Part shown: positions 1 to 64,000 of the stretch, one piece after another
How positions within the stretch are numbered: the first letter of the stretch is position 1
Layout of the letters: the number at the start of each line of letters is the position of its first letter
Assembly (NCBI GenBank): GCA_018813295.1
Contig: JAHJBZ010000014.1
Span: 1 to 64,000 of the forward strand
Direction: 5' to 3'
DNA: 64,000 nucleotides
Source of the DNA: Patescibacteria group bacterium
GTDB lineage: Bacteria; Patescibacteriota; Gracilibacteria; UM-FILTER-43-11
Translations under genes and position numbers: made by a program
Notes under the pieces: generated by a model
What the model saw: only the letters and a program-made list of their open reading frames with translations
What the model was told of the DNA's origin: nothing
Database searches by the model: none

Positions 1-26
1 CACTATTCGAGCAACTATGCGAGCCA

Positions 27-3000
27 CTATTCGAAATTTAGTTCCTCTACCTCAACCCCCTGATAATAATATTTAATAATCTCGTCGTAAGTTTTTCCTT
101 CCTCCGCTTGGGCAGACGCGCCAAAGCCGCTTAGACCGACACCGTGGCCGTTTTTTGTTAAGCCTGCACACCAGGGGTCAGCAACGGACTTTAAATAGGG
201 CGTGTTTGTCCAGCCCCAAACCTCTTCTGCGGAACGGGTACTGCCATCGCTTTGATTGAAATAAGGAGTTTTTACAAGCTCACCCTGATAAGTTACAACT
301 TCATCACTTGTGATTGCGACAGCACCTGCAAAATTTGGGGACCTGGCTTCAAGGCCGTAACCCAGGTATTTTTGGAATATGTCTGGATCGTCACTGCCAT
401 CGTATGGCAGACCAGGAAATTTTCTATTCTCCTCTTCCATATAAAAACGAGCATATGTACGAGCGAGCACTGCAATTGTTTTTTGTTTTTCAAAATGGTC
501 ACTATTAGATACTTCACCAAGACCTTTTAGATAATCTTCCAGAGGCAGCTCGTTGATATATGCGGCTTCGCCGTTAACAACGCGGACTTCGATTGTGCCA
601 CGGAATCGGTTGTCATTTAAACTCGTATTCCATGCAGGACGGTTTTCCATTGTAACGATCTCCATTATTCCGTTACCTATTGGTACAAAACGGATAACGG
701 AACCGCTTTTTGAAGAACTGCCGACTTGTACGTGAATATTGTTGCCGACCTTTCGGACGGACGCTGTGTTACCTGCGGCTACGGAGAATAGTTGAGTTCC
801 ATTGCCATCGGTAATTTTAAAGTTGTTATTTGACGTTATTTTGGAAGACGAACCCCCGTAAGACAATCTGACTCTAAATGGAGTTTCTTCTGTGTCTTCT
901 GACGGAGTCCCGCTTAGCGGGGGTTTGGCAGCTGTTTCTTCTGTATCCTCTTCCTCAACTGACTCTTCTTCCACTGGAGCTGTTGTAGTAGCCTGAGTAA
1001 TTACAGAAGAAGCACGGACGTGATTAATTTCCGCATCGGTTAAATCTGTGGAGCTTGTTACGCGATCGCCAAATACGCGGAATGTATACCTGGCATTACC
1101 GCCTACAATCCAACCGACATTTTCTACAACAAGCTGAAAGCCTTCGCTGTAAACACCCTTATCTTCTGGTTTTATTTTAAATTTAAATGTACCGGTTTCT
1201 CCGGGGTAAATGACAGTTTCTTCGAGCGTGGCTGATCTGTATTTATTTGTCCAGCCATCCTCGTAATAAAGGCGGCTTAATCGATCACGAGGATTTGAAG
1301 CTCCCAAATAAACAGCATTTGGACCTTTGTTGCGCCAAATGACATTGCCCGTGTTTTTAAAGCTTACGGTTAATTCTTTTTCCTGACCAGGTTTTAAATT
1401 GATGTTTGCATTTTCTTGCTCTATAAGCTCAGCTCGCAAACTTGGCTTGCTTACACTAATTGCATAACGGGCAACCCCTCCCCGAATGGAAGTGTCGTTA
1501 TATTTGGATCGGAGGAAAATGCTATGATTCCCCTCTTCGTAAGGTGCCTGCACCCAGAAATCAAAGTTAGCTGTGTCACCTGGTTCAACTGGATCAGATG
1601 GTGTTAGATATCTTTTAAATACAGCCACGCCTCGACCCAGTAGGATGGTTTGCATGTTATCCATATTCCAAGCTAAGTCGCCTTTATTTTCCATTTCAAG
1701 TTCCACCTTCACCATTTCTCCGGGAAGAAGGGTATTTATGTCATTTACTTTATTGATCTTGGCTAAGTGAGTTGGTTCTTTAATGCTTACTCTGAAACCT
1801 AACGCATTATCCCGAAGCCATCCTACGTTTTCAATTACCGGTGTAAATTGTTCAATTACAAGCCCTGATTTATCCGTTGGGACTTGTAAGTTCATAACAA
1901 AACGGCCTGTCTCACCGGGCTCTACTTCACTATCTATCATATAACCCAAACGTGATGGATTTTCTTCAATAAAAATACTGGCCCTGTCTCGCGGACCGGA
2001 TGTTCCTAATGTAATCTGATGATCACCGTAATTTTTCCAAATCACATTACCTGTGTTTTTGAGCTGAACTGCTGCCTGCAGTGCCTCTCCCTGAAAAACA
2101 GTACCGCTTGGCAATACTTGATCTACAACTTCATAATTCAAATCAGGCTGATCTACCGCAAATGCAACATTAACGGCTGAGCGTGAAACTTTGTATCTGC
2201 CATTGACCACAGGGGCAACTGGAAAACTGTAATTGCCAGCATAGTAACCTCCTTCGATTGTGATTTCAAAGGTGCCTGTTTTTCCGGGGGCGACGGAACT
2301 TTCTTTTAAATCCGCTGCTACAAAAGCTTTGTCTTCAACGGCTGGAATAACTCTGGCATTTGGATTGTTATTTAAAGCCACATGAAGCCATGTATTTTGA
2401 TCCCATGTTTCCAGGCCTGTATTTTTAAAGCGTAATTGGAGCGTTTTTCGTTCATTTGGCCTTAAGGTGATATTTGCAAAATCCGATATGGCCTCGGCAT
2501 TGTAATCAAGATTTTCAACCTGCAAATTGCTTTCTCTGAATGTTCCGCTTCTAATAGCAAGTGCAGCGCGTTCTCTGACGGTTGGTAACAATTCATATAA
2601 ATACCTGCCTGGGCATGCGGTAGCTCTGACATCTCTGTGACCAATTATATTTGATAGTTGTTTGCCGCGAAATACCGACGTGCCATTTGGGTCAATGCTG
2701 TATTGTCTTGATTTTTGTGCGACAAGAGAAATTAATGCATTTAGTGCTGGTTCGGGAACCTGATCTTCTTCGTAATTGCCTATTATGGCTATGCCCAGTG
2801 ATCCGTTGTTATAACAAAGAGCATGGGCACCAATTACCTTATCTCCGCCATAACGCCCTTCGTAGATGTTACCGAGTGGATCGATTATGTAATTGTAGCC
2901 TATGTCTCCCCAACCGCGTGAAACAGCGTGATATTGATAAATTAAACGGATCATCGATTTATAATCCCGGCTGTCCATTCTGTGATCACCATTTAAATCG

Positions 3001-3701
3001 CGTACTTCGGAATCGGTATGGTGCACAATAATTTTACGGATTCTATCCATGTATTGGAGTGGCCATGTTAAAAGCTCTCCGCTTGGGCTATATTCTTTCA
3101 CGTATGAAATATCCAGTTCTGCTGCAAAAGTTGTTGCAAAATCGCCACATGGATCAGAGCTGGTTTTTTCACCGTCGTCACCTGCGTCATCATCCCAATC
3201 AGGATTCCAATAACGCAGATTTTCATCAGCGCCCCATTCAACTCTTGAAATCACTTCAAAATTACTGGATATTCCTGCAACCTGAGTGCTTGCAAGTAAA
3301 CCGGGGCCGCCAATTGCAGCGACGTATTCCGGTTCAGAATAAAAGACGTAGGACGTTAGAGTGGCTGGAATTCCTGACTCTCTTTTGAATTCAACTGTAT
3401 AAGCTGGTGATGTGAATAATAAAGCTTCCGGACCAAATCCATCGTCGTGTATTTCTACTTCTTCCCAGCCATTACCAAAATTGACCATTAAATCGTCAAT
3501 AACTTCATCCAGTTGAACGGATACAGCACTGAATGGCTGGTTTTCAAAAATAATCTCAGATCCGGCCTTTTCTACAACAATTTCATGCTTGTTGTAATCC
3601 GCTGCAAAGCTATTTGACGTAAAAAAACCGAGACATAAGAATGCCGTTGCCATCAAAAGCCCATGTTTGAAAAGTTTTTTAAGCATTTTTGTCTTTGACA
3701 A
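27..3701 (-). CDS. Secreted multidomain cell-wall protein: signal peptide, PGRP/amidase_2 domain, repeated NTG-type beta-sandwich modules, C-terminal SpoIID/LytB-like domain
   Basis: ORF 1224 aa; N-terminal hydrophobic signal; 'IIVHHTDSE...YNYIIDPLGNIYEGRYGG...GAHALCYNNGSLGIAIIGNY...IGHRDVRATACPGRYLY' matches the PGRP amidase motif; repeated 'FKNTGNVIWRN...GPRDRAS' modules; C-term 'INELPLEDYLKGLGEVSNSDHFEKQKTIAVLARTYARF...GHGVGLSGFGA' is SpoIID-like. Confidence 0.85.
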   Translation of the reverse strand: MSKTKMLKKLFKHGLLMATAFLCLGFFTSNSFAADYNKHEIVVEKAGSEIIFENQPFSAVSVQLDEVIDDLMVNFGNGWEEVEIHDDGFGPEALLFTSPAYTVEFKRESGIPATLTSYVFYSEPEYVAAIGGPGLLASTQVAGISSNFEVISRVEWGADENLRYWNPDWDDDAGDDGEKTSSDPCGDFATTFAAELDISYVKEYSPSGELLTWPLQYMDRIRKIIVHHTDSEVRDLNGDHRMDSRDYKSMIRLIYQYHAVSRGWGDIGYNYIIDPLGNIYEGRYGGDKVIGAHALCYNNGSLGIAIIGNYEEDQVPEPALNALISLVAQKSRQYSIDPNGTSVFRGKQLSNIIGHRDVRATACPGRYLYELLPTVRERAALAIRSGTFRESNLQVENLDYNAEAISDFANITLRPNERKTLQLRFKNTGLETWDQNTWLHVALNNNPNARVIPAVEDKAFVAADLKESSVAPGKTGTFEITIEGGYYAGNYSFPVAPVVNGRYKVSRSAVNVAFAVDQPDLNYEVVDQVLPSGTVFQGEALQAAVQLKNTGNVIWKNYGDHQITLGTSGPRDRASIFIEENPSRLGYMIDSEVEPGETGRFVMNLQVPTDKSGLVIEQFTPVIENVGWLRDNALGFRVSIKEPTHLAKINKVNDINTLLPGEMVKVELEMENKGDLAWNMDNMQTILLGRGVAVFKRYLTPSDPVEPGDTANFDFWVQAPYEEGNHSIFLRSKYNDTSIRGGVARYAISVSKPSLRAELIEQENANINLKPGQEKELTVSFKNTGNVIWRNKGPNAVYLGASNPRDRLSRLYYEDGWTNKYRSATLEETVIYPGETGTFKFKIKPEDKGVYSEGFQLVVENVGWIVGGNARYTFRVFGDRVTSSTDLTDAEINHVRASSVITQATTTAPVEEESVEEEDTEETAAKPPLSGTPSEDTEETPFRVRLSYGGSSSKITSNNNFKITDGNGTQLFSVAAGNTASVRKVGNNIHVQVGSSSKSGSVIRFVPIGNGIMEIVTMENRPAWNTSLNDNRFRGTIEVRVVNGEAAYINELPLEDYLKGLGEVSNSDHFEKQKTIAVLARTYARFYMEEENRKFPGLPYDGSDDPDIFQKYLGYGLEARSPNFAGAVAITSDEVVTYQGELVKTPYFNQSDGSTRSAEEVWGWTNTPYLKSVADPWCAGLTKNGHGVGLSGFGASAQAEEGKTYDEIIKYYYQGVEVEELNFE
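901..925. repeat. Family D element D4 inside the 1224-aa CDS
   Basis: GACGGAGTCCCGCTTAGCGGGGGTT; flanked by near-direct repeats GTTTCTTCTGTGTCTTC (883-899) and GTTTCTTCTGTATCCTC (934-950). Confidence 0.7.
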
Positions 3702-3771
3702 CCTGAGAAAGTCAAAGGTTGTACAAATATTGTATACGAAAAGCTTATTTAGATAAAGGGAATTTTTAAAA

Positions 3772-3805
3772 TCCGAAGGCGCGAATGGCCATTCGCGCCT
3801 TCGGA
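3772..3805. repeat. Family A palindrome A1
   Basis: TCCGAAGGCGCGAATGGCCATTCGCGCCTTCGGA, 17 nt past the DsbD-like stop. Confidence 0.9.
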
Positions 3806-3821
3806 GATTTATTTATTAATT

Positions 3822-5057
3822 TTATCCAAACACCAACAACGTCGGATCAAATAAAAGGATTAAACCGAGAACAACCATCAATGCACCGCCGATAAGATGT
3901 GATGCGCGGGTGTATTTGTGAGTTGTAAGGCCAATGCGGTCGAAGCTGTAAAGCGCCAAGGCAAAGATGATCAAGTCATCGACCATATACATGAATATAT
4001 AGATAGCGTTGTAGATTTGCTTGCCGGCCCAACTTAAATAATTGATATCCAGAACTTTCGTAAATGTTTGCGGGATTCCGACGCTGCACGCAAATTCGAT
4101 GATATTTACTGAAAATGCCAATCCTAATATTCCAACGGCTGTGATTATGGTCATTGGTGCAGTTGCGTAGTGCTTTATTTTTTCACTTGTTTTGCGTTTA
4201 GACTCTAAACTGCCAACCTTACAGCTGGTATCTTCTTTGTAGAAGAGATATAGGAAATATGACCCTGCACCTACGGCAACAAGACCGACTATTGGAGTGA
4301 CAATTTCATCCAATCCGACAAAATCCCATGCGGTCATCCAGACGTTGAGGATGAGGTAGTACATGACAGCCTCTGCAAAAATAAAGAGGCCGGCCATTTC
4401 AAACATGCGTCTGCGAGAGCCAGCTTCCATTAAAATTGTTAGGAATAGGACTAGTACCCACATAGCACATGGGTTAAATCCGTCGACAAATCCGAGGATT
4501 ACAGAAAGGACTGGGAGTGAATATTTGGCTACATTTACAGGGCCTACAAAGGGTACGGTTACCATGTAATCGACTGTGTCTATACCACAACCAATTTCCT
4601 CACCTTCTATATCACAAGTTGCGCCACCTGTTTCAATCTGACCACTTCCTCCTATCTCAATGAACTCTGAAAATGTGTATTGAACTTTGCCTTTGGCGCC
4701 ATCAATCAGTGCCTGCATTTTTTTACCAGTAGTTTCTGCGGTATCAAATCCTTGCAATATTACACTATCAATAATCGTGATTGGTGTAACTTTTGGTATA
4801 TTTTCGAGCTCAGTTAACTGAAGAAAGTGTTCCTTGTGAAACTTTTCTCCAATATCGTGATATACGATAATAAGATCTCCTCGCTCTTTTTGCAGGTCAT
4901 TTAAAAATTCTTTTTCATCTTGGCAATGACCACAGTCATCTCTCTCAAAAACTTCGATGCGAACGGTATCTTCCGGTTGGTCTATTGCATTTGCTAAAGG
5001 AGCCGCAAGTACTGCGACTCCAATTGTTAGCGCTATTAGTATATTTTTTAGTTTCAT
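3822..5057 (-). CDS. Thioredoxin-like domain fused to DsbD/CcdA-type transmembrane domain (thiol-disulfide transporter)
   Basis: Signal peptide; CxxC-type 'FERDDCGHCQDEKEFL'; multiple TM helices with 'GFVDGFNPCAMWVLVLFLTIL' typical of DsbD/CcdA. Confidence 0.8.
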   Translation of the reverse strand: MKLKNILIALTIGVAVLAAPLANAIDQPEDTVRIEVFERDDCGHCQDEKEFLNDLQKERGDLIIVYHDIGEKFHKEHFLQLTELENIPKVTPITIIDSVILQGFDTAETTGKKMQALIDGAKGKVQYTFSEFIEIGGSGQIETGGATCDIEGEEIGCGIDTVDYMVTVPFVGPVNVAKYSLPVLSVILGFVDGFNPCAMWVLVLFLTILMEAGSRRRMFEMAGLFIFAEAVMYYLILNVWMTAWDFVGLDEIVTPIVGLVAVGAGSYFLYLFYKEDTSCKVGSLESKRKTSEKIKHYATAPMTIITAVGILGLAFSVNIIEFACSVGIPQTFTKVLDINYLSWAGKQIYNAIYIFMYMVDDLIIFALALYSFDRIGLTTHKYTRASHLIGGALMVVLGLILLFDPTLLVFG

Positions 5058-5194
5058 ATTTCCTATATATTTCGTCCCGCTGGGACTGTGGATTCGGCTA
5101 ACGCCTGTGGATGCGCTAACGCTGTGGTTGTAATACGTTCACAGCGAAGCGAATCAACAGCCCGATAGGGCGAATCCACAACGTAGTGATTTTT
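5046..5194 (-). repeat. Family C leader element C1 (core 5087-5180)
   Basis: Reverse complement nearly identical to 12251-12398, including ATGAAACTAAAA start of the DsbD-like gene. Confidence 0.9.
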
Positions 5195-5924
5195 ATTTAG
5201 CAAGTTCCGCATCAATCATATCTGCAAATGCAGAGTATGGAAGTGCGCCGGAAATCATGTAGCCATTAATGAAGAATGCAGGTGTACCTTGTACTCCATA
5301 TTCTTGACCTTCAGCCATATCTGCGTCAACTTCATCAGCGTATTTTTCGCTATCAAGACAATCAGCAATATCATAACCCATGTCTGATGCGTATGATTTT
5401 AGGCTGTCTGAATCAAGAGATCCCTGGTTTGCGAATAAAGTGTCATGATATTCCCAATATGCATCAGCACCGCCCATCTCATGAACACATTCTGCCGCCA
5501 TTGCAGCTGGTTTTGCCTTGTCGTGGAAGCCTAGAGGAAAATCGCGGAAAATATATTTAACCTTTCCGGTATCGATGTAATTTTCGATAATATCCGGCAT
5601 TGTGTTTGTTACGTGACGGCTGCAATAAGGACATTGGAAATCAGAAAACTCAACAATGGTAACAGGTGCATCTGCATCACCTTTTACTGCATCGTCATCA
5701 ATACTGACTTCGATTGGTGTATCTGGTGCAGCTGGAGCAGCATATTGTTCTTGTTGTTTTTGAACATATGCATTAATGCCTTCTTCAACTTTTACGTTAA
5801 AGTTATCTGCATCTAATAAATTAGCTTTTAAGTTGTATGCATTAACCCCAGCGTAAATAGATAGAACTAAGGCAACAACTGAAAATACTAGAGTTGGAAC
5901 AATCCATTTTTCGTAGTTTCTCAT
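5193..5924 (-). CDS. Membrane-anchored DsbA-family thiol:disulfide oxidoreductase
   Basis: N-terminal TM; 'DAPVTIVEFSDFQCPYCSRHVTNTMPDI...GVQGTPAFFINGYMISGALPY' DSBA thioredoxin signature. Confidence 0.9.
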   Translation of the reverse strand: MRNYEKWIVPTLVFSVVALVLSIYAGVNAYNLKANLLDADNFNVKVEEGINAYVQKQQEQYAAPAAPDTPIEVSIDDDAVKGDADAPVTIVEFSDFQCPYCSRHVTNTMPDIIENYIDTGKVKYIFRDFPLGFHDKAKPAAMAAECVHEMGGADAYWEYHDTLFANQGSLDSDSLKSYASDMGYDIADCLDSEKYADEVDADMAEGQEYGVQGTPAFFINGYMISGALPYSAFADMIDAELAK

Positions 5925-6064
5925 AAAATTAAGTAGTTAATTAATATAGGCTATAGAATTTTACAGATTTTCTTGAAAAAAACAAGGTTTACGTGAATTG
6001 CGAAAGTTTTATATTAATTTTAGTTATGACAAAAATTTACTTTTTAATAACCAAATTCCAGGTA

Positions 6065-6227
6065 CCAAATTCCAAACAATTTCCAAATTTCAATGTTCAA
6101 TGTTAAAAACTTTTTAATATCGAATGTCGAACACCGAACATTGAATGTAGAATGTATCCATTCAATCGTTATTCGACATTCGACGTTCATTATTCGATAT
6201 TTATTTTGATTATTGTTTGGAATTTGG
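6065..6227. repeat. Long AT-rich inverted repeat with nested inverted repeat
   Basis: Outer arms CCAAATTCCAAACAAT / ATTGTTTGGAATTTGG; nested ATATCGAAT (6118-6126) / ATTCGATAT (6192-6200). Confidence 0.8.
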
Positions 6228-6325
6228 GATTTGTTTATTAGAATTTAAAATTGAATCAAGGTTCTTATTGAACTAAGTGCTAACTTGAGGTATTTTTAGA
6301 TACTGGAATTTAATGATGTTAAATT

Positions 6326-7543
6326 ATGCCAATATTTAGAGGCCCAATTTTAAATCCTCAATCGGAGAATCAGTGTAATTTTTATAAAGATGGAGGAGTG
6401 CTTGTAGGTGATGATGGGAAAATTGAAGCTGTTGGAGATTTTGATTCTATTGAAGAAACTCGTGGCGAGGTTACTGAGATAACGGACGGGGTTATTGTCC
6501 CGGCTTTTGTGGACGTGCATGTTCATATGCCTCAGAACCATGTTCGAGGACAATTTGCCGGTCAACTTTTACCGTGGCTGCAAAACTGCATTTGGCCTGA
6601 AGAAGCAGGATTTAGAGACCCCCGTGTTGCTGATGAAAAAGCCAAAAAGTTTTATCAGGATTTAGCAGGCCAGGGAACACTGCTTTCGCTTGTGTATGCA
6701 ACTATTCATGAGCATGCTTTGCATTCAACATTTGCCCATAAAATTGGAGATACGATCGCAGGTAATGTGCTAATGGACGAAAACTCTCCTGACTATCTAT
6801 CTCAAAGTACGGAAGAAGCAATTGCAATTACTGAAAGATGCGCGCGGGAATATGGGGAACATTTTGCTGTAACCCCAAGATTTGCTCCAACATGCACAAT
6901 GGAATTAATGATGGCAGTTGGGGAGATAGCAAGGCAGTATCGCACCTGGATCCAATCGCATCTTTCTGAGAATTTGGATGAAGTTAAGTGGGTATCAGAA
7001 CTATTCCCTGATTGTGATTCTTATACTGATGTATACCAAAAAGCGGGACTTTTAAGCCCAAGAACTATAATGGCTCACTGTATTCATTTGAGTGATGAGG
7101 AGTTAGATATACTCAAAGAAACCGGAACTAAAATTGCTCACTGTCCAACCTCCAACATCGCGCTCGGTAGCGGCAGGATGCCAGTGGAGAAAATTAGGAA
7201 ATGGGGTATCCCATTTGCATTAGGTTCTGATGTTGGAGCGGGACCAAGCCTGAGCCTGCTTCATGTTATGCAAAAATATATGGAGCAGCACGCAGAAGCA
7301 AACGTAGAAGCCACACCACAAGATGCACTTTATAGAGCAACTCTTGCCGGTGCGGAGCTTTTGGATAGAGGTGATAAGATGGGTAACTTGGATATAGGAA
7401 AAGAAGCGAATTTAGTTATTGTAAAAACAGACGAACAGCCAAAAGATGCCGAAGGAGCCATTCGGGATATTGTGAGTGGGAGTATGGAAGAGTTAGAGGG
7501 GAAGGTGGAGAAGGTGTATTTTCAGGGGAAGGAGGTTGTCTGA
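6326..7543 (+). CDS. guaD: Guanine deaminase-like amidohydrolase
   Basis: 'PAFVDVHVHMPQNHVRGQFAGQLLPWLQNCIWPEE', 'HLSEN', 'HCPTSNIALGSGRMPVEKIRKWGIPFALGSDVGAGPSLSLL' match guanine deaminase motifs. Confidence 0.8.
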   Translation: MPIFRGPILNPQSENQCNFYKDGGVLVGDDGKIEAVGDFDSIEETRGEVTEITDGVIVPAFVDVHVHMPQNHVRGQFAGQLLPWLQNCIWPEEAGFRDPRVADEKAKKFYQDLAGQGTLLSLVYATIHEHALHSTFAHKIGDTIAGNVLMDENSPDYLSQSTEEAIAITERCAREYGEHFAVTPRFAPTCTMELMMAVGEIARQYRTWIQSHLSENLDEVKWVSELFPDCDSYTDVYQKAGLLSPRTIMAHCIHLSDEELDILKETGTKIAHCPTSNIALGSGRMPVEKIRKWGIPFALGSDVGAGPSLSLLHVMQKYMEQHAEANVEATPQDALYRATLAGAELLDRGDKMGNLDIGKEANLVIVKTDEQPKDAEGAIRDIVSGSMEELEGKVEKVYFQGKEVV

Positions 7544-7686
7544 ACCTTGATTTTCTTGATTAGAGGATTTCTTGATTTTTATTATAACCTCTACATCCGT
7601 AAGCGAGGATAGCTATCCTCGCCTGCGTGTCTGTGTAATGAAAAAACCACGTAATCAAAAAAATCCTATAAATCATGGTTCAGACA
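7537..7686. repeat. Family B MITE-like element B1
   Basis: TGTCTGAACCTTGATTTTCTTGATTA ... AATCATGGTTCAGACA terminal inverted repeats; internal GCGAGGATAGCTATCCTCGC hairpin. Confidence 0.85.
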
Positions 7687-7687
7687 G

Positions 7688-10216
7688 TTAACTTATCCCA
7701 AGCCTCGCTTCAATTTCCTGATCTACAAAAAGTTTCTTACGGCCATATTTCATGCGGGAATATTTTTTAAGGATTTCAGCGAGCTTTGAATTATCGACTG
7801 GATCCCAAATACTTTCCATGGAGAATGGGCGGGATGTTGTGTTGTGGATGTTTAGTTTTATGTAGGCTTTGTAATTTGCGATACCGATTATGTCTTGCTC
7901 GGAAAGTTCTGGAGCGTATTCTTTTGCTAAATATTCAGCATCATCTGCGCCTACTTTAAAGGACATCATTGTACCCACGTTACCAAATACGGCATCGCGA
8001 ACACGTGTGTCGTCGTGGCCAGTTGGTGTTTTGGTGAGCTGTGCAATGTACTGATGGGCCATAATTAGAGATAGGCGGTATTTACGAGCTTCGGAAAGTA
8101 TCGAGGCAAAAGTATCCGTGGCAAAGTTTTGGAATTCATCCACGTATAAGTAGAAATCTTTGCGCTCTGCTTTTGGAATTTCCTGACGACTCATGGCTGC
8201 CATATTGATCTTGTTTACAAAAATCAGACCGAGAAGCTGAGCATTAACATCGCCAACTTTACCTTTGGAAAGGTTTACGAGTAGGATTTTTTGGGTGTCC
8301 ATTATTTCACGAATGTTGAATGCGCTTTTTGGTTGGCCGATTATGTTGCGAATTGTTGTGTTGGTGATAAATGGACCGAATTTAGAACTGAAATACGGGA
8401 TCATTTCCTGTTTTTCACGATCACCAGTACTGGCATACTCATGCTCCCAGAATGAGCGGACAACGGTGTTTTTAACTTTGGTTAATTTGTATTTCAAAAA
8501 TTCCTCATCCACAAACATACGAGGCACATCAATTAAAGTTGCCCCTTCCTCTTCATCTTCCATAAGACTAAGACAGGCGTTACGGAAGTAGTGCTGAATA
8601 CGCGGACCAAAGATTTCATCACCGAATATTTTGATAAAAATTTCCATAGCATCGAGTGATGCGCGATCTCTTTCTTCCGGCGTATGGGCTTCTAGGAGAT
8701 TGAGACCCATTGGCCTTTCTGTGTCTGCGGGGTCAAAGACGACAATATCTTTTGCGCGTTCTTTTGGAACGGTTTGCAATGTATCTTCAACTAGATCTCC
8801 ATGCGGATCTACAAGACATAAGCCATCTCCGTTAGCAATATCCTGACGAGCCATATAACTCAAGAGTACGGATTTACCGGAACCAGATTTACCGATTATG
8901 TATTGATGTCGAGTTCGATCATCGCGCATTATTCGTATCTCTTTTAATTGTCCTCGATAATTACTTTTACCAATAACTACCCCCTCGGTTGGCAAATCAA
9001 CAGGTGGCGAAAGAACTTTGTACTTAAGCCATTTGATGATTGGAATTGGGTTATAGCGAGAATCTGGAAAGTGAAAAAGTGATGCGAGCTCATCTTGAGC
9101 AAATAATGCACGTTTATGTAAAATGCCAGGTATTCGACGCCTGTATAAATATTTCATCAATGGGTTATTAATGAAATTGAAAGGAAGGATACGACGACCC
9201 TGAAACCAGTTTAGATACTGATCGTGATAAACGCTGAAAGCCACATTCATATTATTTGTAATTTCAGTAGCTCGTTGATTGCTATCTGCAACGCCAACAA
9301 TACGGATGGAGGTATCAAACCCCACCTGGCTGGCTTTTTCACCAATTTGTTTATAGGCCTCCTCTTTTGGTTGCAGCATACGAACATAAGAATGTCCCCC
9401 CTCGGCCCCAGGAGCACCACCGCCTTTACCTGTTGCAACGTTTCGAAGCATGTTTATAAAAAAGCTCAGAATTGGACCAATTATTGGAATTGGTATTTTT
9501 ATTGGGAGTTTTTGGGCTCTAAAAAGCTTAGTACCAACATCTTCTGTTTTTTTATTCCATTTAGTATTGGCAACTGGATTAATAATAATTTGAATTCCTG
9601 CTTTTTCGTTCGGTTCTAATTTGGAAAGCACATTTGCTAAATCATTTAATGGATCTTGCTCCATGTTTTTGTAGCTTTTAATTGGGAACCAAAAATCTCT
9701 TTTGGTGAACATGAAGTATGATTTTGCTTTTTTTCCTTTTTCAAAAAGATTGTATGGCTCTTCTGTAATTTCTATATCTGCATCTTTGTAAAATGTGGTG
9801 ATCTGTTTCTCGAGAATATTTTTATAATATTTATCAACTACTACATAAAAATTAAGTTGTTGTTTTTCTACAAATAACTCAAAAGAGACATTGTCTGCCT
9901 GCCAAATTTTAACTTTGAGCAGATTCCATAAATTAAGTTCACGTATTTCATAAACTGCCCGGAAGAGCTGAGCCATTATTGCAACCTTTTCCTTAAAATC
10001 TTTTTCAGTTCGTTTTTCCTGGTCCATTTTGGAATCACTTCGCGGTAATGCGACCTTGATATAAATCAAATGCTTCGCAATAAAATGCATGTGGGCGATT
10101 CTAATAAATTTGATGAAGATTTTTAATGCATAATAACCACCTATGACCCCAATAATAAGCCATAACCAGTATACTTTTAGCCAACCTAGGATTTGAAATA
10201 ATAGCTCTTTATCCAT
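7688..10216 (-). CDS. TraD/TraG/VirD4-type helicase-HerA-like ATPase (type IV secretion coupling-protein-like), membrane anchored
   Basis: N-terminal TM; Walker A 'IIGKSGSGKSVLLSYM'; 'GLCLVDPHGDLVEDTL'; 'YLYVDEFQNFATDTFASILSEARKYRLSLIMAHQYIAQL'. Confidence 0.8.
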   Translation of the reverse strand: MDKELLFQILGWLKVYWLWLIIGVIGGYYALKIFIKFIRIAHMHFIAKHLIYIKVALPRSDSKMDQEKRTEKDFKEKVAIMAQLFRAVYEIRELNLWNLLKVKIWQADNVSFELFVEKQQLNFYVVVDKYYKNILEKQITTFYKDADIEITEEPYNLFEKGKKAKSYFMFTKRDFWFPIKSYKNMEQDPLNDLANVLSKLEPNEKAGIQIIINPVANTKWNKKTEDVGTKLFRAQKLPIKIPIPIIGPILSFFINMLRNVATGKGGGAPGAEGGHSYVRMLQPKEEAYKQIGEKASQVGFDTSIRIVGVADSNQRATEITNNMNVAFSVYHDQYLNWFQGRRILPFNFINNPLMKYLYRRRIPGILHKRALFAQDELASLFHFPDSRYNPIPIIKWLKYKVLSPPVDLPTEGVVIGKSNYRGQLKEIRIMRDDRTRHQYIIGKSGSGKSVLLSYMARQDIANGDGLCLVDPHGDLVEDTLQTVPKERAKDIVVFDPADTERPMGLNLLEAHTPEERDRASLDAMEIFIKIFGDEIFGPRIQHYFRNACLSLMEDEEEGATLIDVPRMFVDEEFLKYKLTKVKNTVVRSFWEHEYASTGDREKQEMIPYFSSKFGPFITNTTIRNIIGQPKSAFNIREIMDTQKILLVNLSKGKVGDVNAQLLGLIFVNKINMAAMSRQEIPKAERKDFYLYVDEFQNFATDTFASILSEARKYRLSLIMAHQYIAQLTKTPTGHDDTRVRDAVFGNVGTMMSFKVGADDAEYLAKEYAPELSEQDIIGIANYKAYIKLNIHNTTSRPFSMESIWDPVDNSKLAEILKKYSRMKYGRKKLFVDQEIEARLGIS

Positions 10217-10575
10217 GTATTAGTTGCGAAAATCGCAGATTTGATGTTTGTTTATTGACAATATAATCCTTATATTATAGCAAAAAACTGCTTGAAAAAC
10301 AAGGCTTTTACTTAATTAAAGCCATATGACGGATTGTTTTCTTCTTGAAAAATTTCTTTTCTTATTAAATTCTTTTCTTTCCCCTTCCACTAGTGACCCT
10401 CTTACCCCGAAGGGGGTGAAGAAGGGGTGCATACACGCGCGTGAAATGCAAAATGATAAATATTTGCTTGCCTTTTCCCAAAAAAACCACTAGCATGCCC
10501 CCCCAGCATTTAGTTAGAAAGTAAAGAATAGATAGTATATAGTGGTAGAAGATTAAAGCGTTAAATAATAAAAGT

Positions 10576-12246
10576 ATGAGTTTTATAGGAAAAAAATGGG
10601 TTGTCCAAAATCAAGATAAGGATTTGGATGTTGTTACTAAGTTGCTTCATAATCGTGACTTGGATACCGAGGAAAAGCAGCGTTTATTTTTTGAAGGTGA
10701 GCTCGAAAGTCTGCATGATCCTTTTCTTTTTAAGGATATGAAAAAAGCTGCTGATAGGATTCAGGAAGCGGTAAACAATGAAGAAAAGATAATGGTATTT
10801 GGTGATTATGACGTTGATGGTATTACCTCAACTGTGATTGTGTATGACTTGTTAAAGCGTATAGGTGCCGATGCTCATTACATGATCCCAAATAGAGAAA
10901 ATGATGGTTATGGATTAAAGGATTATTTCATCAAAAAGTTTAAGGAAGATGGGGTAAATTTAATTATTACCGTTGATTGTGGAGTTGCAAATGTAAACGA
11001 AGTGGATCTTGCAAATGAATTGGGAATAGATGTTGTAATTACCGATCATCATGATGTGCCGGATGAATTGCCAAAAGCTTATGCGATAGTTAATGCCAAA
11101 CAAAAAGATTGCCCATATCCAAATAAGGACTTAAGTGGTTCGGGTGTTGCGTACAAGCTGATTAGAGTTCTTGTTCCTTACTTTTTTGAAGCACCGGAAG
11201 ATGTAAATGAATATTTGAACAATCAACTTGGACTGGCTACTTTGGGACTAGTTGCAGATTGCATGCCGCTTACCGGGGAGAATAGAATCCTGACTAAATA
11301 TGGGTTAAAGAGTTTGGAGAGTGGTAAGAATCCAGGAATTGTAGCATTAATGAAAAGTGCTGGAGTACAAGGTAAGGTAACGAGCACCACGATTGGTTTT
11401 TATCTCGGACCAAGAATTAACGCTGCTGGCAGGCTTGATACTGCTGACCATGCATTCCAATTATTACTTGGCGATGTGGAGAAAGTTACCACATTAAGCA
11501 AATTAAATAGTGAAAGACAGAGGGTGGTGGAGAAATTTGTAAATGAAGCAAAAGGTTATGTTGAGCAAAAAGACGGCCTTCCAAATATAATTTTAATCAG
11601 TGATTCAAAATGGCATGTGGGAACATTGGGGCTAATTGCCGGAAAGGTATGTGATCTCTTTCATCGGCCGACTATTGCTATGCAGGAGCGTGATGATGAG
11701 TATGTTGGATCTTGTAGAAGTTTAAATGATTTTGATATTACTGCTTTTTTACGCAAAGAGACTGATGATTTATTTAGTGCTTTTGGTGGTCATAAATTAG
11801 CTGGTGGCTTTACTCTTCCAAAGAAAAATTATGATGAGTTTGTAAAACGGGTAACTACTGCTTCAAAAAATTGTCTGAATCCTGATGACTTTCACGGAAC
11901 TTTGGAAATTGATTGTGAAATTGCACCTCATGAACTTAATTACGAAACCAGTAATCACATCAATAAATTAGAACCATTCGGGAATGGAAACCCCGAACCA
12001 ACTTTGGTCTTAAAAAACACTAAAATACTTAGCATAAAGCAGGTTGGTTCAAAGGGGGAGCATCTTCAGTTTCCTGTCCAGTATGGTGATCAAATGGTGC
12101 AAGCAATTGCCTTTCGTTTTGGTGAGCATCTTGATAAAATTGACCAAGATAAAAATTACGATATTGCATTTAATTTGGAAATTAATGAGTGGAAAGGATA
12201 TAGGAAGTTGCAGATGAGAGTTGTTGATTTAAAACAGAGTAATTAA
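10576..12246 (+). CDS. recJ: Single-stranded-DNA-specific exonuclease RecJ
   Basis: 'IMVFGDYDVDGITSTVIVYDLL', 'IITVDCGVANVNEVDLANELGIDVVITDHHDVPDELPKAYAIVNAKQKDCPYP' DHH motifs plus DHHA1 'SAFGGHKLAGGFTL'. Confidence 0.95.
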   Translation: MSFIGKKWVVQNQDKDLDVVTKLLHNRDLDTEEKQRLFFEGELESLHDPFLFKDMKKAADRIQEAVNNEEKIMVFGDYDVDGITSTVIVYDLLKRIGADAHYMIPNRENDGYGLKDYFIKKFKEDGVNLIITVDCGVANVNEVDLANELGIDVVITDHHDVPDELPKAYAIVNAKQKDCPYPNKDLSGSGVAYKLIRVLVPYFFEAPEDVNEYLNNQLGLATLGLVADCMPLTGENRILTKYGLKSLESGKNPGIVALMKSAGVQGKVTSTTIGFYLGPRINAAGRLDTADHAFQLLLGDVEKVTTLSKLNSERQRVVEKFVNEAKGYVEQKDGLPNIILISDSKWHVGTLGLIAGKVCDLFHRPTIAMQERDDEYVGSCRSLNDFDITAFLRKETDDLFSAFGGHKLAGGFTLPKKNYDEFVKRVTTASKNCLNPDDFHGTLEIDCEIAPHELNYETSNHINKLEPFGNGNPEPTLVLKNTKILSIKQVGSKGEHLQFPVQYGDQMVQAIAFRFGEHLDKIDQDKNYDIAFNLEINEWKGYRKLQMRVVDLKQSN

Positions 12247-12250
12247 TAAT

Positions 12251-12398
12251 AAAATCACTACGTTGTGGATTCGCCCTATCGGGCTGTTGATTCGCTTCGC
12301 TGTGAACGTATTACAACCACAGCATTAGCGCATCCACAGGCGTTAGCCGAATCCACAGTCCCAGCGGGACGAAATATATAGGAAATATGAAACTAAAA
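12251..12398 (+). repeat. Family C leader element C2 (core 12264-12357)
   Basis: AAAATCACTACGTTGTGGATTCGCCCTATCGGGCTGTTGATTCGC...CCGAATCCACAGTCCCAGCGGGACGAAATATATAGGAAATATGAAACTAAAA. Confidence 0.9.
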
Positions 12399-13490
12399 TT
12401 AATACTAAAGGACGGCACGCAGATAGTAGGTGAGTCGTTCGGTTATTCCCCAAAAAAGGGAGAGGAAATTGATGGTGAAGTTGTGTTTAATACGGGTATG
12501 GTTGGTTATCCCGAAACCTTTACGGACCCGAGTTACAGAGGGCAGATTTTGGTGTGTACTTATCCTATGATTGGTAATTATGGTATTCCTGGTGAGTGCA
12601 AATTGGACTCCTCGCTCAGCAAAAGATTCGAAAGTCTGGATGTTCATTTGCGTGGAATTGTGATTAGTGAATATTGTGAAGACCCAAGTCATTGGGAGAG
12701 CAAAAAAACCCTGTCTGACTTTTTAAAGAAACATAAAATACCGGCAATTAAAGGTGTTGATACTCGAGCTTTGACGCAAAAATTAAGAGAACATGGTGTA
12801 ATGCTTGGTAAAATTGTTTCTGAGCCGACTAAATATTCAAAAAATATGCAGTTCAATGATCCGAATGCTGCCAACTTAGTTGCTGAGGTATCGGTTAAGA
12901 AGAAGACTGTTTTAAAGCCAAAGGGGAAGTCAAAAGGGGCTGTTGTTTTATATGATTGTGGAATTAAACATAATATTATTCGATCATTTTTGGATAGAGG
13001 GGTTAAAGTTATAAGACTCCCTTGGAATTACGACCTTTCCACTGTTAAGGAAAAATACGATGGTGTTTTTGTAAGTAATGGACCCGGTGATCCAGAGACT
13101 GTAGATAAAACTATTGAGAATATGAAGTGGGCAATGAAGGAAAATAAGACCATTTTTGGTATATGTTTGGGGTGCCAGATTATGGGGCTTGCTGCCGGTG
13201 CTAAAACTTACAAATTAAAGTACGGACACCGCAGTGCAAATCAGCCTTGTTCGGATGTTGGAACTGAGAGATGCTATATCACCTCCCAAAATCATGGTTA
13301 TGCTATTGATGAAAAGACCCTTCCGAAGGGTTGGAAGGTGTGGTTTAGAAATGCGAATGACGGAACGGTGGAAGGAATTAAACATTCTACAAAACCATGG
13401 TTCTCAGTTCAGTTTCATCCCGAAGCCAGCCCAGGGCCAGAAGATGCTGCGTACCTGTTTGATTATTTTATTGAGAGAATTGTAAAATAA
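12387..13490 (+). CDS. carA: Carbamoyl-phosphate synthase small subunit
   Basis: 'EVVFNTGMVGYPETFTDPSYRGQILVCTYPMIGNYG', 'GVDTRALTQKLREHG', class I GATase 'IFGICLGCQIMGLAAGA', 'VQFHPEASPGPEDAAYLFD'. Confidence 0.97.
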   Translation: MKLKLILKDGTQIVGESFGYSPKKGEEIDGEVVFNTGMVGYPETFTDPSYRGQILVCTYPMIGNYGIPGECKLDSSLSKRFESLDVHLRGIVISEYCEDPSHWESKKTLSDFLKKHKIPAIKGVDTRALTQKLREHGVMLGKIVSEPTKYSKNMQFNDPNAANLVAEVSVKKKTVLKPKGKSKGAVVLYDCGIKHNIIRSFLDRGVKVIRLPWNYDLSTVKEKYDGVFVSNGPGDPETVDKTIENMKWAMKENKTIFGICLGCQIMGLAAGAKTYKLKYGHRSANQPCSDVGTERCYITSQNHGYAIDEKTLPKGWKVWFRNANDGTVEGIKHSTKPWFSVQFHPEASPGPEDAAYLFDYFIERIVK

Positions 13491-13491
13491 A

Positions 13492-13519
13492 TTGACGCTT
13501 TTATTGAGAATGCTATACT
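13492..13519 (+). promoter_or_regulatory. Candidate sigma70-type promoter for the HTH-TM gene
   Basis: TTGACG, 16-nt spacer, TATACT (extended TGC) just after the carA stop. Confidence 0.4.
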
Positions 13520-13556
13520 AGCTTCGATATCCTTCTCTTTACATCTCCAGATTTTT

Positions 13557-13576
13557 TGTCTAAAATGTAGTAGACA
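13557..13576. promoter_or_regulatory. Candidate operator: inverted repeat TGTCTA-N8-TAGACA
   Basis: Perfect 6-bp inverted repeat in the 5' leader of the HTH gene, downstream of the predicted promoter. Confidence 0.3.
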
Positions 13577-13617
13577 GGGTGTACAAAATAAATATCACAT
13601 AAATTATTTTAGCCATT

Positions 13618-14259
13618 ATGTCCAACACTTACGTAGATCGCGAAGAGGCAAGTCAAATCTTAAAAGTCTCAACAAGAACGATTGATAGGTATGTAAGAAA
13701 ATACCGTTTCAAGACACGAAAAAACGGTCGCCGTGTCCTTATTAGACGTGTTGATGTAGACAAGATTATTGAGGACCATATCGGACAATTTGTGGACATA
13801 AAATCGACAAACTTCGACATTAATTTAGACAACAAAAGTGACGATAATGATGTGTCTAATGTGTCTAACTTTAAAGTTAAAAATTTAAAAGTTGAATCTA
13901 TTAAAAAAAGTGGCGAATCTGATGAATCTGATGAAAAAGTTTACAAAACTTTATATGGCGAAGTCAAAAAAGAGCTTAAAGAAAGGCAGGAGCGTCTAGA
14001 GGCTGCAACCTATCGCGTGGGTCAATTGGAGACGCAGGTGAAGAGCATGGTGCCACTTTTGGACTATAACAGGAAGGAAAAAGAGCTTAAAGAAGCCAAT
14101 TTAGCTATCGAACAGAAAGCCCTTGAGGGAGAGCAGGCAATTAAAAAAATGGAGAATAAACTTAAGGCTGAACGCATCGCAAAATGGATTTACTTATCGC
14201 TTGTGGGCTTACTTCTTGTGGCTGAGCCGATTTTATTCTTGTTTTGGGCATTCTCCTAA
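13618..14259 (+). CDS. Membrane-anchored HTH (excisionase/MerR-like) DNA-binding protein with coiled coil
   Basis: N-term 'YVDREEASQILKVSTRTIDRYVRKYRFKTRKNGRRVLIRRVDVDKII' HTH_17-like; K/E-rich coiled coil; C-term TM 'WIYLSLVGLLLVAEPILFLFWAFS'. Confidence 0.65.
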   Translation: MSNTYVDREEASQILKVSTRTIDRYVRKYRFKTRKNGRRVLIRRVDVDKIIEDHIGQFVDIKSTNFDINLDNKSDDNDVSNVSNFKVKNLKVESIKKSGESDESDEKVYKTLYGEVKKELKERQERLEAATYRVGQLETQVKSMVPLLDYNRKEKELKEANLAIEQKALEGEQAIKKMENKLKAERIAKWIYLSLVGLLLVAEPILFLFWAFS

Positions 14260-14399
14260 TTGGTGGCCTAATGGGTGACCTTAGCTGGAGCACACTTGTA
14301 GTGGGGTCCAGTATTTTAAGCAAGAGAGCATTACGTGTTCAAAATATTTTTTTTATTTATAATAATGTTGTAAGATTTGTATGATCTAATAATAGAAAT

Positions 14400-15050
14400 A
14401 TGATAATTACCAATTTTAAACTATACGAATCGGCGTCGGGAGATAAGGCGTTGGAACTGGCGAAGATCCATGAAGAAGTTGCCAAGGAGACGGGGGCTGA
14501 TATTCAGGTTGCGGTGCAGGCCGTTGATTTGGCTAGAATAAGCCAAGAAGTAGACATACCAGTTTTAGCTCAACACATTGATCCTGTCGGTTTTGGAAGT
14601 GGTACAGGTAAAATTTTGCCTGAGAGCGTCAAAATGGCGGGCGGGGTTGGAACTATACTCAACCATTCTGAAAATCGTCTAAAACGCGAAGTTTTGGAAG
14701 CGAGCATCAAGAGGGCTAAGGAAAATGGCTTAACTACTATCGTTTGTGCCGAGACACCGGAAGAAGGAGCGAGCTTTTTGGAGTTTGATCCAGATTATAT
14801 TGCCGTTGAACCACCAGAATTAATCGGAGGTGATATTTCCGTCTCAACTGCTCAGCCTGAAATTATTGAAAATGCATCTAAGTTGATCGGTTCTGAAAAA
14901 TTATTAGTTGGGGCAGGTGTGAAAAATGGAGTTGATGTAAAAACCTGTATCGAACTTGGTGCGAAAGGAGTGCTGCTTGCAAGTGGTGTCACCAAGGCAG
15001 AGGATCCTAAGGCAGTGCTAATGGATTTAGCTGGTGGATTAATTGTCTGA
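14400..15050 (+). CDS. tpiA: Triosephosphate isomerase, archaeal-type short form
   Basis: 216 aa; 'NFKLYESASGDKALELAKIHEEV', 'AQHIDPVGFGSGTGKILPESVKMAGGVGTILNHSENR', 'AVEPPELIGGDISVSTAQPE', 'GAGVKNGVDV' are archaeal-type TIM motifs. Confidence 0.88.
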   Translation: MIITNFKLYESASGDKALELAKIHEEVAKETGADIQVAVQAVDLARISQEVDIPVLAQHIDPVGFGSGTGKILPESVKMAGGVGTILNHSENRLKREVLEASIKRAKENGLTTIVCAETPEEGASFLEFDPDYIAVEPPELIGGDISVSTAQPEIIENASKLIGSEKLLVGAGVKNGVDVKTCIELGAKGVLLASGVTKAEDPKAVLMDLAGGLIV

Positions 15051-15219
15051 ACCTTGATTTTCTTGATTAAAGGATTTCTTGATTAATATTACGTCTGACG
15101 AATTACCTCTGGGCTACAAGACGATAAACGATACCGTTAGACGAAACGTGCATCGCAAACGAAAACGATGACGAAGAAATCATGTAATCAGGATAATCAG
15201 GTGAATCATGGTTCAGACA
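15044..15219. repeat. Family B MITE-like element B2
   Basis: Same termini between convergent tpiA and truB; contributes stop codons to both genes. Confidence 0.85.
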
Positions 15220-15871
15220 ATTGAATCACACTATTTTCACCCGCTTCTTCTATTCTAACTGCCTGATCTAAGCTGTATTGACCAACGCGGGTTCTTTGGA
15301 GTGCGGTTAAATAGCCGCCGACTTTTAATTTTTCTCCCAAATCTCGTGCGAGGGAACGGAGGTAGGTACCCTTACTGCATGCAACTCGAATTTTTAGAAT
15401 GGGCCATTTGTAATCCAGTATTTCTAATTCATGAATGGTTATTTCTACTGGTTTTAATTCTACTTTCTTGCCTTCTCTAGCCATTTTATAGGCTCTTTTG
15501 CCTCCTACTTTTTTAGCTGAAAATTGAGGTGGCATTTGCATAATTGTACCTTCAAAATTTTTGAGAGCTTGATTAATATCCTCCTTATTTTTGGGATTTG
15601 GGATTTTGGATTTGGTAATTACGCCTTCGGCGTCATCTGTTGTGGACGTCGCACCAAATGTAATTTCCGCAATGTATTCCTTTTTGGTATCTACAATTTT
15701 TTGAGCGAGCTTGGTGGCTTTACCAAGGCATAAGACTAAAACGCCTGTTGCCATTGGATCAAGCGTGCCTGTGTGGCCGACTTTTTTGACGCCGAGTTTA
15801 TTTCGTATCTTAGCTACGACGTCAAAGGAAGTCCAGCCTTTTTCCTTATTTATAACTAGTAATCCATTCAT
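15206..15871 (-). CDS. truB: tRNA pseudouridine(55) synthase TruB
   Basis: 'NGLLVINKEKGWTSFDVVAKIRNKLGVKKVGHTGTLDPMATGVLVLCLGKATKL', 'PPQFSAKKVGGKRAYKMAREG'. Confidence 0.96.
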   Translation of the reverse strand: MNGLLVINKEKGWTSFDVVAKIRNKLGVKKVGHTGTLDPMATGVLVLCLGKATKLAQKIVDTKKEYIAEITFGATSTTDDAEGVITKSKIPNPKNKEDINQALKNFEGTIMQMPPQFSAKKVGGKRAYKMAREGKKVELKPVEITIHELEILDYKWPILKIRVACSKGTYLRSLARDLGEKLKVGGYLTALQRTRVGQYSLDQAVRIEEAGENSVIQLSEP

Positions 15872-15947
15872 ATAATTTACAATTTACAATTCACAATTCA
15901 CAATTTACAAACTATTTTCAAACTTAAAATTCTAAATTGAAAATTAA

Positions 15948-17273
15948 TTATGAGTGCTTAGAAATAATCTCACGAACGACTTCCCGCTCATCCCATGCAA
16001 TCGGCCCTTTATTCATATTTCTAGTGGTGAAGTTGCCCATACCAGTTACAACAATAATATCCCCCTCAGAGGCGTTTTTAACTGCAAATTCTATGGCTTC
16101 GTATCTATCTTCGATGAGGTGGAGATCCTTTTTGAGTTTCTTGATTTTCTTTGCGCCCTCAAGAACTGCCTGCATAATTTGCATTGGATCTTCGGAGTAT
16201 GGTTCTTCGTCCGTGACGATTGTGATGTCGGTGTGTTCTGCGACGATAGAACCCATATCCGGGCGCTTTTTTTTGTCGCGGTCACCACAACTGCCGATAA
16301 TACCGATTAATTTGTTTGGTGTGGTTTCTCGGAGGGTTTTATACAATTTATTTAAAGCATCTGGGGTTAGGGCAAAGTCGACCACAACCTCGAAACCTAA
16401 TGGGCTTGATATACGTTCCATACGGCCCGGTACGCCTTCGAAATTCTCGAGACCGTGCTTGATATCCTCCAGTGATAGTTTGCAGTTTAGAGCCGCTCCT
16501 GTTGCCGCCAGAGCGTTCTCTATGTTAAACCCTCCCGGGACTTTTAACTCGACACCAATTTGGTCTCTTTGATATCTTATTGCAAACTTTGAACCGTATT
16601 TAGAATAAGTGACAGCTTGAGCTTGCAAATCCCCTTCTCCAAACCCATATGAAATTTTTGTGGGACAATCAATTTCTATAAACTCCTGATAAAAACGATC
16701 GGATGAATTAAGGACGAGCCCATGTTGATGTGGAATGTTTTTTGCCACTTCTGCCTCTTTTTGCTTACAGGTTCTAGCAGCAATGTTGAATAGAATTTTT
16801 TTAGTTCTGGCATATCTCTTCATCGTCCCATGGTAATCCAAATGCTCATGAGTGATGTTTGTAAGAACAGCTATAGCAAAAGGTATGCCAAGTAAACGAG
16901 ACTGATGCAATGCATGAGAAGAGGCTTCAATCACAACGTATTCCACGCCCTTTTTCACGCAATTTCTGAGGAATTTTTGTGTTAAAAATGGAGAGAGTGT
17001 TGTTTTTTTGGATTTATTTGCTTTGCTTTTTCCATTTATGCTCAAGGCGACGGTTGATATCATTGCCACTTTTTTTCCAGATGTTCTGAGGATGTTTTCG
17101 ATCATATGGCTCGTGGTGGTTTTGCCATTTGTACCGGTAACACCTATCACAACCATTTTGCGTGCCGGAAATCCATTAACAATTGCCGCAGTTAATCCTT
17201 TTAGCTTATGCCAAAGAATGCGGATGGGGTTGTCGTAGCTGATGATTTTGCGGAGATAATTAATAAGGCGCAT
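15948..17273 (-). CDS. murE: UDP-N-acetylmuramyl-tripeptide synthetase (MurE-like Mur ligase)
   Basis: 'VIGVTGTNGKTTTSHMIENILRTSGKKVAMISTV', 'YVVIEASSHALHQSRLLGIPFAIAVLTNITHEHLDYHGTMKRYARTKK', 'GVPGRMERI'. Confidence 0.9.
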   Translation of the reverse strand: MRLINYLRKIISYDNPIRILWHKLKGLTAAIVNGFPARKMVVIGVTGTNGKTTTSHMIENILRTSGKKVAMISTVALSINGKSKANKSKKTTLSPFLTQKFLRNCVKKGVEYVVIEASSHALHQSRLLGIPFAIAVLTNITHEHLDYHGTMKRYARTKKILFNIAARTCKQKEAEVAKNIPHQHGLVLNSSDRFYQEFIEIDCPTKISYGFGEGDLQAQAVTYSKYGSKFAIRYQRDQIGVELKVPGGFNIENALAATGAALNCKLSLEDIKHGLENFEGVPGRMERISSPLGFEVVVDFALTPDALNKLYKTLRETTPNKLIGIIGSCGDRDKKKRPDMGSIVAEHTDITIVTDEEPYSEDPMQIMQAVLEGAKKIKKLKKDLHLIEDRYEAIEFAVKNASEGDIIVVTGMGNFTTRNMNKGPIAWDEREVVREIISKHS

Positions 17274-17295
17274 AAAGTGCGGGTAAATGTGATTC

Positions 17296-17326
17296 CCGAC
17301 GGAGCCCCGCTCAGCGGGGCTCCCTC
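17296..17326. repeat. Family D element D1
   Basis: CCGACGGAGCCCCGCTCAGCGGGGCTCCCTC. Confidence 0.8.
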
Positions 17327-17356
17327 AGTAGATATTCAAATTTGATGCAAAGATTA

Positions 17357-17701
17357 TTATATCACGCTTTTGATGTCTTTTGCGATTTGCTTTTTTAGTT
17401 CTTGGAGATCAGTAAATTGTTTTGGAGATCGAATTTTTTTGCCAACTTTAAAGGTAATAAATTGACCGTAAATTTTGTGTGAGAAATTAAGAATGTGTAT
17501 TTCTAGTACCATCGCCTTGTGATGCATTTTTTGGCCAAAATAAAGGGCACCAAGGTATTCTTTTTTACCAATTAAGACTTTACAGGTATATGCTCCGGGT
17601 TTGTTGTAATCAGAAAAACTGCCGATGTTTAAATTGATGGTTGGGAAACCAATTTTTTGTCCTGTTTTTGAACCTGGTTTTACTTTGCGACGGAATTGCA
17701 T
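17357..17701 (-). CDS. Stand-alone riboflavin kinase domain
   Basis: 114 aa 'KTGQKIGFPTINLNIGSFSDYNKPGAYTCKVLIGKKEYLGALYFG...EIHILNFSHKIYGQFITFKVGKKIRSPKQFTDLQELKKQIAKDI' equals the C-terminal flavokinase half of RibF. Confidence 0.8.
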   Translation of the reverse strand: MQFRRKVKPGSKTGQKIGFPTINLNIGSFSDYNKPGAYTCKVLIGKKEYLGALYFGQKMHHKAMVLEIHILNFSHKIYGQFITFKVGKKIRSPKQFTDLQELKKQIAKDIKSVI

Positions 17702-17713
17702 GGGTGAAGAATA

Positions 17714-17753
17714 ATTCTAGAAGGCGCGAATGGCCATTCGCGCCTTCTAGAAT
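17714..17753. repeat. Family A palindrome A2
   Basis: ATTCTAGAAGGCGCGAATGGCCATTCGCGCCTTCTAGAAT (40-nt perfect palindrome). Confidence 0.9.
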
Positions 17754-17765
17754 CTTTATTAATTA

Positions 17766-18314
17766 TTATTTCCATTTAATCGAACATCCCATTGTTGGGT
17801 GTTGTTCTTCGGATATTGGCTGACCGGATAAAATTGCATCCAAGCCCTCTCGGAGTTCTTGTTTTGTGACGAAAGATTCGTCCTTCCAGTTATCATCTAT
17901 CCGACCATGATAGACAAGCTGTCTTGATTTATCGAAAACGTAAATATCGGGTGTACACTGCGCTTTATAGGCTCTTGCAACTGACTGATCTTCGTCATGA
18001 AGATAGACAAAATTAATGCCTTTTTCCTCCACCCAATCTTTCATCGCGTCAAAAGAATCTTCGGGGTAATTAACTGAATCATTTGCATTAATTCCGATCA
18101 GTTGGACGGACTTATCTGCGTAATCGGACTGGATGGAAATTAGGCGATCGATAATTGCATGAACATATGGACAGTGATTACACATAAAAATAAGCACGAG
18201 GACCTCTTTGTCGTTAAAGTCGGACTGGCTATATGTTTTGCCATCAGTTGCCGGCAGATTGAAGTTGATGATTGATGTGCCCATTGGAAGTTTTAGGGAT
18301 TCTAGTAGGGTCAT
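17766..18314 (-). CDS. Thioredoxin/peroxiredoxin (AhpC/TSA-redoxin) family protein
   Basis: 'FNLPATDGKTYSQSDFNDKEVLVLIFMCNHCPYVHAIIDRL...CTPDIYVFDKSRQLVYHGRIDDNW'. Confidence 0.85.
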   Translation of the reverse strand: MTLLESLKLPMGTSIINFNLPATDGKTYSQSDFNDKEVLVLIFMCNHCPYVHAIIDRLISIQSDYADKSVQLIGINANDSVNYPEDSFDAMKDWVEEKGINFVYLHDEDQSVARAYKAQCTPDIYVFDKSRQLVYHGRIDDNWKDESFVTKQELREGLDAILSGQPISEEQHPTMGCSIKWK

Positions 18315-18376
18315 GTTGAAAAAGATTAGATTGTTTACGAAACTAATTCTATCATATAAAATACCTAAGCAAACGT

Positions 18377-18453
<77 letters not shown>

Positions 18454-19023
18454 TTAAACTTCATACAAATAAACCTTATCCTCCTTCTTAACTGGTTTTA
18501 GGTCGTGGATTTGGAAGGAGTTGGAAATTACACGTGTGCCTGGTTTTAAGGTTGGCCAAACTACTTTATAAAACTGTTTCATGGCGCCTGGAAGGAGGTA
18601 GCAGAATATTACATCAGCGTCTTTGTAATCTTGTTTCCAAATGTTGCCGTAACGAATTTGGGCTTTTGATGATTTGAATACGGACATCAGTTTTCCAAAC
18701 AGATAAAGTGGGATGGAGAGTTCGTAACCGATAGCTTTTTTTACAAATGGAGCTGCTGTAAAAACAAAACGTCCGTCTCCACAACCCAGGTCGTAGACAA
18801 TGTCATCGGGGTCTAGATCAGCGAGAGATATCATTGCTTTATGACGTTTTCGGCTTGATGGAACGAATGGACCGCTTGTGATTGCAGCGTAAACACCCGG
18901 CATAATAAGGAGGCCCATGATGATGATAACAAAAAGAGGATCAATCCAGGTTAAGTTGAAAAAATACATTACTGCAATTAGTGCTGCGCCTATGATGAGG
19001 AGGAAAATTGTGCTTTCAGCCAA
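18454..19023 (-). CDS. Membrane-anchored SAM-dependent methyltransferase
   Basis: N-terminal TM helices; 'DDIVYDLGCGDGRFVFTAAPFVKKAIGYELSIPLYLFGKL' motif I. Confidence 0.75.
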   Translation of the reverse strand: MAESTIFLLIIGAALIAVMYFFNLTWIDPLFVIIIMGLLIMPGVYAAITSGPFVPSSRKRHKAMISLADLDPDDIVYDLGCGDGRFVFTAAPFVKKAIGYELSIPLYLFGKLMSVFKSSKAQIRYGNIWKQDYKDADVIFCYLLPGAMKQFYKVVWPTLKPGTRVISNSFQIHDLKPVKKEDKVYLYEV

Positions 19024-19116
19024 TACTTATTACAAAATTACAAAATTATTTATTACAAAATTATCTTAGAGTAAAAACTTCAAATATCAAATAATAATCT
19101 TGTAATAAGCAGAGCG

Positions 19117-20871
19117 TTAATCTTGTAATTTTGTAATCAAGATAGCTCCAGTGTCTGCAGAGGTGACATGGGTGGCATAACGGCCAAGCCAGCCACGTTT
19201 CACTTTGAGTTTGAATGGTTTGAGATCGAGAAGTCGCTTACCAAATTCTTCATCGTTGATATCGAGATGGATTTCTTTTTCGTGGACGTTGATAGTGATC
19301 GAATCGCCGTCTTTTATAATTGCAATTGGGCCGCCTGCAGCAGCTTCTGGAGAAATGTGACCAATACAAAGACCACGTGTACCACCACTAAATCGTCCGT
19401 CGGTGATTAGGGCGGCTTTTATATCTTCGCCTTTTAGGGCCGCGGTTGGAGATAGCATTTCCTGCATTCCGGGGCCACCTTTAGGACCTTCGTAACGGAT
19501 TACAACTACATCGCCATCTTTAATTTGGCGGTTGAGGATAGCCTGCAGTGCATCTTCTTGTGAATCAAAACATTTTGCAGTTCCGGTAAAGTGCATCATG
19601 TCGGGATCGACGCCGGCTGTTTTGACTACGCAGCCTTTTGGAGCTATATTGCCATAAAGGACAGCGAGACCACCAACGAGAGAGAAGGCATCTTCACCAA
19701 TTCTGATTATGTCTCCGTCCGCATCAGGTGCTTTTTTGACACTATCTGATAAGGTTCCTGTGCATGTGACGGAATCCAGTTTTAAAGGTGCTCTGCTGTC
19801 TTGGTGGACGGCTTTTAGTATTGCCGGAACACCGCCGACCTGATCTACATCTTCTATGTGAATTTCGGGACGGGATGGGGAAACTTTGCAGACGTTAGGT
19901 GTAATGTCGGAAAGTTCGTTTAGACGTTCCAGACTATATTCGATACCGGCCTCATTTGCCAGAGCGAGGGTGTGGAGAATTGTGTTTGTGGATCCGCCCA
20001 TCGCAAGATCGAGTATGAAGGCGTTATCGATTGACTGTTTTGTAACAATGTCGAGCGGGCGGATGTCTTTCTTTATCAGACTTGATATGACATCTGGTGC
20101 TTTTTCAAAAAGCTCCATCCTTTCCGGGTTTATTTTATACTTGGTTTTGGTTTTGTTGGACCAGACGGCTGCGGGGATGGTGCCATTGCCAGGCATTGCA
20201 AGGCCGATAGCCTCCGCGAGGCAGTTCATGGAGTTTGCTGTAAACATTCCCGCACAACTCCCACAGGTACGGCAAGCACTGCTGGCCATATCGACTAATT
20301 CTTTTTCTTTGATCTTTCCGGCAGCTTCGGATCCGACTGCTTCGAATACGGAAACGAGATCGGTGTTGTTAGCTCCGGCAAGCATAGCGCCGCCGCTTAT
20401 GTAGAGAGACGGAATATTGAGGCGAACCATGGCGTTAAGCATTCCTGGGGTGATTTTGTCGCAATTTCCGATGCCGATCCATGCATCACATGGGTGAGCG
20501 CCGATAACAGTTTCAATTTGATCTGTGATAAGTTCGCGAGATGCCAATGAATACTTCATTCCAAAATGCCCCATCGCAATTCCATCACAAACAGCTCCGC
20601 CAACATTGCAGTACCAAACGTTGTACCCTTTTTTCTTTAACAGATCGACGAGATATTCGCCTAAAACATTGAGATGAACGTGCCCGGGTATATGTGTGGT
20701 GTAGGAGTTAATAACTGTGATGAATTTTTTCTTTCGATCACTAATGGACTCCATAGTGCCCGTAGCCAGCATAAGCGAAGCTGCGGGAAGCATATGCTTT
20801 CCTTCGGCAACAACACGGCTTCCTTTCTTTTGGATTTGTTCTATCCCTGGGTTGATTGGTTTGTTTGGCAT
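19117..20871 (-). CDS. ilvD: Dihydroxy-acid dehydratase
   Basis: '[31 protein letters not shown]', '[18 protein letters not shown]', '[35 protein letters not shown]', '[29 protein letters not shown]'. Confidence 0.97.
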
Positions 20872-20972
20872 AACTTCTATTAATTTTCAATTTTACAATT
20901 CTCAATTTTACAAATAATTTTCAAGTATCAATTTTCAATCTCTCGAAAATTGCAAAATTGGAAATTGTAAAA

Positions 20973-22058
20973 TTATTTAATCGTATTATAAACATTAATG
21001 GTATCAAGTGCCATTCTCTCTGCTGTAAAGTTTTCCTGGACGTGACTGATGGCGGCTTTTTCGATATCGGACTTTTGGTCTGGATTTTGTAATGCGGTAA
21101 GAATTGTTTTCGCAAGTTTGTTGCTATTTGCCGGGGGCACAAGGAGTCCTGTTTTACCGTGCTGAATGATATCTCGGACACCACCATTATCTGTACCGAT
21201 TGTGAGGATGCCGCTTGCCATTGCTTCAACAAGGACTAACCCGAAAGCTTCTTTGAGGGACGGGAGAACGAAGATATCGGAGGCTTTTAGTATTTGTGGG
21301 ATATCTTTTCGCCACCCAAGGAAATGGATGCTGGGACTGGTATATTGTTCTTTCAACTCATCCTCTATGGGGCCACTGCCCACTAAAATTAATTTGAGAT
21401 TGGGGACTTGAGCTTGTAATTTTTTAAATGCTTCCAGAAGATATTTGTGGCCTTTGCGAGGATGAAGTTCGGCGATGCAAGTTATGATCGTATCACCATT
21501 TTGGACAGGCAGATTTGCCTTATTAATATTGTCCAAAAAGTTGTCTATTTCAATGCCGTTGTGGACTAAGGCAAGCCGATTTTTGGGTACCCCATAATAT
21601 TCGCCAAGCAGTCTAAAATTATCCTGACTGATGGTTATAGTTTGGGCGGTTTTTTGAAGGCAATTTTGTTTAATCAGACGTTTGAGACCTGTTAATTCGA
21701 ATGGATCATGTTCGGTTGTAACAATTGGGACATTAGAATGATGTGCGGCAAAAAATGCATAGCGGCAGCTGCCTGGATTCCAAAGATGGAGATGAATTAA
21801 ATCAAAATTGTCGGACTTGAGAATTTTTTTAAGATGAGTGTAGTGCCGCGGGTCGTGTTTGTGGATTGTGGGAAGTGGGTAGACTTTTTCACACCACTTT
21901 TCAAACTCATCGTGCATCTGGTTTATCTTGCTGTACATGCCTCCGTACGCCAGGCTGACTGAATAACTTTTTTTATTAAGGTATTTGGTGAGCAAGAGCA
22001 TTTGTTTTTCCGCCCCCCCAATATTTGGCGTGTCGGTGTAGAAGAGGATTTTTTTCAT
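20973..22058 (-). CDS. Family 4-type glycosyltransferase
   Basis: 'TDTPNIGGAEKQMLLLTKYL', 'ITCIAELHPRKGHKYLLEAFKKLQAQVPNLKLILVGSGP', 'FVLPSLKEAFGLVLVEAMASGILTIGTDNGGVRDII'. Confidence 0.93.
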   Translation of the reverse strand: MKKILFYTDTPNIGGAEKQMLLLTKYLNKKSYSVSLAYGGMYSKINQMHDEFEKWCEKVYPLPTIHKHDPRHYTHLKKILKSDNFDLIHLHLWNPGSCRYAFFAAHHSNVPIVTTEHDPFELTGLKRLIKQNCLQKTAQTITISQDNFRLLGEYYGVPKNRLALVHNGIEIDNFLDNINKANLPVQNGDTIITCIAELHPRKGHKYLLEAFKKLQAQVPNLKLILVGSGPIEDELKEQYTSPSIHFLGWRKDIPQILKASDIFVLPSLKEAFGLVLVEAMASGILTIGTDNGGVRDIIQHGKTGLLVPPANSNKLAKTILTALQNPDQKSDIEKAAISHVQENFTAERMALDTINVYNTIK

Positions 22059-22111
22059 GATTTAATTCTATGCAAATGAGGGAAAAAGAGCAAATTGTTG
22101 ATAATCGGCTC

Positions 22112-22149
22112 CCCCCGAAGGCGCGAATGGCCATTCGCGCCTTCGGGGG
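22112..22149. repeat. Family A palindrome A3
   Basis: CCCCCGAAGGCGCGAATGGCCATTCGCGCCTTCGGGGG. Confidence 0.9.
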
Positions 22150-22182
22150 AACGGTAATTTATCGCGCTTATCATGCTGTAAT

Positions 22183-22211
22183 TTGACATCAATATCCTCT
22201 TTTGCAATAAT
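22183..22211 (+). promoter_or_regulatory. Candidate promoter for the 873-aa secreted protein
   Basis: TTGACA, 17-nt spacer, AATAAT. Confidence 0.35.
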
Positions 22212-22303
22212 AAAGATGTAAATCAGGTATTTTTCTTAGCAAATCTCCAAAAACGGAAACTAATATCAACGCGTTAGCTTTTTAAATCTCTAACAAATTT
22301 ATT

Positions 22304-24925
22304 ATGTTAAATTTGAAAATTTGCCGACGATATTTAGCCTCTATTGTAATTATTGGTTTAATTTTGTCGGTTTTTCCTTTTGGAACAGAATTAGCTTACG
22401 CGAAAGCTGATTATTCATGGACTATTACGAAAAGTTCTTTGAGCGGAAGCACTAAAGACGGAACTAAAACCCATGTTTATTTTGAGGTAAAGAATACGGG
22501 TAAAAAGACGTTTGATTACTATATGACAGATCATGGTAACACGTGGATGGAAACTTATCGTGATGGAGATAATAAAAATGCTTCAAATTGGATGGAATTA
22601 AAACCTGGGAATACACACAAATTTCGCGTTGCACTTGATGGGCGCGATCGTGCTGCCCCCGGAACACACAGAGACACTTTGACCGTTAAGAGGAAGCAGG
22701 GGAATAAGACTTATAATATACCTGTAACTTTTACTGTTATTGCCAAAAAACCAGAAGCCTCTTACCCCAACAGCGCAAGCATTAATGAGACTGTGAGAGC
22801 TGGTGAAAAAGACAAAACAAATTATTTTAAGATTAAAAATTCCGGTGACGACACACTGGTATATCAGCTTTATACAACTCCAAGGGCTGATTGGTTGAGT
22901 TACAGAAGGCCTGATAAAAATTTAGTTAAAAGTTATAAATATTATCTTGAGCCAGGTAACAGCCATACTATTTATGCAGACTTGGATGCCAGTGGAATTA
23001 CCAATAATGCTGATTTAAGGACGGATATGAAAATTGTAACTAATGACGGCACTAAACTAATAGGAGCCCAGATGCATGTTCGACTTCCTTCTGATGAAAA
23101 TGCTCTAAAAAAGCAGAAATTAATCAAGCTGGAGGCAAAAAGTGATGATCCAAGGGATTGGATAATGCGTCCTGATAACAAATTAAGCTTAATATTGGAG
23201 ATCAGAAATACCGGTGGCAGTACCTGGGTGAATAATAGTGACGTGAAATATGGAATTCGTCATGTTGATGGTGTTAATTGGACACCAAGGAGTGAATATT
23301 ATGTAAACTCAGCCAAAAAAACCAGTGACTTATGGATAGTAAAATTACCTATGATTATTCCTGGCTCAACGGATCCAAGCAGTTATACAACTAAATGGCG
23401 AATGTTTAGAGAGGTGAATGGAGTGAAAACCGATTTTGGCTTAACTTTTGAGCAGGAAATTGAGACCGACCCCTACAAAAATGCAGTATCTACCACATTA
23501 AAAAGATTGAGGCATGAAGTAACTGGAGATTATTTATACACAAATAATCCTACCGAAGTTGATTCGGCAATTTTAAATGGATATACGTTTGAAGCAGTTA
23601 TGGGGAATGTTTCTGCAGAAAAATTTGATGGCAGCACTGAAATACATAGACTTTATAAAGATAACCACCATTATTACACAGACGAATATGGTGAATATGA
23701 TGCATTAGTAAAAAGTGGTTGGAGAAATGAGGGCAGTTATTGGTTACATAAAGCTAACAGCAATCAATACGATGTGCACAGGATTTATAGTTTTTACAAT
23801 GGCGCAGGCCGTCATTTAATAAGCAGTAATTCGGGTGGCGAAGGCGATTTTAAACAACATAAAAATGATCTTGGTTATATTGTTAAAAATACCACTGAAC
23901 CAGCTGACATTGCTTTAAGTGCAGAAAGCATTGATTTCGGAACTATATTTAAAGGTGAAACTTATACTGAGACTTTCAGGATTGAAAATACCGGCCAGCA
24001 AATGTTAAGTGGCAATATTTCACCTGATGGACAATTTGGCGTTACCCCGACCTCTTATAGCTTGATCTACAATCAACCGAATCATAATAAAAAAGAAAAT
24101 GTTGAAGTAAAAATTACTCCAAATTCTACTGGTAATTTTTCCGGAAAAATTAAAATAACCAGTAATGATCCTGATGCTGGTGAAAAAACAAAGTGGGTGA
24201 CAGTAAAAGCGAAGGTTGTTGAAAAACCGACACAGCAGGAGTTAAATGAAATAATTGATTATGCCAATACAGGAAAAACTCCTAGCGATAATGTTAAGAA
24301 AATAATAGAGGATTTATCTGATAAACCATATGCTGAGAATTTTGAATTAAGAGATTGGGTATTGGATTTTATTATTTCTATAGGATGGTATAAAGTGTCT
24401 GATAATGAATATTTTGATCCTGTTGCATCCGGCATTTGGTACGATGGCGCACTTGCTTTAAATGCTTTGGGTTATGATACTGCGGCTTATTTATTAAAAC
24501 GTTCAATAAGCACATCAAACCCAATAAGCTTTTCATCTGGCAGCAGCAGCAATATGGATAAGCGTATTGTTAGCCAAATAAGATCCACTTCTTTTTATAG
24601 GAATTTAATAAGTCAAATTGCTTTAAAGCTTGGTGCTGGTGTATATGATAATTTTACTGGTAGTGGCGGATCTACTTTTAGTAGCGGTGATAATACTGAT
24701 TTGTATCTTGGAATATTTAATTTTAGCTATAGCTATACAGTAAAGAGGATTGGCGCTCGTACATATTCTGTAAGTTTTATTATTTCCGATACATATGATT
24801 TTAAGCGTGAGCGATATGACAGCTTTGTTAATTGGGCAAATAACGCAGCTGATTTAAGCCAGGCAACTAATGTTTTGAATGAATATGGAATAAAGATATA
24901 TATAAATGACCTGATAAGTATTTAG
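22304..24925 (+). CDS. Secreted repeat protein: NTG/SPD-2-like Ig modules, DUF5648-like beta-trefoil module, unassigned C-terminal domain
   Basis: Signal peptide; two N-terminal 'F(E/K)(V/I)KN(T/S)G..T..Y' repeats; 'VHRIYSFYNGAGRHLISSNSGGEGDFKQHKNDLGYIV' resembles DUF5648; 'DIALSAESIDFGTIFKGETYTETFRIENTG' resembles ASPM-SPD2-Hydin. Confidence 0.75.
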   Translation: MLNLKICRRYLASIVIIGLILSVFPFGTELAYAKADYSWTITKSSLSGSTKDGTKTHVYFEVKNTGKKTFDYYMTDHGNTWMETYRDGDNKNASNWMELKPGNTHKFRVALDGRDRAAPGTHRDTLTVKRKQGNKTYNIPVTFTVIAKKPEASYPNSASINETVRAGEKDKTNYFKIKNSGDDTLVYQLYTTPRADWLSYRRPDKNLVKSYKYYLEPGNSHTIYADLDASGITNNADLRTDMKIVTNDGTKLIGAQMHVRLPSDENALKKQKLIKLEAKSDDPRDWIMRPDNKLSLILEIRNTGGSTWVNNSDVKYGIRHVDGVNWTPRSEYYVNSAKKTSDLWIVKLPMIIPGSTDPSSYTTKWRMFREVNGVKTDFGLTFEQEIETDPYKNAVSTTLKRLRHEVTGDYLYTNNPTEVDSAILNGYTFEAVMGNVSAEKFDGSTEIHRLYKDNHHYYTDEYGEYDALVKSGWRNEGSYWLHKANSNQYDVHRIYSFYNGAGRHLISSNSGGEGDFKQHKNDLGYIVKNTTEPADIALSAESIDFGTIFKGETYTETFRIENTGQQMLSGNISPDGQFGVTPTSYSLIYNQPNHNKKENVEVKITPNSTGNFSGKIKITSNDPDAGEKTKWVTVKAKVVEKPTQQELNEIIDYANTGKTPSDNVKKIIEDLSDKPYAENFELRDWVLDFIISIGWYKVSDNEYFDPVASGIWYDGALALNALGYDTAAYLLKRSISTSNPISFSSGSSSNMDKRIVSQIRSTSFYRNLISQIALKLGAGVYDNFTGSGGSTFSSGDNTDLYLGIFNFSYSYTVKRIGARTYSVSFIISDTYDFKRERYDSFVNWANNAADLSQATNVLNEYGIKIYINDLISI

Positions 24926-24989
24926 AAAAAATAATTTATTCTTGAATTGCAAAAGCGCTTATGTTAACCTTTCCACGCTAAAAAAGCGT

Positions 24990-25065
24990 GGGTGTTTAGC
25001 TCAGTTGGTAGAGCAGTAGCCTCTTAAGCTATTGGTCCTGGGTTCGAGTCCCAGAACACCCACCA
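24990..25065 (+). tRNA. tRNA-Lys (anticodon CTT)
   Basis: GGGTGTT/AACACCC acceptor, GCTC..GAGC D stem, GTAGC-CTCTTAA-GCTAT anticodon arm, CTGGGTTCGAGTCCCAG T arm, CCA encoded. Confidence 0.96.
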
Positions 25066-25068
25066 AAA

Positions 25069-25296
25069 TTACTTCGCTTTTTCGCCGATCCCAAAAAAGC
25101 TTCTAAATTTATCTCGCATATTTTTTATAAAAGGAAAAACTTCTCCCAAAATATCACACGGTTTTTCCGGAACGTTATAACTTTCCAATCCAAGATAATC
25201 GCGGATGGTTTTTATGAAATTAAGTTTTTCAAGCGGGTGACGGGTATCAATGGCGACACCCTGAAAAGCCTGTGTTGTACTAGGGGCAACATTCAT
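25069..25296 (-). CDS. Small hypothetical protein
   Basis: 75-aa ORF immediately downstream of tRNA-Lys on the opposite strand; no recognised domain. Confidence 0.35.
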   Translation of the reverse strand: MNVAPSTTQAFQGVAIDTRHPLEKLNFIKTIRDYLGLESYNVPEKPCDILGEVFPFIKNMRDKFRSFFGIGEKAK

Positions 25297-25388
25297 GTTT
25301 TTGGAGGTAACTTTATAAACTCTCTATTTTTCGGCGGGGAGTATATAGATTAAATCTCCAGGTGTCAAGGGTTTTAGGGTTTACGGGT

Positions 25389-25406
25389 TTGGAGTCCGGA
25401 CTCCAA
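25389..25406. repeat. Iterated palindrome TTGGAGTCCGGACTCCAA (family G)
   Basis: Core GAGTCCGGACTC; other copies at 25470-25483, 25964-25975, 40009-40020, 40447-40458, 40509-40530; 11/12 copy near 28063-28074. Confidence 0.85.
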
Positions 25407-25483
25407 TGAATTGGCTTACCTACAACAAAAAACTGACTCGCATGTCAAAGTGGGTGATGGAAAATCATTGGAGTCCGGACTCC

Positions 25484-26728
25484 TTACAGTTTTTTTCTAA
25501 CAATAAATCCCTCTTCCACCTTTTCAGGTACTTCAAAAACAATGGAAAATCCCTGACCGGCGTGGGCCACATCAATATCTTCTCCTGTTTTAGCATCTTT
25601 AAAGTTACTGAGAGTTATTGGGATGGTTTTTTCAGGGGCTATGATATCCAATTTATCCCCTTTTTCTAAACGATTACGTATTTCCATTGTTACGTTTTTA
25701 CCATCTACCTTTCGGATAATACCGGCAAAACAGAACTGATCGTTATAATTTGATCGATCTTCATAATTTTGGCCTTCTGCACCAGGCTTGTCGTACCAAA
25801 AGCCAGTGAAATAACCGCGTGTATTAATGGATTCTATGAGCTCCAGTATTTCAGGTGTCGGCGGTTTTCCTTCCATTGCCAGATCGAGAGCTTCCCTGTA
25901 AGCACGGGTTGCAATGGCAACGTAGTATGGGGTTTTGTGACGTCCTTCGATTTTAAGTGAATCGAGTCCGGACTCCACTAAATCTTTCAGATGTTCGATC
26001 ATACACATGTCTTTTGAGCTCATGAGGTGTGTGCCGGTGTCATCTTCTTCTATTGGTATATATTCCCCAGGGCGCATCTCTTCTTCGATGTGGACTTTGT
26101 ATTTCCAGCGACAGCAATGCGCGCACATTCCTTCGTTTGCATCACGAGATGCCATAAAACTGGAAAGTAAACAGCGGCCAGAATATGCCATACACATAGC
26201 ACCATGTACGAAGCTTTCTAGCTCGACTTCAATCCCCTTTTTGGATAGTTCTCTACGAATTTGTTTAAGTTCACGCAAGCTAACTTCGCGGCCTAAAACG
26301 ACTCTTTCTGCACCTTGATTAGCCCAAAATTCAATACCAGCGGAGTTTAGGATGTTGGCTTGCGTGCTGATATGAATTGGAATCCATGGACATTCTTTTT
26401 TTAGTATCATCACAATGCCAACGTCGGAAACGAGAATGCCATCCGGGTCTAATTTTTTCTTGTGAAGTTTTTTGAGATATTCAATTTCTTTTTCCAAAAA
26501 ATTCAAACGACTTTCATGGGCATGAATGTTCATTGTTAGATAGATTTTTTTACCCAATTCATTTTTAAGACGCAGTGCCTCTTCCAGATCTTCATTGCTC
26601 ATCTCATTTTCCCGCACTCTCATGCTCATGGATTTGATACCCATATAACAAGCATCCGCGCCATAACGGAATGCGGTCTTGAGTTTTTCCAGGTCGCCTG
26701 CGGGGGAGAGGAGTTCGGGTTTGTTCAT
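25484..26728 (-). CDS. Peptidase U32 family protein (tRNA hydroxylation TrhP-like)
   Basis: 'PELLSPAGDLEKLKTAFRYGADACYMG', 'LESFVHGAMCMAYSGRCLLSSFMASRDANEGMCAHCCRWKY', 'SLKIEGRHKTPYYVAIATRAYREALD'. Confidence 0.93.
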   Translation of the reverse strand: MNKPELLSPAGDLEKLKTAFRYGADACYMGIKSMSMRVRENEMSNEDLEEALRLKNELGKKIYLTMNIHAHESRLNFLEKEIEYLKKLHKKKLDPDGILVSDVGIVMILKKECPWIPIHISTQANILNSAGIEFWANQGAERVVLGREVSLRELKQIRRELSKKGIEVELESFVHGAMCMAYSGRCLLSSFMASRDANEGMCAHCCRWKYKVHIEEEMRPGEYIPIEEDDTGTHLMSSKDMCMIEHLKDLVESGLDSLKIEGRHKTPYYVAIATRAYREALDLAMEGKPPTPEILELIESINTRGYFTGFWYDKPGAEGQNYEDRSNYNDQFCFAGIIRKVDGKNVTMEIRNRLEKGDKLDIIAPEKTIPITLSNFKDAKTGEDIDVAHAGQGFSIVFEVPEKVEEGFIVRKKL

Positions 26729-26772
26729 AGCTTGTATATTTTAGGACAAATTTTGATATAATCAAATTACTT

Positions 26773-27195
26773 ATGGAAAATGATTGGTTTAAATTTGATC
26801 GGGATAAACAAACAATTACCGTCAAACTCAACGGTAAAAAGGAGTTTGTGATCGATAAAAATAATGTCGACATCTCTTATTTTTCCGGTGGGCCAGGCGG
26901 TCAAAATGTGAATAGGAACCTGAAAGGGGTTCAGCTTATTTTTCGTATTCCAGGCGATTTTATACTCGCTTCAAAAAAGACTCAGCAGCTGGTAACCAGG
27001 GTTATGGGTAAGCGTAGTCTTCATCATAATCTTCAGACTGCATTTGAACAATTGGCTCATAAAGTTCACTCATATTTTTACATTCCGCCGAGACGCAAAG
27101 AAACTAAGGTGCCGAAGAGGGCGAAGGAGAAACGACTTACGGATAAGAAAATGAGGGGTCAAAAAAAACAATCTCGTAAAGCTGTCGACTTTTAA
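26773..27195 (+). CDS. arfB: ArfB/YaeJ/ICT1-type peptidyl-tRNA hydrolase (ribosome rescue)
   Basis: RF-1 GGQ motif 'YFSGGPGGQNVNRNLKGVQLIFRI' and basic tail 'RRKETKVPKRAKEKRLTDKKMRGQKKQSRK'; lacks RF1/RF2 domains 1-2. Confidence 0.8.
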   Translation: MENDWFKFDRDKQTITVKLNGKKEFVIDKNNVDISYFSGGPGGQNVNRNLKGVQLIFRIPGDFILASKKTQQLVTRVMGKRSLHHNLQTAFEQLAHKVHSYFYIPPRRKETKVPKRAKEKRLTDKKMRGQKKQSRKAVDF

Positions 27196-27286
27196 TTCTA
27201 AAATTTACAATTTTCAATTTTCAAATAATGTGTAGAATGTTTTACCGTAAATAGGTTTGTAAATTGTGAATTTAAAATTGTAAATT

Positions 27287-27871
27287 ATGAAAATCGTTCC
27301 ATTCCAAGATTTCATCCAGCGCTACTATTCAGGTGAGGAATTTGTAGTTTTTGATACAGAGACCACTGGGCTAAACACATATCACGACGATATTATTGAG
27401 GTTGCCGGTGCTATTTGGCAAAAAGACGGGGAGATTAAGACCTTTGAGGAGTTGGTTTGGACTAATCCCCGTAAAGTAACGGGTGAAGCACAGGCTATTC
27501 ATGGAATTTCGGTGGAAGAAGTTGAGAAAGCCCGTAAACCGGAAGAGGTTTTTGGTGAATTTGTTGAATTTTGTGAAAACAGACCATTGGTTGCACATAA
27601 TATTCGGTTTGATTTTCCAATGCTTAATTCAAATCTGATCAGGAGCGGACTGAAGCCCTACCCCAATGAAGAAGTTATGTGTAGCTATATATATGCCAAA
27701 GAGCAAATGTTGCCGGGTAAGCTAATTGACCTAGCCTCTCATTATAAAGTTAAGACTGATTCAGATAATTTACACCGAGCTATGTATGATGTTAATGTTT
27801 TGATGGAAATTTTGAATAAAGTTATGAAGGAGAATGAACCGGATGATATGCAGTATTCTTTGATCTTATAA
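27287..27871 (+). CDS. DnaQ-like 3'-5' exonuclease
   Basis: 'FVVFDTETTGLNTYHDDIIEVAGA', 'AIHGIS', 'PLVAHNIRFDFPMLN', 'LHRAMYDVNVLMEIL' (Exo I/II/III). Confidence 0.9.
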   Translation: MKIVPFQDFIQRYYSGEEFVVFDTETTGLNTYHDDIIEVAGAIWQKDGEIKTFEELVWTNPRKVTGEAQAIHGISVEEVEKARKPEEVFGEFVEFCENRPLVAHNIRFDFPMLNSNLIRSGLKPYPNEEVMCSYIYAKEQMLPGKLIDLASHYKVKTDSDNLHRAMYDVNVLMEILNKVMKENEPDDMQYSLIL

Positions 27872-27884
27872 ATTTCGCTTACAC

Positions 27885-27977
27885 TGTGGATTCGCCCTAT
27901 CGGGCTGTGGATGCGCTTTGCTGTTGTCATAATGCGTCCACAGCAAAGCTCATCCACAGGCGTTAGCCGAATCCACA
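27885..27977 (+). repeat. Family C leader element C3
   Basis: TGTGGATTCGCCCTATCGGGCTGTGGATGCGC...CATCCACAGGCGTTAGCCGAATCCACA, 13 nt before cutA ATG. Confidence 0.9.
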
Positions 27978-27990
27978 ACGAAGTGAATAT

Positions 27991-28302
27991 ATGAAATTAT
28001 CCCTAGGTTACATCACCACGCCTACCAAAAAAGAAGCCAAGGACATTGTGCTGGAGCTTTTGGAGTCCGGACTTATCGCTTGCGGTAATATTATTTCCGG
28101 AGTGGAGAGTTATTTTGTTTGGGAAGAAGAAATTGCGAAGGCGAATGAATATGTGATTATATTTAAAACACGAACCAGGAATGAGAATAAGATAATTAGA
28201 TTGGTACGCGATATACATTCATACGAATGTCCTTGTGTTGTTTTTATGTCGATTGAAGACGGGAATCCGGAGTTTTTGAAGTGGGTTGAAAAAAATTGCT
28301 GA
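27991..28302 (+). CDS. cutA: Divalent-cation tolerance protein CutA
   Basis: 'YITTPTKKEAKDIVLELLESGLIACGNIISGVESYFVWEEEI...EYVIIFKTR...IHSYECPCVVFMSIEDGNPEFLKWV'. Confidence 0.93.
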   Translation: MKLSLGYITTPTKKEAKDIVLELLESGLIACGNIISGVESYFVWEEEIAKANEYVIIFKTRTRNENKIIRLVRDIHSYECPCVVFMSIEDGNPEFLKWVEKNC

Positions 28303-28338
28303 TTTTTGTTCTCCTTGCCCTCGTGGCAAATTCTTGAT

Positions 28339-28367
28339 TTGTGATTTGGGCAGTTCTGTGGTATAAA
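28339..28367 (+). promoter_or_regulatory. Candidate tmRNA promoter
   Basis: TTGTGA, 17-nt spacer, TATAAA, ~22 nt before the predicted tmRNA 5' end. Confidence 0.45.
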
Positions 28368-28388
28368 GTAACTCGCTCTTTGACATGT

Positions 28389-28809
28389 GGGGATGTATTT
28401 GGTTTTGACATTGATGACTCAAGTCATCTAATCGCAATCCAGGCATCGTGCTGTCTGCCTGCTAATTAGTCCAGCGCAATATAAGTGCAAATACTTATAA
28501 ATCTTTGAGCGCAAGTAAAGCTCCTGCTCGTACTTTTGTACCTGCATTTGCTTATGCTTAAACTCATTACGGTTACCAATTCGTAACCTCGTCCTTCAAA
28601 GCGACACCTGCTGACTTTGTTGGGCGTAATTTAGCATGTTAAGCATTTGTTCCGCATTTGGAGGGATAAATGTCTACAACCTAATCCAAATAAGCGATAG
28701 TGCTTTTGTTTGTCTTTATGCTATCGCCGACAATTTTAAACAAACTATGATTGTAGAAGTTTTTTGACTTCATCTTTGGACCCCGGTTCGACTCCGGGCA
28801 TCTCCACCA
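28389..28809 (+). ncRNA. ssrA: tmRNA (SsrA)
   Basis: 5' GGGGATG pairs with 3' CATCTCC-ACCA; T arm GGACCCCGGTTCGACTCCGGGCATCTCC; in-frame tag at 28487-28561 GCA AAT ACT TAT AAA TCT TTG AGC GCA AGT AAA GCT CCT GCT CGT ACT TTT GTA CCT GCA TTT GCT TAT GCT TAA = ANTYKSLSASKAPARTFVPAFAYA*. Confidence 0.95.
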
Positions 28810-28833
28810 ATAAAAAACACTGTAAAAACTCAC

Positions 28834-28868
28834 CTCGCAGGTTAGAAAACCTACTCTGCGAGTTTTTT
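28834..28868 (+). terminator. Rho-independent terminator after tmRNA
   Basis: CTCGCAG..CTGCGAG stem followed by TTTTTT. Confidence 0.6.
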
Positions 28869-28925
28869 GTTAATTGCAGAGCATGCTTTCCAGCGTGCGA
28901 GGCAATCACCCCACCAAATCACAAA

Positions 28926-29207
28926 TTATACTCCCCGATAATCATCCGGCTCCAAATCGACGGTTTCGCTTTTTTGAAATGGGGAGATAAGGCCTTGGCC
29001 GCCACGTTTTACAACTGCATAGCCACCGGTGATGGTTGCGCCAAGTATTACACCTTCAAGGATTCCTTGGGAATCTGGTTTTTCCGCATAACCGATAATT
29101 GCGCCAATTATGATGGCGAGGGTTGGGCAAAATTTGGATGGAATTCCATATTGTTTAATAGCTTCTGTAATACCGACTATAGCGGCGATTTTATATGTAT
29201 CAGTCAT
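28926..29207 (-). CDS. Small holin-like membrane protein
   Basis: 93 aa, hydrophobic segments 'LAIIIGAIIGYAEKP...GVILGATITGGYAVVKRGGQ', directly downstream of an amidase on the same strand. Confidence 0.5.
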   Translation of the reverse strand: MTDTYKIAAIVGITEAIKQYGIPSKFCPTLAIIIGAIIGYAEKPDSQGILEGVILGATITGGYAVVKRGGQGLISPFQKSETVDLEPDDYRGV

Positions 29208-29276
29208 TTTAATTAATTTACAATTTACAGTTCTAAATTTACAAAAGTTTTAAAATTGTAAATTTAAAATTATAAA

Positions 29277-29990
29277 TTATTGAGATTCGTTTCGAATAAG
29301 TTTATAAAAACGATAGAACTTTACAGCATCTCGAACGTCTTCGGCAGAACGTATTTCGAATAATTGATGTTGTTTTACAAACGCAATAGCCTCAACCGCC
29401 CAGATTGGCACTGTAACCTCTTCGGGTTGTGGTAAATCGGACGGGATTGGGGCGGAGATTTCCTCAATTTCTGACGGGATGGTAGGTATGCGTGGTTTTT
29501 TTCTAAAATTTGCTAATTCTTCAAAAAGCCACTCCTTTGTAATTGCCCAGCCGGGGCAGGATTTTGGTGAAGCGTCTCGGTGGAATAGGACATCTCTGTT
29601 TTCCAGATGTAAATAAAACATCAAAGCTTTAATCGCACCCAGTGCATTGTATTTTGTCTTTCCATCCCACTTATTATCATCATAATCCCCGACGATTTCG
29701 ATGCCGATAGTGCGGTGGTTTAGGCTTCCGGCGTGAATTCCATCTTTTCTCATCGGTGAGAAAAGCCAGATTCCGTCTTCGGCAATAAAAAGATGCGGAC
29801 CTGCGGACCAGCCCTTTCTTTCGTAATAACCTTTTAAGCCGTTTATGGACGCTTGGCCTTGCCACTGCTCTTTTGTAGGCCGCCAGGTGTGATGAATTAC
29901 GAGTTTATTGGCAGGCTCAGTGCCAAAGTTGTAGGACCGGATGTAATCCTCGAACTCATGCAAACCTAATTTTCGATTTATGATATCCAT
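29277..29990 (-). CDS. N-acetylmuramoyl-L-alanine amidase (amidase_2, endolysin-like)
   Basis: 'KLVIHHTWRPTKEQWQGQASINGLKGYYERKGWSAGPHLFIAEDGIWLFSPMRKDGIHAGSLNHRTIGIEIVGDYDD...LFHRDASPKSCPGWAI'; no signal peptide. Confidence 0.85.
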   Translation of the reverse strand: MDIINRKLGLHEFEDYIRSYNFGTEPANKLVIHHTWRPTKEQWQGQASINGLKGYYERKGWSAGPHLFIAEDGIWLFSPMRKDGIHAGSLNHRTIGIEIVGDYDDNKWDGKTKYNALGAIKALMFYLHLENRDVLFHRDASPKSCPGWAITKEWLFEELANFRKKPRIPTIPSEIEEISAPIPSDLPQPEEVTVPIWAVEAIAFVKQHQLFEIRSAEDVRDAVKFYRFYKLIRNESQ

Positions 29991-30064
29991 ACTTTTTTGA
30001 TAAGAGATAATCTTACTTTATTAGATGCTGAATTGCAATTCCAAGTTGCGATAATTACCAATCT

Positions 30065-30272
30065 CCAAATCCCAAATTCCAAATAAATTCAAATGTTCAA
30101 TGTTCAAATTACAAACATGATATAGAATTGCAATAATTAAATAAAACCAATCTGTAGAGACGCGCCATGGCGCGTCTCTACGTGGTTTGGTAATATAATT
30201 TGTTGTTATTCTAGTTACTTTTTTGATCATTGTAATTTGGTTATTGAACATTGTTTGGAATTTGGGATTTGA
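30065..30272. repeat. Long AT-rich inverted repeat, same family as 6065-6227
   Basis: CCAAATCCCAAATTCCAAA / TTTGGAATTTGGGATTTGA arms, with E1 hairpin nested inside. Confidence 0.8.
30154..30181. repeat. Family E palindrome E1
   Basis: GTAGAGACGCGCCATGGCGCGTCTCTAC nested inside an AT-rich inverted repeat. Confidence 0.85.
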
Positions 30273-30325
30273 GATTTGGGATTTTAATAATAGAATGATA
30301 AATGTTAAATGATAATTATATTATT

Positions 30326-30832
30326 ATGCTTACATGGCTTAAAAAATTATTTCACAAGGAAAAAACTTCTAAAAAGGAGAAGCAGATATCTGCAGTGGTT
30401 TTCTTTGTTTATATATTTGGTTTGGGCTGGCTTGGGCCAAAGCCTGATTCTTTTTATGATGCTTTGATTAAACCAACTGCAACCCCACCGGACATTGTTT
30501 TCCCTATAGTTTGGTTTATTCTTTTCGCACTTATTGGACTTTCTGGGTATTACGTATGGAATCATTATCAATCTGAATTAAAACGCAGAATATTTACCTT
30601 TTTATATGCAATTAATGGAGTGTTGGTATTTCTTTGGTCTTATGTTTTCTTTGGTTTGCATGATATTGCCGGCGCACTTTACGTTATTATCGGCATAATA
30701 GTTGTGGCAGAACTTATGATAGTTACTGCATTTGGGAATCATGAAAAAGCTGCCTATATGCTTTTGCCATATTTAGCATGGGTGCTTTTTGCAACCTATT
30801 TGAATACGACTATTATTGCTTTGAATGCTTAA
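30326..30832 (+). CDS. tspO: TspO/MBR-family membrane protein
   Basis: Five TM helices, 'WLGPKPDSFYDALIKPTATPPDIVFPIVWFILFALIGLSGY' and 'LPYLAWVLFATYLNTTI'; internal ATG at 30326 preferred over 30302. Confidence 0.85.
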   Translation: MLTWLKKLFHKEKTSKKEKQISAVVFFVYIFGLGWLGPKPDSFYDALIKPTATPPDIVFPIVWFILFALIGLSGYYVWNHYQSELKRRIFTFLYAINGVLVFLWSYVFFGLHDIAGALYVIIGIIVVAELMIVTAFGNHEKAAYMLLPYLAWVLFATYLNTTIIALNA

Positions 30833-30837
30833 AAACT

Positions 30838-30926
30838 CTGATCTGGCTCTCCCGCTTAGCGGGACACCTGGAGTCAGATCAGTCTGTCATGCTGACTCCA
30901 CGTATAACATGGAGCCAGCATGACAG
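30838..30926. repeat. Family F double hairpin F1
   Basis: CTGATCTGGCTC..GAGTCAGATCAG then CTGTCATGCTGACTCCACGTATAACATGGAGCCAGCATGACAG. Confidence 0.8.
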
Positions 30927-30945
30927 TTCGGTTATGAAGACTGGA

Positions 30946-31191
30946 TTAGCTAATTTTGTTGTAAATCCAAGCCATTAGGAATAATCCAATGAAGCCATCG
31001 ACGAAGCCCCAAACAGCACCATACAAGGCTCCTAGCCATGTGGATTCAACTCCAATGTAAAGACTTCCCATTACATCGAGAAAAGCACCTCCCCAGTTAG
31101 CATACATGGAAGCGATAACCACAAGAGCTATTGCAAGTCCCCATATAATTCCAAATGAGAGACCAAGTGCAGTTGCATTGAGTTTGTTCAT
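30946..31191 (-). CDS. Small membrane protein (bacteriophage-holin-like annotation class)
   Basis: 81 aa 'MNKLNATALGLSFGIIWGLAIALVVIASMYANWGGAFLDVMGSLYIGVESTWLGALYGAVWGFVDGFIGLFLMAWIYNKIS'. Confidence 0.6.
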   Translation of the reverse strand: MNKLNATALGLSFGIIWGLAIALVVIASMYANWGGAFLDVMGSLYIGVESTWLGALYGAVWGFVDGFIGLFLMAWIYNKIS

Positions 31192-31312
31192 ACGAAAAAA
31201 GAAATTATGAAATAATGATTATTTGAGTACTCGTAGCAATCCCGACAAATTCGGGAGCAGCGAGAGGATTTTATTTTTGTTAAAATGTATTTGTTAGCTA
31301 CAGTATAACAAA

Positions 31313-32014
31313 ATGAAACGTGAAATTAAAATCTTCGGCAAGACTGTGATGCTTAATATGAGAAATGATGGAGATTTTGCGATTGCGAATGAACTTTTTT
31401 TAGATCATCAGTATAAGTTTTGCGATAAGGCTATTAAGGACGCGAAGGATTGCGTAATTGATATCGGTGGGCATCTTGGGTTTTTTAGCATGTATGCATC
31501 ACTGCTTAATTCGGACGTGCCGATTTATACATTTGAGCCGCATGTTGGTAATTATGAAATTCTGAAACAGAATTTAAAGGATAATCGGATTAAGAATGTT
31601 CAACCCAAACAACTCGCTGTGAGTGATAAGGTTGGCCAGACGGAATTGCAAATTTCAAAAGAGGATTTAAATCATTCCATCACCTATGCAATTGAGGCGA
31701 CAGGAGAGGTGCAAATGGTGCAGACGACAACTTTGGAGAGAATCTTTCAGAAAAACAATATTGGACATTGTGACCTAGTAAAAATCGATTGTGAAGGGGC
31801 TGAATTTGCGCTTATTTATGCCACTCCTGATGAAATCTTGGACAGGGTGTCAAATATATTTTTGGAGTATCATGACTGGGTAAATGGGCAAAATAGTGAT
31901 GAATTGAAACGGTTTTTGGAGGGGAAAGGATTTAAGGTGGAGAAATATCCGAATGGAAAGATTAAGGAGTTGGGGTTTTTGTGGTGTTATAAATGTCTGA
32001 ACCATGATTTATAG
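31313..32014 (+). CDS. FkbM-family methyltransferase
   Basis: 'KDCVIDIGGHLGFFSMYASLL...YTFEPHVGNYEILKQNLKDN...LVKIDCEGAEFALIYATPDEIL'. Confidence 0.88.
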   Translation: MKREIKIFGKTVMLNMRNDGDFAIANELFLDHQYKFCDKAIKDAKDCVIDIGGHLGFFSMYASLLNSDVPIYTFEPHVGNYEILKQNLKDNRIKNVQPKQLAVSDKVGQTELQISKEDLNHSITYAIEATGEVQMVQTTTLERIFQKNNIGHCDLVKIDCEGAEFALIYATPDEILDRVSNIFLEYHDWVNGQNSDELKRFLEGKGFKVEKYPNGKIKELGFLWCYKCLNHDL

Positions 32015-32118
32015 GATTTTCTTGATTACATGATTTTTTTACCCCACAAGCCCGCAGGCGAGGATAGCTATCCTCGCTTACGAATGTAGGGATTATGATG
32101 GAAATCAAGGTTCAGACA
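31994..32118. repeat. Family B MITE-like element B3
   Basis: TGTCTGAACCATGATTTATAGG ... GAAATCAAGGTTCAGACA; internal GCGAGGATAGCTATCCTCGC. Confidence 0.85.
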
Positions 32119-32169
32119 GGTGAGTCATTGTGTGGAATGAGCCTGAGGTATTCTGTATAATAAATACCG

Positions 32170-33507
32170 ATGGAACAAACCGCTATTCAAATCGTCAAAA
32201 CATTTCAAGATGCCGGGCATGAGGCATATTTTGCTGGTGGAAGCGTTAGGGATATGCTTATGGGAAATGACCCGCAAGATTATGATATTGCAACCTCCGC
32301 AAAGCCTGATGAGATTGAGAAGGTGATTGATGGAATGCATCTTGAATCCAAAACCGTTCCAATTGGTAAGCAATTTGGAGTGATTTTGGGCATTGTAAAT
32401 GGTCATCATTTTGAAATTGCAACATTTAGATCGGACAGTAGTTATTCGGACGGGAGACGGCCGGATGCTGTGCTTTTTACATCCGCAAAGGAGGATGCAG
32501 TGAGGAGGGATTTTACCATGAACGCTCTTTTTTATGACCCGATAAAGAAAAAGGTTATAGATTTTGTGAAAGGGCAGGACGATATTCAAAATAAGAAGAT
32601 TAGATTTATAGGAGAAGCACATGAACGGATTAAGGAGGATCATTTGAGACTTCTTAGGGCCATTCGTTTTAAGAATAATTTTGAATTTGAATATGGTACC
32701 AGGACCAAAGGGGCTATTAAGGAGCTTGCGCATTTGGTTAAGGGTGTTTCGAGTGAGAGAATTCAGGATGAGTTAACAAAAATACTCCTTCATCCAAATC
32801 GCGCACATGCCATGAGGGAGATTGATAAATTTGAAATGCTGGAGCATCTTCTGCCGGAACTTGCGGAGTGTAAAAATGTTAAACAGCCAACTGAATTTCA
32901 TCAGGAAGGAGGAGTTTTGACGCATGTTCTTAAATCTCTTCATGACATGCCAAAGGAGTGGGTTACAAAGGAGCTAGCTTGGGCAATATTGCTTCATGAC
33001 ATTGGGAAACCAGCGACGTATGAGGAAAAACCTGACCGTATTCATTTTGATGGTCATGCAGAATTATCTGCGAAAATAGCGGTTAAGTTACTCCGGCGTT
33101 TGAAGTTTTCAAAAGCTGAAATTACAAAAATCGCATGGATGATTGATCATCATATGACGGTTGGTTTTATACCGGAAATGAGACGAGCACATCAAGTGGG
33201 ACTGTTTCTGCATCCTTGGTTTGAGGACTTGATGCAACTGCATTATTGCGATGAGCATGGAACTCATCCGGTTGACCTTTCGCTGTATGAAAATGTGATG
33301 GCAGCTTACAGGGAATTTAAAGACGAGAAACTTCTAGAAGATCATTTTAAACCAAAGCTGACCGGTGACGATTTAATGAAAGAGTTTAAATTAGAACCCG
33401 GGCCGCAAATCAAACAGATTCTTGATGAAATTAGGGAGGAAAGAATTGAGGGTACGATAAAAACGAAGGCGGATGAGAGGAAGTTTGTTAAGGACTACCT
33501 TAAGTAA
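32170..33507 (+). CDS. cca: CCA tRNA nucleotidyltransferase with HD domain
   Basis: 'AYFAGGSVRDMLMGNDPQDYDIATSAKPDEI', 'RRDFTMNALFYDP', 'EDHLRLLRAIRFKNNF', HD 'LAWAILLHDIGKP'. Confidence 0.95.
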   Translation: MEQTAIQIVKTFQDAGHEAYFAGGSVRDMLMGNDPQDYDIATSAKPDEIEKVIDGMHLESKTVPIGKQFGVILGIVNGHHFEIATFRSDSSYSDGRRPDAVLFTSAKEDAVRRDFTMNALFYDPIKKKVIDFVKGQDDIQNKKIRFIGEAHERIKEDHLRLLRAIRFKNNFEFEYGTRTKGAIKELAHLVKGVSSERIQDELTKILLHPNRAHAMREIDKFEMLEHLLPELAECKNVKQPTEFHQEGGVLTHVLKSLHDMPKEWVTKELAWAILLHDIGKPATYEEKPDRIHFDGHAELSAKIAVKLLRRLKFSKAEITKIAWMIDHHMTVGFIPEMRRAHQVGLFLHPWFEDLMQLHYCDEHGTHPVDLSLYENVMAAYREFKDEKLLEDHFKPKLTGDDLMKEFKLEPGPQIKQILDEIREERIEGTIKTKADERKFVKDYLK

Positions 33508-33550
33508 TTTTTCATTTTTCAATTTTCAATTAAATGTTAAATGAAAAATG

Positions 33551-33874
33551 TTATTCTCCCTTTCTATACTCTGCCAACACAGCCTCAATTCTCTCTCTTT
33601 GTTTTATAGCCAGATACTTATCATAATATTTACTTGCCTCAGTAAGCTGATCGGCCTCACGTAATGCATGTGAAATATCTAGGAGTAAAATAGCATTATC
33701 AGGATTTTCTTTTGAAGCTTGTCTAAAAGTTTGTAGAGCTAATTCAATTCTTCCGCATACCAAGTCACCCACTCCAAAATGGAACATTGGAATTGTTGTT
33801 GTTATTTCGTGCGTGTCAGGATCGTAAGTATTGTTAGTATCAGCAGATTGTGAAAGAGTGCGAGGGCTATTCAT
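33551..33874 (-). CDS. TPR-like small protein
   Basis: 'HFGVGDLVCGRIELALQTFRQASKENPDNAILLLDISHALREADQLTEASKYYDKYLAI'. Confidence 0.6.
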   Translation of the reverse strand: MNSPRTLSQSADTNNTYDPDTHEITTTIPMFHFGVGDLVCGRIELALQTFRQASKENPDNAILLLDISHALREADQLTEASKYYDKYLAIKQRERIEAVLAEYRKGE

Positions 33875-33912
33875 AATTTTTTAAATAATTACAAAAGGCA
33901 TTTTAACATAAT

Positions 33913-34227
33913 TTAATGAGATGTTCTTTTTCTGCGGAATCCGGCTAAATATACTTGCATTCTTGATATTAAAGCTATGTCAGCCTCGGATAATATTTCC
34001 TCTCCAGTTTCTAATAGTTCCTCGAATAATGCTATTGCGTCATTCGAACGACCAAGTACTGTTAGGCAGCACATTAAATTATGACGAGCCAGTATATTGC
34101 CCGGATCCATTTCAAGTACTTTTTTTAATAATGGCAAAGCTTCGCTAAGTCTGCCTGACAAATAATGAGCTATCGCCTCATCATGAAGATCATATACCGT
34201 TGGTGTATCTGGCTTTTTATTGGGCAT
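33913..34227 (-). CDS. Tetratricopeptide-repeat small protein
   Basis: 'DEAIAHYLSGRLSEALPLLKKVLEMDPGNILARHNLMCCLTVLGRSNDAIALFEELLE'. Confidence 0.7.
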   Translation of the reverse strand: MPNKKPDTPTVYDLHDEAIAHYLSGRLSEALPLLKKVLEMDPGNILARHNLMCCLTVLGRSNDAIALFEELLETGEEILSEADIALISRMQVYLAGFRRKRTSH

Positions 34228-34297
34228 AAAAAGAAATTAGGAGGGTATTTTGGTTGGGTATTTTAACATAAAATCATATAGCTATAAACTATTAGTG

Positions 34298-34374
34298 ATT
34301 CCCGACGGAGCTCCGTTGAGCGGGAGTCGGCGGCCGTCAGATGAGGAACCCCCGCTAAGCGGGGCTCCCTCAGA
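34298..34374. repeat. Family D element D2
   Basis: ATTCCCGACGGAGCTCCGTTGAGCGGGAGTCGGCGG...GAGGAACCCCCGCTAAGCGGGGCTCCCTCAGA. Confidence 0.85.
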
Positions 34375-34436
34375 AGCCAATTGTCCACACAACAAAAATT
34401 ATGCTATTCTGATGTCCGCTTTAAAGATCTTTTTTG

Positions 34437-37400
34437 ATGTCACAGACCCCATTCGTACATCTTCATCTTCACACGTTTTATTCGCTTTTAGACGGGCTTA
34501 GTCCGCCGGAGGCATATGTTAAAAAAGCTAAGGAGCAAGGGTGTCCGGCTATTGCAATTACGGATCATGGGGTAATGCATGGCTGTATTGAGTTTTATAA
34601 GGCCTGCAAAAAACATGACATCAAACCAATTATTGGCTGTGAAGTTTATATTGCGTTTAATAAGTTGAGTGATAAGAGGCATCAGATTGATAACAAGAGG
34701 ACTCATGCGACTCTTTTGGCTGAGACCCAGGAGGGATATGAAAACCTTCTTAAGATGGCAACTGTTGCTCATCTGGAAGGCTTTTATTATAAGCCTCGTG
34801 TGGACTGGGATTTACTAAAGAGGTATAGCAAAGGGATGATTGCGCTATCCGGATGTTTGCATGGAGGTGTACCTCAGGCGATTTTAAATGGAGATATGAG
34901 TAGGGCGAAGGAGATGATTGATCAATTTCAATCAACTTTTGGAAAGAAGAATTTTTATTTGGAACTGCAGCATCATCCGGAAATCAGTGAGCAGGATATG
35001 GTTAATAACAAGCTTATTGAACTGGGCAAAAAGCATGACGTTCCATTGGTTGCTACTGGTGATATTCACTATGTGGAGCCGGAGGATAATGTTGCTCAGG
35101 ACATTATGATTTGTATTCAGAGCGGAAAGAATTTGGACGACACAAATAGGATGAGCATGATGAATGCCGATTATTCCATGAAGGATCCTGAGGTTTTTGC
35201 AGAGGCTTTTAAGGATGTTCCGGAGGCCATAGAAAATACCGTTAAAATAGCGGAAAGATGTGAGGTTGAGTTTGATTTTGAAACCAATCACATACCGTCT
35301 TTTCCAATGCCGGAAGGCAAAAAACCAGCAGAATATTTACGGGAGTTATGTTACAAAGGACTAATTGAAAAGTACAAAATTCCAGATTCGAATTTCGAAT
35401 TTCGAGCTTCGAGTTTTAAAGCAAAAAATGACGAAGTGCAGAAACTAGTAGATCGGCTGGATTACGAATTAAAAATTATAGAGGATATGGGGTTTGTAGG
35501 ATACTTTTTGATAGTGTGGGATTTTGTTAAATGGGCGAAGGATAACGGTATTATAGTTGGACCGGGAAGGGGTTCTGCGGCGGGGGCGATTGTGGCTTAC
35601 TGCCTTGATATTACGGAGATAGATCCACTTCAATACAATTTGCTTTTTGAGCGGTTTTTAAATCCTGCCCGTATTTCCATGCCGGATATTGATATGGACT
35701 TTGCGGATAACAGGAGAGATGAAGTTATTGAGTATGTGGCGGAGAAGTATGGCAGAGATAGGGTGGCACAGATTTGTACTTTTGGAACACTAGCTGCCAG
35801 AGCTGCAGTTAAGGACGTTGGGAGGACGCTTGGAGTGCCTTTTGTGCAAATGAATGAGTTTGCAAAACTGATTCCCGAAAGGCCTGGAACAACTCTGGAA
35901 GAGGCTTTAAAACAATCTCCTGACCTACGTAAAGCGATTGAAAAAGATGAAATTTACCAGCAGGTGATGGAAAATGCACTGAAGCTCGAGGGTGCTGTCA
36001 GGCATGTTTCCGTTCATGCATGTGCGGTTGTAATTGCGGATGAGCCGCTTACAAAATATACAGCTCTTCAGCATCCGCCAAAAGATGAGAAGGGGATTAT
36101 TACGCAGTATGCTGCTAAACCTTTGGACGCGTTGGGCCTTTTAAAAATGGACTTTTTGGGGCTAAAGAATCTGACGATACTGCAGACTGCTCTTAAAATT
36201 ATTGAAAGGACCAAGGGGGATAAGATTAATCTGAAGCAGATTCCGATGGATGATAAAAAGGCATATGCCTTAATGGCCAGGGGTGAGACGACTGGTGTGT
36301 TCCAGCTGGAATCCGCAGGTATGAAGCGGTATTTAAAGGAATTAAGGCCGACTGAGTTTGAAGATATTATCGCTATGGTCTCTCTTTATAGACCTGGACC
36401 GATGGAATGGATTCCGGATTATATCGCTGGAAAACATGGAAGGAAAGAAACGAGATATTTACATCCAAGTCTCGAACCGATTTTAAAAAGAACTTATGGA
36501 ATTGCGATTTATCAGGAACAGATTTTGCAGATTGCGCAGGAATTTGCAGGCTTCTCTTTGGGTGAAGCGGATATTTTGAGGCGTGCTATTGGTAAAAAAA
36601 TTATTGCAGAACTGGAAGCTCAGCGTGAAAAATTTATTGATGGAGCTATTAAAAAAGGTCATTCAAAAAGTTTAGCAATTACAATTTTTGAAAAGGTTAT
36701 CGAGCCATTTGCCGGTTATGGATTTAATAAAAGTCATGCCGCATGTTATGCGATGATCGCTTATCAGACCGCCTATCTGAAGGCCAGGTATCCAACTGAA
36801 TTTATGACCGCCCTGATGTCGGCTGATTACGGTAATACGGATAGGGTTGTTATTGAAATTGGTGAATGTGAACAAATGGGTATTCAGGTTTTGCCTCCGG
36901 ATGTGAATGAATCGCGTTCTAATTTTACGTATGTGGAGGACGGAAAGATTCGTTTCGGGCTTTCTGCTATTAAAGGACTTGGAAAAGGTTCTGTAAGGAT
37001 GCTTATTGATGCACGTGAAGAAGCTGGCCGTCCATTTGAGAATCTGGAAGATTTTGCACGCAACGTTCCAGCTAAAATTTTGAATAAAAAGACCCTCGAA
37101 GCATTGGCTTATGGTGGGGCTATGGATAATTTTGGAGAACGCAAGCGGATTGGTATAAATTATGAAAAAATTGCTAATTTTGCAAAGACTGCAGACTCTT
37201 CTTATCAAGTTGGGCAGGCGGGACTTTTTGATAGCATGGGTGATGAAGCTCCTGTTGATAAATTAATACTTGAAGAAGTTGAACCGGCAACTGAGAGCGA
37301 GCGGCTTAAGTGGGAGAAAGAATTTTTAGGACTTTATGTTTCATCTCACCCGCTTGCCGGGCTTAAGAAATTTTTTCAGAAGAAATTCATCCCACTCGAT

Positions 37401-38042
37401 CAGCTTCCTAAAAAAGCTGTTGGAAAAGCGATTAAGATAGGTGGCATTATTACAGGAGTAAGAAAAATCACTACAAAAAAAGGTGATATGATGGCAATTG
37501 TCCAGCTTGAAGATCCTTTTGGAAAAGGAGAAGCAATTGTTTTCCCAAATGCCTATTCCAAAGTTGCTGACAAAATTGTGGAGGATGGAATATTGCTTGT
37601 TGAAGGAACCCTGGAAAAACGAATGGGTGATATGCAAGTTGTTTTAAAGGACGCAGAAGCTATGACTTTGGAGGAGCTCAAAGAGCGCGCCAAGAAGCAA
37701 AAACTGTGGACTGAGGGCGAAAAAATAACCCGTACATCCCGCCAAGACGTGGAAGATGAAGAGGTTGCAGAAGCCGAGGAAATTTTAAATGTAAGCGGAG
37801 AAGAGATTACCGAACTCGCCAGTGATTCGTTATTTGAAAACAAGAATGCTCATCAAATTGTGATTAACCGAGAAGTGGATAAGGAGTTTTTTATTACCTT
37901 GAAAAAGCTGTTCGACAAACATCCAGGCGAACAGCAAATTGAATTGGTTATTGGAGATAAAGTTGTTCCGGTGCCGGTTAAGGTGAAGTGGGGAGAAGGG
38001 CTGAAGAAGGAGGTTGATGAGGTATTGGACAAATTGAAATAA
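34437..38042 (+). CDS. dnaE: DNA polymerase III subunit alpha
   Basis: PHP 'FVHLHLHTFYSLLDGLSPPEAYVKKA', 'VGPGRGSAAGAIVAYCLDITEIDPLQYNLLFERFLNP', 'PDIDMDFADNRRDEVIEYV'; ATG at 34437 (track uses upstream TTG). Confidence 0.97.
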   Translation: MSQTPFVHLHLHTFYSLLDGLSPPEAYVKKAKEQGCPAIAITDHGVMHGCIEFYKACKKHDIKPIIGCEVYIAFNKLSDKRHQIDNKRTHATLLAETQEGYENLLKMATVAHLEGFYYKPRVDWDLLKRYSKGMIALSGCLHGGVPQAILNGDMSRAKEMIDQFQSTFGKKNFYLELQHHPEISEQDMVNNKLIELGKKHDVPLVATGDIHYVEPEDNVAQDIMICIQSGKNLDDTNRMSMMNADYSMKDPEVFAEAFKDVPEAIENTVKIAERCEVEFDFETNHIPSFPMPEGKKPAEYLRELCYKGLIEKYKIPDSNFEFRASSFKAKNDEVQKLVDRLDYELKIIEDMGFVGYFLIVWDFVKWAKDNGIIVGPGRGSAAGAIVAYCLDITEIDPLQYNLLFERFLNPARISMPDIDMDFADNRRDEVIEYVAEKYGRDRVAQICTFGTLAARAAVKDVGRTLGVPFVQMNEFAKLIPERPGTTLEEALKQSPDLRKAIEKDEIYQQVMENALKLEGAVRHVSVHACAVVIADEPLTKYTALQHPPKDEKGIITQYAAKPLDALGLLKMDFLGLKNLTILQTALKIIERTKGDKINLKQIPMDDKKAYALMARGETTGVFQLESAGMKRYLKELRPTEFEDIIAMVSLYRPGPMEWIPDYIAGKHGRKETRYLHPSLEPILKRTYGIAIYQEQILQIAQEFAGFSLGEADILRRAIGKKIIAELEAQREKFIDGAIKKGHSKSLAITIFEKVIEPFAGYGFNKSHAACYAMIAYQTAYLKARYPTEFMTALMSADYGNTDRVVIEIGECEQMGIQVLPPDVNESRSNFTYVEDGKIRFGLSAIKGLGKGSVRMLIDAREEAGRPFENLEDFARNVPAKILNKKTLEALAYGGAMDNFGERKRIGINYEKIANFAKTADSSYQVGQAGLFDSMGDEAPVDKLILEEVEPATESERLKWEKEFLGLYVSSHPLAGLKKFFQKKFIPLDQLPKKAVGKAIKIGGIITGVRKITTKKGDMMAIVQLEDPFGKGEAIVFPNAYSKVADKIVEDGILLVEGTLEKRMGDMQVVLKDAEAMTLEELKERAKKQKLWTEGEKITRTSRQDVEDEEVAEAEEILNVSGEEITELASDSLFENKNAHQIVINREVDKEFFITLKKLFDKHPGEQQIELVIGDKVVPVPVKVKWGEGLKKEVDEVLDKLK

Positions 38043-38108
38043 AAAACCCGAAGGCGAGGATCGCTATCCTCGCCGGCGACATTGGCGAATGTCGCCTTCG
38101 GGTTTTTT
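38041..38108. terminator. Compound bidirectional terminator between convergent dnaE and the recombinase gene; family A repeat (A8)
   Basis: AAAAAACCCGAAGGCGA...TCGCCTTCGGGTTTTTT outer arms with two nested hairpins. Confidence 0.75.
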
Positions 38109-38110
38109 TG

Positions 38111-39031
38111 TTATTTATGATACTTCTCATGAATCTCCCTCAATTTCTTATTCGTGATATGCGTATAAATTTGAGTTGTTGTTATGCTGGCGTGTCCTAA
38201 CATTTCTTGAACTGAGCGGATGTCAGCGCCGTTTATCAGGAGCTCCGTGGCGAAGGAGTGGCGGAGTACGTGCGGTGTCACTTTTTTTACAATACCGGCT
38301 TTATAAGCGGTGTTACGGACCATTTCCTGGATTGTATATGCTGTTAAACGGCGGTGTTCGCCCTTAATATCCAGATCATCATCCTGTTTTTTGCGAGAAC
38401 GACGGTGGTTTAGAAAAAGTGGATCGTAGTTGTCATCCCGCATGTTCAAATATTCCTTTATCCATCCTTTTGCGCGATCGGAAAGGAAGACAATTCGAAC
38501 TTTTTGGCCCTTTCCTCGTATTTGGAACTCCCCTCTTTCCAGATTTACCTGATCACGGTTCAGGCTGACGAGTTCGGATATTCGGAGGCCTGTGCTGTAC
38601 AAAAGTTCCAAGATTGCACGATCACGGAGGCCATTAATTTTGCCGGTGTTAACGGACCTGAAAAGACGTTCCAGCTCTTCTCGATCGAGGTATTCGACGG
38701 TTCTATCTGGAATTTTTGAAAGCTCGACTTTTTCCGGTTCTAACGACTTCCAATCCTGTTTTACGCAGTATTTGAAGAAAGCGCGAAGGGCGATTATATG
38801 GTAATTTTGGGTTTTAATTGAGAGTGGTTCCTTGGGACGGTGTTCTAAGCGGTTGAGGAATAAACGGTATTTTTTTATCAGGCTTAAATCAATTGCGGAC
38901 AGACTGATGTCGCCGGCAAAACCCAAAAACCGCTCAAGATAATGTGCGTAATTGGTGAGGGTTTTTTGTGATTGGTTTTTCTCAATCTCGCAGTATTCGA
39001 GGAACTGACGGATAGCATTTGATAATTGCAT
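38111..39031 (-). CDS. XerC/XerD-type tyrosine recombinase
   Basis: 'LRDRAILELLYSTGLRISELVSLNRDQVNL', 'HVLRHSFATELLINGADIRSVQEMLGHASITTTQIYTHITNKKLREIH' (R..HxxR..H..Y). Confidence 0.93.
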   Translation of the reverse strand: MQLSNAIRQFLEYCEIEKNQSQKTLTNYAHYLERFLGFAGDISLSAIDLSLIKKYRLFLNRLEHRPKEPLSIKTQNYHIIALRAFFKYCVKQDWKSLEPEKVELSKIPDRTVEYLDREELERLFRSVNTGKINGLRDRAILELLYSTGLRISELVSLNRDQVNLERGEFQIRGKGQKVRIVFLSDRAKGWIKEYLNMRDDNYDPLFLNHRRSRKKQDDDLDIKGEHRRLTAYTIQEMVRNTAYKAGIVKKVTPHVLRHSFATELLINGADIRSVQEMLGHASITTTQIYTHITNKKLREIHEKYHK

Positions 39032-39042
39032 TTTGTTTTAAT

Positions 39043-39119
39043 TATCCCGACGGAGCCCTGCTGAGCGGGAGTCGACGGCTTTCAGCTGAGGAACCCCCGC
39101 TAAGCGGGGCCTCCTCAGA
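39043..39119. repeat. Family D element D3
   Basis: ~75 bp shared with D2: ATCCCGACGGAGCCCTGCTGAGCGGGAGTCGACGGC...GAGGAACCCCCGCTAAGCGGGGCCTCCTCAGA. Confidence 0.85.
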
Positions 39120-39165
39120 AAATTTTAATTAATCCCGTACAATATTATAGATGAAATGTTGATAG

Positions 39166-39207
39166 AAAACCAGAAGGCGCGAATGGTCATTCGCGCCTTC
39201 TGGTTTT
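39166..39207. repeat. Family A palindrome A4
   Basis: AAAACCAGAAGGCGCGAATGGTCATTCGCGCCTTCTGGTTTT, terminator-like after the Smr gene. Confidence 0.9.
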
Positions 39208-39210
39208 GGT

Positions 39211-39606
39211 TTATATTAAATAGACGACAACAGATCCTCCCGTTTTCTCGCGTTTAAAATTAAGGACTAAACCTTCTTTTTTTAATTGGGACAGCTTTTG
39301 CTCTGTTACCTGGGGTAATATAGATTGTTGATTTTTGGAGTGTAGGCCTTTGCCCGTAATAATGCGGACTGTTCTGAGACCTTGGGTGGAGCAGGAGTTG
39401 ATGAAATGACTTATTTCCGACTGTGCTTCGCTACCAGTTTTTTGGTGTAAGTCTAACTCCCTTTGCACGGCTGGGTAATCTTTTAGCATTTCGCCAATGG
39501 ACTGTTCAGCCTCAAATTCACCTGCATTTTTTTCTTCAATTGCAGATTGGATATCGGATTCGGATGAGTAAGCTTCGATGAGCTGGTCTAGGTTTTCTTC
39601 TTCCAT
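39211..39606 (-). CDS. Smr-domain protein
   Basis: 'LDLHQKTGSEAQSEISHFINSCSTQGLRTVRIITGKGLHSKNQQSILPQVTEQKL'. Confidence 0.85.
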   Translation of the reverse strand: MEEENLDQLIEAYSSESDIQSAIEEKNAGEFEAEQSIGEMLKDYPAVQRELDLHQKTGSEAQSEISHFINSCSTQGLRTVRIITGKGLHSKNQQSILPQVTEQKLSQLKKEGLVLNFKREKTGGSVVVYLI

Positions 39607-39680
39607 GATGTTATGAAAATTTGAAAATTTGAAAACTAATTTTTAATTTTTCAAGTTTTCAAATTTTTAAGTTTTCAAAG

Positions 39681-40106
39681 TTAAGTGATTACTTTCCCAA
39701 AAAGATAACAATCTTCATTGTGCCATTGTTTTTTCAGTAAAATCTCCTCTTCAAATCCCATACTTTCATAAAACCCCTTTGCATCGTATCTTATTAGACT
39801 CCAGCACCACAGTTTCTTGATGCCATCCTCTTTACATTTATTTATGGCAAATTCGACCAATGCACTACCTATTCCTTCGTTGGATTTAGCGGTTGCTATG
39901 GTAAAAATTTGGTAAGACCCATCGATTGGCCTGATGGATATGGCGCCCAGGATTTCACCATTCTCAACGGCAATAAAGTACTGTCCTTTTTCAATAAATC
40001 TTTCAATGGAGTCCGGACTCGAAAAATGATATTGCTCAGTATCAAGGACTGAATTGATTTCAGAAATTTTGGAGATGTGCTCTTTGGTTGCCTGAATAAT
40101 TTGCAT
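39681..40106 (-). CDS. GNAT-family N-acetyltransferase
   Basis: 'YFIAVENGEILGAISIRPIDGSYQIFTIATAKSNEGIGSALVEFAINKCKEDGIKKLWCWSLIRYDAKGFYESMGFEEE'. Confidence 0.88.
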   Translation of the reverse strand: MQIIQATKEHISKISEINSVLDTEQYHFSSPDSIERFIEKGQYFIAVENGEILGAISIRPIDGSYQIFTIATAKSNEGIGSALVEFAINKCKEDGIKKLWCWSLIRYDAKGFYESMGFEEEILLKKQWHNEDCYLFGKVIT

Positions 40107-40705
40107 TATAAAAAGTGTTTTAACAGATAGTCATAACATTGTTTAATCGCTTTTCCACGGTGTGAAATTTCGTTCTTTTCATGTTTGCTAAGCGCGGAAA
40201 AGACTTTATCTTTGCCATCCGGCAAAAAGACAGCGGAGAGTGGTATACCTGGTTCTAGTGCGACTTGTGGTTCTTCTAAAATCTGACCAATACATTCGCC
40301 TCGGAATACTTTTGTCTCTTGGCCTGGCTGACAAAAAGCGACTACGGATATGAATTCAGCCTTGCGGTTTTCTTCGTAACTCATGCGGGACAAGAAGAAG
40401 TCGAGCCATTCTTCATCGTTTGCTTTTTCACCTGCACCCCATCTTCGAGTCCGGACTCCAAGCTCGCCATTCAACGCATCAACATGTATACCTGAATCGT
40501 CTGCGATTGTAGGGAGTCCGGACTCCCTACCAAAAAACTCGGCTTTTATAATTGCATTTTCCTCATAAGTTTCTCCGTTTTCTTCGACGTTTTCCTCAAT
40601 TTTTTCGTCGTTTAGGGACACGAATTTGGCAGGAAGTTCTTCGAGAACCTCCATTAGCTCTTTGAATTTGCCGAAGTTGTGAGTGGCGATTAGGATTTTT
40701 TGCAT
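40106..40705 (-). CDS. rdgB: RdgB/HAM1-family non-canonical purine NTP pyrophosphatase
   Basis: 'ILIATHNFGKFKELMEVL', 'GETYEENAIIKAEFFGRESGLPTIADDSGIHVDALNGELGVRTRRWG', 'FSALSKHEKNEISHRGKAI'. Confidence 0.93.
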   Translation of the reverse strand: MQKILIATHNFGKFKELMEVLEELPAKFVSLNDEKIEENVEENGETYEENAIIKAEFFGRESGLPTIADDSGIHVDALNGELGVRTRRWGAGEKANDEEWLDFFLSRMSYEENRKAEFISVVAFCQPGQETKVFRGECIGQILEEPQVALEPGIPLSAVFLPDGKDKVFSALSKHEKNEISHRGKAIKQCYDYLLKHFL

Positions 40706-40729
40706 CGGATATATTTTAACACAATCAAA

Positions 40730-40761
40730 CCGAAGGCGAGGATTATAATCCTCGCCTTCGG
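40730..40761. repeat. Family A palindrome A9
   Basis: CCGAAGGCGAGGATTATAATCCTCGCCTTCGG between aroB and rdgB. Confidence 0.85.
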
Positions 40762-40773
40762 AGTATGTTTAAA

Positions 40774-41805
40774 TTATTTTGCCAAATCAACTAATTCCTC
40801 TGCGCTCAACTCCAACATTTCATATTTTCCCATTTCTGGTGCGATGATATATGTAATTTTATCGCCATAAACTTTTTTATCTTTTTTCATCAGGCTAACA
40901 AGATCCTCAATATTAATTCTTGACGGGATTTCTGACGGGAGTTTGAATTTTTCGAATAATTTTCTCATTTGATTATCTGTCTCTTTTTCCTGTTTACCAA
41001 GGTTTTGAGCGACTTTGTTGGCTAAAACCATCCCAATACTAATCGCTTCACCGTGGGTTAAATCGTAATCGGACATTTGTTCGATGGCGTGGCCGAAAGT
41101 ATGGCCGAAATTGAGCACTTTTCGTATTCCCTTTTCATTTAAATCCTGGCTGACTATGTCGGCTTTTGCCTGTATGCTTTTTTGGAGAATCGTTTCGATA
41201 TCCAATTCATCCTCTAAAAGTTCATCGGCAATTGAGCTGTCCAGAGTTGCTGCGTATTTAATAATTTCAGCTATGCCGGACCGGAATTGGCGTTCGGGCA
41301 GGCCGTTTAAAAATGCAGGATCGATTAAAACCAGTTCTGCCGGATAAAATGTACCTAAAATATTTTTTGCTTCCAGATTTATGGCTGTTTTTCCTCCAAT
41401 CGCCGCATCAACCATGCAGAGTAAAGATGTGGGGACGGCAATATAAACCATTCCGCGCATGTAGACTGAAGCAACGAAGCCGACCAGATCAGTAACCATT
41501 CCGCCGCCAAAGCCAATTAGGATGTCGGTGCGGTGCATATTTTCATTCAATAGCTCTTCGGCAAGCTGTTTAACGGACTCGAGTTTTTTAGTTCCTTCCC
41601 CTGCCTGAACGGCCAAAATTTGAGCATCCGGGAAGATCTCCCCGATTTTTTCTTTGTACAAATCCCCGATATTCGTATCCGTAATAACCATGACTTTGGA
41701 CTCGGGATACTTTTCCTTTATCCAATCACTGACAGCGGAAAGCCCATCCTCTTGGATGAGAATTTCGGAACTACCTGATGAGGTGGCTAATGTGATTTTG
41801 TTCAT
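40774..41805 (-). CDS. aroB: 3-dehydroquinate synthase
   Basis: 'LIGFGGGMVTDLVGFVASVYMRGMVYIAVPTSLLCMVDAAIGGKTAINLEAKNILGTFYPAELVLIDPAFLNGLPERQFRSGIAEIIKYA', 'LNFGHTFGHAIE'. Confidence 0.96.
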   Translation of the reverse strand: MNKITLATSSGSSEILIQEDGLSAVSDWIKEKYPESKVMVITDTNIGDLYKEKIGEIFPDAQILAVQAGEGTKKLESVKQLAEELLNENMHRTDILIGFGGGMVTDLVGFVASVYMRGMVYIAVPTSLLCMVDAAIGGKTAINLEAKNILGTFYPAELVLIDPAFLNGLPERQFRSGIAEIIKYAATLDSSIADELLEDELDIETILQKSIQAKADIVSQDLNEKGIRKVLNFGHTFGHAIEQMSDYDLTHGEAISIGMVLANKVAQNLGKQEKETDNQMRKLFEKFKLPSEIPSRINIEDLVSLMKKDKKVYGDKITYIIAPEMGKYEMLELSAEELVDLAK

Positions 41806-41824
41806 ATTATATTTCGCCTTTGGC

Positions 41825-41917
41825 TGTGGATTCGCCCTGTCGGGCTGTGGATGCGCTTCACTGTGGTCGTAATACGTTCACAGCGAAGCACATCCACAGG
41901 CGTTAGCCGAATCCACA
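41825..41917 (-). repeat. Family C leader element C4
   Basis: TGTGGATTCGCCCTGTCGGGCTGTGGATGCGC...GCGTTAGCCGAATCCACA, 19 nt before aroB ATG. Confidence 0.9.
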
Positions 41918-41930
41918 GCGTAAGCGGAAA

Positions 41931-42971
41931 TTAGGAATGATGATGATGGTATTGAGGAGCGTCTTTCATAAATTCCTCGAAGGAATCAAGGGTTAGAGAT
42001 TGTGCTCCGTCGGAGAGTGCTTCGTCTGGTTTGTGATGAACCTCAACAATAATACCATCTGCACCAGCTGCCAAACCTGCGCGAGCAAGTGGTGTTACAA
42101 GGTCGTATCGGCCAGCCGCATGGCTTGGGTCTGCGATGATAGGCAAATGAGAAATTTCCTTAATGAGAGCTAGGGAATTTAGATCTAGTATGTTACGTGT
42201 GGACTGTTCAAATGTTCTGATCCCTCTTTCGCAAAGTACAAGATTTTTATTACCTGCATTCAAAATATATTCGGCGGCAAACATAAATTCGTCGACTGTT
42301 GCGGACATGCCACGCTTAAGTAAAATTGGTTTTCCGAGTTTGGCTACACTAGTTAGCAGATCGAAATTTTGCATATTACGTGCACCGATTTGGATCATAT
42401 CGGCGTATTTATCAAAAGCATCCAAGTGTTCCGTTGAAATACACTCACTTACAATTGGCAGACCGACTTCATCACCAACTTCTTTCATTAATTTAAGCCC
42501 ATCGACGCCCATTCCCTGGAAGGAGTATGGGGATGTACGAGGTTTAAACGCCCCTCCACGGAGCATTTGTGCACCCAGTTTTTTGACGCCTTTGGCGATA
42601 GTTCGAATTTGTTCTTCGGACTCCACACCGCAAGGACCAGCGATAATTACCGCCTTTTTCCCACCAAAAACAATGTCGTCATTAATTTTTACAAGTGTAT
42701 TTTCCGGTTGGTATTCGCGACTTACACGCTTGTAAGGTTTGCTGACCAGCAGTATCTCTTTTACGCCAGGCAAACGAATGACCTGGCCCTCATCGAGTTT
42801 GGTTTTATCACCAATTACACCAATGGCAGTACGTGTTGTACCGTACATTGGTTCGGGTTTTAAATCATGCTCTTTGACGATATTGAGCACGTGATCCACC
42901 ATCTCTTTGGTGGCGCTTTTGTCCATTACTATTATCATAGTAGGTTCGGTTAATGATTTATTAGCATGCAT
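41931..42971 (-). CDS. aroF: DAHP synthase, type I-beta with N-terminal ferredoxin-like regulatory domain
   Basis: 'AVIIAGPCGVESEEQIRTIAKGVKKLGAQMLRGGAFKPRTSPYSFQGMGVDGLKLM', 'LKRGMSATVDEFMFAAEYILNAGN', 'IADPSHAAGRYDLV'; unusual C-term YHHHHS. Confidence 0.95.
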   Translation of the reverse strand: MHANKSLTEPTMIIVMDKSATKEMVDHVLNIVKEHDLKPEPMYGTTRTAIGVIGDKTKLDEGQVIRLPGVKEILLVSKPYKRVSREYQPENTLVKINDDIVFGGKKAVIIAGPCGVESEEQIRTIAKGVKKLGAQMLRGGAFKPRTSPYSFQGMGVDGLKLMKEVGDEVGLPIVSECISTEHLDAFDKYADMIQIGARNMQNFDLLTSVAKLGKPILLKRGMSATVDEFMFAAEYILNAGNKNLVLCERGIRTFEQSTRNILDLNSLALIKEISHLPIIADPSHAAGRYDLVTPLARAGLAAGADGIIVEVHHKPDEALSDGAQSLTLDSFEEFMKDAPQYHHHHS

Positions 42972-43276
42972 TTTTTAATTAGTTAGATATTACAGTAAGT
43001 ACTTGAATTGCTTCAAGGGTTAATAAAACCTGTAATATCCGAACTTATTGAAATGCATATATTAATTTTAAATTTACAATTTTAAATTTTAAAACTTGTT
43101 TGTAAATTGTTAAATGTAAATTGTAAATTAAAAAATCCGCTCTATAGGCGGACGTTATTGTTATGAAATTGGTATATGGAACAACGGCCGCTTAGCGGGT
43201 TTCAAAATAAAATCCAAAGAAGTACCAGTTGTTCATATTCATAACATGGAATATTTTACTCTGTTTTTTTTAAAAA

Positions 43277-43549
43277 TCAAATTTTATCTTTCTTATCCTG
43301 CTTAGCAAAGTATCTTAACAAAGTTAATCTAATTTGGATTATTTGCACTCTTGCTTCTGCTTCGTCTTTTTGTGCTTCTTCGGTACATCTTTTTTTAACT
43401 TCATGTAAAAATGGGAACTTAGTTCCACTTAAAAGTCTTCTAATTTCCCCTATTCGCATTCGGTGTGCAACATCGGTATCTGCTATTGTTGCAATTTCGG
43501 TAGCCTTTTCAAATTCATCAAGATTTTTACCTGCAACTGTTTCAGTCAT
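43277..43549 (-). CDS. Small hypothetical protein
   Basis: 90-aa ORF, charged helical composition, no recognised domain. Confidence 0.4.
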   Translation of the reverse strand: MTETVAGKNLDEFEKATEIATIADTDVAHRMRIGEIRRLLSGTKFPFLHEVKKRCTEEAQKDEAEARVQIIQIRLTLLRYFAKQDKKDKI

Positions 43550-43665
43550 AAAGATGGGGGCTAGATATAAGGTGATATTGTTGCTTTAATTTTAAAAAAA
43601 GTCAAATTTATGGGTAGTTTTGTATATATGGTAAAATCAATATATATAACCTAACTTATTAAATT

Positions 43666-44796
43666 ATGAAGCTAAAAACTTATATAACTTTGATGGCATC
43701 AATTTTAATGATTCTGCCTATTTTTACACTTACAGTAAATGCGGCTGAAGATGATTGGGAAGCTCCAGTTGCAATAACTTCTGAAGATGATTGGGAAGCT
43801 CCGAATGCAATTACCTCTGAAGATGACTGGGAAGCTCCGAATGCAGTTGTTGCTGATGGTGCAGATACTGTTGCGCCTACAGATGATATTGTCATTGGTG
43901 GTTGGAATAGCGTGGTAGATGACTGGGAAGCTTTACCAGGGAATAGTGAAGGCATTTTTTCACCAGGTGGTTTTGGTCTTAAGGGTGAAGCTCAAGACGA
44001 ATTATCAGGGTTTGGTTTATGGTGGAGTGGCGTTAAAGAAACAGTTGGTTTAACATTTACTTTTGGTGCTGAAAAAAAGGCACAAAAACGACTTCAGTAT
44101 GCTGAGGAAAATCTTCAAATGGCTGCTGGCTTAGCAGGTTCCGATGACCCGGAAACGCAAGATAAAATTGAAAAATTGGTTGGCAGGGCACAAAAACATA
44201 TGAATAAAATTGAGAATACTCAAGATAAATGGTTCGATGAAAATAGTGAAGGCTCACAGGAATTAGTTGGAAATATCGTTCGTCACAACTTAAATCGCGA
44301 ATTAGTAATGGACGGTCTTGAGGAAACAGCACCGGAAGGCAGACGTGAGCGCGTAAGGGAAATGCGTCAAGATGGTCGTGAGGGTGGTGAACGATTGATG
44401 AATGGATTGGCAGATGAAAATGTCCCAGAAGACGTGAGGGGATATCTGCAAGGTGCAGGAGAATATCTTGGTGGCCAGGCTGGAGGAGAAGCATTTTTTG
44501 ATGTATTTAGACCAAATCCTGCCGGAGATGGAGATGTAGATGCCGCATCAGGATTGCCAACAGGCAAGCGCCAGATTGAAGCTGAAAAAGAAGATTCTGC
44601 CTACATCCAAATAGGTGACATTACAGAAAATTCCGGTTACATCCAAATAGGTGATGTTCAACCTGATGTTGATGAAGCAAGTGCACCGCCAACCGAAGAA
44701 GTTGGTCCAGGAACAACTCAGCCTAATGTTGGAGGTGCAGCAGGAGTTAGTCCTGATGTAATTGATCCGGCAGTAGCGCCAGGTGCAAGATGGTAA
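43666..44796 (+). CDS. Secreted protein with EDDWEAP tandem repeats
   Basis: Signal peptide 'LKTYITLMASILMILPIFTLTVNA', three 12-aa repeats S/A-EDDWEAPxAI, later duplicated 'S(A/G)YIQIGD(I/V)'. Confidence 0.65.
   Translation: MKLKTYITLMASILMILPIFTLTVNAAEDDWEAPVAITSEDDWEAPNAITSEDDWEAPNAVVADGADTVAPTDDIVIGGWNSVVDDWEALPGNSEGIFSPGGFGLKGEAQDELSGFGLWWSGVKETVGLTFTFGAEKKAQKRLQYAEENLQMAAGLAGSDDPETQDKIEKLVGRAQKHMNKIENTQDKWFDENSEGSQELVGNIVRHNLNRELVMDGLEETAPEGRRERVREMRQDGREGGERLMNGLADENVPEDVRGYLQGAGEYLGGQAGGEAFFDVFRPNPAGDGDVDAASGLPTGKRQIEAEKEDSAYIQIGDITENSGYIQIGDVQPDVDEASAPPTEEVGPGTTQPNVGGAAGVSPDVIDPAVAPGARW
43747..43854 (+). repeat. Three 36-bp in-frame tandem repeats encoding EDDWEAPxAxxx
   Basis: Units begin at 43747, 43783, 43819 (GAAGATGAYTGGGAAGCTCCRRTTGCA...). 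Confidence 0.85.
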
Positions 44797-44883
44797 TTAA
44801 TTGACAGTATTAAAATTAACGTGATATAAAGGTGTCTCTTTTGTATTTAAGTAGATATTTTTGCATTTTAATGAATAAGAGAG

Positions 44884-45504
44884 ATGAAATTAAAACATCG
44901 CGATTCTCAGAGCCGTATTTACGTTGAAGACGGTACGTATTTTGTTACAACAAACACATTTAATTGGTGTCCGTATTTTAAAGAACGGATATTTTGTGAT
45001 TTTTTTGTGGAGAATTTGAAGTTATGTAAAAAAATTAAGGGATTTTATTTATATGCGTGGTTTTTGGGGTATGATCATTTTCATTTGTTGGTGCGGCCGG
45101 GAGAAGGGTTTGGTTTGTCGAAAATAATGCAATTTTTAAAACGTCATATTTCACGAAATATTAATATAATTATGGGATATAAAACCGAATCGAACATCAC
45201 TCCCGAAGGCGCGATTGGCCAATCGCGCCTTCGGGGTACCGTCCCTCCGGAGGTGATTGAGCAATTCGATGAATATGTTTTAAATTTAAAAAACCAATTC
45301 CACCAAAAATACCCAAACCAAAAACCATACCCACGATTTGGGTGGCAAAAATCATACCACGACCATTATATCCGTAACGACAATGATTTCGACAACCATT
45401 GGTTGTACATTAAACGCAATCCGACAAAACATGGGCTGTCGAATAATTGGCCGTACATATTTTTAAATGACAAATATGAGGATTTAATTGATAACCCTCT
45501 ATAA
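44884..45504 (+). mobile_element. REP-associated-type (Y1/HUH, IS200-like) transposase, RAYT-like
   Basis: 'YFVTTNTFNWCPYFKE...YLYAWFLGYDHFHLLVRPGEGFGLSKIMQFLKRHISRNIN...FGWQKSYHDHYIRNDNDFDNHWLYIKRNPTKHGL': HxH motif and Y with downstream N-P. Confidence 0.88.
45202..45235. repeat. Family A palindrome (A5) embedded in the transposase ORF
   Basis: CCCGAAGGCGCGATTGGCCAATCGCGCCTTCGGG perfect palindrome; encodes 'PEGAIGQSRLRG' in frame. Confidence 0.9.
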
Positions 45505-47850
45505 TCACCTAATCTCCGCACCCTTTGCCTGTAAACGACTTATAACCTGCTTGTGGACTGCGCCCACTTCCTCTTCTGTTAATGTGCGGTCGGGAGCTTG
45601 GTATGTAATGGAATATGTGAGTGCGCGCTTATCGGATGAAATTTTATCTCCGGCATATTCATCGATTAATTCAACAGTTGTGATTATTTTTTTATCTGTT
45701 GCATGAATTGTTTTGAAATAATCGGATGCGAAGTTCTTTTTTGGAATTGAGATACTGATATCGAGTTGTACTGATGGGAATTTTGGAATTTCTGAGTATT
45801 TTGGACGGGTGTCGATGTTCATTCCGTGTATTTCTTCAACATTCATTTCTAAAACTGTGACGTTAGTTTTGATGCCAAAGTTTTTCAGAATTTGGGGGTG
45901 AACTTCATAAATACGACCGACGCTTTTCCCTCTGAAAACAACCTCACCAATGCGGCCTGGGTGCATGTGCGGGGCTGGCTGGCCGTTAAACGGAATTACG
46001 TCTGCAATGTCGATCATTCCCTGGAGGACTCGGAAATCTTCACCGACTGTGGCGGCAATTAGGGATGAGTGTTCCTCGTGTTTATCGCCTTTTTTATGAT
46101 AGGTTCTGTTGAGTTCGAACAATCTGAATGTGTTTTTGTAGCGGAGGTTATCAGCAATTGTTTCGAGCATTCTTGGAACCAGGCTTTGGCACATAAGTGA
46201 CATGTCGCTGGAAATTGGGTTGGTGACTTCGATTGATTCGGCATCTTTTTCCATGCTGCATTTAGCTAGAAGCTCAGGCCCTGAGAATGCGAACGTATAA
46301 ATTTCATCAAATCCTCTGGCAACTAAACGTTCTTTCGCTTTCTTTTCAAATTCGAGCTTGTAGTTTGTGGAAACAGGAGAGATGTCCATGACTGGAGTAA
46401 CTTCCGGAATATTGTCGTAACCATAAATTCGCGCAATTTCTTCGATCATATCCGCTTCACGGTGTACGTCATTCAGGCGCCAGGACGGGATGGAGACCTT
46501 ATAACCATCTTTTGATTTACTGTGTTCGAAACCGAGGTCAGTTAAGATTTTTTCAACCTTTTTTGGTTCTATATCTGTGCCGACCAAGCGGTTGATTTGG
46601 GAGAAACTGAGATTTAATTCACGTTTTTCTTGTGGAACATTTCGGATATCCATAACCTTGCTGGCAACCTTTGCATTCGGGCAAATTTTGAGTATGAGCT
46701 TAGTTGCATGGACTAATGCCTTCATGGCAATTTCATCATCAACTCCTTTTTCGTATATATTGGAGGCTTCGCTACGATGATTAAGTGCCTGTGAAGCTCT
46801 TCGTACCAATGCAGAGTTAAAAACAGGTGCATGTAACCAAATTTTATTGGTACTTGATTTAATTTCACTTTGATAACCACCCATAATTCCGCAAAGGTCG
46901 TAGATCTCTTTTTCGTCCGCTAAAACCACTACATTATCGGGCAATATACGTTTTACCTGGTCTAATGTGACTATTTCTTCACCTTTTTTACTAAGTCGCA
47001 TCACATGCTTTTTGCCGGTTAATTGTTCTTTATCAAACGCATGGAGTGGCATTCCGGATTCCAACATTACATAATTTGTAATATCGACGATATTTGAAAT
47101 TGGACGGATACCACAAGCCGAAAGCCTCTTTTGCATCCAATCCGGTGATTCTCCAATTTCTATTCCCGTAATATATACTCCGCAATAACGAGAGCAAGTG
47201 CTGTTATCAGCAATATTAACCTCAATTGGTGGGGGGGTATTTATTTCCGGAATCTTCCATTCCTTTTCACTCTTCTTCCATTTAGCAAGACCGTTTGCCA
47301 CAAATTCACGTGCAAAACCACGGTGGGAAAAAAGATCAGAGCGGTTTGTGATTGCGTGGTTGTCGACATCTAGGACAATATCATCGAGCCCTAGTATTTT
47401 GACAAATGGAGTTCCAAGGGGGGTTTCTTTTGTAAATCTATGAATGGAATCTCCTTCCTCTACAAGACCTAACTCTCTATCTAAACAAAGCATTCCCTCG
47501 GAAGTGACACCACGTAATTTAGCCTTTTCAATTATGTGACCTGTTTGTAATCTTGTTGGTGCAACAGCTACAGGGACTCTGCTTCCAACTTCCATTTTAG
47601 CCAGTTTACCAAAAATAACCTGGATGGGCTTTTCCTTTCCAATATCCACTTGCGTGATAGAAAGCTTATCAGCGTCTGGATGCTTTTCAATCTTTTTTAA
47701 CTCACCGATAACGACATTACCAAAGCTATCAGCAACTGATTCCATCGTTTCCACCTCCGCAGAGTTTGCGGTAATGATCTCCTTTATTTTTTCATTATCC
47801 TTTTCGGTGATGTCGATAAAATCTCCGAGCCAGTTGAGTGATATTTTCAT
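45505..47850 (-). CDS. pheT: Phenylalanine--tRNA ligase beta subunit
   Basis: 'MKISLNWLGDFIDI', tRNA-binding domain 'VVIGELKKIEKHPDADKLSITQVDIG', B3/B4 and B5 domains; real start M31 of the track ORF (47850), as the first 30 aa come from the hairpin region. Confidence 0.93.
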   Translation of the reverse strand: MKISLNWLGDFIDITEKDNEKIKEIITANSAEVETMESVADSFGNVVIGELKKIEKHPDADKLSITQVDIGKEKPIQVIFGKLAKMEVGSRVPVAVAPTRLQTGHIIEKAKLRGVTSEGMLCLDRELGLVEEGDSIHRFTKETPLGTPFVKILGLDDIVLDVDNHAITNRSDLFSHRGFAREFVANGLAKWKKSEKEWKIPEINTPPPIEVNIADNSTCSRYCGVYITGIEIGESPDWMQKRLSACGIRPISNIVDITNYVMLESGMPLHAFDKEQLTGKKHVMRLSKKGEEIVTLDQVKRILPDNVVVLADEKEIYDLCGIMGGYQSEIKSSTNKIWLHAPVFNSALVRRASQALNHRSEASNIYEKGVDDEIAMKALVHATKLILKICPNAKVASKVMDIRNVPQEKRELNLSFSQINRLVGTDIEPKKVEKILTDLGFEHSKSKDGYKVSIPSWRLNDVHREADMIEEIARIYGYDNIPEVTPVMDISPVSTNYKLEFEKKAKERLVARGFDEIYTFAFSGPELLAKCSMEKDAESIEVTNPISSDMSLMCQSLVPRMLETIADNLRYKNTFRLFELNRTYHKKGDKHEEHSSLIAATVGEDFRVLQGMIDIADVIPFNGQPAPHMHPGRIGEVVFRGKSVGRIYEVHPQILKNFGIKTNVTVLEMNVEEIHGMNIDTRPKYSEIPKFPSVQLDISISIPKKNFASDYFKTIHATDKKIITTVELIDEYAGDKISSDKRALTYSITYQAPDRTLTEEEVGAVHKQVISRLQAKGAEIR

Positions 47851-47915
47851 GTTTTTTGTAACGTTAGTCGGGATAAAGATACAGTATTTCCCAAAAAAAT
47901 TGAAGAACATGATGA

Positions 47916-47957
47916 AAAATCCGAAGGCGCGAATGGCCATTCGCGCCTTCGGATTTT
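47916..47957. repeat. Family A palindrome A6
   Basis: AAAATCCGAAGGCGCGAATGGCCATTCGCGCCTTCGGATTTT. Confidence 0.9.
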
Positions 47958-47975
47958 GTGTTTGATTTAATTATT

Positions 47976-48485
47976 TTATTTCTTCTTTGTTTTCTTGGTA
48001 ACAGACTTCGCCTTTTTTGCCACTTCTTTCGCTTTACCTGCTTGAGCTTTGGCTTTTCCCGCGACAGACTTTGCCTTTTTCATTCCCTCTTTTGCTTTGG
48101 CTGTAACGGACTTTGCTATCTCTTCTCCTTTTTTATATTTAGACATTACATAAGAACCTGGATGTTGAAAAAATGAAGACCACTCTGCTTTTAACTGTTT
48201 AAATATATGAGATTGGCCGGTTTCTTCGCCCTGAATAAAATCGATGATATCGTTGCTCATTGCAACTAATTCTTCACCGGCTACTTGTGGGGCGTCTTTT
48301 AGATGTTCGTATTTCTTACGATTTTCCGGCATTCCAAGCCAACTTTTTTGCCAGGCATCAACTTTCTTATTATCGATTCCGGTTTTGGCCTGGATTTTGG
48401 AAAAAATTTTGCCTGCTGCTTTTTTGACTGAGTCTGGAGTGGTTTCAGTCTTTTTTTGAGGTTTGGTTTTTGTTGCTGTACTCAT
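47976..48485 (-). CDS. Protein with Lys/Ala-rich histone-H1-like tail
   Basis: 169 aa; C-term 'KSVTAKAKEGMKKAKSVAGKAKAQAGKAKEVAKKAKSVTKKTKKK'. Confidence 0.55.
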   Translation of the reverse strand: MSTATKTKPQKKTETTPDSVKKAAGKIFSKIQAKTGIDNKKVDAWQKSWLGMPENRKKYEHLKDAPQVAGEELVAMSNDIIDFIQGEETGQSHIFKQLKAEWSSFFQHPGSYVMSKYKKGEEIAKSVTAKAKEGMKKAKSVAGKAKAQAGKAKEVAKKAKSVTKKTKKK

Positions 48486-48605
48486 AATTGTAGAGTTAAA
48501 TTATCATATTATAATAACAAATTTTTGACGAAAAATCAAGTTTCTATTGATCTTTTTGTTTAAAGATGTTAAAAGTATACACCTAATAGCCTATAAATAT
48601 TATTT

Positions 48606-49034
48606 ATGTTTCCTGAGCCTGAAATTGATATTGACGATCAGGATGAAATAAATCCAGTTCCTAAGAATCTGGATCGTCTGGCTGCTGTAAATGTTGTGCT
48701 GGGGCGTATTCGAAGCATTACAGAAATTATATTAAACGGTGATCAGGGTGAGGGTGGATTAGTTAAGCAAGAGCTGGATCATTTCGGGCTTTTGGCGAGC
48801 CTTCTTGAAAAACATGTAACTGCAAGCAGGGAGGGGGTTGCAGCACGTTTGGAATTGGATTTGACCCAAGGCAGACCTGGTGATGCTCCCACTTTTAAAA
48901 AACATGTACAAAGTGATTTTGATGCCATTGTTGCCAATGTAAGCCTGGAGCGTCAGGGGTATATTTTAGAGAGCCTGCGTTTGATAAGGGCAATGCTTCA
49001 ATTGTCACAAAAAGAGTCTTTAGACAGTGAATAA
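48606..49034 (+). CDS. Hypothetical protein, family with next ORF
   Basis: 142 aa; shares 'DH..LLA.LLE.H ... VQSDFD..(I)...S.E....IL' with 49099-49587. Confidence 0.6.
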   Translation: MFPEPEIDIDDQDEINPVPKNLDRLAAVNVVLGRIRSITEIILNGDQGEGGLVKQELDHFGLLASLLEKHVTASREGVAARLELDLTQGRPGDAPTFKKHVQSDFDAIVANVSLERQGYILESLRLIRAMLQLSQKESLDSE

Positions 49035-49098
49035 ATTTGACCCTTTATTAAAAAAATGATAAAAAGGTGGCCTTAATTAAATTTTAAAAAATACTATT

Positions 49099-49587
49099 AT
49101 GACTCAACAAGTTGACTCCCATGACCCAGATAGATCTGAAGCTGCTGCAAAGCGACCAGTTGCACCAAATACCGTTGACCTTGTACGACAACGTATTGCA
49201 AGTTTATTAGAAGAATTGAGTAGTTGTGACAGACGTGATAGTGGTGAGTATGCTGCACTTTTTGGTAATCAAAATGATGATGGGCAAGCAGTAAGAATTT
49301 CTGAAGCCTGTGGTATGAATCAAAATACTCAATTAAAAATTGATCACTATGCGCTTTTAGCCAGATTGCTGGAGGCACATCTTAGCGAGGACGAGGACGT
49401 GGAAGAAGTTTCTCAAAATCGTGGCTTAAGACCCAATGACCGTTTTGCTTTTAGCCACAATGTTCAAAGCGATTTTGATACTTTGATTGCTGCTTTGTCA
49501 GAAGAACAATTGGAGGAAATTTTACGTGATTTGAATCGAATTCCGGCAGCTGCTCGACTGTTTATATCGGAGAGTTTATCCCGATAG
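49099..49587 (+). CDS. Hypothetical protein, paralogue of preceding ORF
   Basis: 162 aa; 'IDHYALLARLLEAHLSE...HNVQSDFDTLIAALSEEQLEEILRDLNRI'. Confidence 0.6.
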   Translation: MTQQVDSHDPDRSEAAAKRPVAPNTVDLVRQRIASLLEELSSCDRRDSGEYAALFGNQNDDGQAVRISEACGMNQNTQLKIDHYALLARLLEAHLSEDEDVEEVSQNRGLRPNDRFAFSHNVQSDFDTLIAALSEEQLEEILRDLNRIPAAARLFISESLSR

Positions 49588-49646
49588 AAGGCCCAATTGT
49601 AGGCCCCCGCCTGAGGCGGGTAGGTCCGATCACCGATGGAACGGTG

Positions 49647-49700
49647 GTTTTTTCCTGTTGTAGGGACGCGAGATCTCGCGTCCCTACAACAGGAAAAAAC
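49647..49700. repeat. Family E palindrome E4, 54-nt perfect palindrome
   Basis: GTTTTTTCCTGTTGTAGGGACGCGAGATCTCGCGTCCCTACAACAGGAAAAAAC. Confidence 0.9.
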
Positions 49701-49955
49701 ACCAAAACACCGTCTACCGCCAGAATCATTATCCCTGATATCCAGGTGGGTGTCCGCACTCTCCTGCCACGGCGGGAAAGGATATAAGACTCCCTTAATT
49801 ATGATTTGTAGAAAAAATAATGGCGAGTAGCGAGTGTTCCAGCTGGTTTCATTTTATTATATAACTACTCAATAAAACAATTGACAGATGGCATGCGGCA
49901 TTTGGAGAATAAAAAAATTCATATTATAATTTGGTTCCTATAATTAATTTTAAAT

Positions 49956-50333
49956 ATGGCTGACAAAATTGATAAATCTAATAATGGAGGCCAGTCTGAA
50001 AAGCCTGCTGCAGAAGTTGTTGAGAGTCCTCAGCAGATCTCTGTAAGGTGCAGGGACGCTATAATGCTGATGTTGGCATATTATGAAGACAGGCTTCCTG
50101 AGGGGGTTGCCTTGCAATTTGAACATCATGTATTTGGAGATGATGATTCTGACGGTGGGTGTAAAAGGTGCCAAAAATTTATGGAGGAACGTTTTCCGTC
50201 TCCACCCGCTCCAAGCATTATGAAGGATGGGGAATATGATTTGGATGCACTTCGTGCATCAGCTGAAAGAGGAGTTCCTGAAGCCAAGAGCTTGCTTGCG
50301 AGAGCGCTCAGGGAACAAGGTGAAGAGCAATAA
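49956..50333 (+). CDS. Hypothetical protein with zf-HC2-like Cys/His pattern
   Basis: 125 aa 'RCRDAIMLMLAYYEDRLPEGVALQFEHHVFGDDDSDGGCKRCQKFMEERF'. Confidence 0.5.
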   Translation: MADKIDKSNNGGQSEKPAAEVVESPQQISVRCRDAIMLMLAYYEDRLPEGVALQFEHHVFGDDDSDGGCKRCQKFMEERFPSPPAPSIMKDGEYDLDALRASAERGVPEAKSLLARALREQGEEQ

Positions 50334-50397
50334 ATTATTTTGGGAGTTTCGTTTCGTATCCGCCGCGGTGGATACCTGGAATTAGCATGTCTGTTCT

Positions 50398-50426
50398 GCT
50401 GACTCCACGTGCAACATGGAGCCAGC
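50398..50426. repeat. Family F hairpin F2
   Basis: GCTGACTCCACGTGCAACATGGAGCCAGC. Confidence 0.85.
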
Positions 50427-50437
50427 AAGAGGGGTTT

Positions 50438-51394
50438 TTATTTACGATTTTTCGGCTCCTTATATTTTAATCCCAACTTTTCAAACACCTCTTTTTCGGT
50501 TTTACCGGCTATATATTCGCCATCTTTAAATAGGCCGTATTCGTTTAGTAGGTAGCCTTTTTCGATAGCCACTTTTCGCATCATTACGTTGTATTCTTTA
50601 CTTCCGGTGAAGTATAGAAGGGCTGCTCCGTAACTTTCTTCAGGTACAAATCGGATGTCGATTTGGAGTTTGTTTGGGAAAATTACAAATGAAATTTTTG
50701 TTTCGCCACTCGCAAGAATTGTGAGATCAGGGAAGGATTTTCTGATCGGTTTTTCCGCCTCCTGTGCGGCTTTTTTTGTGTCTACGACAAGGATGTCGAG
50801 ATCGCCGACTGCTAGTGCACCTCGCCGGTAACTGCCACATATTTCGACCTGCGAAACGCCTTTAATTTTCTTGAGAATGGTGACGAGTTTTTTGGCGATT
50901 GGTTCGAGATCTTTTTTGATATGACGTTTCTTTTTTTGCTGATCGGTTTTTATGGCCTGCAAGATGTTTGCGATGATTTTTGGACCGAAGCCAGGTATGG
51001 AAACTAATTCGTCATTTTTGGCAGCTTTGATTAGATCTTTTTTGGACTTTATACCCGCTAAAAAATACAATTTACCGACTCTACCAGCCCCGAGACCAGG
51101 AATTTTCAGCATGTCTCGGACGGATTTTGGCACTTGTAACCTTAGATCTTCCAAAAAATGGATGTGTCCTGTTTTTATGTATTCCAGAATTTTATCGGCC
51201 AATGCATCGCCAATGCGGTTAATCTGGAGTAACTGTTTTTTGGTGGTTTTGTTGGTAATTGGGTCTGCCTCTTCCATCAAAACTCTCCCAGCCTCTCTGT
51301 ATGCACGAATGCGGAAAAATCCCTCGCCCATTATGCCCATAAGATCGGCTATTTCGTTGAATAGTTGATAGATTTTTTTGTTTAGAGGAGTCAT
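50438..51394 (-). CDS. polX: DNA polymerase X family protein lacking the PHP domain
   Basis: HhH 'LKIPGLGAGRVGKLYFLAGI', 'VSIPGFGPKIIANIL'; nucleotidyltransferase 'VEICGSYRRGALAVGDLDILVV'; start ATG at 51394. Confidence 0.9.
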   Translation of the reverse strand: MTPLNKKIYQLFNEIADLMGIMGEGFFRIRAYREAGRVLMEEADPITNKTTKKQLLQINRIGDALADKILEYIKTGHIHFLEDLRLQVPKSVRDMLKIPGLGAGRVGKLYFLAGIKSKKDLIKAAKNDELVSIPGFGPKIIANILQAIKTDQQKKKRHIKKDLEPIAKKLVTILKKIKGVSQVEICGSYRRGALAVGDLDILVVDTKKAAQEAEKPIRKSFPDLTILASGETKISFVIFPNKLQIDIRFVPEESYGAALLYFTGSKEYNVMMRKVAIEKGYLLNEYGLFKDGEYIAGKTEKEVFEKLGLKYKEPKNRK

Positions 51395-51432
51395 GGTTTG
51401 ATTATAGCAGAACACGGGGGGCAAAACACAAT

Positions 51433-51470
51433 CCCCCGAAGGCGCGCAATCGATTGCGCGCCTTCGGGGG
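51433..51470. repeat. Family A palindrome A7
   Basis: CCCCCGAAGGCGCGCAATCGATTGCGCGCCTTCGGGGG between divergent polX and pepA. Confidence 0.9.
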
Positions 51471-51542
51471 CGTGAAAATATTGTGAATCAACAGGCTTTC
51501 TGCTATCGTAGTCCCGAATTATTTTATAAACAAAAAACGAAT

Positions 51543-53045
51543 ATGATGACAAAGCAAGATATTCTTAAACTTCTTGATACTAAAAATCAAAATCTTCCTA
51601 AAATCAGTACGGACTCACACTTCCAAAAATATGAGCGGGTTAATGTACTTGTTTTTGAAGGTGAAGAAAAAGATGCAATCAAGCAATTCCCTTGTTTAAA
51701 AGGGCAAAAGGACCTTGGCAAGACAAAGGATTTAAGAGAGATAATATGCGGTAAACAAATTTTCTGGATTCATGGACTTGGCAAAAGGGAAAAAATTACC
51801 AACCGTGAGATTAGAAGGATTTTTGGGAAAATTTATCTCGGTGCGCTTTCCGGTAAACCTAAAAGAGTTGTGATTACCTGCCCTGGGCAGTGGGCGGAGT
51901 TAGCGGCTTTGGGGATTCATGTTGCCGCGCTCGATCCATCCATTTATAAGCCAAAGAAAAAAGATGACAAAAAAGAGCCGGCGCCGGAAGTGGTACTAAT
52001 TATGAAAGCAAATGAGGAGGCAAAGGCAGGAGTGGCGATCAAAAAAGGACAAATTACCGCTGAAGGAAAGAATTTAATGAGAATTCTGGGAGCTTTGCCG
52101 CCTAATATTCTGAGTACGGAAATGTATGCCGAGGTGATTAAATCTTTGGCGAAACAGTGGAAGGTAAATTGCAAACATGTTGCAAAAAAAGACCTGAAAA
52201 AATATGAACTTTTGAATGCAGTTTCCGAGGGTAGTGGGCATGATTCTCAACTTCTTGTGCTGACTATTCATCCAAAAAAAGGTAAAACTAAAAAGAGTAC
52301 TGCGCTTGTTGGAAAAGGGCTTTGTTATGACTCCGGCGGACTGCAGGGAAAACAAAATTACATGAAATCCATGAAGGAAGATATGGCAGGTAGTGCTTCT
52401 GTTTTGGGGACTATTTTGAATATTGTGAAAAACAACATTCCGCTTAAGGAAACGACTTATTTTTTACTCCCGCTTGCAGAAAACATGATGGGCTCTGCGG
52501 CAATGAAAGCCGATGATGTTTGGATGGCTGGTGACGGGCAGACCGTTGAGATAATTCATACCGATGCGGAAGGTCGTTTAGCGCTTGCTGATGCCATTTG
52601 TTATGCAAAAAATAATTTTAAGGACATCTATCGTTTCTACACAATTGCCACTTTGACTGGTAGCTGTATTATCGCTTTGGGTGAAATTTACACCGGTATT
52701 GTTTGTAATAATGAAGACCTTAAAAAACAGATCGAGGAAGCAGGAAAAGAAAGTGGCGATCTGGTACACGGATGCCCATGGGATATGGAATATGATGACA
52801 ACAATTCACCCGTCGCAGACATTGCGAACCTTGGCGAAAAGGATCGTGATGCCGGCTGGATTAAGGCGGGGCTTTTCTTGTATCGCTTTGTACCGAAGGC
52901 TAAAAATGAGAAAGACCAGGCGGAATTTTGCCATGTGGACATCGCCGGTTCCATCGATATGAAAGGTGCGGGAAGATCGTGGAGAAGAAAGGGGTTTTCT
53001 TCGGGAGTTGGAGTTTGCCTACTTTCTGAATTGTTAGGAAGATAG
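51543..53045 (+). CDS. pepA: Leucyl aminopeptidase (M17)
   Basis: 'LVGKGLCYDSGGLQGKQNYMKSMKEDMAGSASVLGTI', 'IIHTDAEGRLALADAICYA' M17 signature (NTDAEGRL variant); internal ATG at 51543 preferred. Confidence 0.9.
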   Translation: MMTKQDILKLLDTKNQNLPKISTDSHFQKYERVNVLVFEGEEKDAIKQFPCLKGQKDLGKTKDLREIICGKQIFWIHGLGKREKITNREIRRIFGKIYLGALSGKPKRVVITCPGQWAELAALGIHVAALDPSIYKPKKKDDKKEPAPEVVLIMKANEEAKAGVAIKKGQITAEGKNLMRILGALPPNILSTEMYAEVIKSLAKQWKVNCKHVAKKDLKKYELLNAVSEGSGHDSQLLVLTIHPKKGKTKKSTALVGKGLCYDSGGLQGKQNYMKSMKEDMAGSASVLGTILNIVKNNIPLKETTYFLLPLAENMMGSAAMKADDVWMAGDGQTVEIIHTDAEGRLALADAICYAKNNFKDIYRFYTIATLTGSCIIALGEIYTGIVCNNEDLKKQIEEAGKESGDLVHGCPWDMEYDDNNSPVADIANLGEKDRDAGWIKAGLFLYRFVPKAKNEKDQAEFCHVDIAGSIDMKGAGRSWRRKGFSSGVGVCLLSELLGR

Positions 53046-53072
53046 GTGTTTGAATTGTGATTTGTAATTGGC

Positions 53073-53101
53073 GTAGAGACGTTGCAATGCAACGTCTCTA
53101 C
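53073..53101. repeat. Family E palindrome E2
   Basis: GTAGAGACGTTGCAATGCAACGTCTCTAC. Confidence 0.9.
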
Positions 53102-53125
53102 GTTTTTTGGTGTGGGTTAACCCCC

Positions 53126-53153
53126 GTAGAGACGCGATTAATCGCGTCTCTAC
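53126..53153. repeat. Family E palindrome E3
   Basis: GTAGAGACGCGATTAATCGCGTCTCTAC, 24 nt after E2. Confidence 0.9.
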
Positions 53154-53285
53154 ATAACCAAACATAAATACAAAATCGCAATTCAAACAACGTGACTTAT
53201 GAGGCCATAAACCCCTTGATTTTTCGGCTGTTTTTTGGTATAATTATTAGATTTAATCTACCCAAAATAAAAACAAAACCAAAAT

Positions 53286-56200
53286 ATGGCCGTAGCAACT
53301 GGTACAAACACCGCAGTTGATCAGCAAGAGTTACTGAAGCATCAAGAACAATTGCAAAAGGCACGTGAAGACCTGCAGGCTGCTATTGAACTAGAGGATA
53401 CCAGCTTGATGCAGGATGCAATATCAGAGCTACAAAAGGCATTTAACGCTGGTGATGAAAGTTTGTATGGCCCTCTTAAGCAGGCAAATGTGCAATTAAA
53501 CCGGGCTAAAGTGGCTGAGACCGTTGGCCTTATTAAGACTGGTGTTGAGGGTGCTGATGTTGAAACTGCTAAAGGTATTTTAGAAAAAGTGCGTGGAGGG
53601 ATAGAAGAGGTGTTAAGCGGAATTAAGAAAGCTATTGAAGGTGAGGAAGAAGCTGAGAAAATAAGTGAATCGGCTTATGAATTGGAGCATTGGACTCATG
53701 GATATATCTCTGCAGAAAATAAAGACAGGGCTTTGGGTGATTTAAGCAAGTTAAAAGATGAGGCCGAAGCTGCAACGGAATTATCTGAAGAAGCAGTTAA
53801 TGAACTGAGGCTTCTTAAGTCTGATTTAATAAAAGATCACAAAAAGGATACTAATATTGCAAGGGCAATTGATGAAATTATTGCTTTGGCAGAAAGTAAG
53901 TTGCCAAAGCCTGCATTGGCAGCTGAAGAATCAGAGGAGGAGCCTGATGAAATTGTTTTACAAAATTTTCTTGGTAAAGAATTTACTATCAACTGTGAAA
54001 GTGTTGATTCTGCTCTGCAAAGTTTACACCAGCTAAGGCAGGCAATTGAAGCTGGTACTGTAACTGAAAAAGAATTGACGGATTTAAAAACGGTGAAACT
54101 AACCTTGTTAACTGAAGACTTTCCAGGAGATGAAGATATTGAAAAAGCGATGAGCGCAATTATATCTTTGGTGGCAGAACGTGTTGCGAAAGCAGAAGGC
54201 GCTGATATGTTTGCAAGTTTAGCCGGAAAAGAAAAAGCTGAGCCTGAAGTGCCGACTGAAATAGAAGAAATGAACAAGACTCAGCTCCAGGCGCATATAA
54301 AAATCCTCAAGAAAAATGTTGATAAGGCTATAAAATCGGCAGATAAAGTGGCGGCTAAAGGTGAATTGGATGAAGCTACAGCTCTTTTTAAGAAGAAGTT
54401 TGGAAAGGAGCCGGTGATACCATCGGCAGATGCAGACACTTACATAAAACCAGCATTGGCAGGTTTTGAGCCTCTTGAAGAACCGGATTGGGACTCGGAA
54501 CAAGATGTAAGAGATCTGATTGAGGATATTAAACAGGATTTGAAAGTAGCTAGAAAATCAGGAATGGGTGTTGGAGATTTGGAGAAAGATTTGGCAGCTG
54601 TAGAGGAGTATTTTGCAAGAAGTTTTAAGAAACCAGTTAAGAAAAAAGCTCCGGCTACAGCTGTATCAACAGCTGCTCCTACGACAGCTCCGGCACCAAC
54701 CACGACTCCTGCTACTGCACCTGCAGCAACGCCTGTAACAACTTCGGTTGCTCCAACTGCACCAACCGCAACACCAACAACCGCTCCTGCAACACCAACA
54801 ATGGATCTTCCAGAAGATATGCCACAAGTTATGAAGGATGTGGTTACAGAAGTGATCGCCGGTGATTCACGCCTAGAGGCTGTATTCGGTACTGCATGGG
54901 CGCTTTACAAGGGTCTTGCTAGAACAAGTGTTCTTGATGATGAGCAATTAGCCACAATCCGTAATCATTTCCAGGAATTGGAAAGAACTGCCGAGCATCC
55001 TCTTATGCCAGCGGACAGAAAGGCTGCGAAGGTGAAAAGTGATATGGAAAAGGCTATGGCAGATATTTCAGGAATTTTGGATAGGAAAACCAGGAGAGCG
55101 ATTGCAGAGGATGTGGGCAGAAGGAGAACGCTTAGAACATATTCAACTCAAGCGCCAATTTTGAAAGGAGAGCTTGATAGTTTGGTAACAGAAGAAGATG
55201 TGCAAAAACGACTTGATGAGATGTTTGGAATTTTGGAATTAGATCCAGCATTGTTTGGCAAAAATGCTGATTTTGTTCGAAAATTTCAAGAGGGTGTAAG
55301 GGGTGTTCTTTTTGAAGACGTACCTAAAAAGCTGCTCAAGAGAGATGTTAAGGATTTAGCAGAGCGGGTTCAGTCAGTGGGAGGAATGGATATTTGGGAA
55401 GCGGCTACCAAGGGCAAGGATTTAAAAGATATTGTAATGGCAGATAGGATTGATGGCATATTTGGCCTGTTTGAAAGAAGGGTGGGCAAAAGTGTTGCTG
55501 ATTTTATTGCCAACCCACCTACTGCTGAACCAGCGGAAGAAGTTGTGCCGGCGGAAGCTTATGAAGAAGAACCGGAATTGGAATTAGAATTGGATGAAGA
55601 TACAACACCTGCGGCTCCTGCAGCTCCAACTCCGACAGCAACCGCGGCTCCTGCAGTTGCGCCGGTTGCAGCCGCAAGACCGAGAAGAGCAGCTGCGGAA
55701 CCATTGCCAGATACAACAACTAGGCCGCGTAGGGCGCCGGACAGTATGACGGGACCAAGGTTGCAAAGAGAGATTTCAAAAATAATGAATGAGGTGCTTT
55801 CTGATCCTCAGTTATTCAAACCTGATTCAGACCCTGTAAGCCGTGCGATACAGGTTTTGATTACAAGAGAAGTTACTGAAGGTAGGTTGGATTTGGATGA
55901 GCTTAAAGGCTTTTTACAAAAACCAGGGGCTATTGTTAATGCGAGAGTAAATGAACTTGTGGATAACAACAATCGAACACAATTAAAACAATTACTAACC
56001 AGGACAAGGCGAGAACAGAATAAGCTGAAAGATGATATTGACGATGCGCGAAGCCAAAAAACTAAAGACAGAGTGAAATTAAGTACAGATGAGCTTAGTG
56101 CGCTGGATGGTCAAATTGATGATTTGCGCACCCGACTTAATGAAAGTGAAGATGAAATAACCCGCATAACAACAGCAATTGATTTAAAAGCTGGTAATTT

Positions 56201-57371
56201 GCGTTATAAATCCACTATGCAGGCTCTTTCTATGATCAGGCTTCATATAGCACAGGAAAGCGGTGAATCGCCGAGTGATTTGGGCATTATGCAGGATGTT
56301 GATAATCTAATTGCTCAGCAGACAGAGGCAATTTATAAGCAAGGATTTTTAAACAAAGCAGGAAGGGTGGTATATGAATTTTTAACTGTTGGGGGTTTGT
56401 TTAAGCCTACACTGAATGAAACATTAATAACCCTAGGAAAGAAGGCCCCTGAATTCGAATCTATTGGTCCGGAAAAAATGGCGGTACTTGCTAAATCATG
56501 GAATAACGAAACTGGTGTTCAGTCGTGGATTGATGGCTTGAAAGATAATGTTGATGTAAAAATGACAAAAACCGTGCCAGCTCTTATTGCTTATTTGGAA
56601 GCGGCTTTAAGAAACGGGAATATAACTTATGTGAATGGTAATTCACTGGCTACATTTGAGGGTTTAATAAAACATTTAAAAACTGCACGCCATAATTACA
56701 TTACAGATAAGGTTGCAGATAAGATTGGGCCAGATATGGATGATGTGGACAGGATGAAGTTATATTTTCAGGAACTACAAAGAGCAACAATTGATCAAAG
56801 TAAAATTGATTTGAGGGTTATTAGAAATGCCGGTTGGGGCAGAGGAGCAGTAAAAACTCTTGGCAGTGCTGGTGTGCTTGGGTTAGCGGCAGGTGCAACT
56901 GCTATTGGTGGCCCACTTACAGGCGCATTAGCTGCGGTAGGTTTAGCTGGCGGTGCGGTAAGTGGTTATAAATCTATTGCGGATGCAGACCCAAAAAAGA
57001 AGGAGATGTATGGAAGGGTTACGAAACGTGCGTTAGCTACAACTTCGATAATGTGTGGAGCTGCAGCAATTGGAGGAGGTTTATCCACCGTTGCCTTACC
57101 GGCAATATTAGGAGGTGCAACCTTATCAGCTGCTCTGCCGATTAGCTTACTCGCAGGCAGTGCACTCGGCATAGGTGGTGTTTTCTCACCTGAATTATAT
57201 CAATATAGAGAGCAAATTAAAAAAGCTGCAGGCGTAGGTGGAAAGGGGGCTTACCTGTTTGGCAGGGGGGCAGTAAGGTTCGCATCTATCCCCCTTTCTC
57301 CAATACTAATTTCTAGGTATGGATTTATAAATTATTTGAAATGGTGGGGTGGGGGAAAAATGAAGGGGTAA
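53286..57371 (+). CDS. Very large uncharacterised protein: internal helical repeats, Ala/Pro/Thr-rich linkers, C-terminal Gly/Ala-rich hydrophobic region
   Basis: 1361-aa ORF, no signal peptide; C-term 'LGSAGVLGLAAGATAIGGPLTGALAAVGLAGGAVSGYKS...IMCGAAAIGGGLSTVALPAILGGATLSAALPISLLAGSALGIGG'. Confidence 0.75.
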   Translation: MAVATGTNTAVDQQELLKHQEQLQKAREDLQAAIELEDTSLMQDAISELQKAFNAGDESLYGPLKQANVQLNRAKVAETVGLIKTGVEGADVETAKGILEKVRGGIEEVLSGIKKAIEGEEEAEKISESAYELEHWTHGYISAENKDRALGDLSKLKDEAEAATELSEEAVNELRLLKSDLIKDHKKDTNIARAIDEIIALAESKLPKPALAAEESEEEPDEIVLQNFLGKEFTINCESVDSALQSLHQLRQAIEAGTVTEKELTDLKTVKLTLLTEDFPGDEDIEKAMSAIISLVAERVAKAEGADMFASLAGKEKAEPEVPTEIEEMNKTQLQAHIKILKKNVDKAIKSADKVAAKGELDEATALFKKKFGKEPVIPSADADTYIKPALAGFEPLEEPDWDSEQDVRDLIEDIKQDLKVARKSGMGVGDLEKDLAAVEEYFARSFKKPVKKKAPATAVSTAAPTTAPAPTTTPATAPAATPVTTSVAPTAPTATPTTAPATPTMDLPEDMPQVMKDVVTEVIAGDSRLEAVFGTAWALYKGLARTSVLDDEQLATIRNHFQELERTAEHPLMPADRKAAKVKSDMEKAMADISGILDRKTRRAIAEDVGRRRTLRTYSTQAPILKGELDSLVTEEDVQKRLDEMFGILELDPALFGKNADFVRKFQEGVRGVLFEDVPKKLLKRDVKDLAERVQSVGGMDIWEAATKGKDLKDIVMADRIDGIFGLFERRVGKSVADFIANPPTAEPAEEVVPAEAYEEEPELELELDEDTTPAAPAAPTPTATAAPAVAPVAAARPRRAAAEPLPDTTTRPRRAPDSMTGPRLQREISKIMNEVLSDPQLFKPDSDPVSRAIQVLITREVTEGRLDLDELKGFLQKPGAIVNARVNELVDNNNRTQLKQLLTRTRREQNKLKDDIDDARSQKTKDRVKLSTDELSALDGQIDDLRTRLNESEDEITRITTAIDLKAGNLRYKSTMQALSMIRLHIAQESGESPSDLGIMQDVDNLIAQQTEAIYKQGFLNKAGRVVYEFLTVGGLFKPTLNETLITLGKKAPEFESIGPEKMAVLAKSWNNETGVQSWIDGLKDNVDVKMTKTVPALIAYLEAALRNGNITYVNGNSLATFEGLIKHLKTARHNYITDKVADKIGPDMDDVDRMKLYFQELQRATIDQSKIDLRVIRNAGWGRGAVKTLGSAGVLGLAAGATAIGGPLTGALAAVGLAGGAVSGYKSIADADPKKKEMYGRVTKRALATTSIMCGAAAIGGGLSTVALPAILGGATLSAALPISLLAGSALGIGGVFSPELYQYREQIKKAAGVGGKGAYLFGRGAVRFASIPLSPILISRYGFINYLKWWGGGKMKG

Positions 57372-57419
57372 TTAATTTTTTACATTTGACTTTTGACTAT
57401 TAACCTTTGACTTAAACAC

Positions 57420-57758
57420 ATGACAGAAGAAATTGACACATCATCGTTTGATCCAAAAGAATTTATTGATTCTTTGATTAGCGAAATGGGTATGGCAGAT
57501 AGAGAGCCTGAAGAATTGGCGGAGATTAGAGGTGCTATCGAGCAACAAATGAATCATATAGTTTTAAAAACTACTGCAATTTACCTTGAACCCGAGGTTA
57601 TTGATGAAGTGCTGGAGGAGCAAAAAGATACGGAGGATTTTATGTATTTAGTAAGCCGTTTTATTAAATTCAGCCCGCGCGTACAGCTTGCAATTTATGA
57701 TGAGCTGGATGAATTTAAGGAGCAAACTTTGGAGGCTTTTAATATTTTGAAGACTTAA
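57420..57758 (+). CDS. Small acidic helical protein (DUF5663-like appearance)
   Basis: 112 aa 'FDPKEFIDSLISEMGMADREPEELAEIRGAIEQQMNHIVLKTTAIYLEPEVIDEVLEEQKDTEDFMYLV'. Confidence 0.6.
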   Translation: MTEEIDTSSFDPKEFIDSLISEMGMADREPEELAEIRGAIEQQMNHIVLKTTAIYLEPEVIDEVLEEQKDTEDFMYLVSRFIKFSPRVQLAIYDELDEFKEQTLEAFNILKT

Positions 57759-57766
57759 ACCCCCAC

Positions 57767-57851
57767 GCTGGCTCCATGGCTTTGCCTGGAGTCAGCAACA
57801 GTCTGCTGAATCTAGGCTCGCTGACTCCACGTACAACATGGAGCCAGCGAG
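57767..57851. repeat. Family F double hairpin F3
   Basis: GCTGGCTCCATGGCTTTGCCTGGAGTCAGC then CTCGCTGACTCCACGTACAACATGGAGCCAGCGAG. Confidence 0.85.
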
Positions 57852-57912
57852 AACTTAAAATCCCAAACCTCCCAAATAACACTTATAAATTTACAACTCT
57901 CAAAACAAAAAG

Positions 57913-59667
57913 ATGGAAACATACAACAAAAATTATTGGCTTAATATAAAGGAAAATAGGCTCTTGAACCTTAAGGGTGCTGCGCCGTCTCCTATGCCTG
58001 AGGTACAAGGTGGTGAAGAATTGGATTTGCGAATGGAACAGTTAGGCAAAAAAGTGGATGAAGAACGTGATTTGTATGCTTTGAGGGATATGGATAATTG
58101 GGCGAAGGAGGACAGACCTGCTGTTAGCCAGGAAACTATGGAACTTGCAAGAGCTCCGGAATTTATGGACCAGAATGAAACATATGTGATGCGGGACAGC
58201 CAGGAAGTGATTTTCAGGCACTGGCTGAATCCATCTTTTATACTCCACATTACAAGAGGGCCGCTTAAAAACGAAAAAACAAATGTGGATAATGCCATGC
58301 GCATAGCCATGAGACACCCCCATGATTTGTGGTACAGGGAAATGGAAAGAAGCCATGATGGCGGGCTTCGGCCGCTTTCTGCAGGCAGGCAGGCTATGAT
58401 GGAGCGCGAGCAGATTATCGAAGTTATAAAGCGCCCTAATTCAACAAACCCACAAGTGCCGGATGGTTTTAAAATGATTATCGAAGGCGGATATATAACC
58501 GAAATTACAACCTATGATCATGATGCAGGCAGATACGCCGATATAGATTTGATAGGAAGAGACCAGGATATTGATAGGCCGATACCGTGGAAAAGTACGG
58601 ATGAGGCTGTGGAGGGGGTTCCGGGTGATGCTACCAGAATTGCAAACGCTATGAGAAGTACAATATCCAGCGCTCCGGATAGTGTAGATACCACTGAAGA
58701 AATATATCAGTATCAATTGGAAAATATGCCTGCGGAATTACGGGAAAAATATATTATGGTTATGATTACAATGGGCTGGAGAATATTAGATCTGATAGGT
58801 TTTGATGGAGCATATCTAAATCCAGATCCGCCAGGAGGTACTGCATCTTACAGACATGAAAGTGAAAGGAACAGGATCCCGGCTTTAACATATAATTTAG
58901 ACCCGCCTGATATAAGTAATGAAGATTATTATCAGACATTCGTTTCGGGCTTGCGTAATCAGCCTATTGATTATGCCAGGTTTAGGTACCCGGACAGAAT
59001 GCCCAGAATAAGAATCGGGGCAGCTAAAGAAAAGGTTTATTTTAATGGGGGGCTTAGCAGTGCCGACATTAATCTTTATCATGCTTTTGAGATTGGGGGG
59101 GCGTATGGGGGGTATCTTTTTTCTGTAACCGAGGAAGGGTACGTTGTTACCCTGGAAGATAATCCGGCAACTATGGAGGAAGATTATGTATTTTTTATGG
59201 CTGATTCTTACCAATATGTTGATGTGTCTGGCCGCGGAGCGGGTGCGAACAGGCTTAGATTCAGGTATTATGAAGAGCATCCTGAAGCCCTAAAACCGGA
59301 ACTTTTGAGACATCGTGTTGCAAATGATGATGACTGGAAAACTATGGAAGGTACAATGAGGGTTTGGAAAGGCATTAATGATGCAATTAATAGCGGTTTA
59401 TATGCAGGAGGTGAATTAACTGACTACCAGTATGATTTAACAGAGGTTAATAATTATATGCAGAGAAGGGATAAGGCTCTTCTTAAACTGCGCCAATATG
59501 ACCCTGACCCAAGTGCCAACTGGGTGACTGAACCTGGGATTAATGCGGTTATTGCAGATATTAATACAGCAATAGCAACTGCAACTGCTAGCAGTCTTGA
59601 TACCACTCAGCTTGAGGCTGATAAGAGGGCTGTTGAGGAATATCTAACTTTCTTCAGAGGACTTTAA
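57913..59667 (+). CDS. Uncharacterised 584-aa protein
   Basis: Long ORF, no recognised domain, no signal peptide. Confidence 0.7.
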   Translation: METYNKNYWLNIKENRLLNLKGAAPSPMPEVQGGEELDLRMEQLGKKVDEERDLYALRDMDNWAKEDRPAVSQETMELARAPEFMDQNETYVMRDSQEVIFRHWLNPSFILHITRGPLKNEKTNVDNAMRIAMRHPHDLWYREMERSHDGGLRPLSAGRQAMMEREQIIEVIKRPNSTNPQVPDGFKMIIEGGYITEITTYDHDAGRYADIDLIGRDQDIDRPIPWKSTDEAVEGVPGDATRIANAMRSTISSAPDSVDTTEEIYQYQLENMPAELREKYIMVMITMGWRILDLIGFDGAYLNPDPPGGTASYRHESERNRIPALTYNLDPPDISNEDYYQTFVSGLRNQPIDYARFRYPDRMPRIRIGAAKEKVYFNGGLSSADINLYHAFEIGGAYGGYLFSVTEEGYVVTLEDNPATMEEDYVFFMADSYQYVDVSGRGAGANRLRFRYYEEHPEALKPELLRHRVANDDDWKTMEGTMRVWKGINDAINSGLYAGGELTDYQYDLTEVNNYMQRRDKALLKLRQYDPDPSANWVTEPGINAVIADINTAIATATASSLDTTQLEADKRAVEEYLTFFRGL

Positions 59668-59705
59668 AAGGGCTTGGGTAAGGCAGTTATGAGTGGGCAT
59701 GTTTT

Positions 59706-60077
59706 TTAGGATGTGGCAAGTTTTTTGGTTTCCTCTGTAATTATTTGAACTACCCCATCTAAAAATTCATAAATTTCATCATTGGTAAATCGAAGGAATT
59801 TGATTTTATAACGCTCAATATATGTTTGGCGTTTTTTGTCATATCTATAGGCTTCTTCGCTAAAATGTGAGTCTCCATCAGCCTCTATTGCCAGCTTTAA
59901 TTTAGGGCAATAAAAATCAACAACAAAAGGTCCAATACTATATTGTCTACGAAATTTTAGACCATTTATTTGCTTATTTTTTAATACATTCCAGAGGAAT
60001 ATTTCCGCTGGGGGCATGTTGTTGCGCAATTTTTTCCGTAATTGATTTTTAGACTCTTGATTGTATAAATATCCCAT
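59706..60077 (-). CDS. DUF559 (Vsr-like) endonuclease-domain protein
   Basis: 'LRKKLRNNMPPAEIFLWNVLKNKQINGLKFRRQYSIGPFVVDFYCPKLKLAIEADGDSHFSEEAYRYDKKRQTYIERYKIKFLRFTNDEIYEFLDGVV'. Confidence 0.92.
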   Translation of the reverse strand: MGYLYNQESKNQLRKKLRNNMPPAEIFLWNVLKNKQINGLKFRRQYSIGPFVVDFYCPKLKLAIEADGDSHFSEEAYRYDKKRQTYIERYKIKFLRFTNDEIYEFLDGVVQIITEETKKLATS

Positions 60078-60146
60078 AATATCATTTATTTCAATAGCAT
60101 TAAGGAGTTATTATAGCAGATTTAAAAAAAGAAAAAACAAAAAAAT

Positions 60147-60185
60147 CCCCTCCTCAGATGAGGAGGGGTGCCCCGCTTATCGGGG
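60147..60185. repeat. GC-rich double hairpin
   Basis: CCCCTCCTCAGATGAGGAGGGG and CCCCGCTTATCGGGG, preceded by an A-rich tract. Confidence 0.7.
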
Positions 60186-60331
60186 TGGGGTGGTCTGACT
60201 GATGAAGCGGAGGGTGGCATAACTTATTCCTTATAGCCAATAGCTTTAAGCTAGTTTAATCGCTGGTTGGTAATAAGTGATTAGATGCCAGAAAAATGGA
60301 ATTACTATTATTCGTGCCATCGTGCAGACCC

Positions 60332-60426
60332 CCTCGCCCCGCTTATCGGGGCACTCCCCCTTGCTAAGGGGGAGAGAATCCTCCTCGCCCCGCCACGGCG
60401 GGGCACTCCCCCTTGTGAAGGGGGAG
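60332..60426. repeat. Tandem pair of ~43-bp double-hairpin units
   Basis: CCTCGCCCCGCTTATCGGGGCACTCCCCCTTGCTAAGGGGGAGA and CCTCGCCCCGCCACGGCGGGGCACTCCCCCTTGTGAAGGGGGAGA. Confidence 0.8.
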
Positions 60427-60591
60427 ATCACACCACCTTTTCACCCACACGTCAATGGGTAAATACTCGCTTTTTAAGCCGAAATTTGGTATAATATATA
60501 GATAAATTCCAAAGGACAAATTCCTCCGCCTCAGGCGGACCAAACAATATTCAAATTTCAAAACTCAAATTTCAAAAACACTAAGCACGAA

Positions 60592-63500
60592 ATGCAAATA
60601 GAAAGATCAAATCACAGTAATGAAGCAGACCAGTTGTTTGGCTTATTGCCAGCGCGTTTGGTTTGTGTTGCTGGGCCAGAACATAAGGTTCCTGACAGGG
60701 TAGAGGTAACAGGAGCAAATAAGGCATTTGAAAAAGCCGAAGAAGCTTTGGGGGAAGACAAGGAAGCTGTGACAAAAGAAATAGATAAATACAACAGACC
60801 GCCAAAAACCAATGCCAACTTTGAAAACTGGCCACGCGAAAGAAAAGAAAATCGGCCATTTATGGAACCGATTAAGTTTGATGCTGATAATCCTCAAAAA
60901 ACAATTGCGCAGATTGATCGTATTTTGACCACTCCTTACCAAGTGATTGTTCATCCTGCAACCCTACCTCCAGAAAAAGAGTGGCATACCCTGATGACCC
61001 CTGAACCAAAAAATTCAGACAGGAGTGCTGCGCTTATTGAGCTTAGATGGAAACTTGTTAAATCAACTAATGTATTTAACGAAAACCTTGTAACTGCTGA
61101 ATACAAAGATGATGAAGAAGATGTAGCACGCGTGTTTAATGAATATTATGTTGATAAAATTTTATTTAAGTATTTTCTGGAAATGACACCGGCAGGTGAG
61201 CGAACATTAAATGCAGAGGGAACTAGCTTAAAAACAGATATCTTAGCAAAATTAAATGATGCAAGTCTTGATGACCGCAGTAAATTTGAGCAGGCAGCTG
61301 ACGTTATAAGAACATACCTTAATGCCAATCCGGATGCTGAACTTAAAGATTTAAGAAGGTTATATGCCCAATTTCAATTTAAAGCCAGACTGCTATCAGA
61401 CTTTGTAGCTTATGAGGATACTGTTTCTTATACAGATAGTTTCGAAGCCTACAGAACATTCGAAACCGCTTCTAATCATGCCCATGGTGAAAGGCTGAAC
61501 ACAAATATGAGAATTGTTGAAAAAAGTGAGGAGAGAATTGGGCAATGGCAAGGACGGCCAACATATGAACAAGTGAGAGCCAATTTTGATTTGATGAGAG
61601 GCGATTCGATTTTTGAAGAATTTGGCCTTATGCCAAGCGGTGATTATTCGCCAACATTACGCAGGCAGAGTGAGCAGTTGTTTATTGCAATTCTTGCACA
61701 TGAAACGGATAATTTTACTGAAGATTATGTTGAAATTATTGGGGAAGGCTTTGGCGAAGACCATGAGGAAAACAAAAAACGTTTTCCGTATCTTTACAAT
61801 GAATGGCTTGCTTACCATGGAATAAACAAAGAAGAACATGATGCAAAATTAAATGCAGTAGTTGAAGTTGAGAGAAGAATTGAAGAAGAACATATTGGCT
61901 CAATGGAGCAAATTATAAACGGAGTTACTGCTGCAGGAATAGACTATAGATCTATAGCTGCACTGGAAAAGCAGCCTCAATATGAGTATTACAAGAATCT
62001 TGAAAAAGAGCTTCAGCATAGAATCGTTGTATTAGAACAGAAGGTAGCAGAAGGTGAAGGTGATACAGAATCATTTTCCCGGGCTGCAGATGCGCTAACA
62101 ATTTATAAGCAGTGGGCACGTGAACAATGGAGATACTACCACGTGCTTAGAAGCACCGAGGAAGTTTATCTGGAATTCACACGTGCTGAGTTAAGCAAAC
62201 CTACAAACAGAACGCTTGTTATGAAACTGCTCATGCAGAAATATCTGAAGAGCATGAAAATGGTTGATGAAGTTATGAATGAGCATGGCAGTTGGATGCT
62301 CAATTATCATCCTGAAGTAAGGCGGGTGATGATTGCGGATTTATACCGTTCAGGCGTAAGCCAGTACCGGAATGTAATAATGGAAGATGGGACAGTTATT
62401 CCTGTTTATCAGGAGGACACCCGGGATGATATTCGCTGGATGCTTTCTGAAATTACACAATCTGATTACTTTAACAGAAATGAAGTTGGCAGGCATTTGG
62501 ATGAGCCTCACAGAGAAGTTCTTTTGGTTGCCAGAATGGCAAATACGGTTATTATGGACCTTAATAATGTGCTGGAAGCGCAGAAGGTTATTAAAACTAT
62601 TATTAAATTTAAAAATGGTGAAGCCACGCAAGAACAGTTTGATGCTCTGCAGCCCAGAGAATTTATTGAGAAGCTTAACAGGAAGGATGCAGGAACACTA
62701 CAAGGCCATTTAACTGAGCTGCAAACAAAAGAAACTCATTACCGTGAATTTATCGAAGCAGCAAAAGAGGCCCTTGAAGATCCATATTCCGATAAAACAA
62801 AAAGGCTTATTACAGCTATAGAAAATGGTACTTATGAAGGCATTATTTCCCCGGATATGCTTAATAAATTTAGGTATGACATGGAGCAGATTTCGACAGT
62901 TAATTATCATGCTCTTGATCTGGAATCACATAGCAGAATGAAGTACCTGGATCGCCTTGGAATCAGTGTGGAAGGTATGTATGAAGCTTATAAGTTAGCT
63001 ATTCAGGAGAGCCCTGAAATGGATGTTAATAATTGGGATAGAATGTTCCTCTCTGATGACAAAGCAACTTTTATGAAACTTTCCGGCTTTTTGGATACCA
63101 TTTTGACCGATAGCAAAACTCAGGGGAAAGAAGACTTTTTGGTTGTATTTAATACGCTTCACGGTTTTGGTCGATTGGAAGCCTTGCCGAACACTCGCGA
63201 TGACCAGGCAGCTGCTATTGCTATTTATGCGATGCTCAAGGAGGAAGTTGAAAACAGACAGGAAATTGCTACTGCAGATGTACTGGCTGATGCTGAACGG
63301 CAGGCAATGCTTGATGGAATGACCATTGGAGACAGAATGGAGGAAGGTGCCAGAAGTGTTATTGATATGCTTATCGGCCCTGGCCAAAGCTGGACTAACA
63401 GAGCTGCCGGACTTGTTGTGGTTATAGCCGCGTGGAAGCTGGCTAAAAAAGCTATAAAAGGAGAGGGTAAGGGTGCTACTGCATTGCGTGTCGGCTTTCT

Positions 63501-64000
63501 GGCCTTGGCAACTGAACTTGTTGTTAAAAAGATGACTGGAAGAGGCGTACTTGAACATGCAGGTATTGTTGATGCACTTGCAGTAGAAATTGAAGGAACT
63601 TATAAAGCTGTGCTTGTGCAACGCGGTGCGGAGTATATGAAACAAAAGGAAATTGATAAAACCGCTCACACTGCAGCGCTTTATGAGCTTGATAAGGTTC
63701 CTTTTCACGAAGCATTGGAGTGGTATAACAACTCACATGAAGGTGTATTAAAGAGGAAAGACGGGCCTCAGTTTCCAGGAAGGATTGATACAAGCATGAT
63801 TATGAGAGGAGATTATAGTTATGAGGTGCAAGATGAAGAATTAATGGCCAAACGTATTGTGTGGCATACAATGCATAACTTTTTTGAATATGTCGGCGCA
63901 AAGGAAGGCAAGACTGCAAATGAAGGAATGTTAATGCTTCAGGATCGCTGGGTGGATGCAATGAGAGACCCAAATCATGAACTTCCGTATAGTGAACTTC
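60592..64000 (+). CDS. Very large uncharacterised protein, truncated by the window edge (>1136 codons)
   Basis: ATG CAA ATA GAA AGA TCA AAT... reads through to 64000 with no stop seen: MQIERSNHSNEADQLFGLLPARLVCVAGPEHKVPDRVEV...RAAGLVVVIAAWKLAKKAIKGEGKGATALRVGFLALATELVVKKM...; absent from the supplied ORF track. Confidence 0.8.
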   Translation, partial: MQIERSNHSNEADQLFGLLPARLVCVAGPEHKVPDRVEVTGANKAFEKAEEALGEDKEAVTKEIDKYNRPPKTNANFENWPRERKENRPFMEPIKFDADNPQKTIAQIDRILTTPYQVIVHPATLPPEKEWHTLMTPEPKNSDRSAALIELRWKLVKSTNVFNENLVTAEYKDDEEDVARVFNEYYVDKILFKYFLEMTPAGERTLNAEGTSLKTDILAKLNDASLDDRSKFEQAADVIRTYLNANPDAELKDLRRLYAQFQFKARLLSDFVAYEDTVSYTDSFEAYRTFETASNHAHGERLNTNMRIVEKSEERIGQWQGRPTYEQVRANFDLMRGDSIFEEFGLMPSGDYSPTLRRQSEQLFIAILAHETDNFTEDYVEIIGEGFGEDHEENKKRFPYLYNEWLAYHGINKEEHDAKLNAVVEVERRIEEEHIGSMEQIINGVTAAGIDYRSIAALEKQPQYEYYKNLEKELQHRIVVLEQKVAEGEGDTESFSRAADALTIYKQWAREQWRYYHVLRSTEEVYLEFTRAELSKPTNRTLVMKLLMQKYLKSMKMVDEVMNEHGSWMLNYHPEVRRVMIADLYRSGVSQYRNVIMEDGTVIPVYQEDTRDDIRWMLSEITQSDYFNRNEVGRHLDEPHREVLLVARMANTVIMDLNNVLEAQKVIKTIIKFKNGEATQEQFDALQPREFIEKLNRKDAGTLQGHLTELQTKETHYREFIEAAKEALEDPYSDKTKRLITAIENGTYEGIISPDMLNKFRYDMEQISTVNYHALDLESHSRMKYLDRLGISVEGMYEAYKLAIQESPEMDVNNWDRMFLSDDKATFMKLSGFLDTILTDSKTQGKEDFLVVFNTLHGFGRLEALPNTRDDQAAAIAIYAMLKEEVENRQEIATADVLADAERQAMLDGMTIGDRMEEGARSVIDMLIGPGQSWTNRAAGLVVVIAAWKLAKKAIKGEGKGATALRVGFLALATELVVKKMTGRGVLEHAGIVDALAVEIEGTYKAVLVQRGAEYMKQKEIDKTAHTAALYELDKVPFHEALEWYNNSHEGVLKRKDGPQFPGRIDTSMIMRGDYSYEVQDEELMAKRIVWHTMHNFFEYVGAKEGKTANEGMLMLQDRWVDAMRDPNHELPYSEL

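Follow-up and report, generated by a model that had tools for sequence, protein, structure and literature searches.

A REP-associated tyrosine transposase that very probably reads a palindrome within its own gene

Results

A RAYT gene with a palindrome in frame

The stretch of DNA analyzed here, called the window, comprises 64,000 nucleotides of a contig from a Patescibacteria group bacterium, and on its forward strand, at 44884..45504, lies an ORF of 206 codons (ATG start, TAA stop) that encodes a RAYT (REP-associated tyrosine transposase, Y1/HUH) of 206 aa. The initial annotation, made from sequence alone, had proposed a RAYT-like Y1/HUH transposase, and family models bear this out: the ORF scores 94.1 bits against NCBIfam NF047646 (REP-associated tyrosine transposase; cut-off 80) and 30 bits against Pfam Y1_Tnp (cut-off 23), and only 13.4 bits against the IS200/IS605 model NF033573 (cut-off 55). 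The HUH motif H65-F66-H67 (45076..45084, forward strand) has both histidines near-invariant among 55 homologues, and the putative catalytic tyrosine Y175 (45406..45408, forward strand), within WLYIKRNP, is invariant in them and aligns with Y115 of E. coli TnpAREP. An AlphaFold2 model built from the 55 homologues has a mean pLDDT of 89.5, its weak parts being the first N-terminal residues and a loop at about 101-120, and its best PDB fold match is 4er8 (E 6.8e-8), the E. coli TnpAREP-REP complex, which was the sole enzyme-REP structure found in our PDB searches. Helix 78-97 (45115..45174, forward strand) is the putative recognition helix, equivalent to alpha3, with the face residues K80, Q83, F84, R87, H88, R91, N92 and I95. 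Further RAYTs lie on other contigs of the same genome. We rejected a viral origin of the window RAYT, no homologue being found among viral contigs.

Within the ORF, at 45202..45235 on the forward strand, is a perfect in-frame palindrome of 34 bp, CCCGAAGGCGCGATTGGCCAATCGCGCCTTCGGG, with 17 bp arms and no spacer; it occupies codons 107-118, has a 28-nt core at 45205-45232 and codes for part of the loop TPEGAIGQSRLRG. The initial annotation was right both about this palindrome and about its place in a linker, for the coded loop is modeled at a pLDDT of 49-65 between helices 78-97 and 122-142. The 30-bp core of the palindrome has five exact occurrences in the 1.53-Mb genome, four of them outside the RAYT gene, and the pattern GAAGGC-N16-GCCTTC occurs 38 times, as compared to none for a reversed-pattern control and a chance estimate of about 0.1. 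The palindrome is not a chance structure. The REP family is thus dispersed in the genome, as expected of a RAYT; the gene itself is not flanked by cognate REPs, the nearest matching palindromes lying 2.4 and 5.7 kb off and the cognate REP being internal.

The same site is occupied in homologues

Homologues were sought in 85,000 species genomes with peptide patterns that avoid the palindrome, namely FxWQxS.. and that of the F[CAS][DE] helix; of 184 matching loci the best 80 were taken, ranked by similarity to a query that included its loop peptide, which introduces a mild bias. These 80 loci come from Patescibacteria lineages, Cloacimonadota, Spirochaetota, Fidelibacterota, Ignavibacteriota, Bacteroidota, Margulisbacteria, Melainabacteria, Coatesbacteria and others; one genome-family search for additional homologues yielded almost none. 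A linker palindrome is present in 58 of the 64 intact ORFs from these best 80 of 184 loci (55 strong), the second-best palindrome within the same gene usually scoring 5-8. Cores with at least 13 of 14 pairs were found in 52/64 RAYTs and in 3/338 other ORFs, all 170 aa or longer, at the same loci. The homologous palindromes are 28 nt long with ends of the GAAGGC/GTAGGC/GCAGGC type, the foot tag being GAAG in the window gene and GTAG, GCAG or GTAA among homologues, and their variable center differs in almost every one. Within the same taxonomic family, where homologues are 37-70% identical, the codon position of the perfect palindrome is shared and its center is particular to each.

The 28-nt core lies in frame 0 in most homologues, in frame 2 in six and in frame 1 in one, and on the protein tree the presence of the palindrome changes 3-4 times and its frame 7 times. 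Most homologues have the loop peptide EGxxxxxRL(R/Q), those in other frames have unrelated peptides such as KARSRDLAF and RRRGCASPPS at the same place, and the close relatives L056 and L057 have half-sites that are 13/14 identical with wholly different peptides (EGAQSIARLR and PPKARKRLRAFGG). As the palindrome is found in three reading frames, it is the DNA and not the peptide that is conserved. Homologues without the repeat encode another peptide, the opposite of what the initial annotation had named as speaking against an insertion.

The site turns over, since some loops hold two palindromes or decayed ones (L014, L079, L113, L118), and the internal copy is dispensable, since five homologues (L112, L115, L116, L120, L123) have external REPs only. 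The trait is also lineage-specific, as an internal palindrome is absent from the classical RAYTs with short linkers that were sampled from the phylum (L176, L177, L178, L181, L182); the distant RAYTs L022, L024, L026, L027 and L179 have a REP-like palindrome within the ORF at different linkers. We note that some contigs end exactly at an internal RAYT palindrome (the start of G000:C17, and G009:C123/C124), so that draft assemblies undercount such copies. In two genera of one family, a complete-looking RAYT with Y1_Tnp, HxH and YIRxNP all present (L018, G054:C64; L021, G024:C40) lies in frame, apparently in the region of the editing domain, within an isoleucyl-tRNA synthetase; the two share the identical palindrome GTTAACCTACCACCTAGGTGGTAGGTTAAC, and related ones with 2 mismatches are dispersed in both genomes.

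Internal palindromes match REPs outside the gene

At the 31 loci where a further palindrome lies no more than 6 kb away, internal and external palindromes agree at 10.6 of 14 letters, as compared to 7.8 for shuffled neighbors, and their half-sites match exactly in 11 cases where 0.5 would be expected (0/2000 shuffles, p<1/2000). Dispersed palindromes of the same genome also fit the internal centers better than palindromes from other genomes do (p=0.0002). A cognate palindrome lies within 150 bp of the gene in about 17/58 homologues, and 24-134 bp upstream of the start at about 14 loci; at least half of the tested internal cores are without a second exact copy in their own draft genome. Close relatives without a detectable homologue of the window RAYT mostly have zero GAAGGC palindromes or isolated chance-like matches, the exceptions being G013, which has two, and G014, which has 24 and whose RAYT match is only weak. 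A second, distant RAYT of the host genome (contig C8, L053) has GTAGAGACGCATTGCAATGCGTCTCTAC within its ORF and four other exact copies in the genome.

A helix face covaries with the palindrome center

Mutual information between half-site positions 10-14, beside the dyad, and all protein columns is highest along one face of helix 78-97, where the columns of R87, Q83, H88, F84, R91, K80, N92 and I95 reach summed z values of 43 to 11; columns outside the helix and linker have a mean summed z of 1.9 and a maximum of 11.5. H88 occurs with G14 (a central GC) in 18/18 cases and non-H88 without G14 in 40/40, E87 and C11 are together in 9/9 and both absent in 49/49, and T12 accompanies R87 in 35/35. 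Fuller helix faces go with fuller half-sites: F84 R87 H88 R91 N92 with a half-site end TGG, and with TCG when D92 replaces N92; FRNQN with TGC; N84 R87 (V/T)88 (L/F)91 Q92 with TAT; S84 (or F84) E87 N88 with AC(G/A) at positions 10-12; F83 S84 K87 Q88 H91 with CAA; and R83 S84 T87 N88 with GTC(A/G)C.

The pairing has predictive value. In leave-one-out prediction of the center, the nearest helix face gives 4.0/5 letters correctly, the rest of the protein 2.1 and random choice 1.9, and with relatives above 60% identity barred the values are 3.8 versus 1.8. For the external REPs of the five homologues without a recognizable internal palindrome, 4.3/5 letters were predicted, as compared to 1.8 at random. 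Most partial genes that had been kept out of the code agree with it (C1, C55, L068, L075, L109, L084, L127, L014); the held-out sisters L108 and L117 violate the H88/G14 rule, having N88 with G14. Pairing statistics of the palindromes within genes were left out of the covariation evidence because these copies had been picked as the best palindrome.

Shared ancestry was considered as the cause of the covariation and rejected: H88 and G14 each show 14-15 concordant changes on the tree, and on a tree made without the helix and linker columns each of the 6-7 supported independent pairs is concordant (p 0.016-0.031). Physical linkage between the helix and the adjacent palindrome is an unlikely cause as well, because external REPs obey the same code and there is little signal outside the helix and linker columns. 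In the E. coli TnpAREP complex, K82 of the DNA-binding helix alpha3 contacts a REP base, and the authors of that work suggested that group 3 REPs are contacted by alpha3 at their loops (PMC8266576). R87 of the window RAYT appears to align with this K82, in a register, IKK(80-82)/LKR(85-87), that was read from the sequences and not from a structural superposition. We regard the case as strong, on comparative grounds, that this enzyme family reads the palindrome center and that the gene nearly always holds the palindrome to match.

Predicted targets of the window enzyme

The helix face of the window enzyme, KQFRHRNI, is identical in L085, which is paired with AATGG, and in L078 and L082, which are paired with ATTGG, so that the enzyme should act on its own palindrome at 45205 (..ATTGG|CCAAT..) and also on palindromes with the center AATGG|CCATT. 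Five of the latter are dispersed in the window, at 3775..3802, 17720..17747, 22117..22144, 39173..39200 (with a single mismatch at the dyad) and 47923..47950 (adjoining a likely pheT start), and all are predicted substrates. The palindromes at 40732 (GATTAT) and 51438 (CAATC) and those of the GTAGAGACG and GTAGGGACG types should not be targets. The earlier suggestion that this enzyme acts on the palindrome family is therefore very probably correct, given the external matches and the helix code, although by the helix comparison it would not extend to every palindrome in the window.

The other families, beginning with GTAGGGACG and GTAGAGACG, are found at 49647-49700, 30154, 53072 and 53126 and include one perfect 54-bp palindrome; their enzymes are likely other RAYTs of the genome, that on contig C8 being the likely one for the CATTGCAATG center of the GTAGAGACG type. 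Two similar imperfect inverted repeats of 55 nt (CTGTGGATGCGCTT...CATCCACAG), at 27905-27959 and 41845-41899, are unrelated to the REP families. At many loci, for instance 17714-17753, 39166-39207 and 47916-47957, the 28-nt core is extended by perfectly complementary flanks of 0-22 nt whose sequence differs from copy to copy, and such copy-specific flanks also occur within genes (L111, L117). Such flanks are not explained by the insertion of a fixed element; template switching or copying of target arms might.

Among the dispersed copies of genome G000 (L136-L159), about a dozen GAAGGC palindromes lie in frame in the linkers of host genes, in frames 0 and 1. The genes hit, named from reading their translations and not from a family search, are MiaB-like, glycosyltransferase, PabB-like, YjeF, Obg, TsaD, AroA-AroK, PriA, ComEC and PcrA. 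The AroA linker was hit independently in two genera (G000, G009), in different frames.

Discussion

REPs are known to flank RAYT genes and to coevolve with them (PMC2817692, PMC3686654), and known REPs at most overlap the ends of the RAYT gene (PMC2817692, PMC3733652). The window enzyme shares with the RAYT/TnpAREP proteins and REPtrons of E. coli (4er8), Stenotrophomonas and Marinomonas (group 3) the Y1/HUH fold, the HxH and tyrosine motifs, cognate tagged palindromes, enzyme-REP coevolution and the DNA-binding helix alpha3. It differs in that its cognate REP lies inside the ORF, between alpha3 and the tyrosine motif, and is a perfect 28-nt palindrome, mostly tagged GAAG, that covaries with alpha3 residues. 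REPs can also occur inside unrelated ORFs, in one case at about the same recB site in two species (PMC3733652). With such REP-decorated ORFs and with the Rickettsia palindromic elements (RPE) the window ORF has in common that a protein gene contains a palindromic repeat in frame, with several frames tolerated; there, however, the host genes are unrelated and the presence of the repeat is sporadic, whereas here the host is the gene of the reading enzyme, in about 90% of the family and across phyla. The TnpA enzymes of IS200/IS605 (IS608, ISDra2) have a related fold and likewise recognize hairpins in single-stranded DNA, but their subterminal hairpins lie at the IS ends that flank tnpA. To our knowledge no hairpin recognition site has been described inside an IS200/IS605 tnpA. 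A search of the open-access literature, with subscription papers (for example on RAYT groups) outside its scope, gave no report of a REP inside a RAYT ORF or of an alpha3 code.

From these comparisons the window RAYT very probably reads the palindrome within its own gene, and we think it probable, with good though not complete confidence, that this is a RAYT whose cognate REP is housed in its coding sequence, is read by alpha3 and is kept as a cis site and donor while the enzyme mobilizes matching copies. The palindrome lies in a predicted flexible loop, 10-30 codons past the putative recognition helix. In single-stranded DNA it may form a hairpin bound by alpha3, with Y175 cutting beside the foot, by analogy to E. 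coli TnpAREP; the hairpin tip would be recognized through residues 80/83/84/87/88/91/92/95 of helix 78-97 (alpha3), for which there is strong comparative evidence. Comparative evidence also suggests that the enzyme mobilizes matching palindromes into a small dispersed family, some members of which come to lie in frame in host-gene linkers. The in-gene copy may then persist as the enzyme's own cis site and donor, in keeping with a published model in which RAYTs favor REPs adjoining their own gene (PMC3686654). As one short ORF encodes the recognition helix and contains the target, the two would be inherited, transferred and changed together.

The reason why the copy stays in the gene is the least certain part of this mechanism. 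Tolerated self-insertion, whereby an enzyme acting preferentially near its own gene keeps depositing its REP in the sole tolerant loop and each functionless copy decays and is replaced, seems to us a genuine possibility, if a less than probable one. It draws on the decayed and duplicated palindromes side by side in loops (L014, L079, L113, L118), the seven frame changes, the repeated hits on host linkers such as that of AroA and the same cis-preference model (PMC3686654); since host-gene linkers (AroA, PcrA, TsaD, Obg, ComEC) also hold in-frame palindromes, tolerance together with cis-preferential insertion could fill the RAYT gene without selection. Yet it would need a site-specific rain of in-frame insertions, and it must reckon with a palindrome that is nearly always present, whatever the phylum, that is intact and matched to the helix, and whose in-gene core is the sole exact genomic copy in about half of the tested cases. 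A cis/donor role fits this persistence and these sole copies, and self-insertion fits the turnover. Autoregulation, in which an mRNA hairpin or a protein-bound in-gene REP damps transposase expression, is in our estimation unlikely: the long perfect stems (14-28 bp) in mid-gene and the cognate palindromes upstream of the start at about 14 loci would suit it, but it is the tip of the hairpin that covaries, which is what the known DNA substrate would lead one to expect, and an mRNA hairpin alone would need no specific center.

Selection on the peptide, with the palindrome incidental, is very improbable; the EGxxxxxRL(R/Q) loop of most homologues might suggest it, but other frames yield unrelated peptides at the same place, the loop is variable and modeled with low confidence, and REPs outside genes obey the same helix code. 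Least credible of all is a one-off repeat insertion into the window gene, as the word "interrupted" in the initial annotation implied. The dispersal of the same palindrome family in the host genome would agree with such an event, but it is refuted by the 58/64 homologues that have a palindrome at the corresponding site, the centers differing; what stands of that description is the palindrome, near-constant at this site, and not the single event.

These findings address the question of how a RAYT locates its REPs and how enzyme and REP remain matched. Because each enzyme carries its own label, targets can be assigned to enzymes unambiguously across phyla, and the self-labeled enzymes yield a concrete, testable code in helix alpha3 that would let REP families be assigned to enzymes from sequence. 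We offer more guardedly, as a proposal with about equal prospects of proving right or wrong, that a widespread transposase clade may keep its own recognition site in frame beside the helix that reads it, selected as donor and cis site, and so form a portable, self-labeled specificity cassette; a code for the recognition of folded single-stranded DNA could then be read from its natural helix-palindrome pairs. With such a code, programmable hairpin-reading HUH enzymes could be considered. In the window RAYT, a mobile element very probably keeps its target within the coding sequence of the enzyme reading it.
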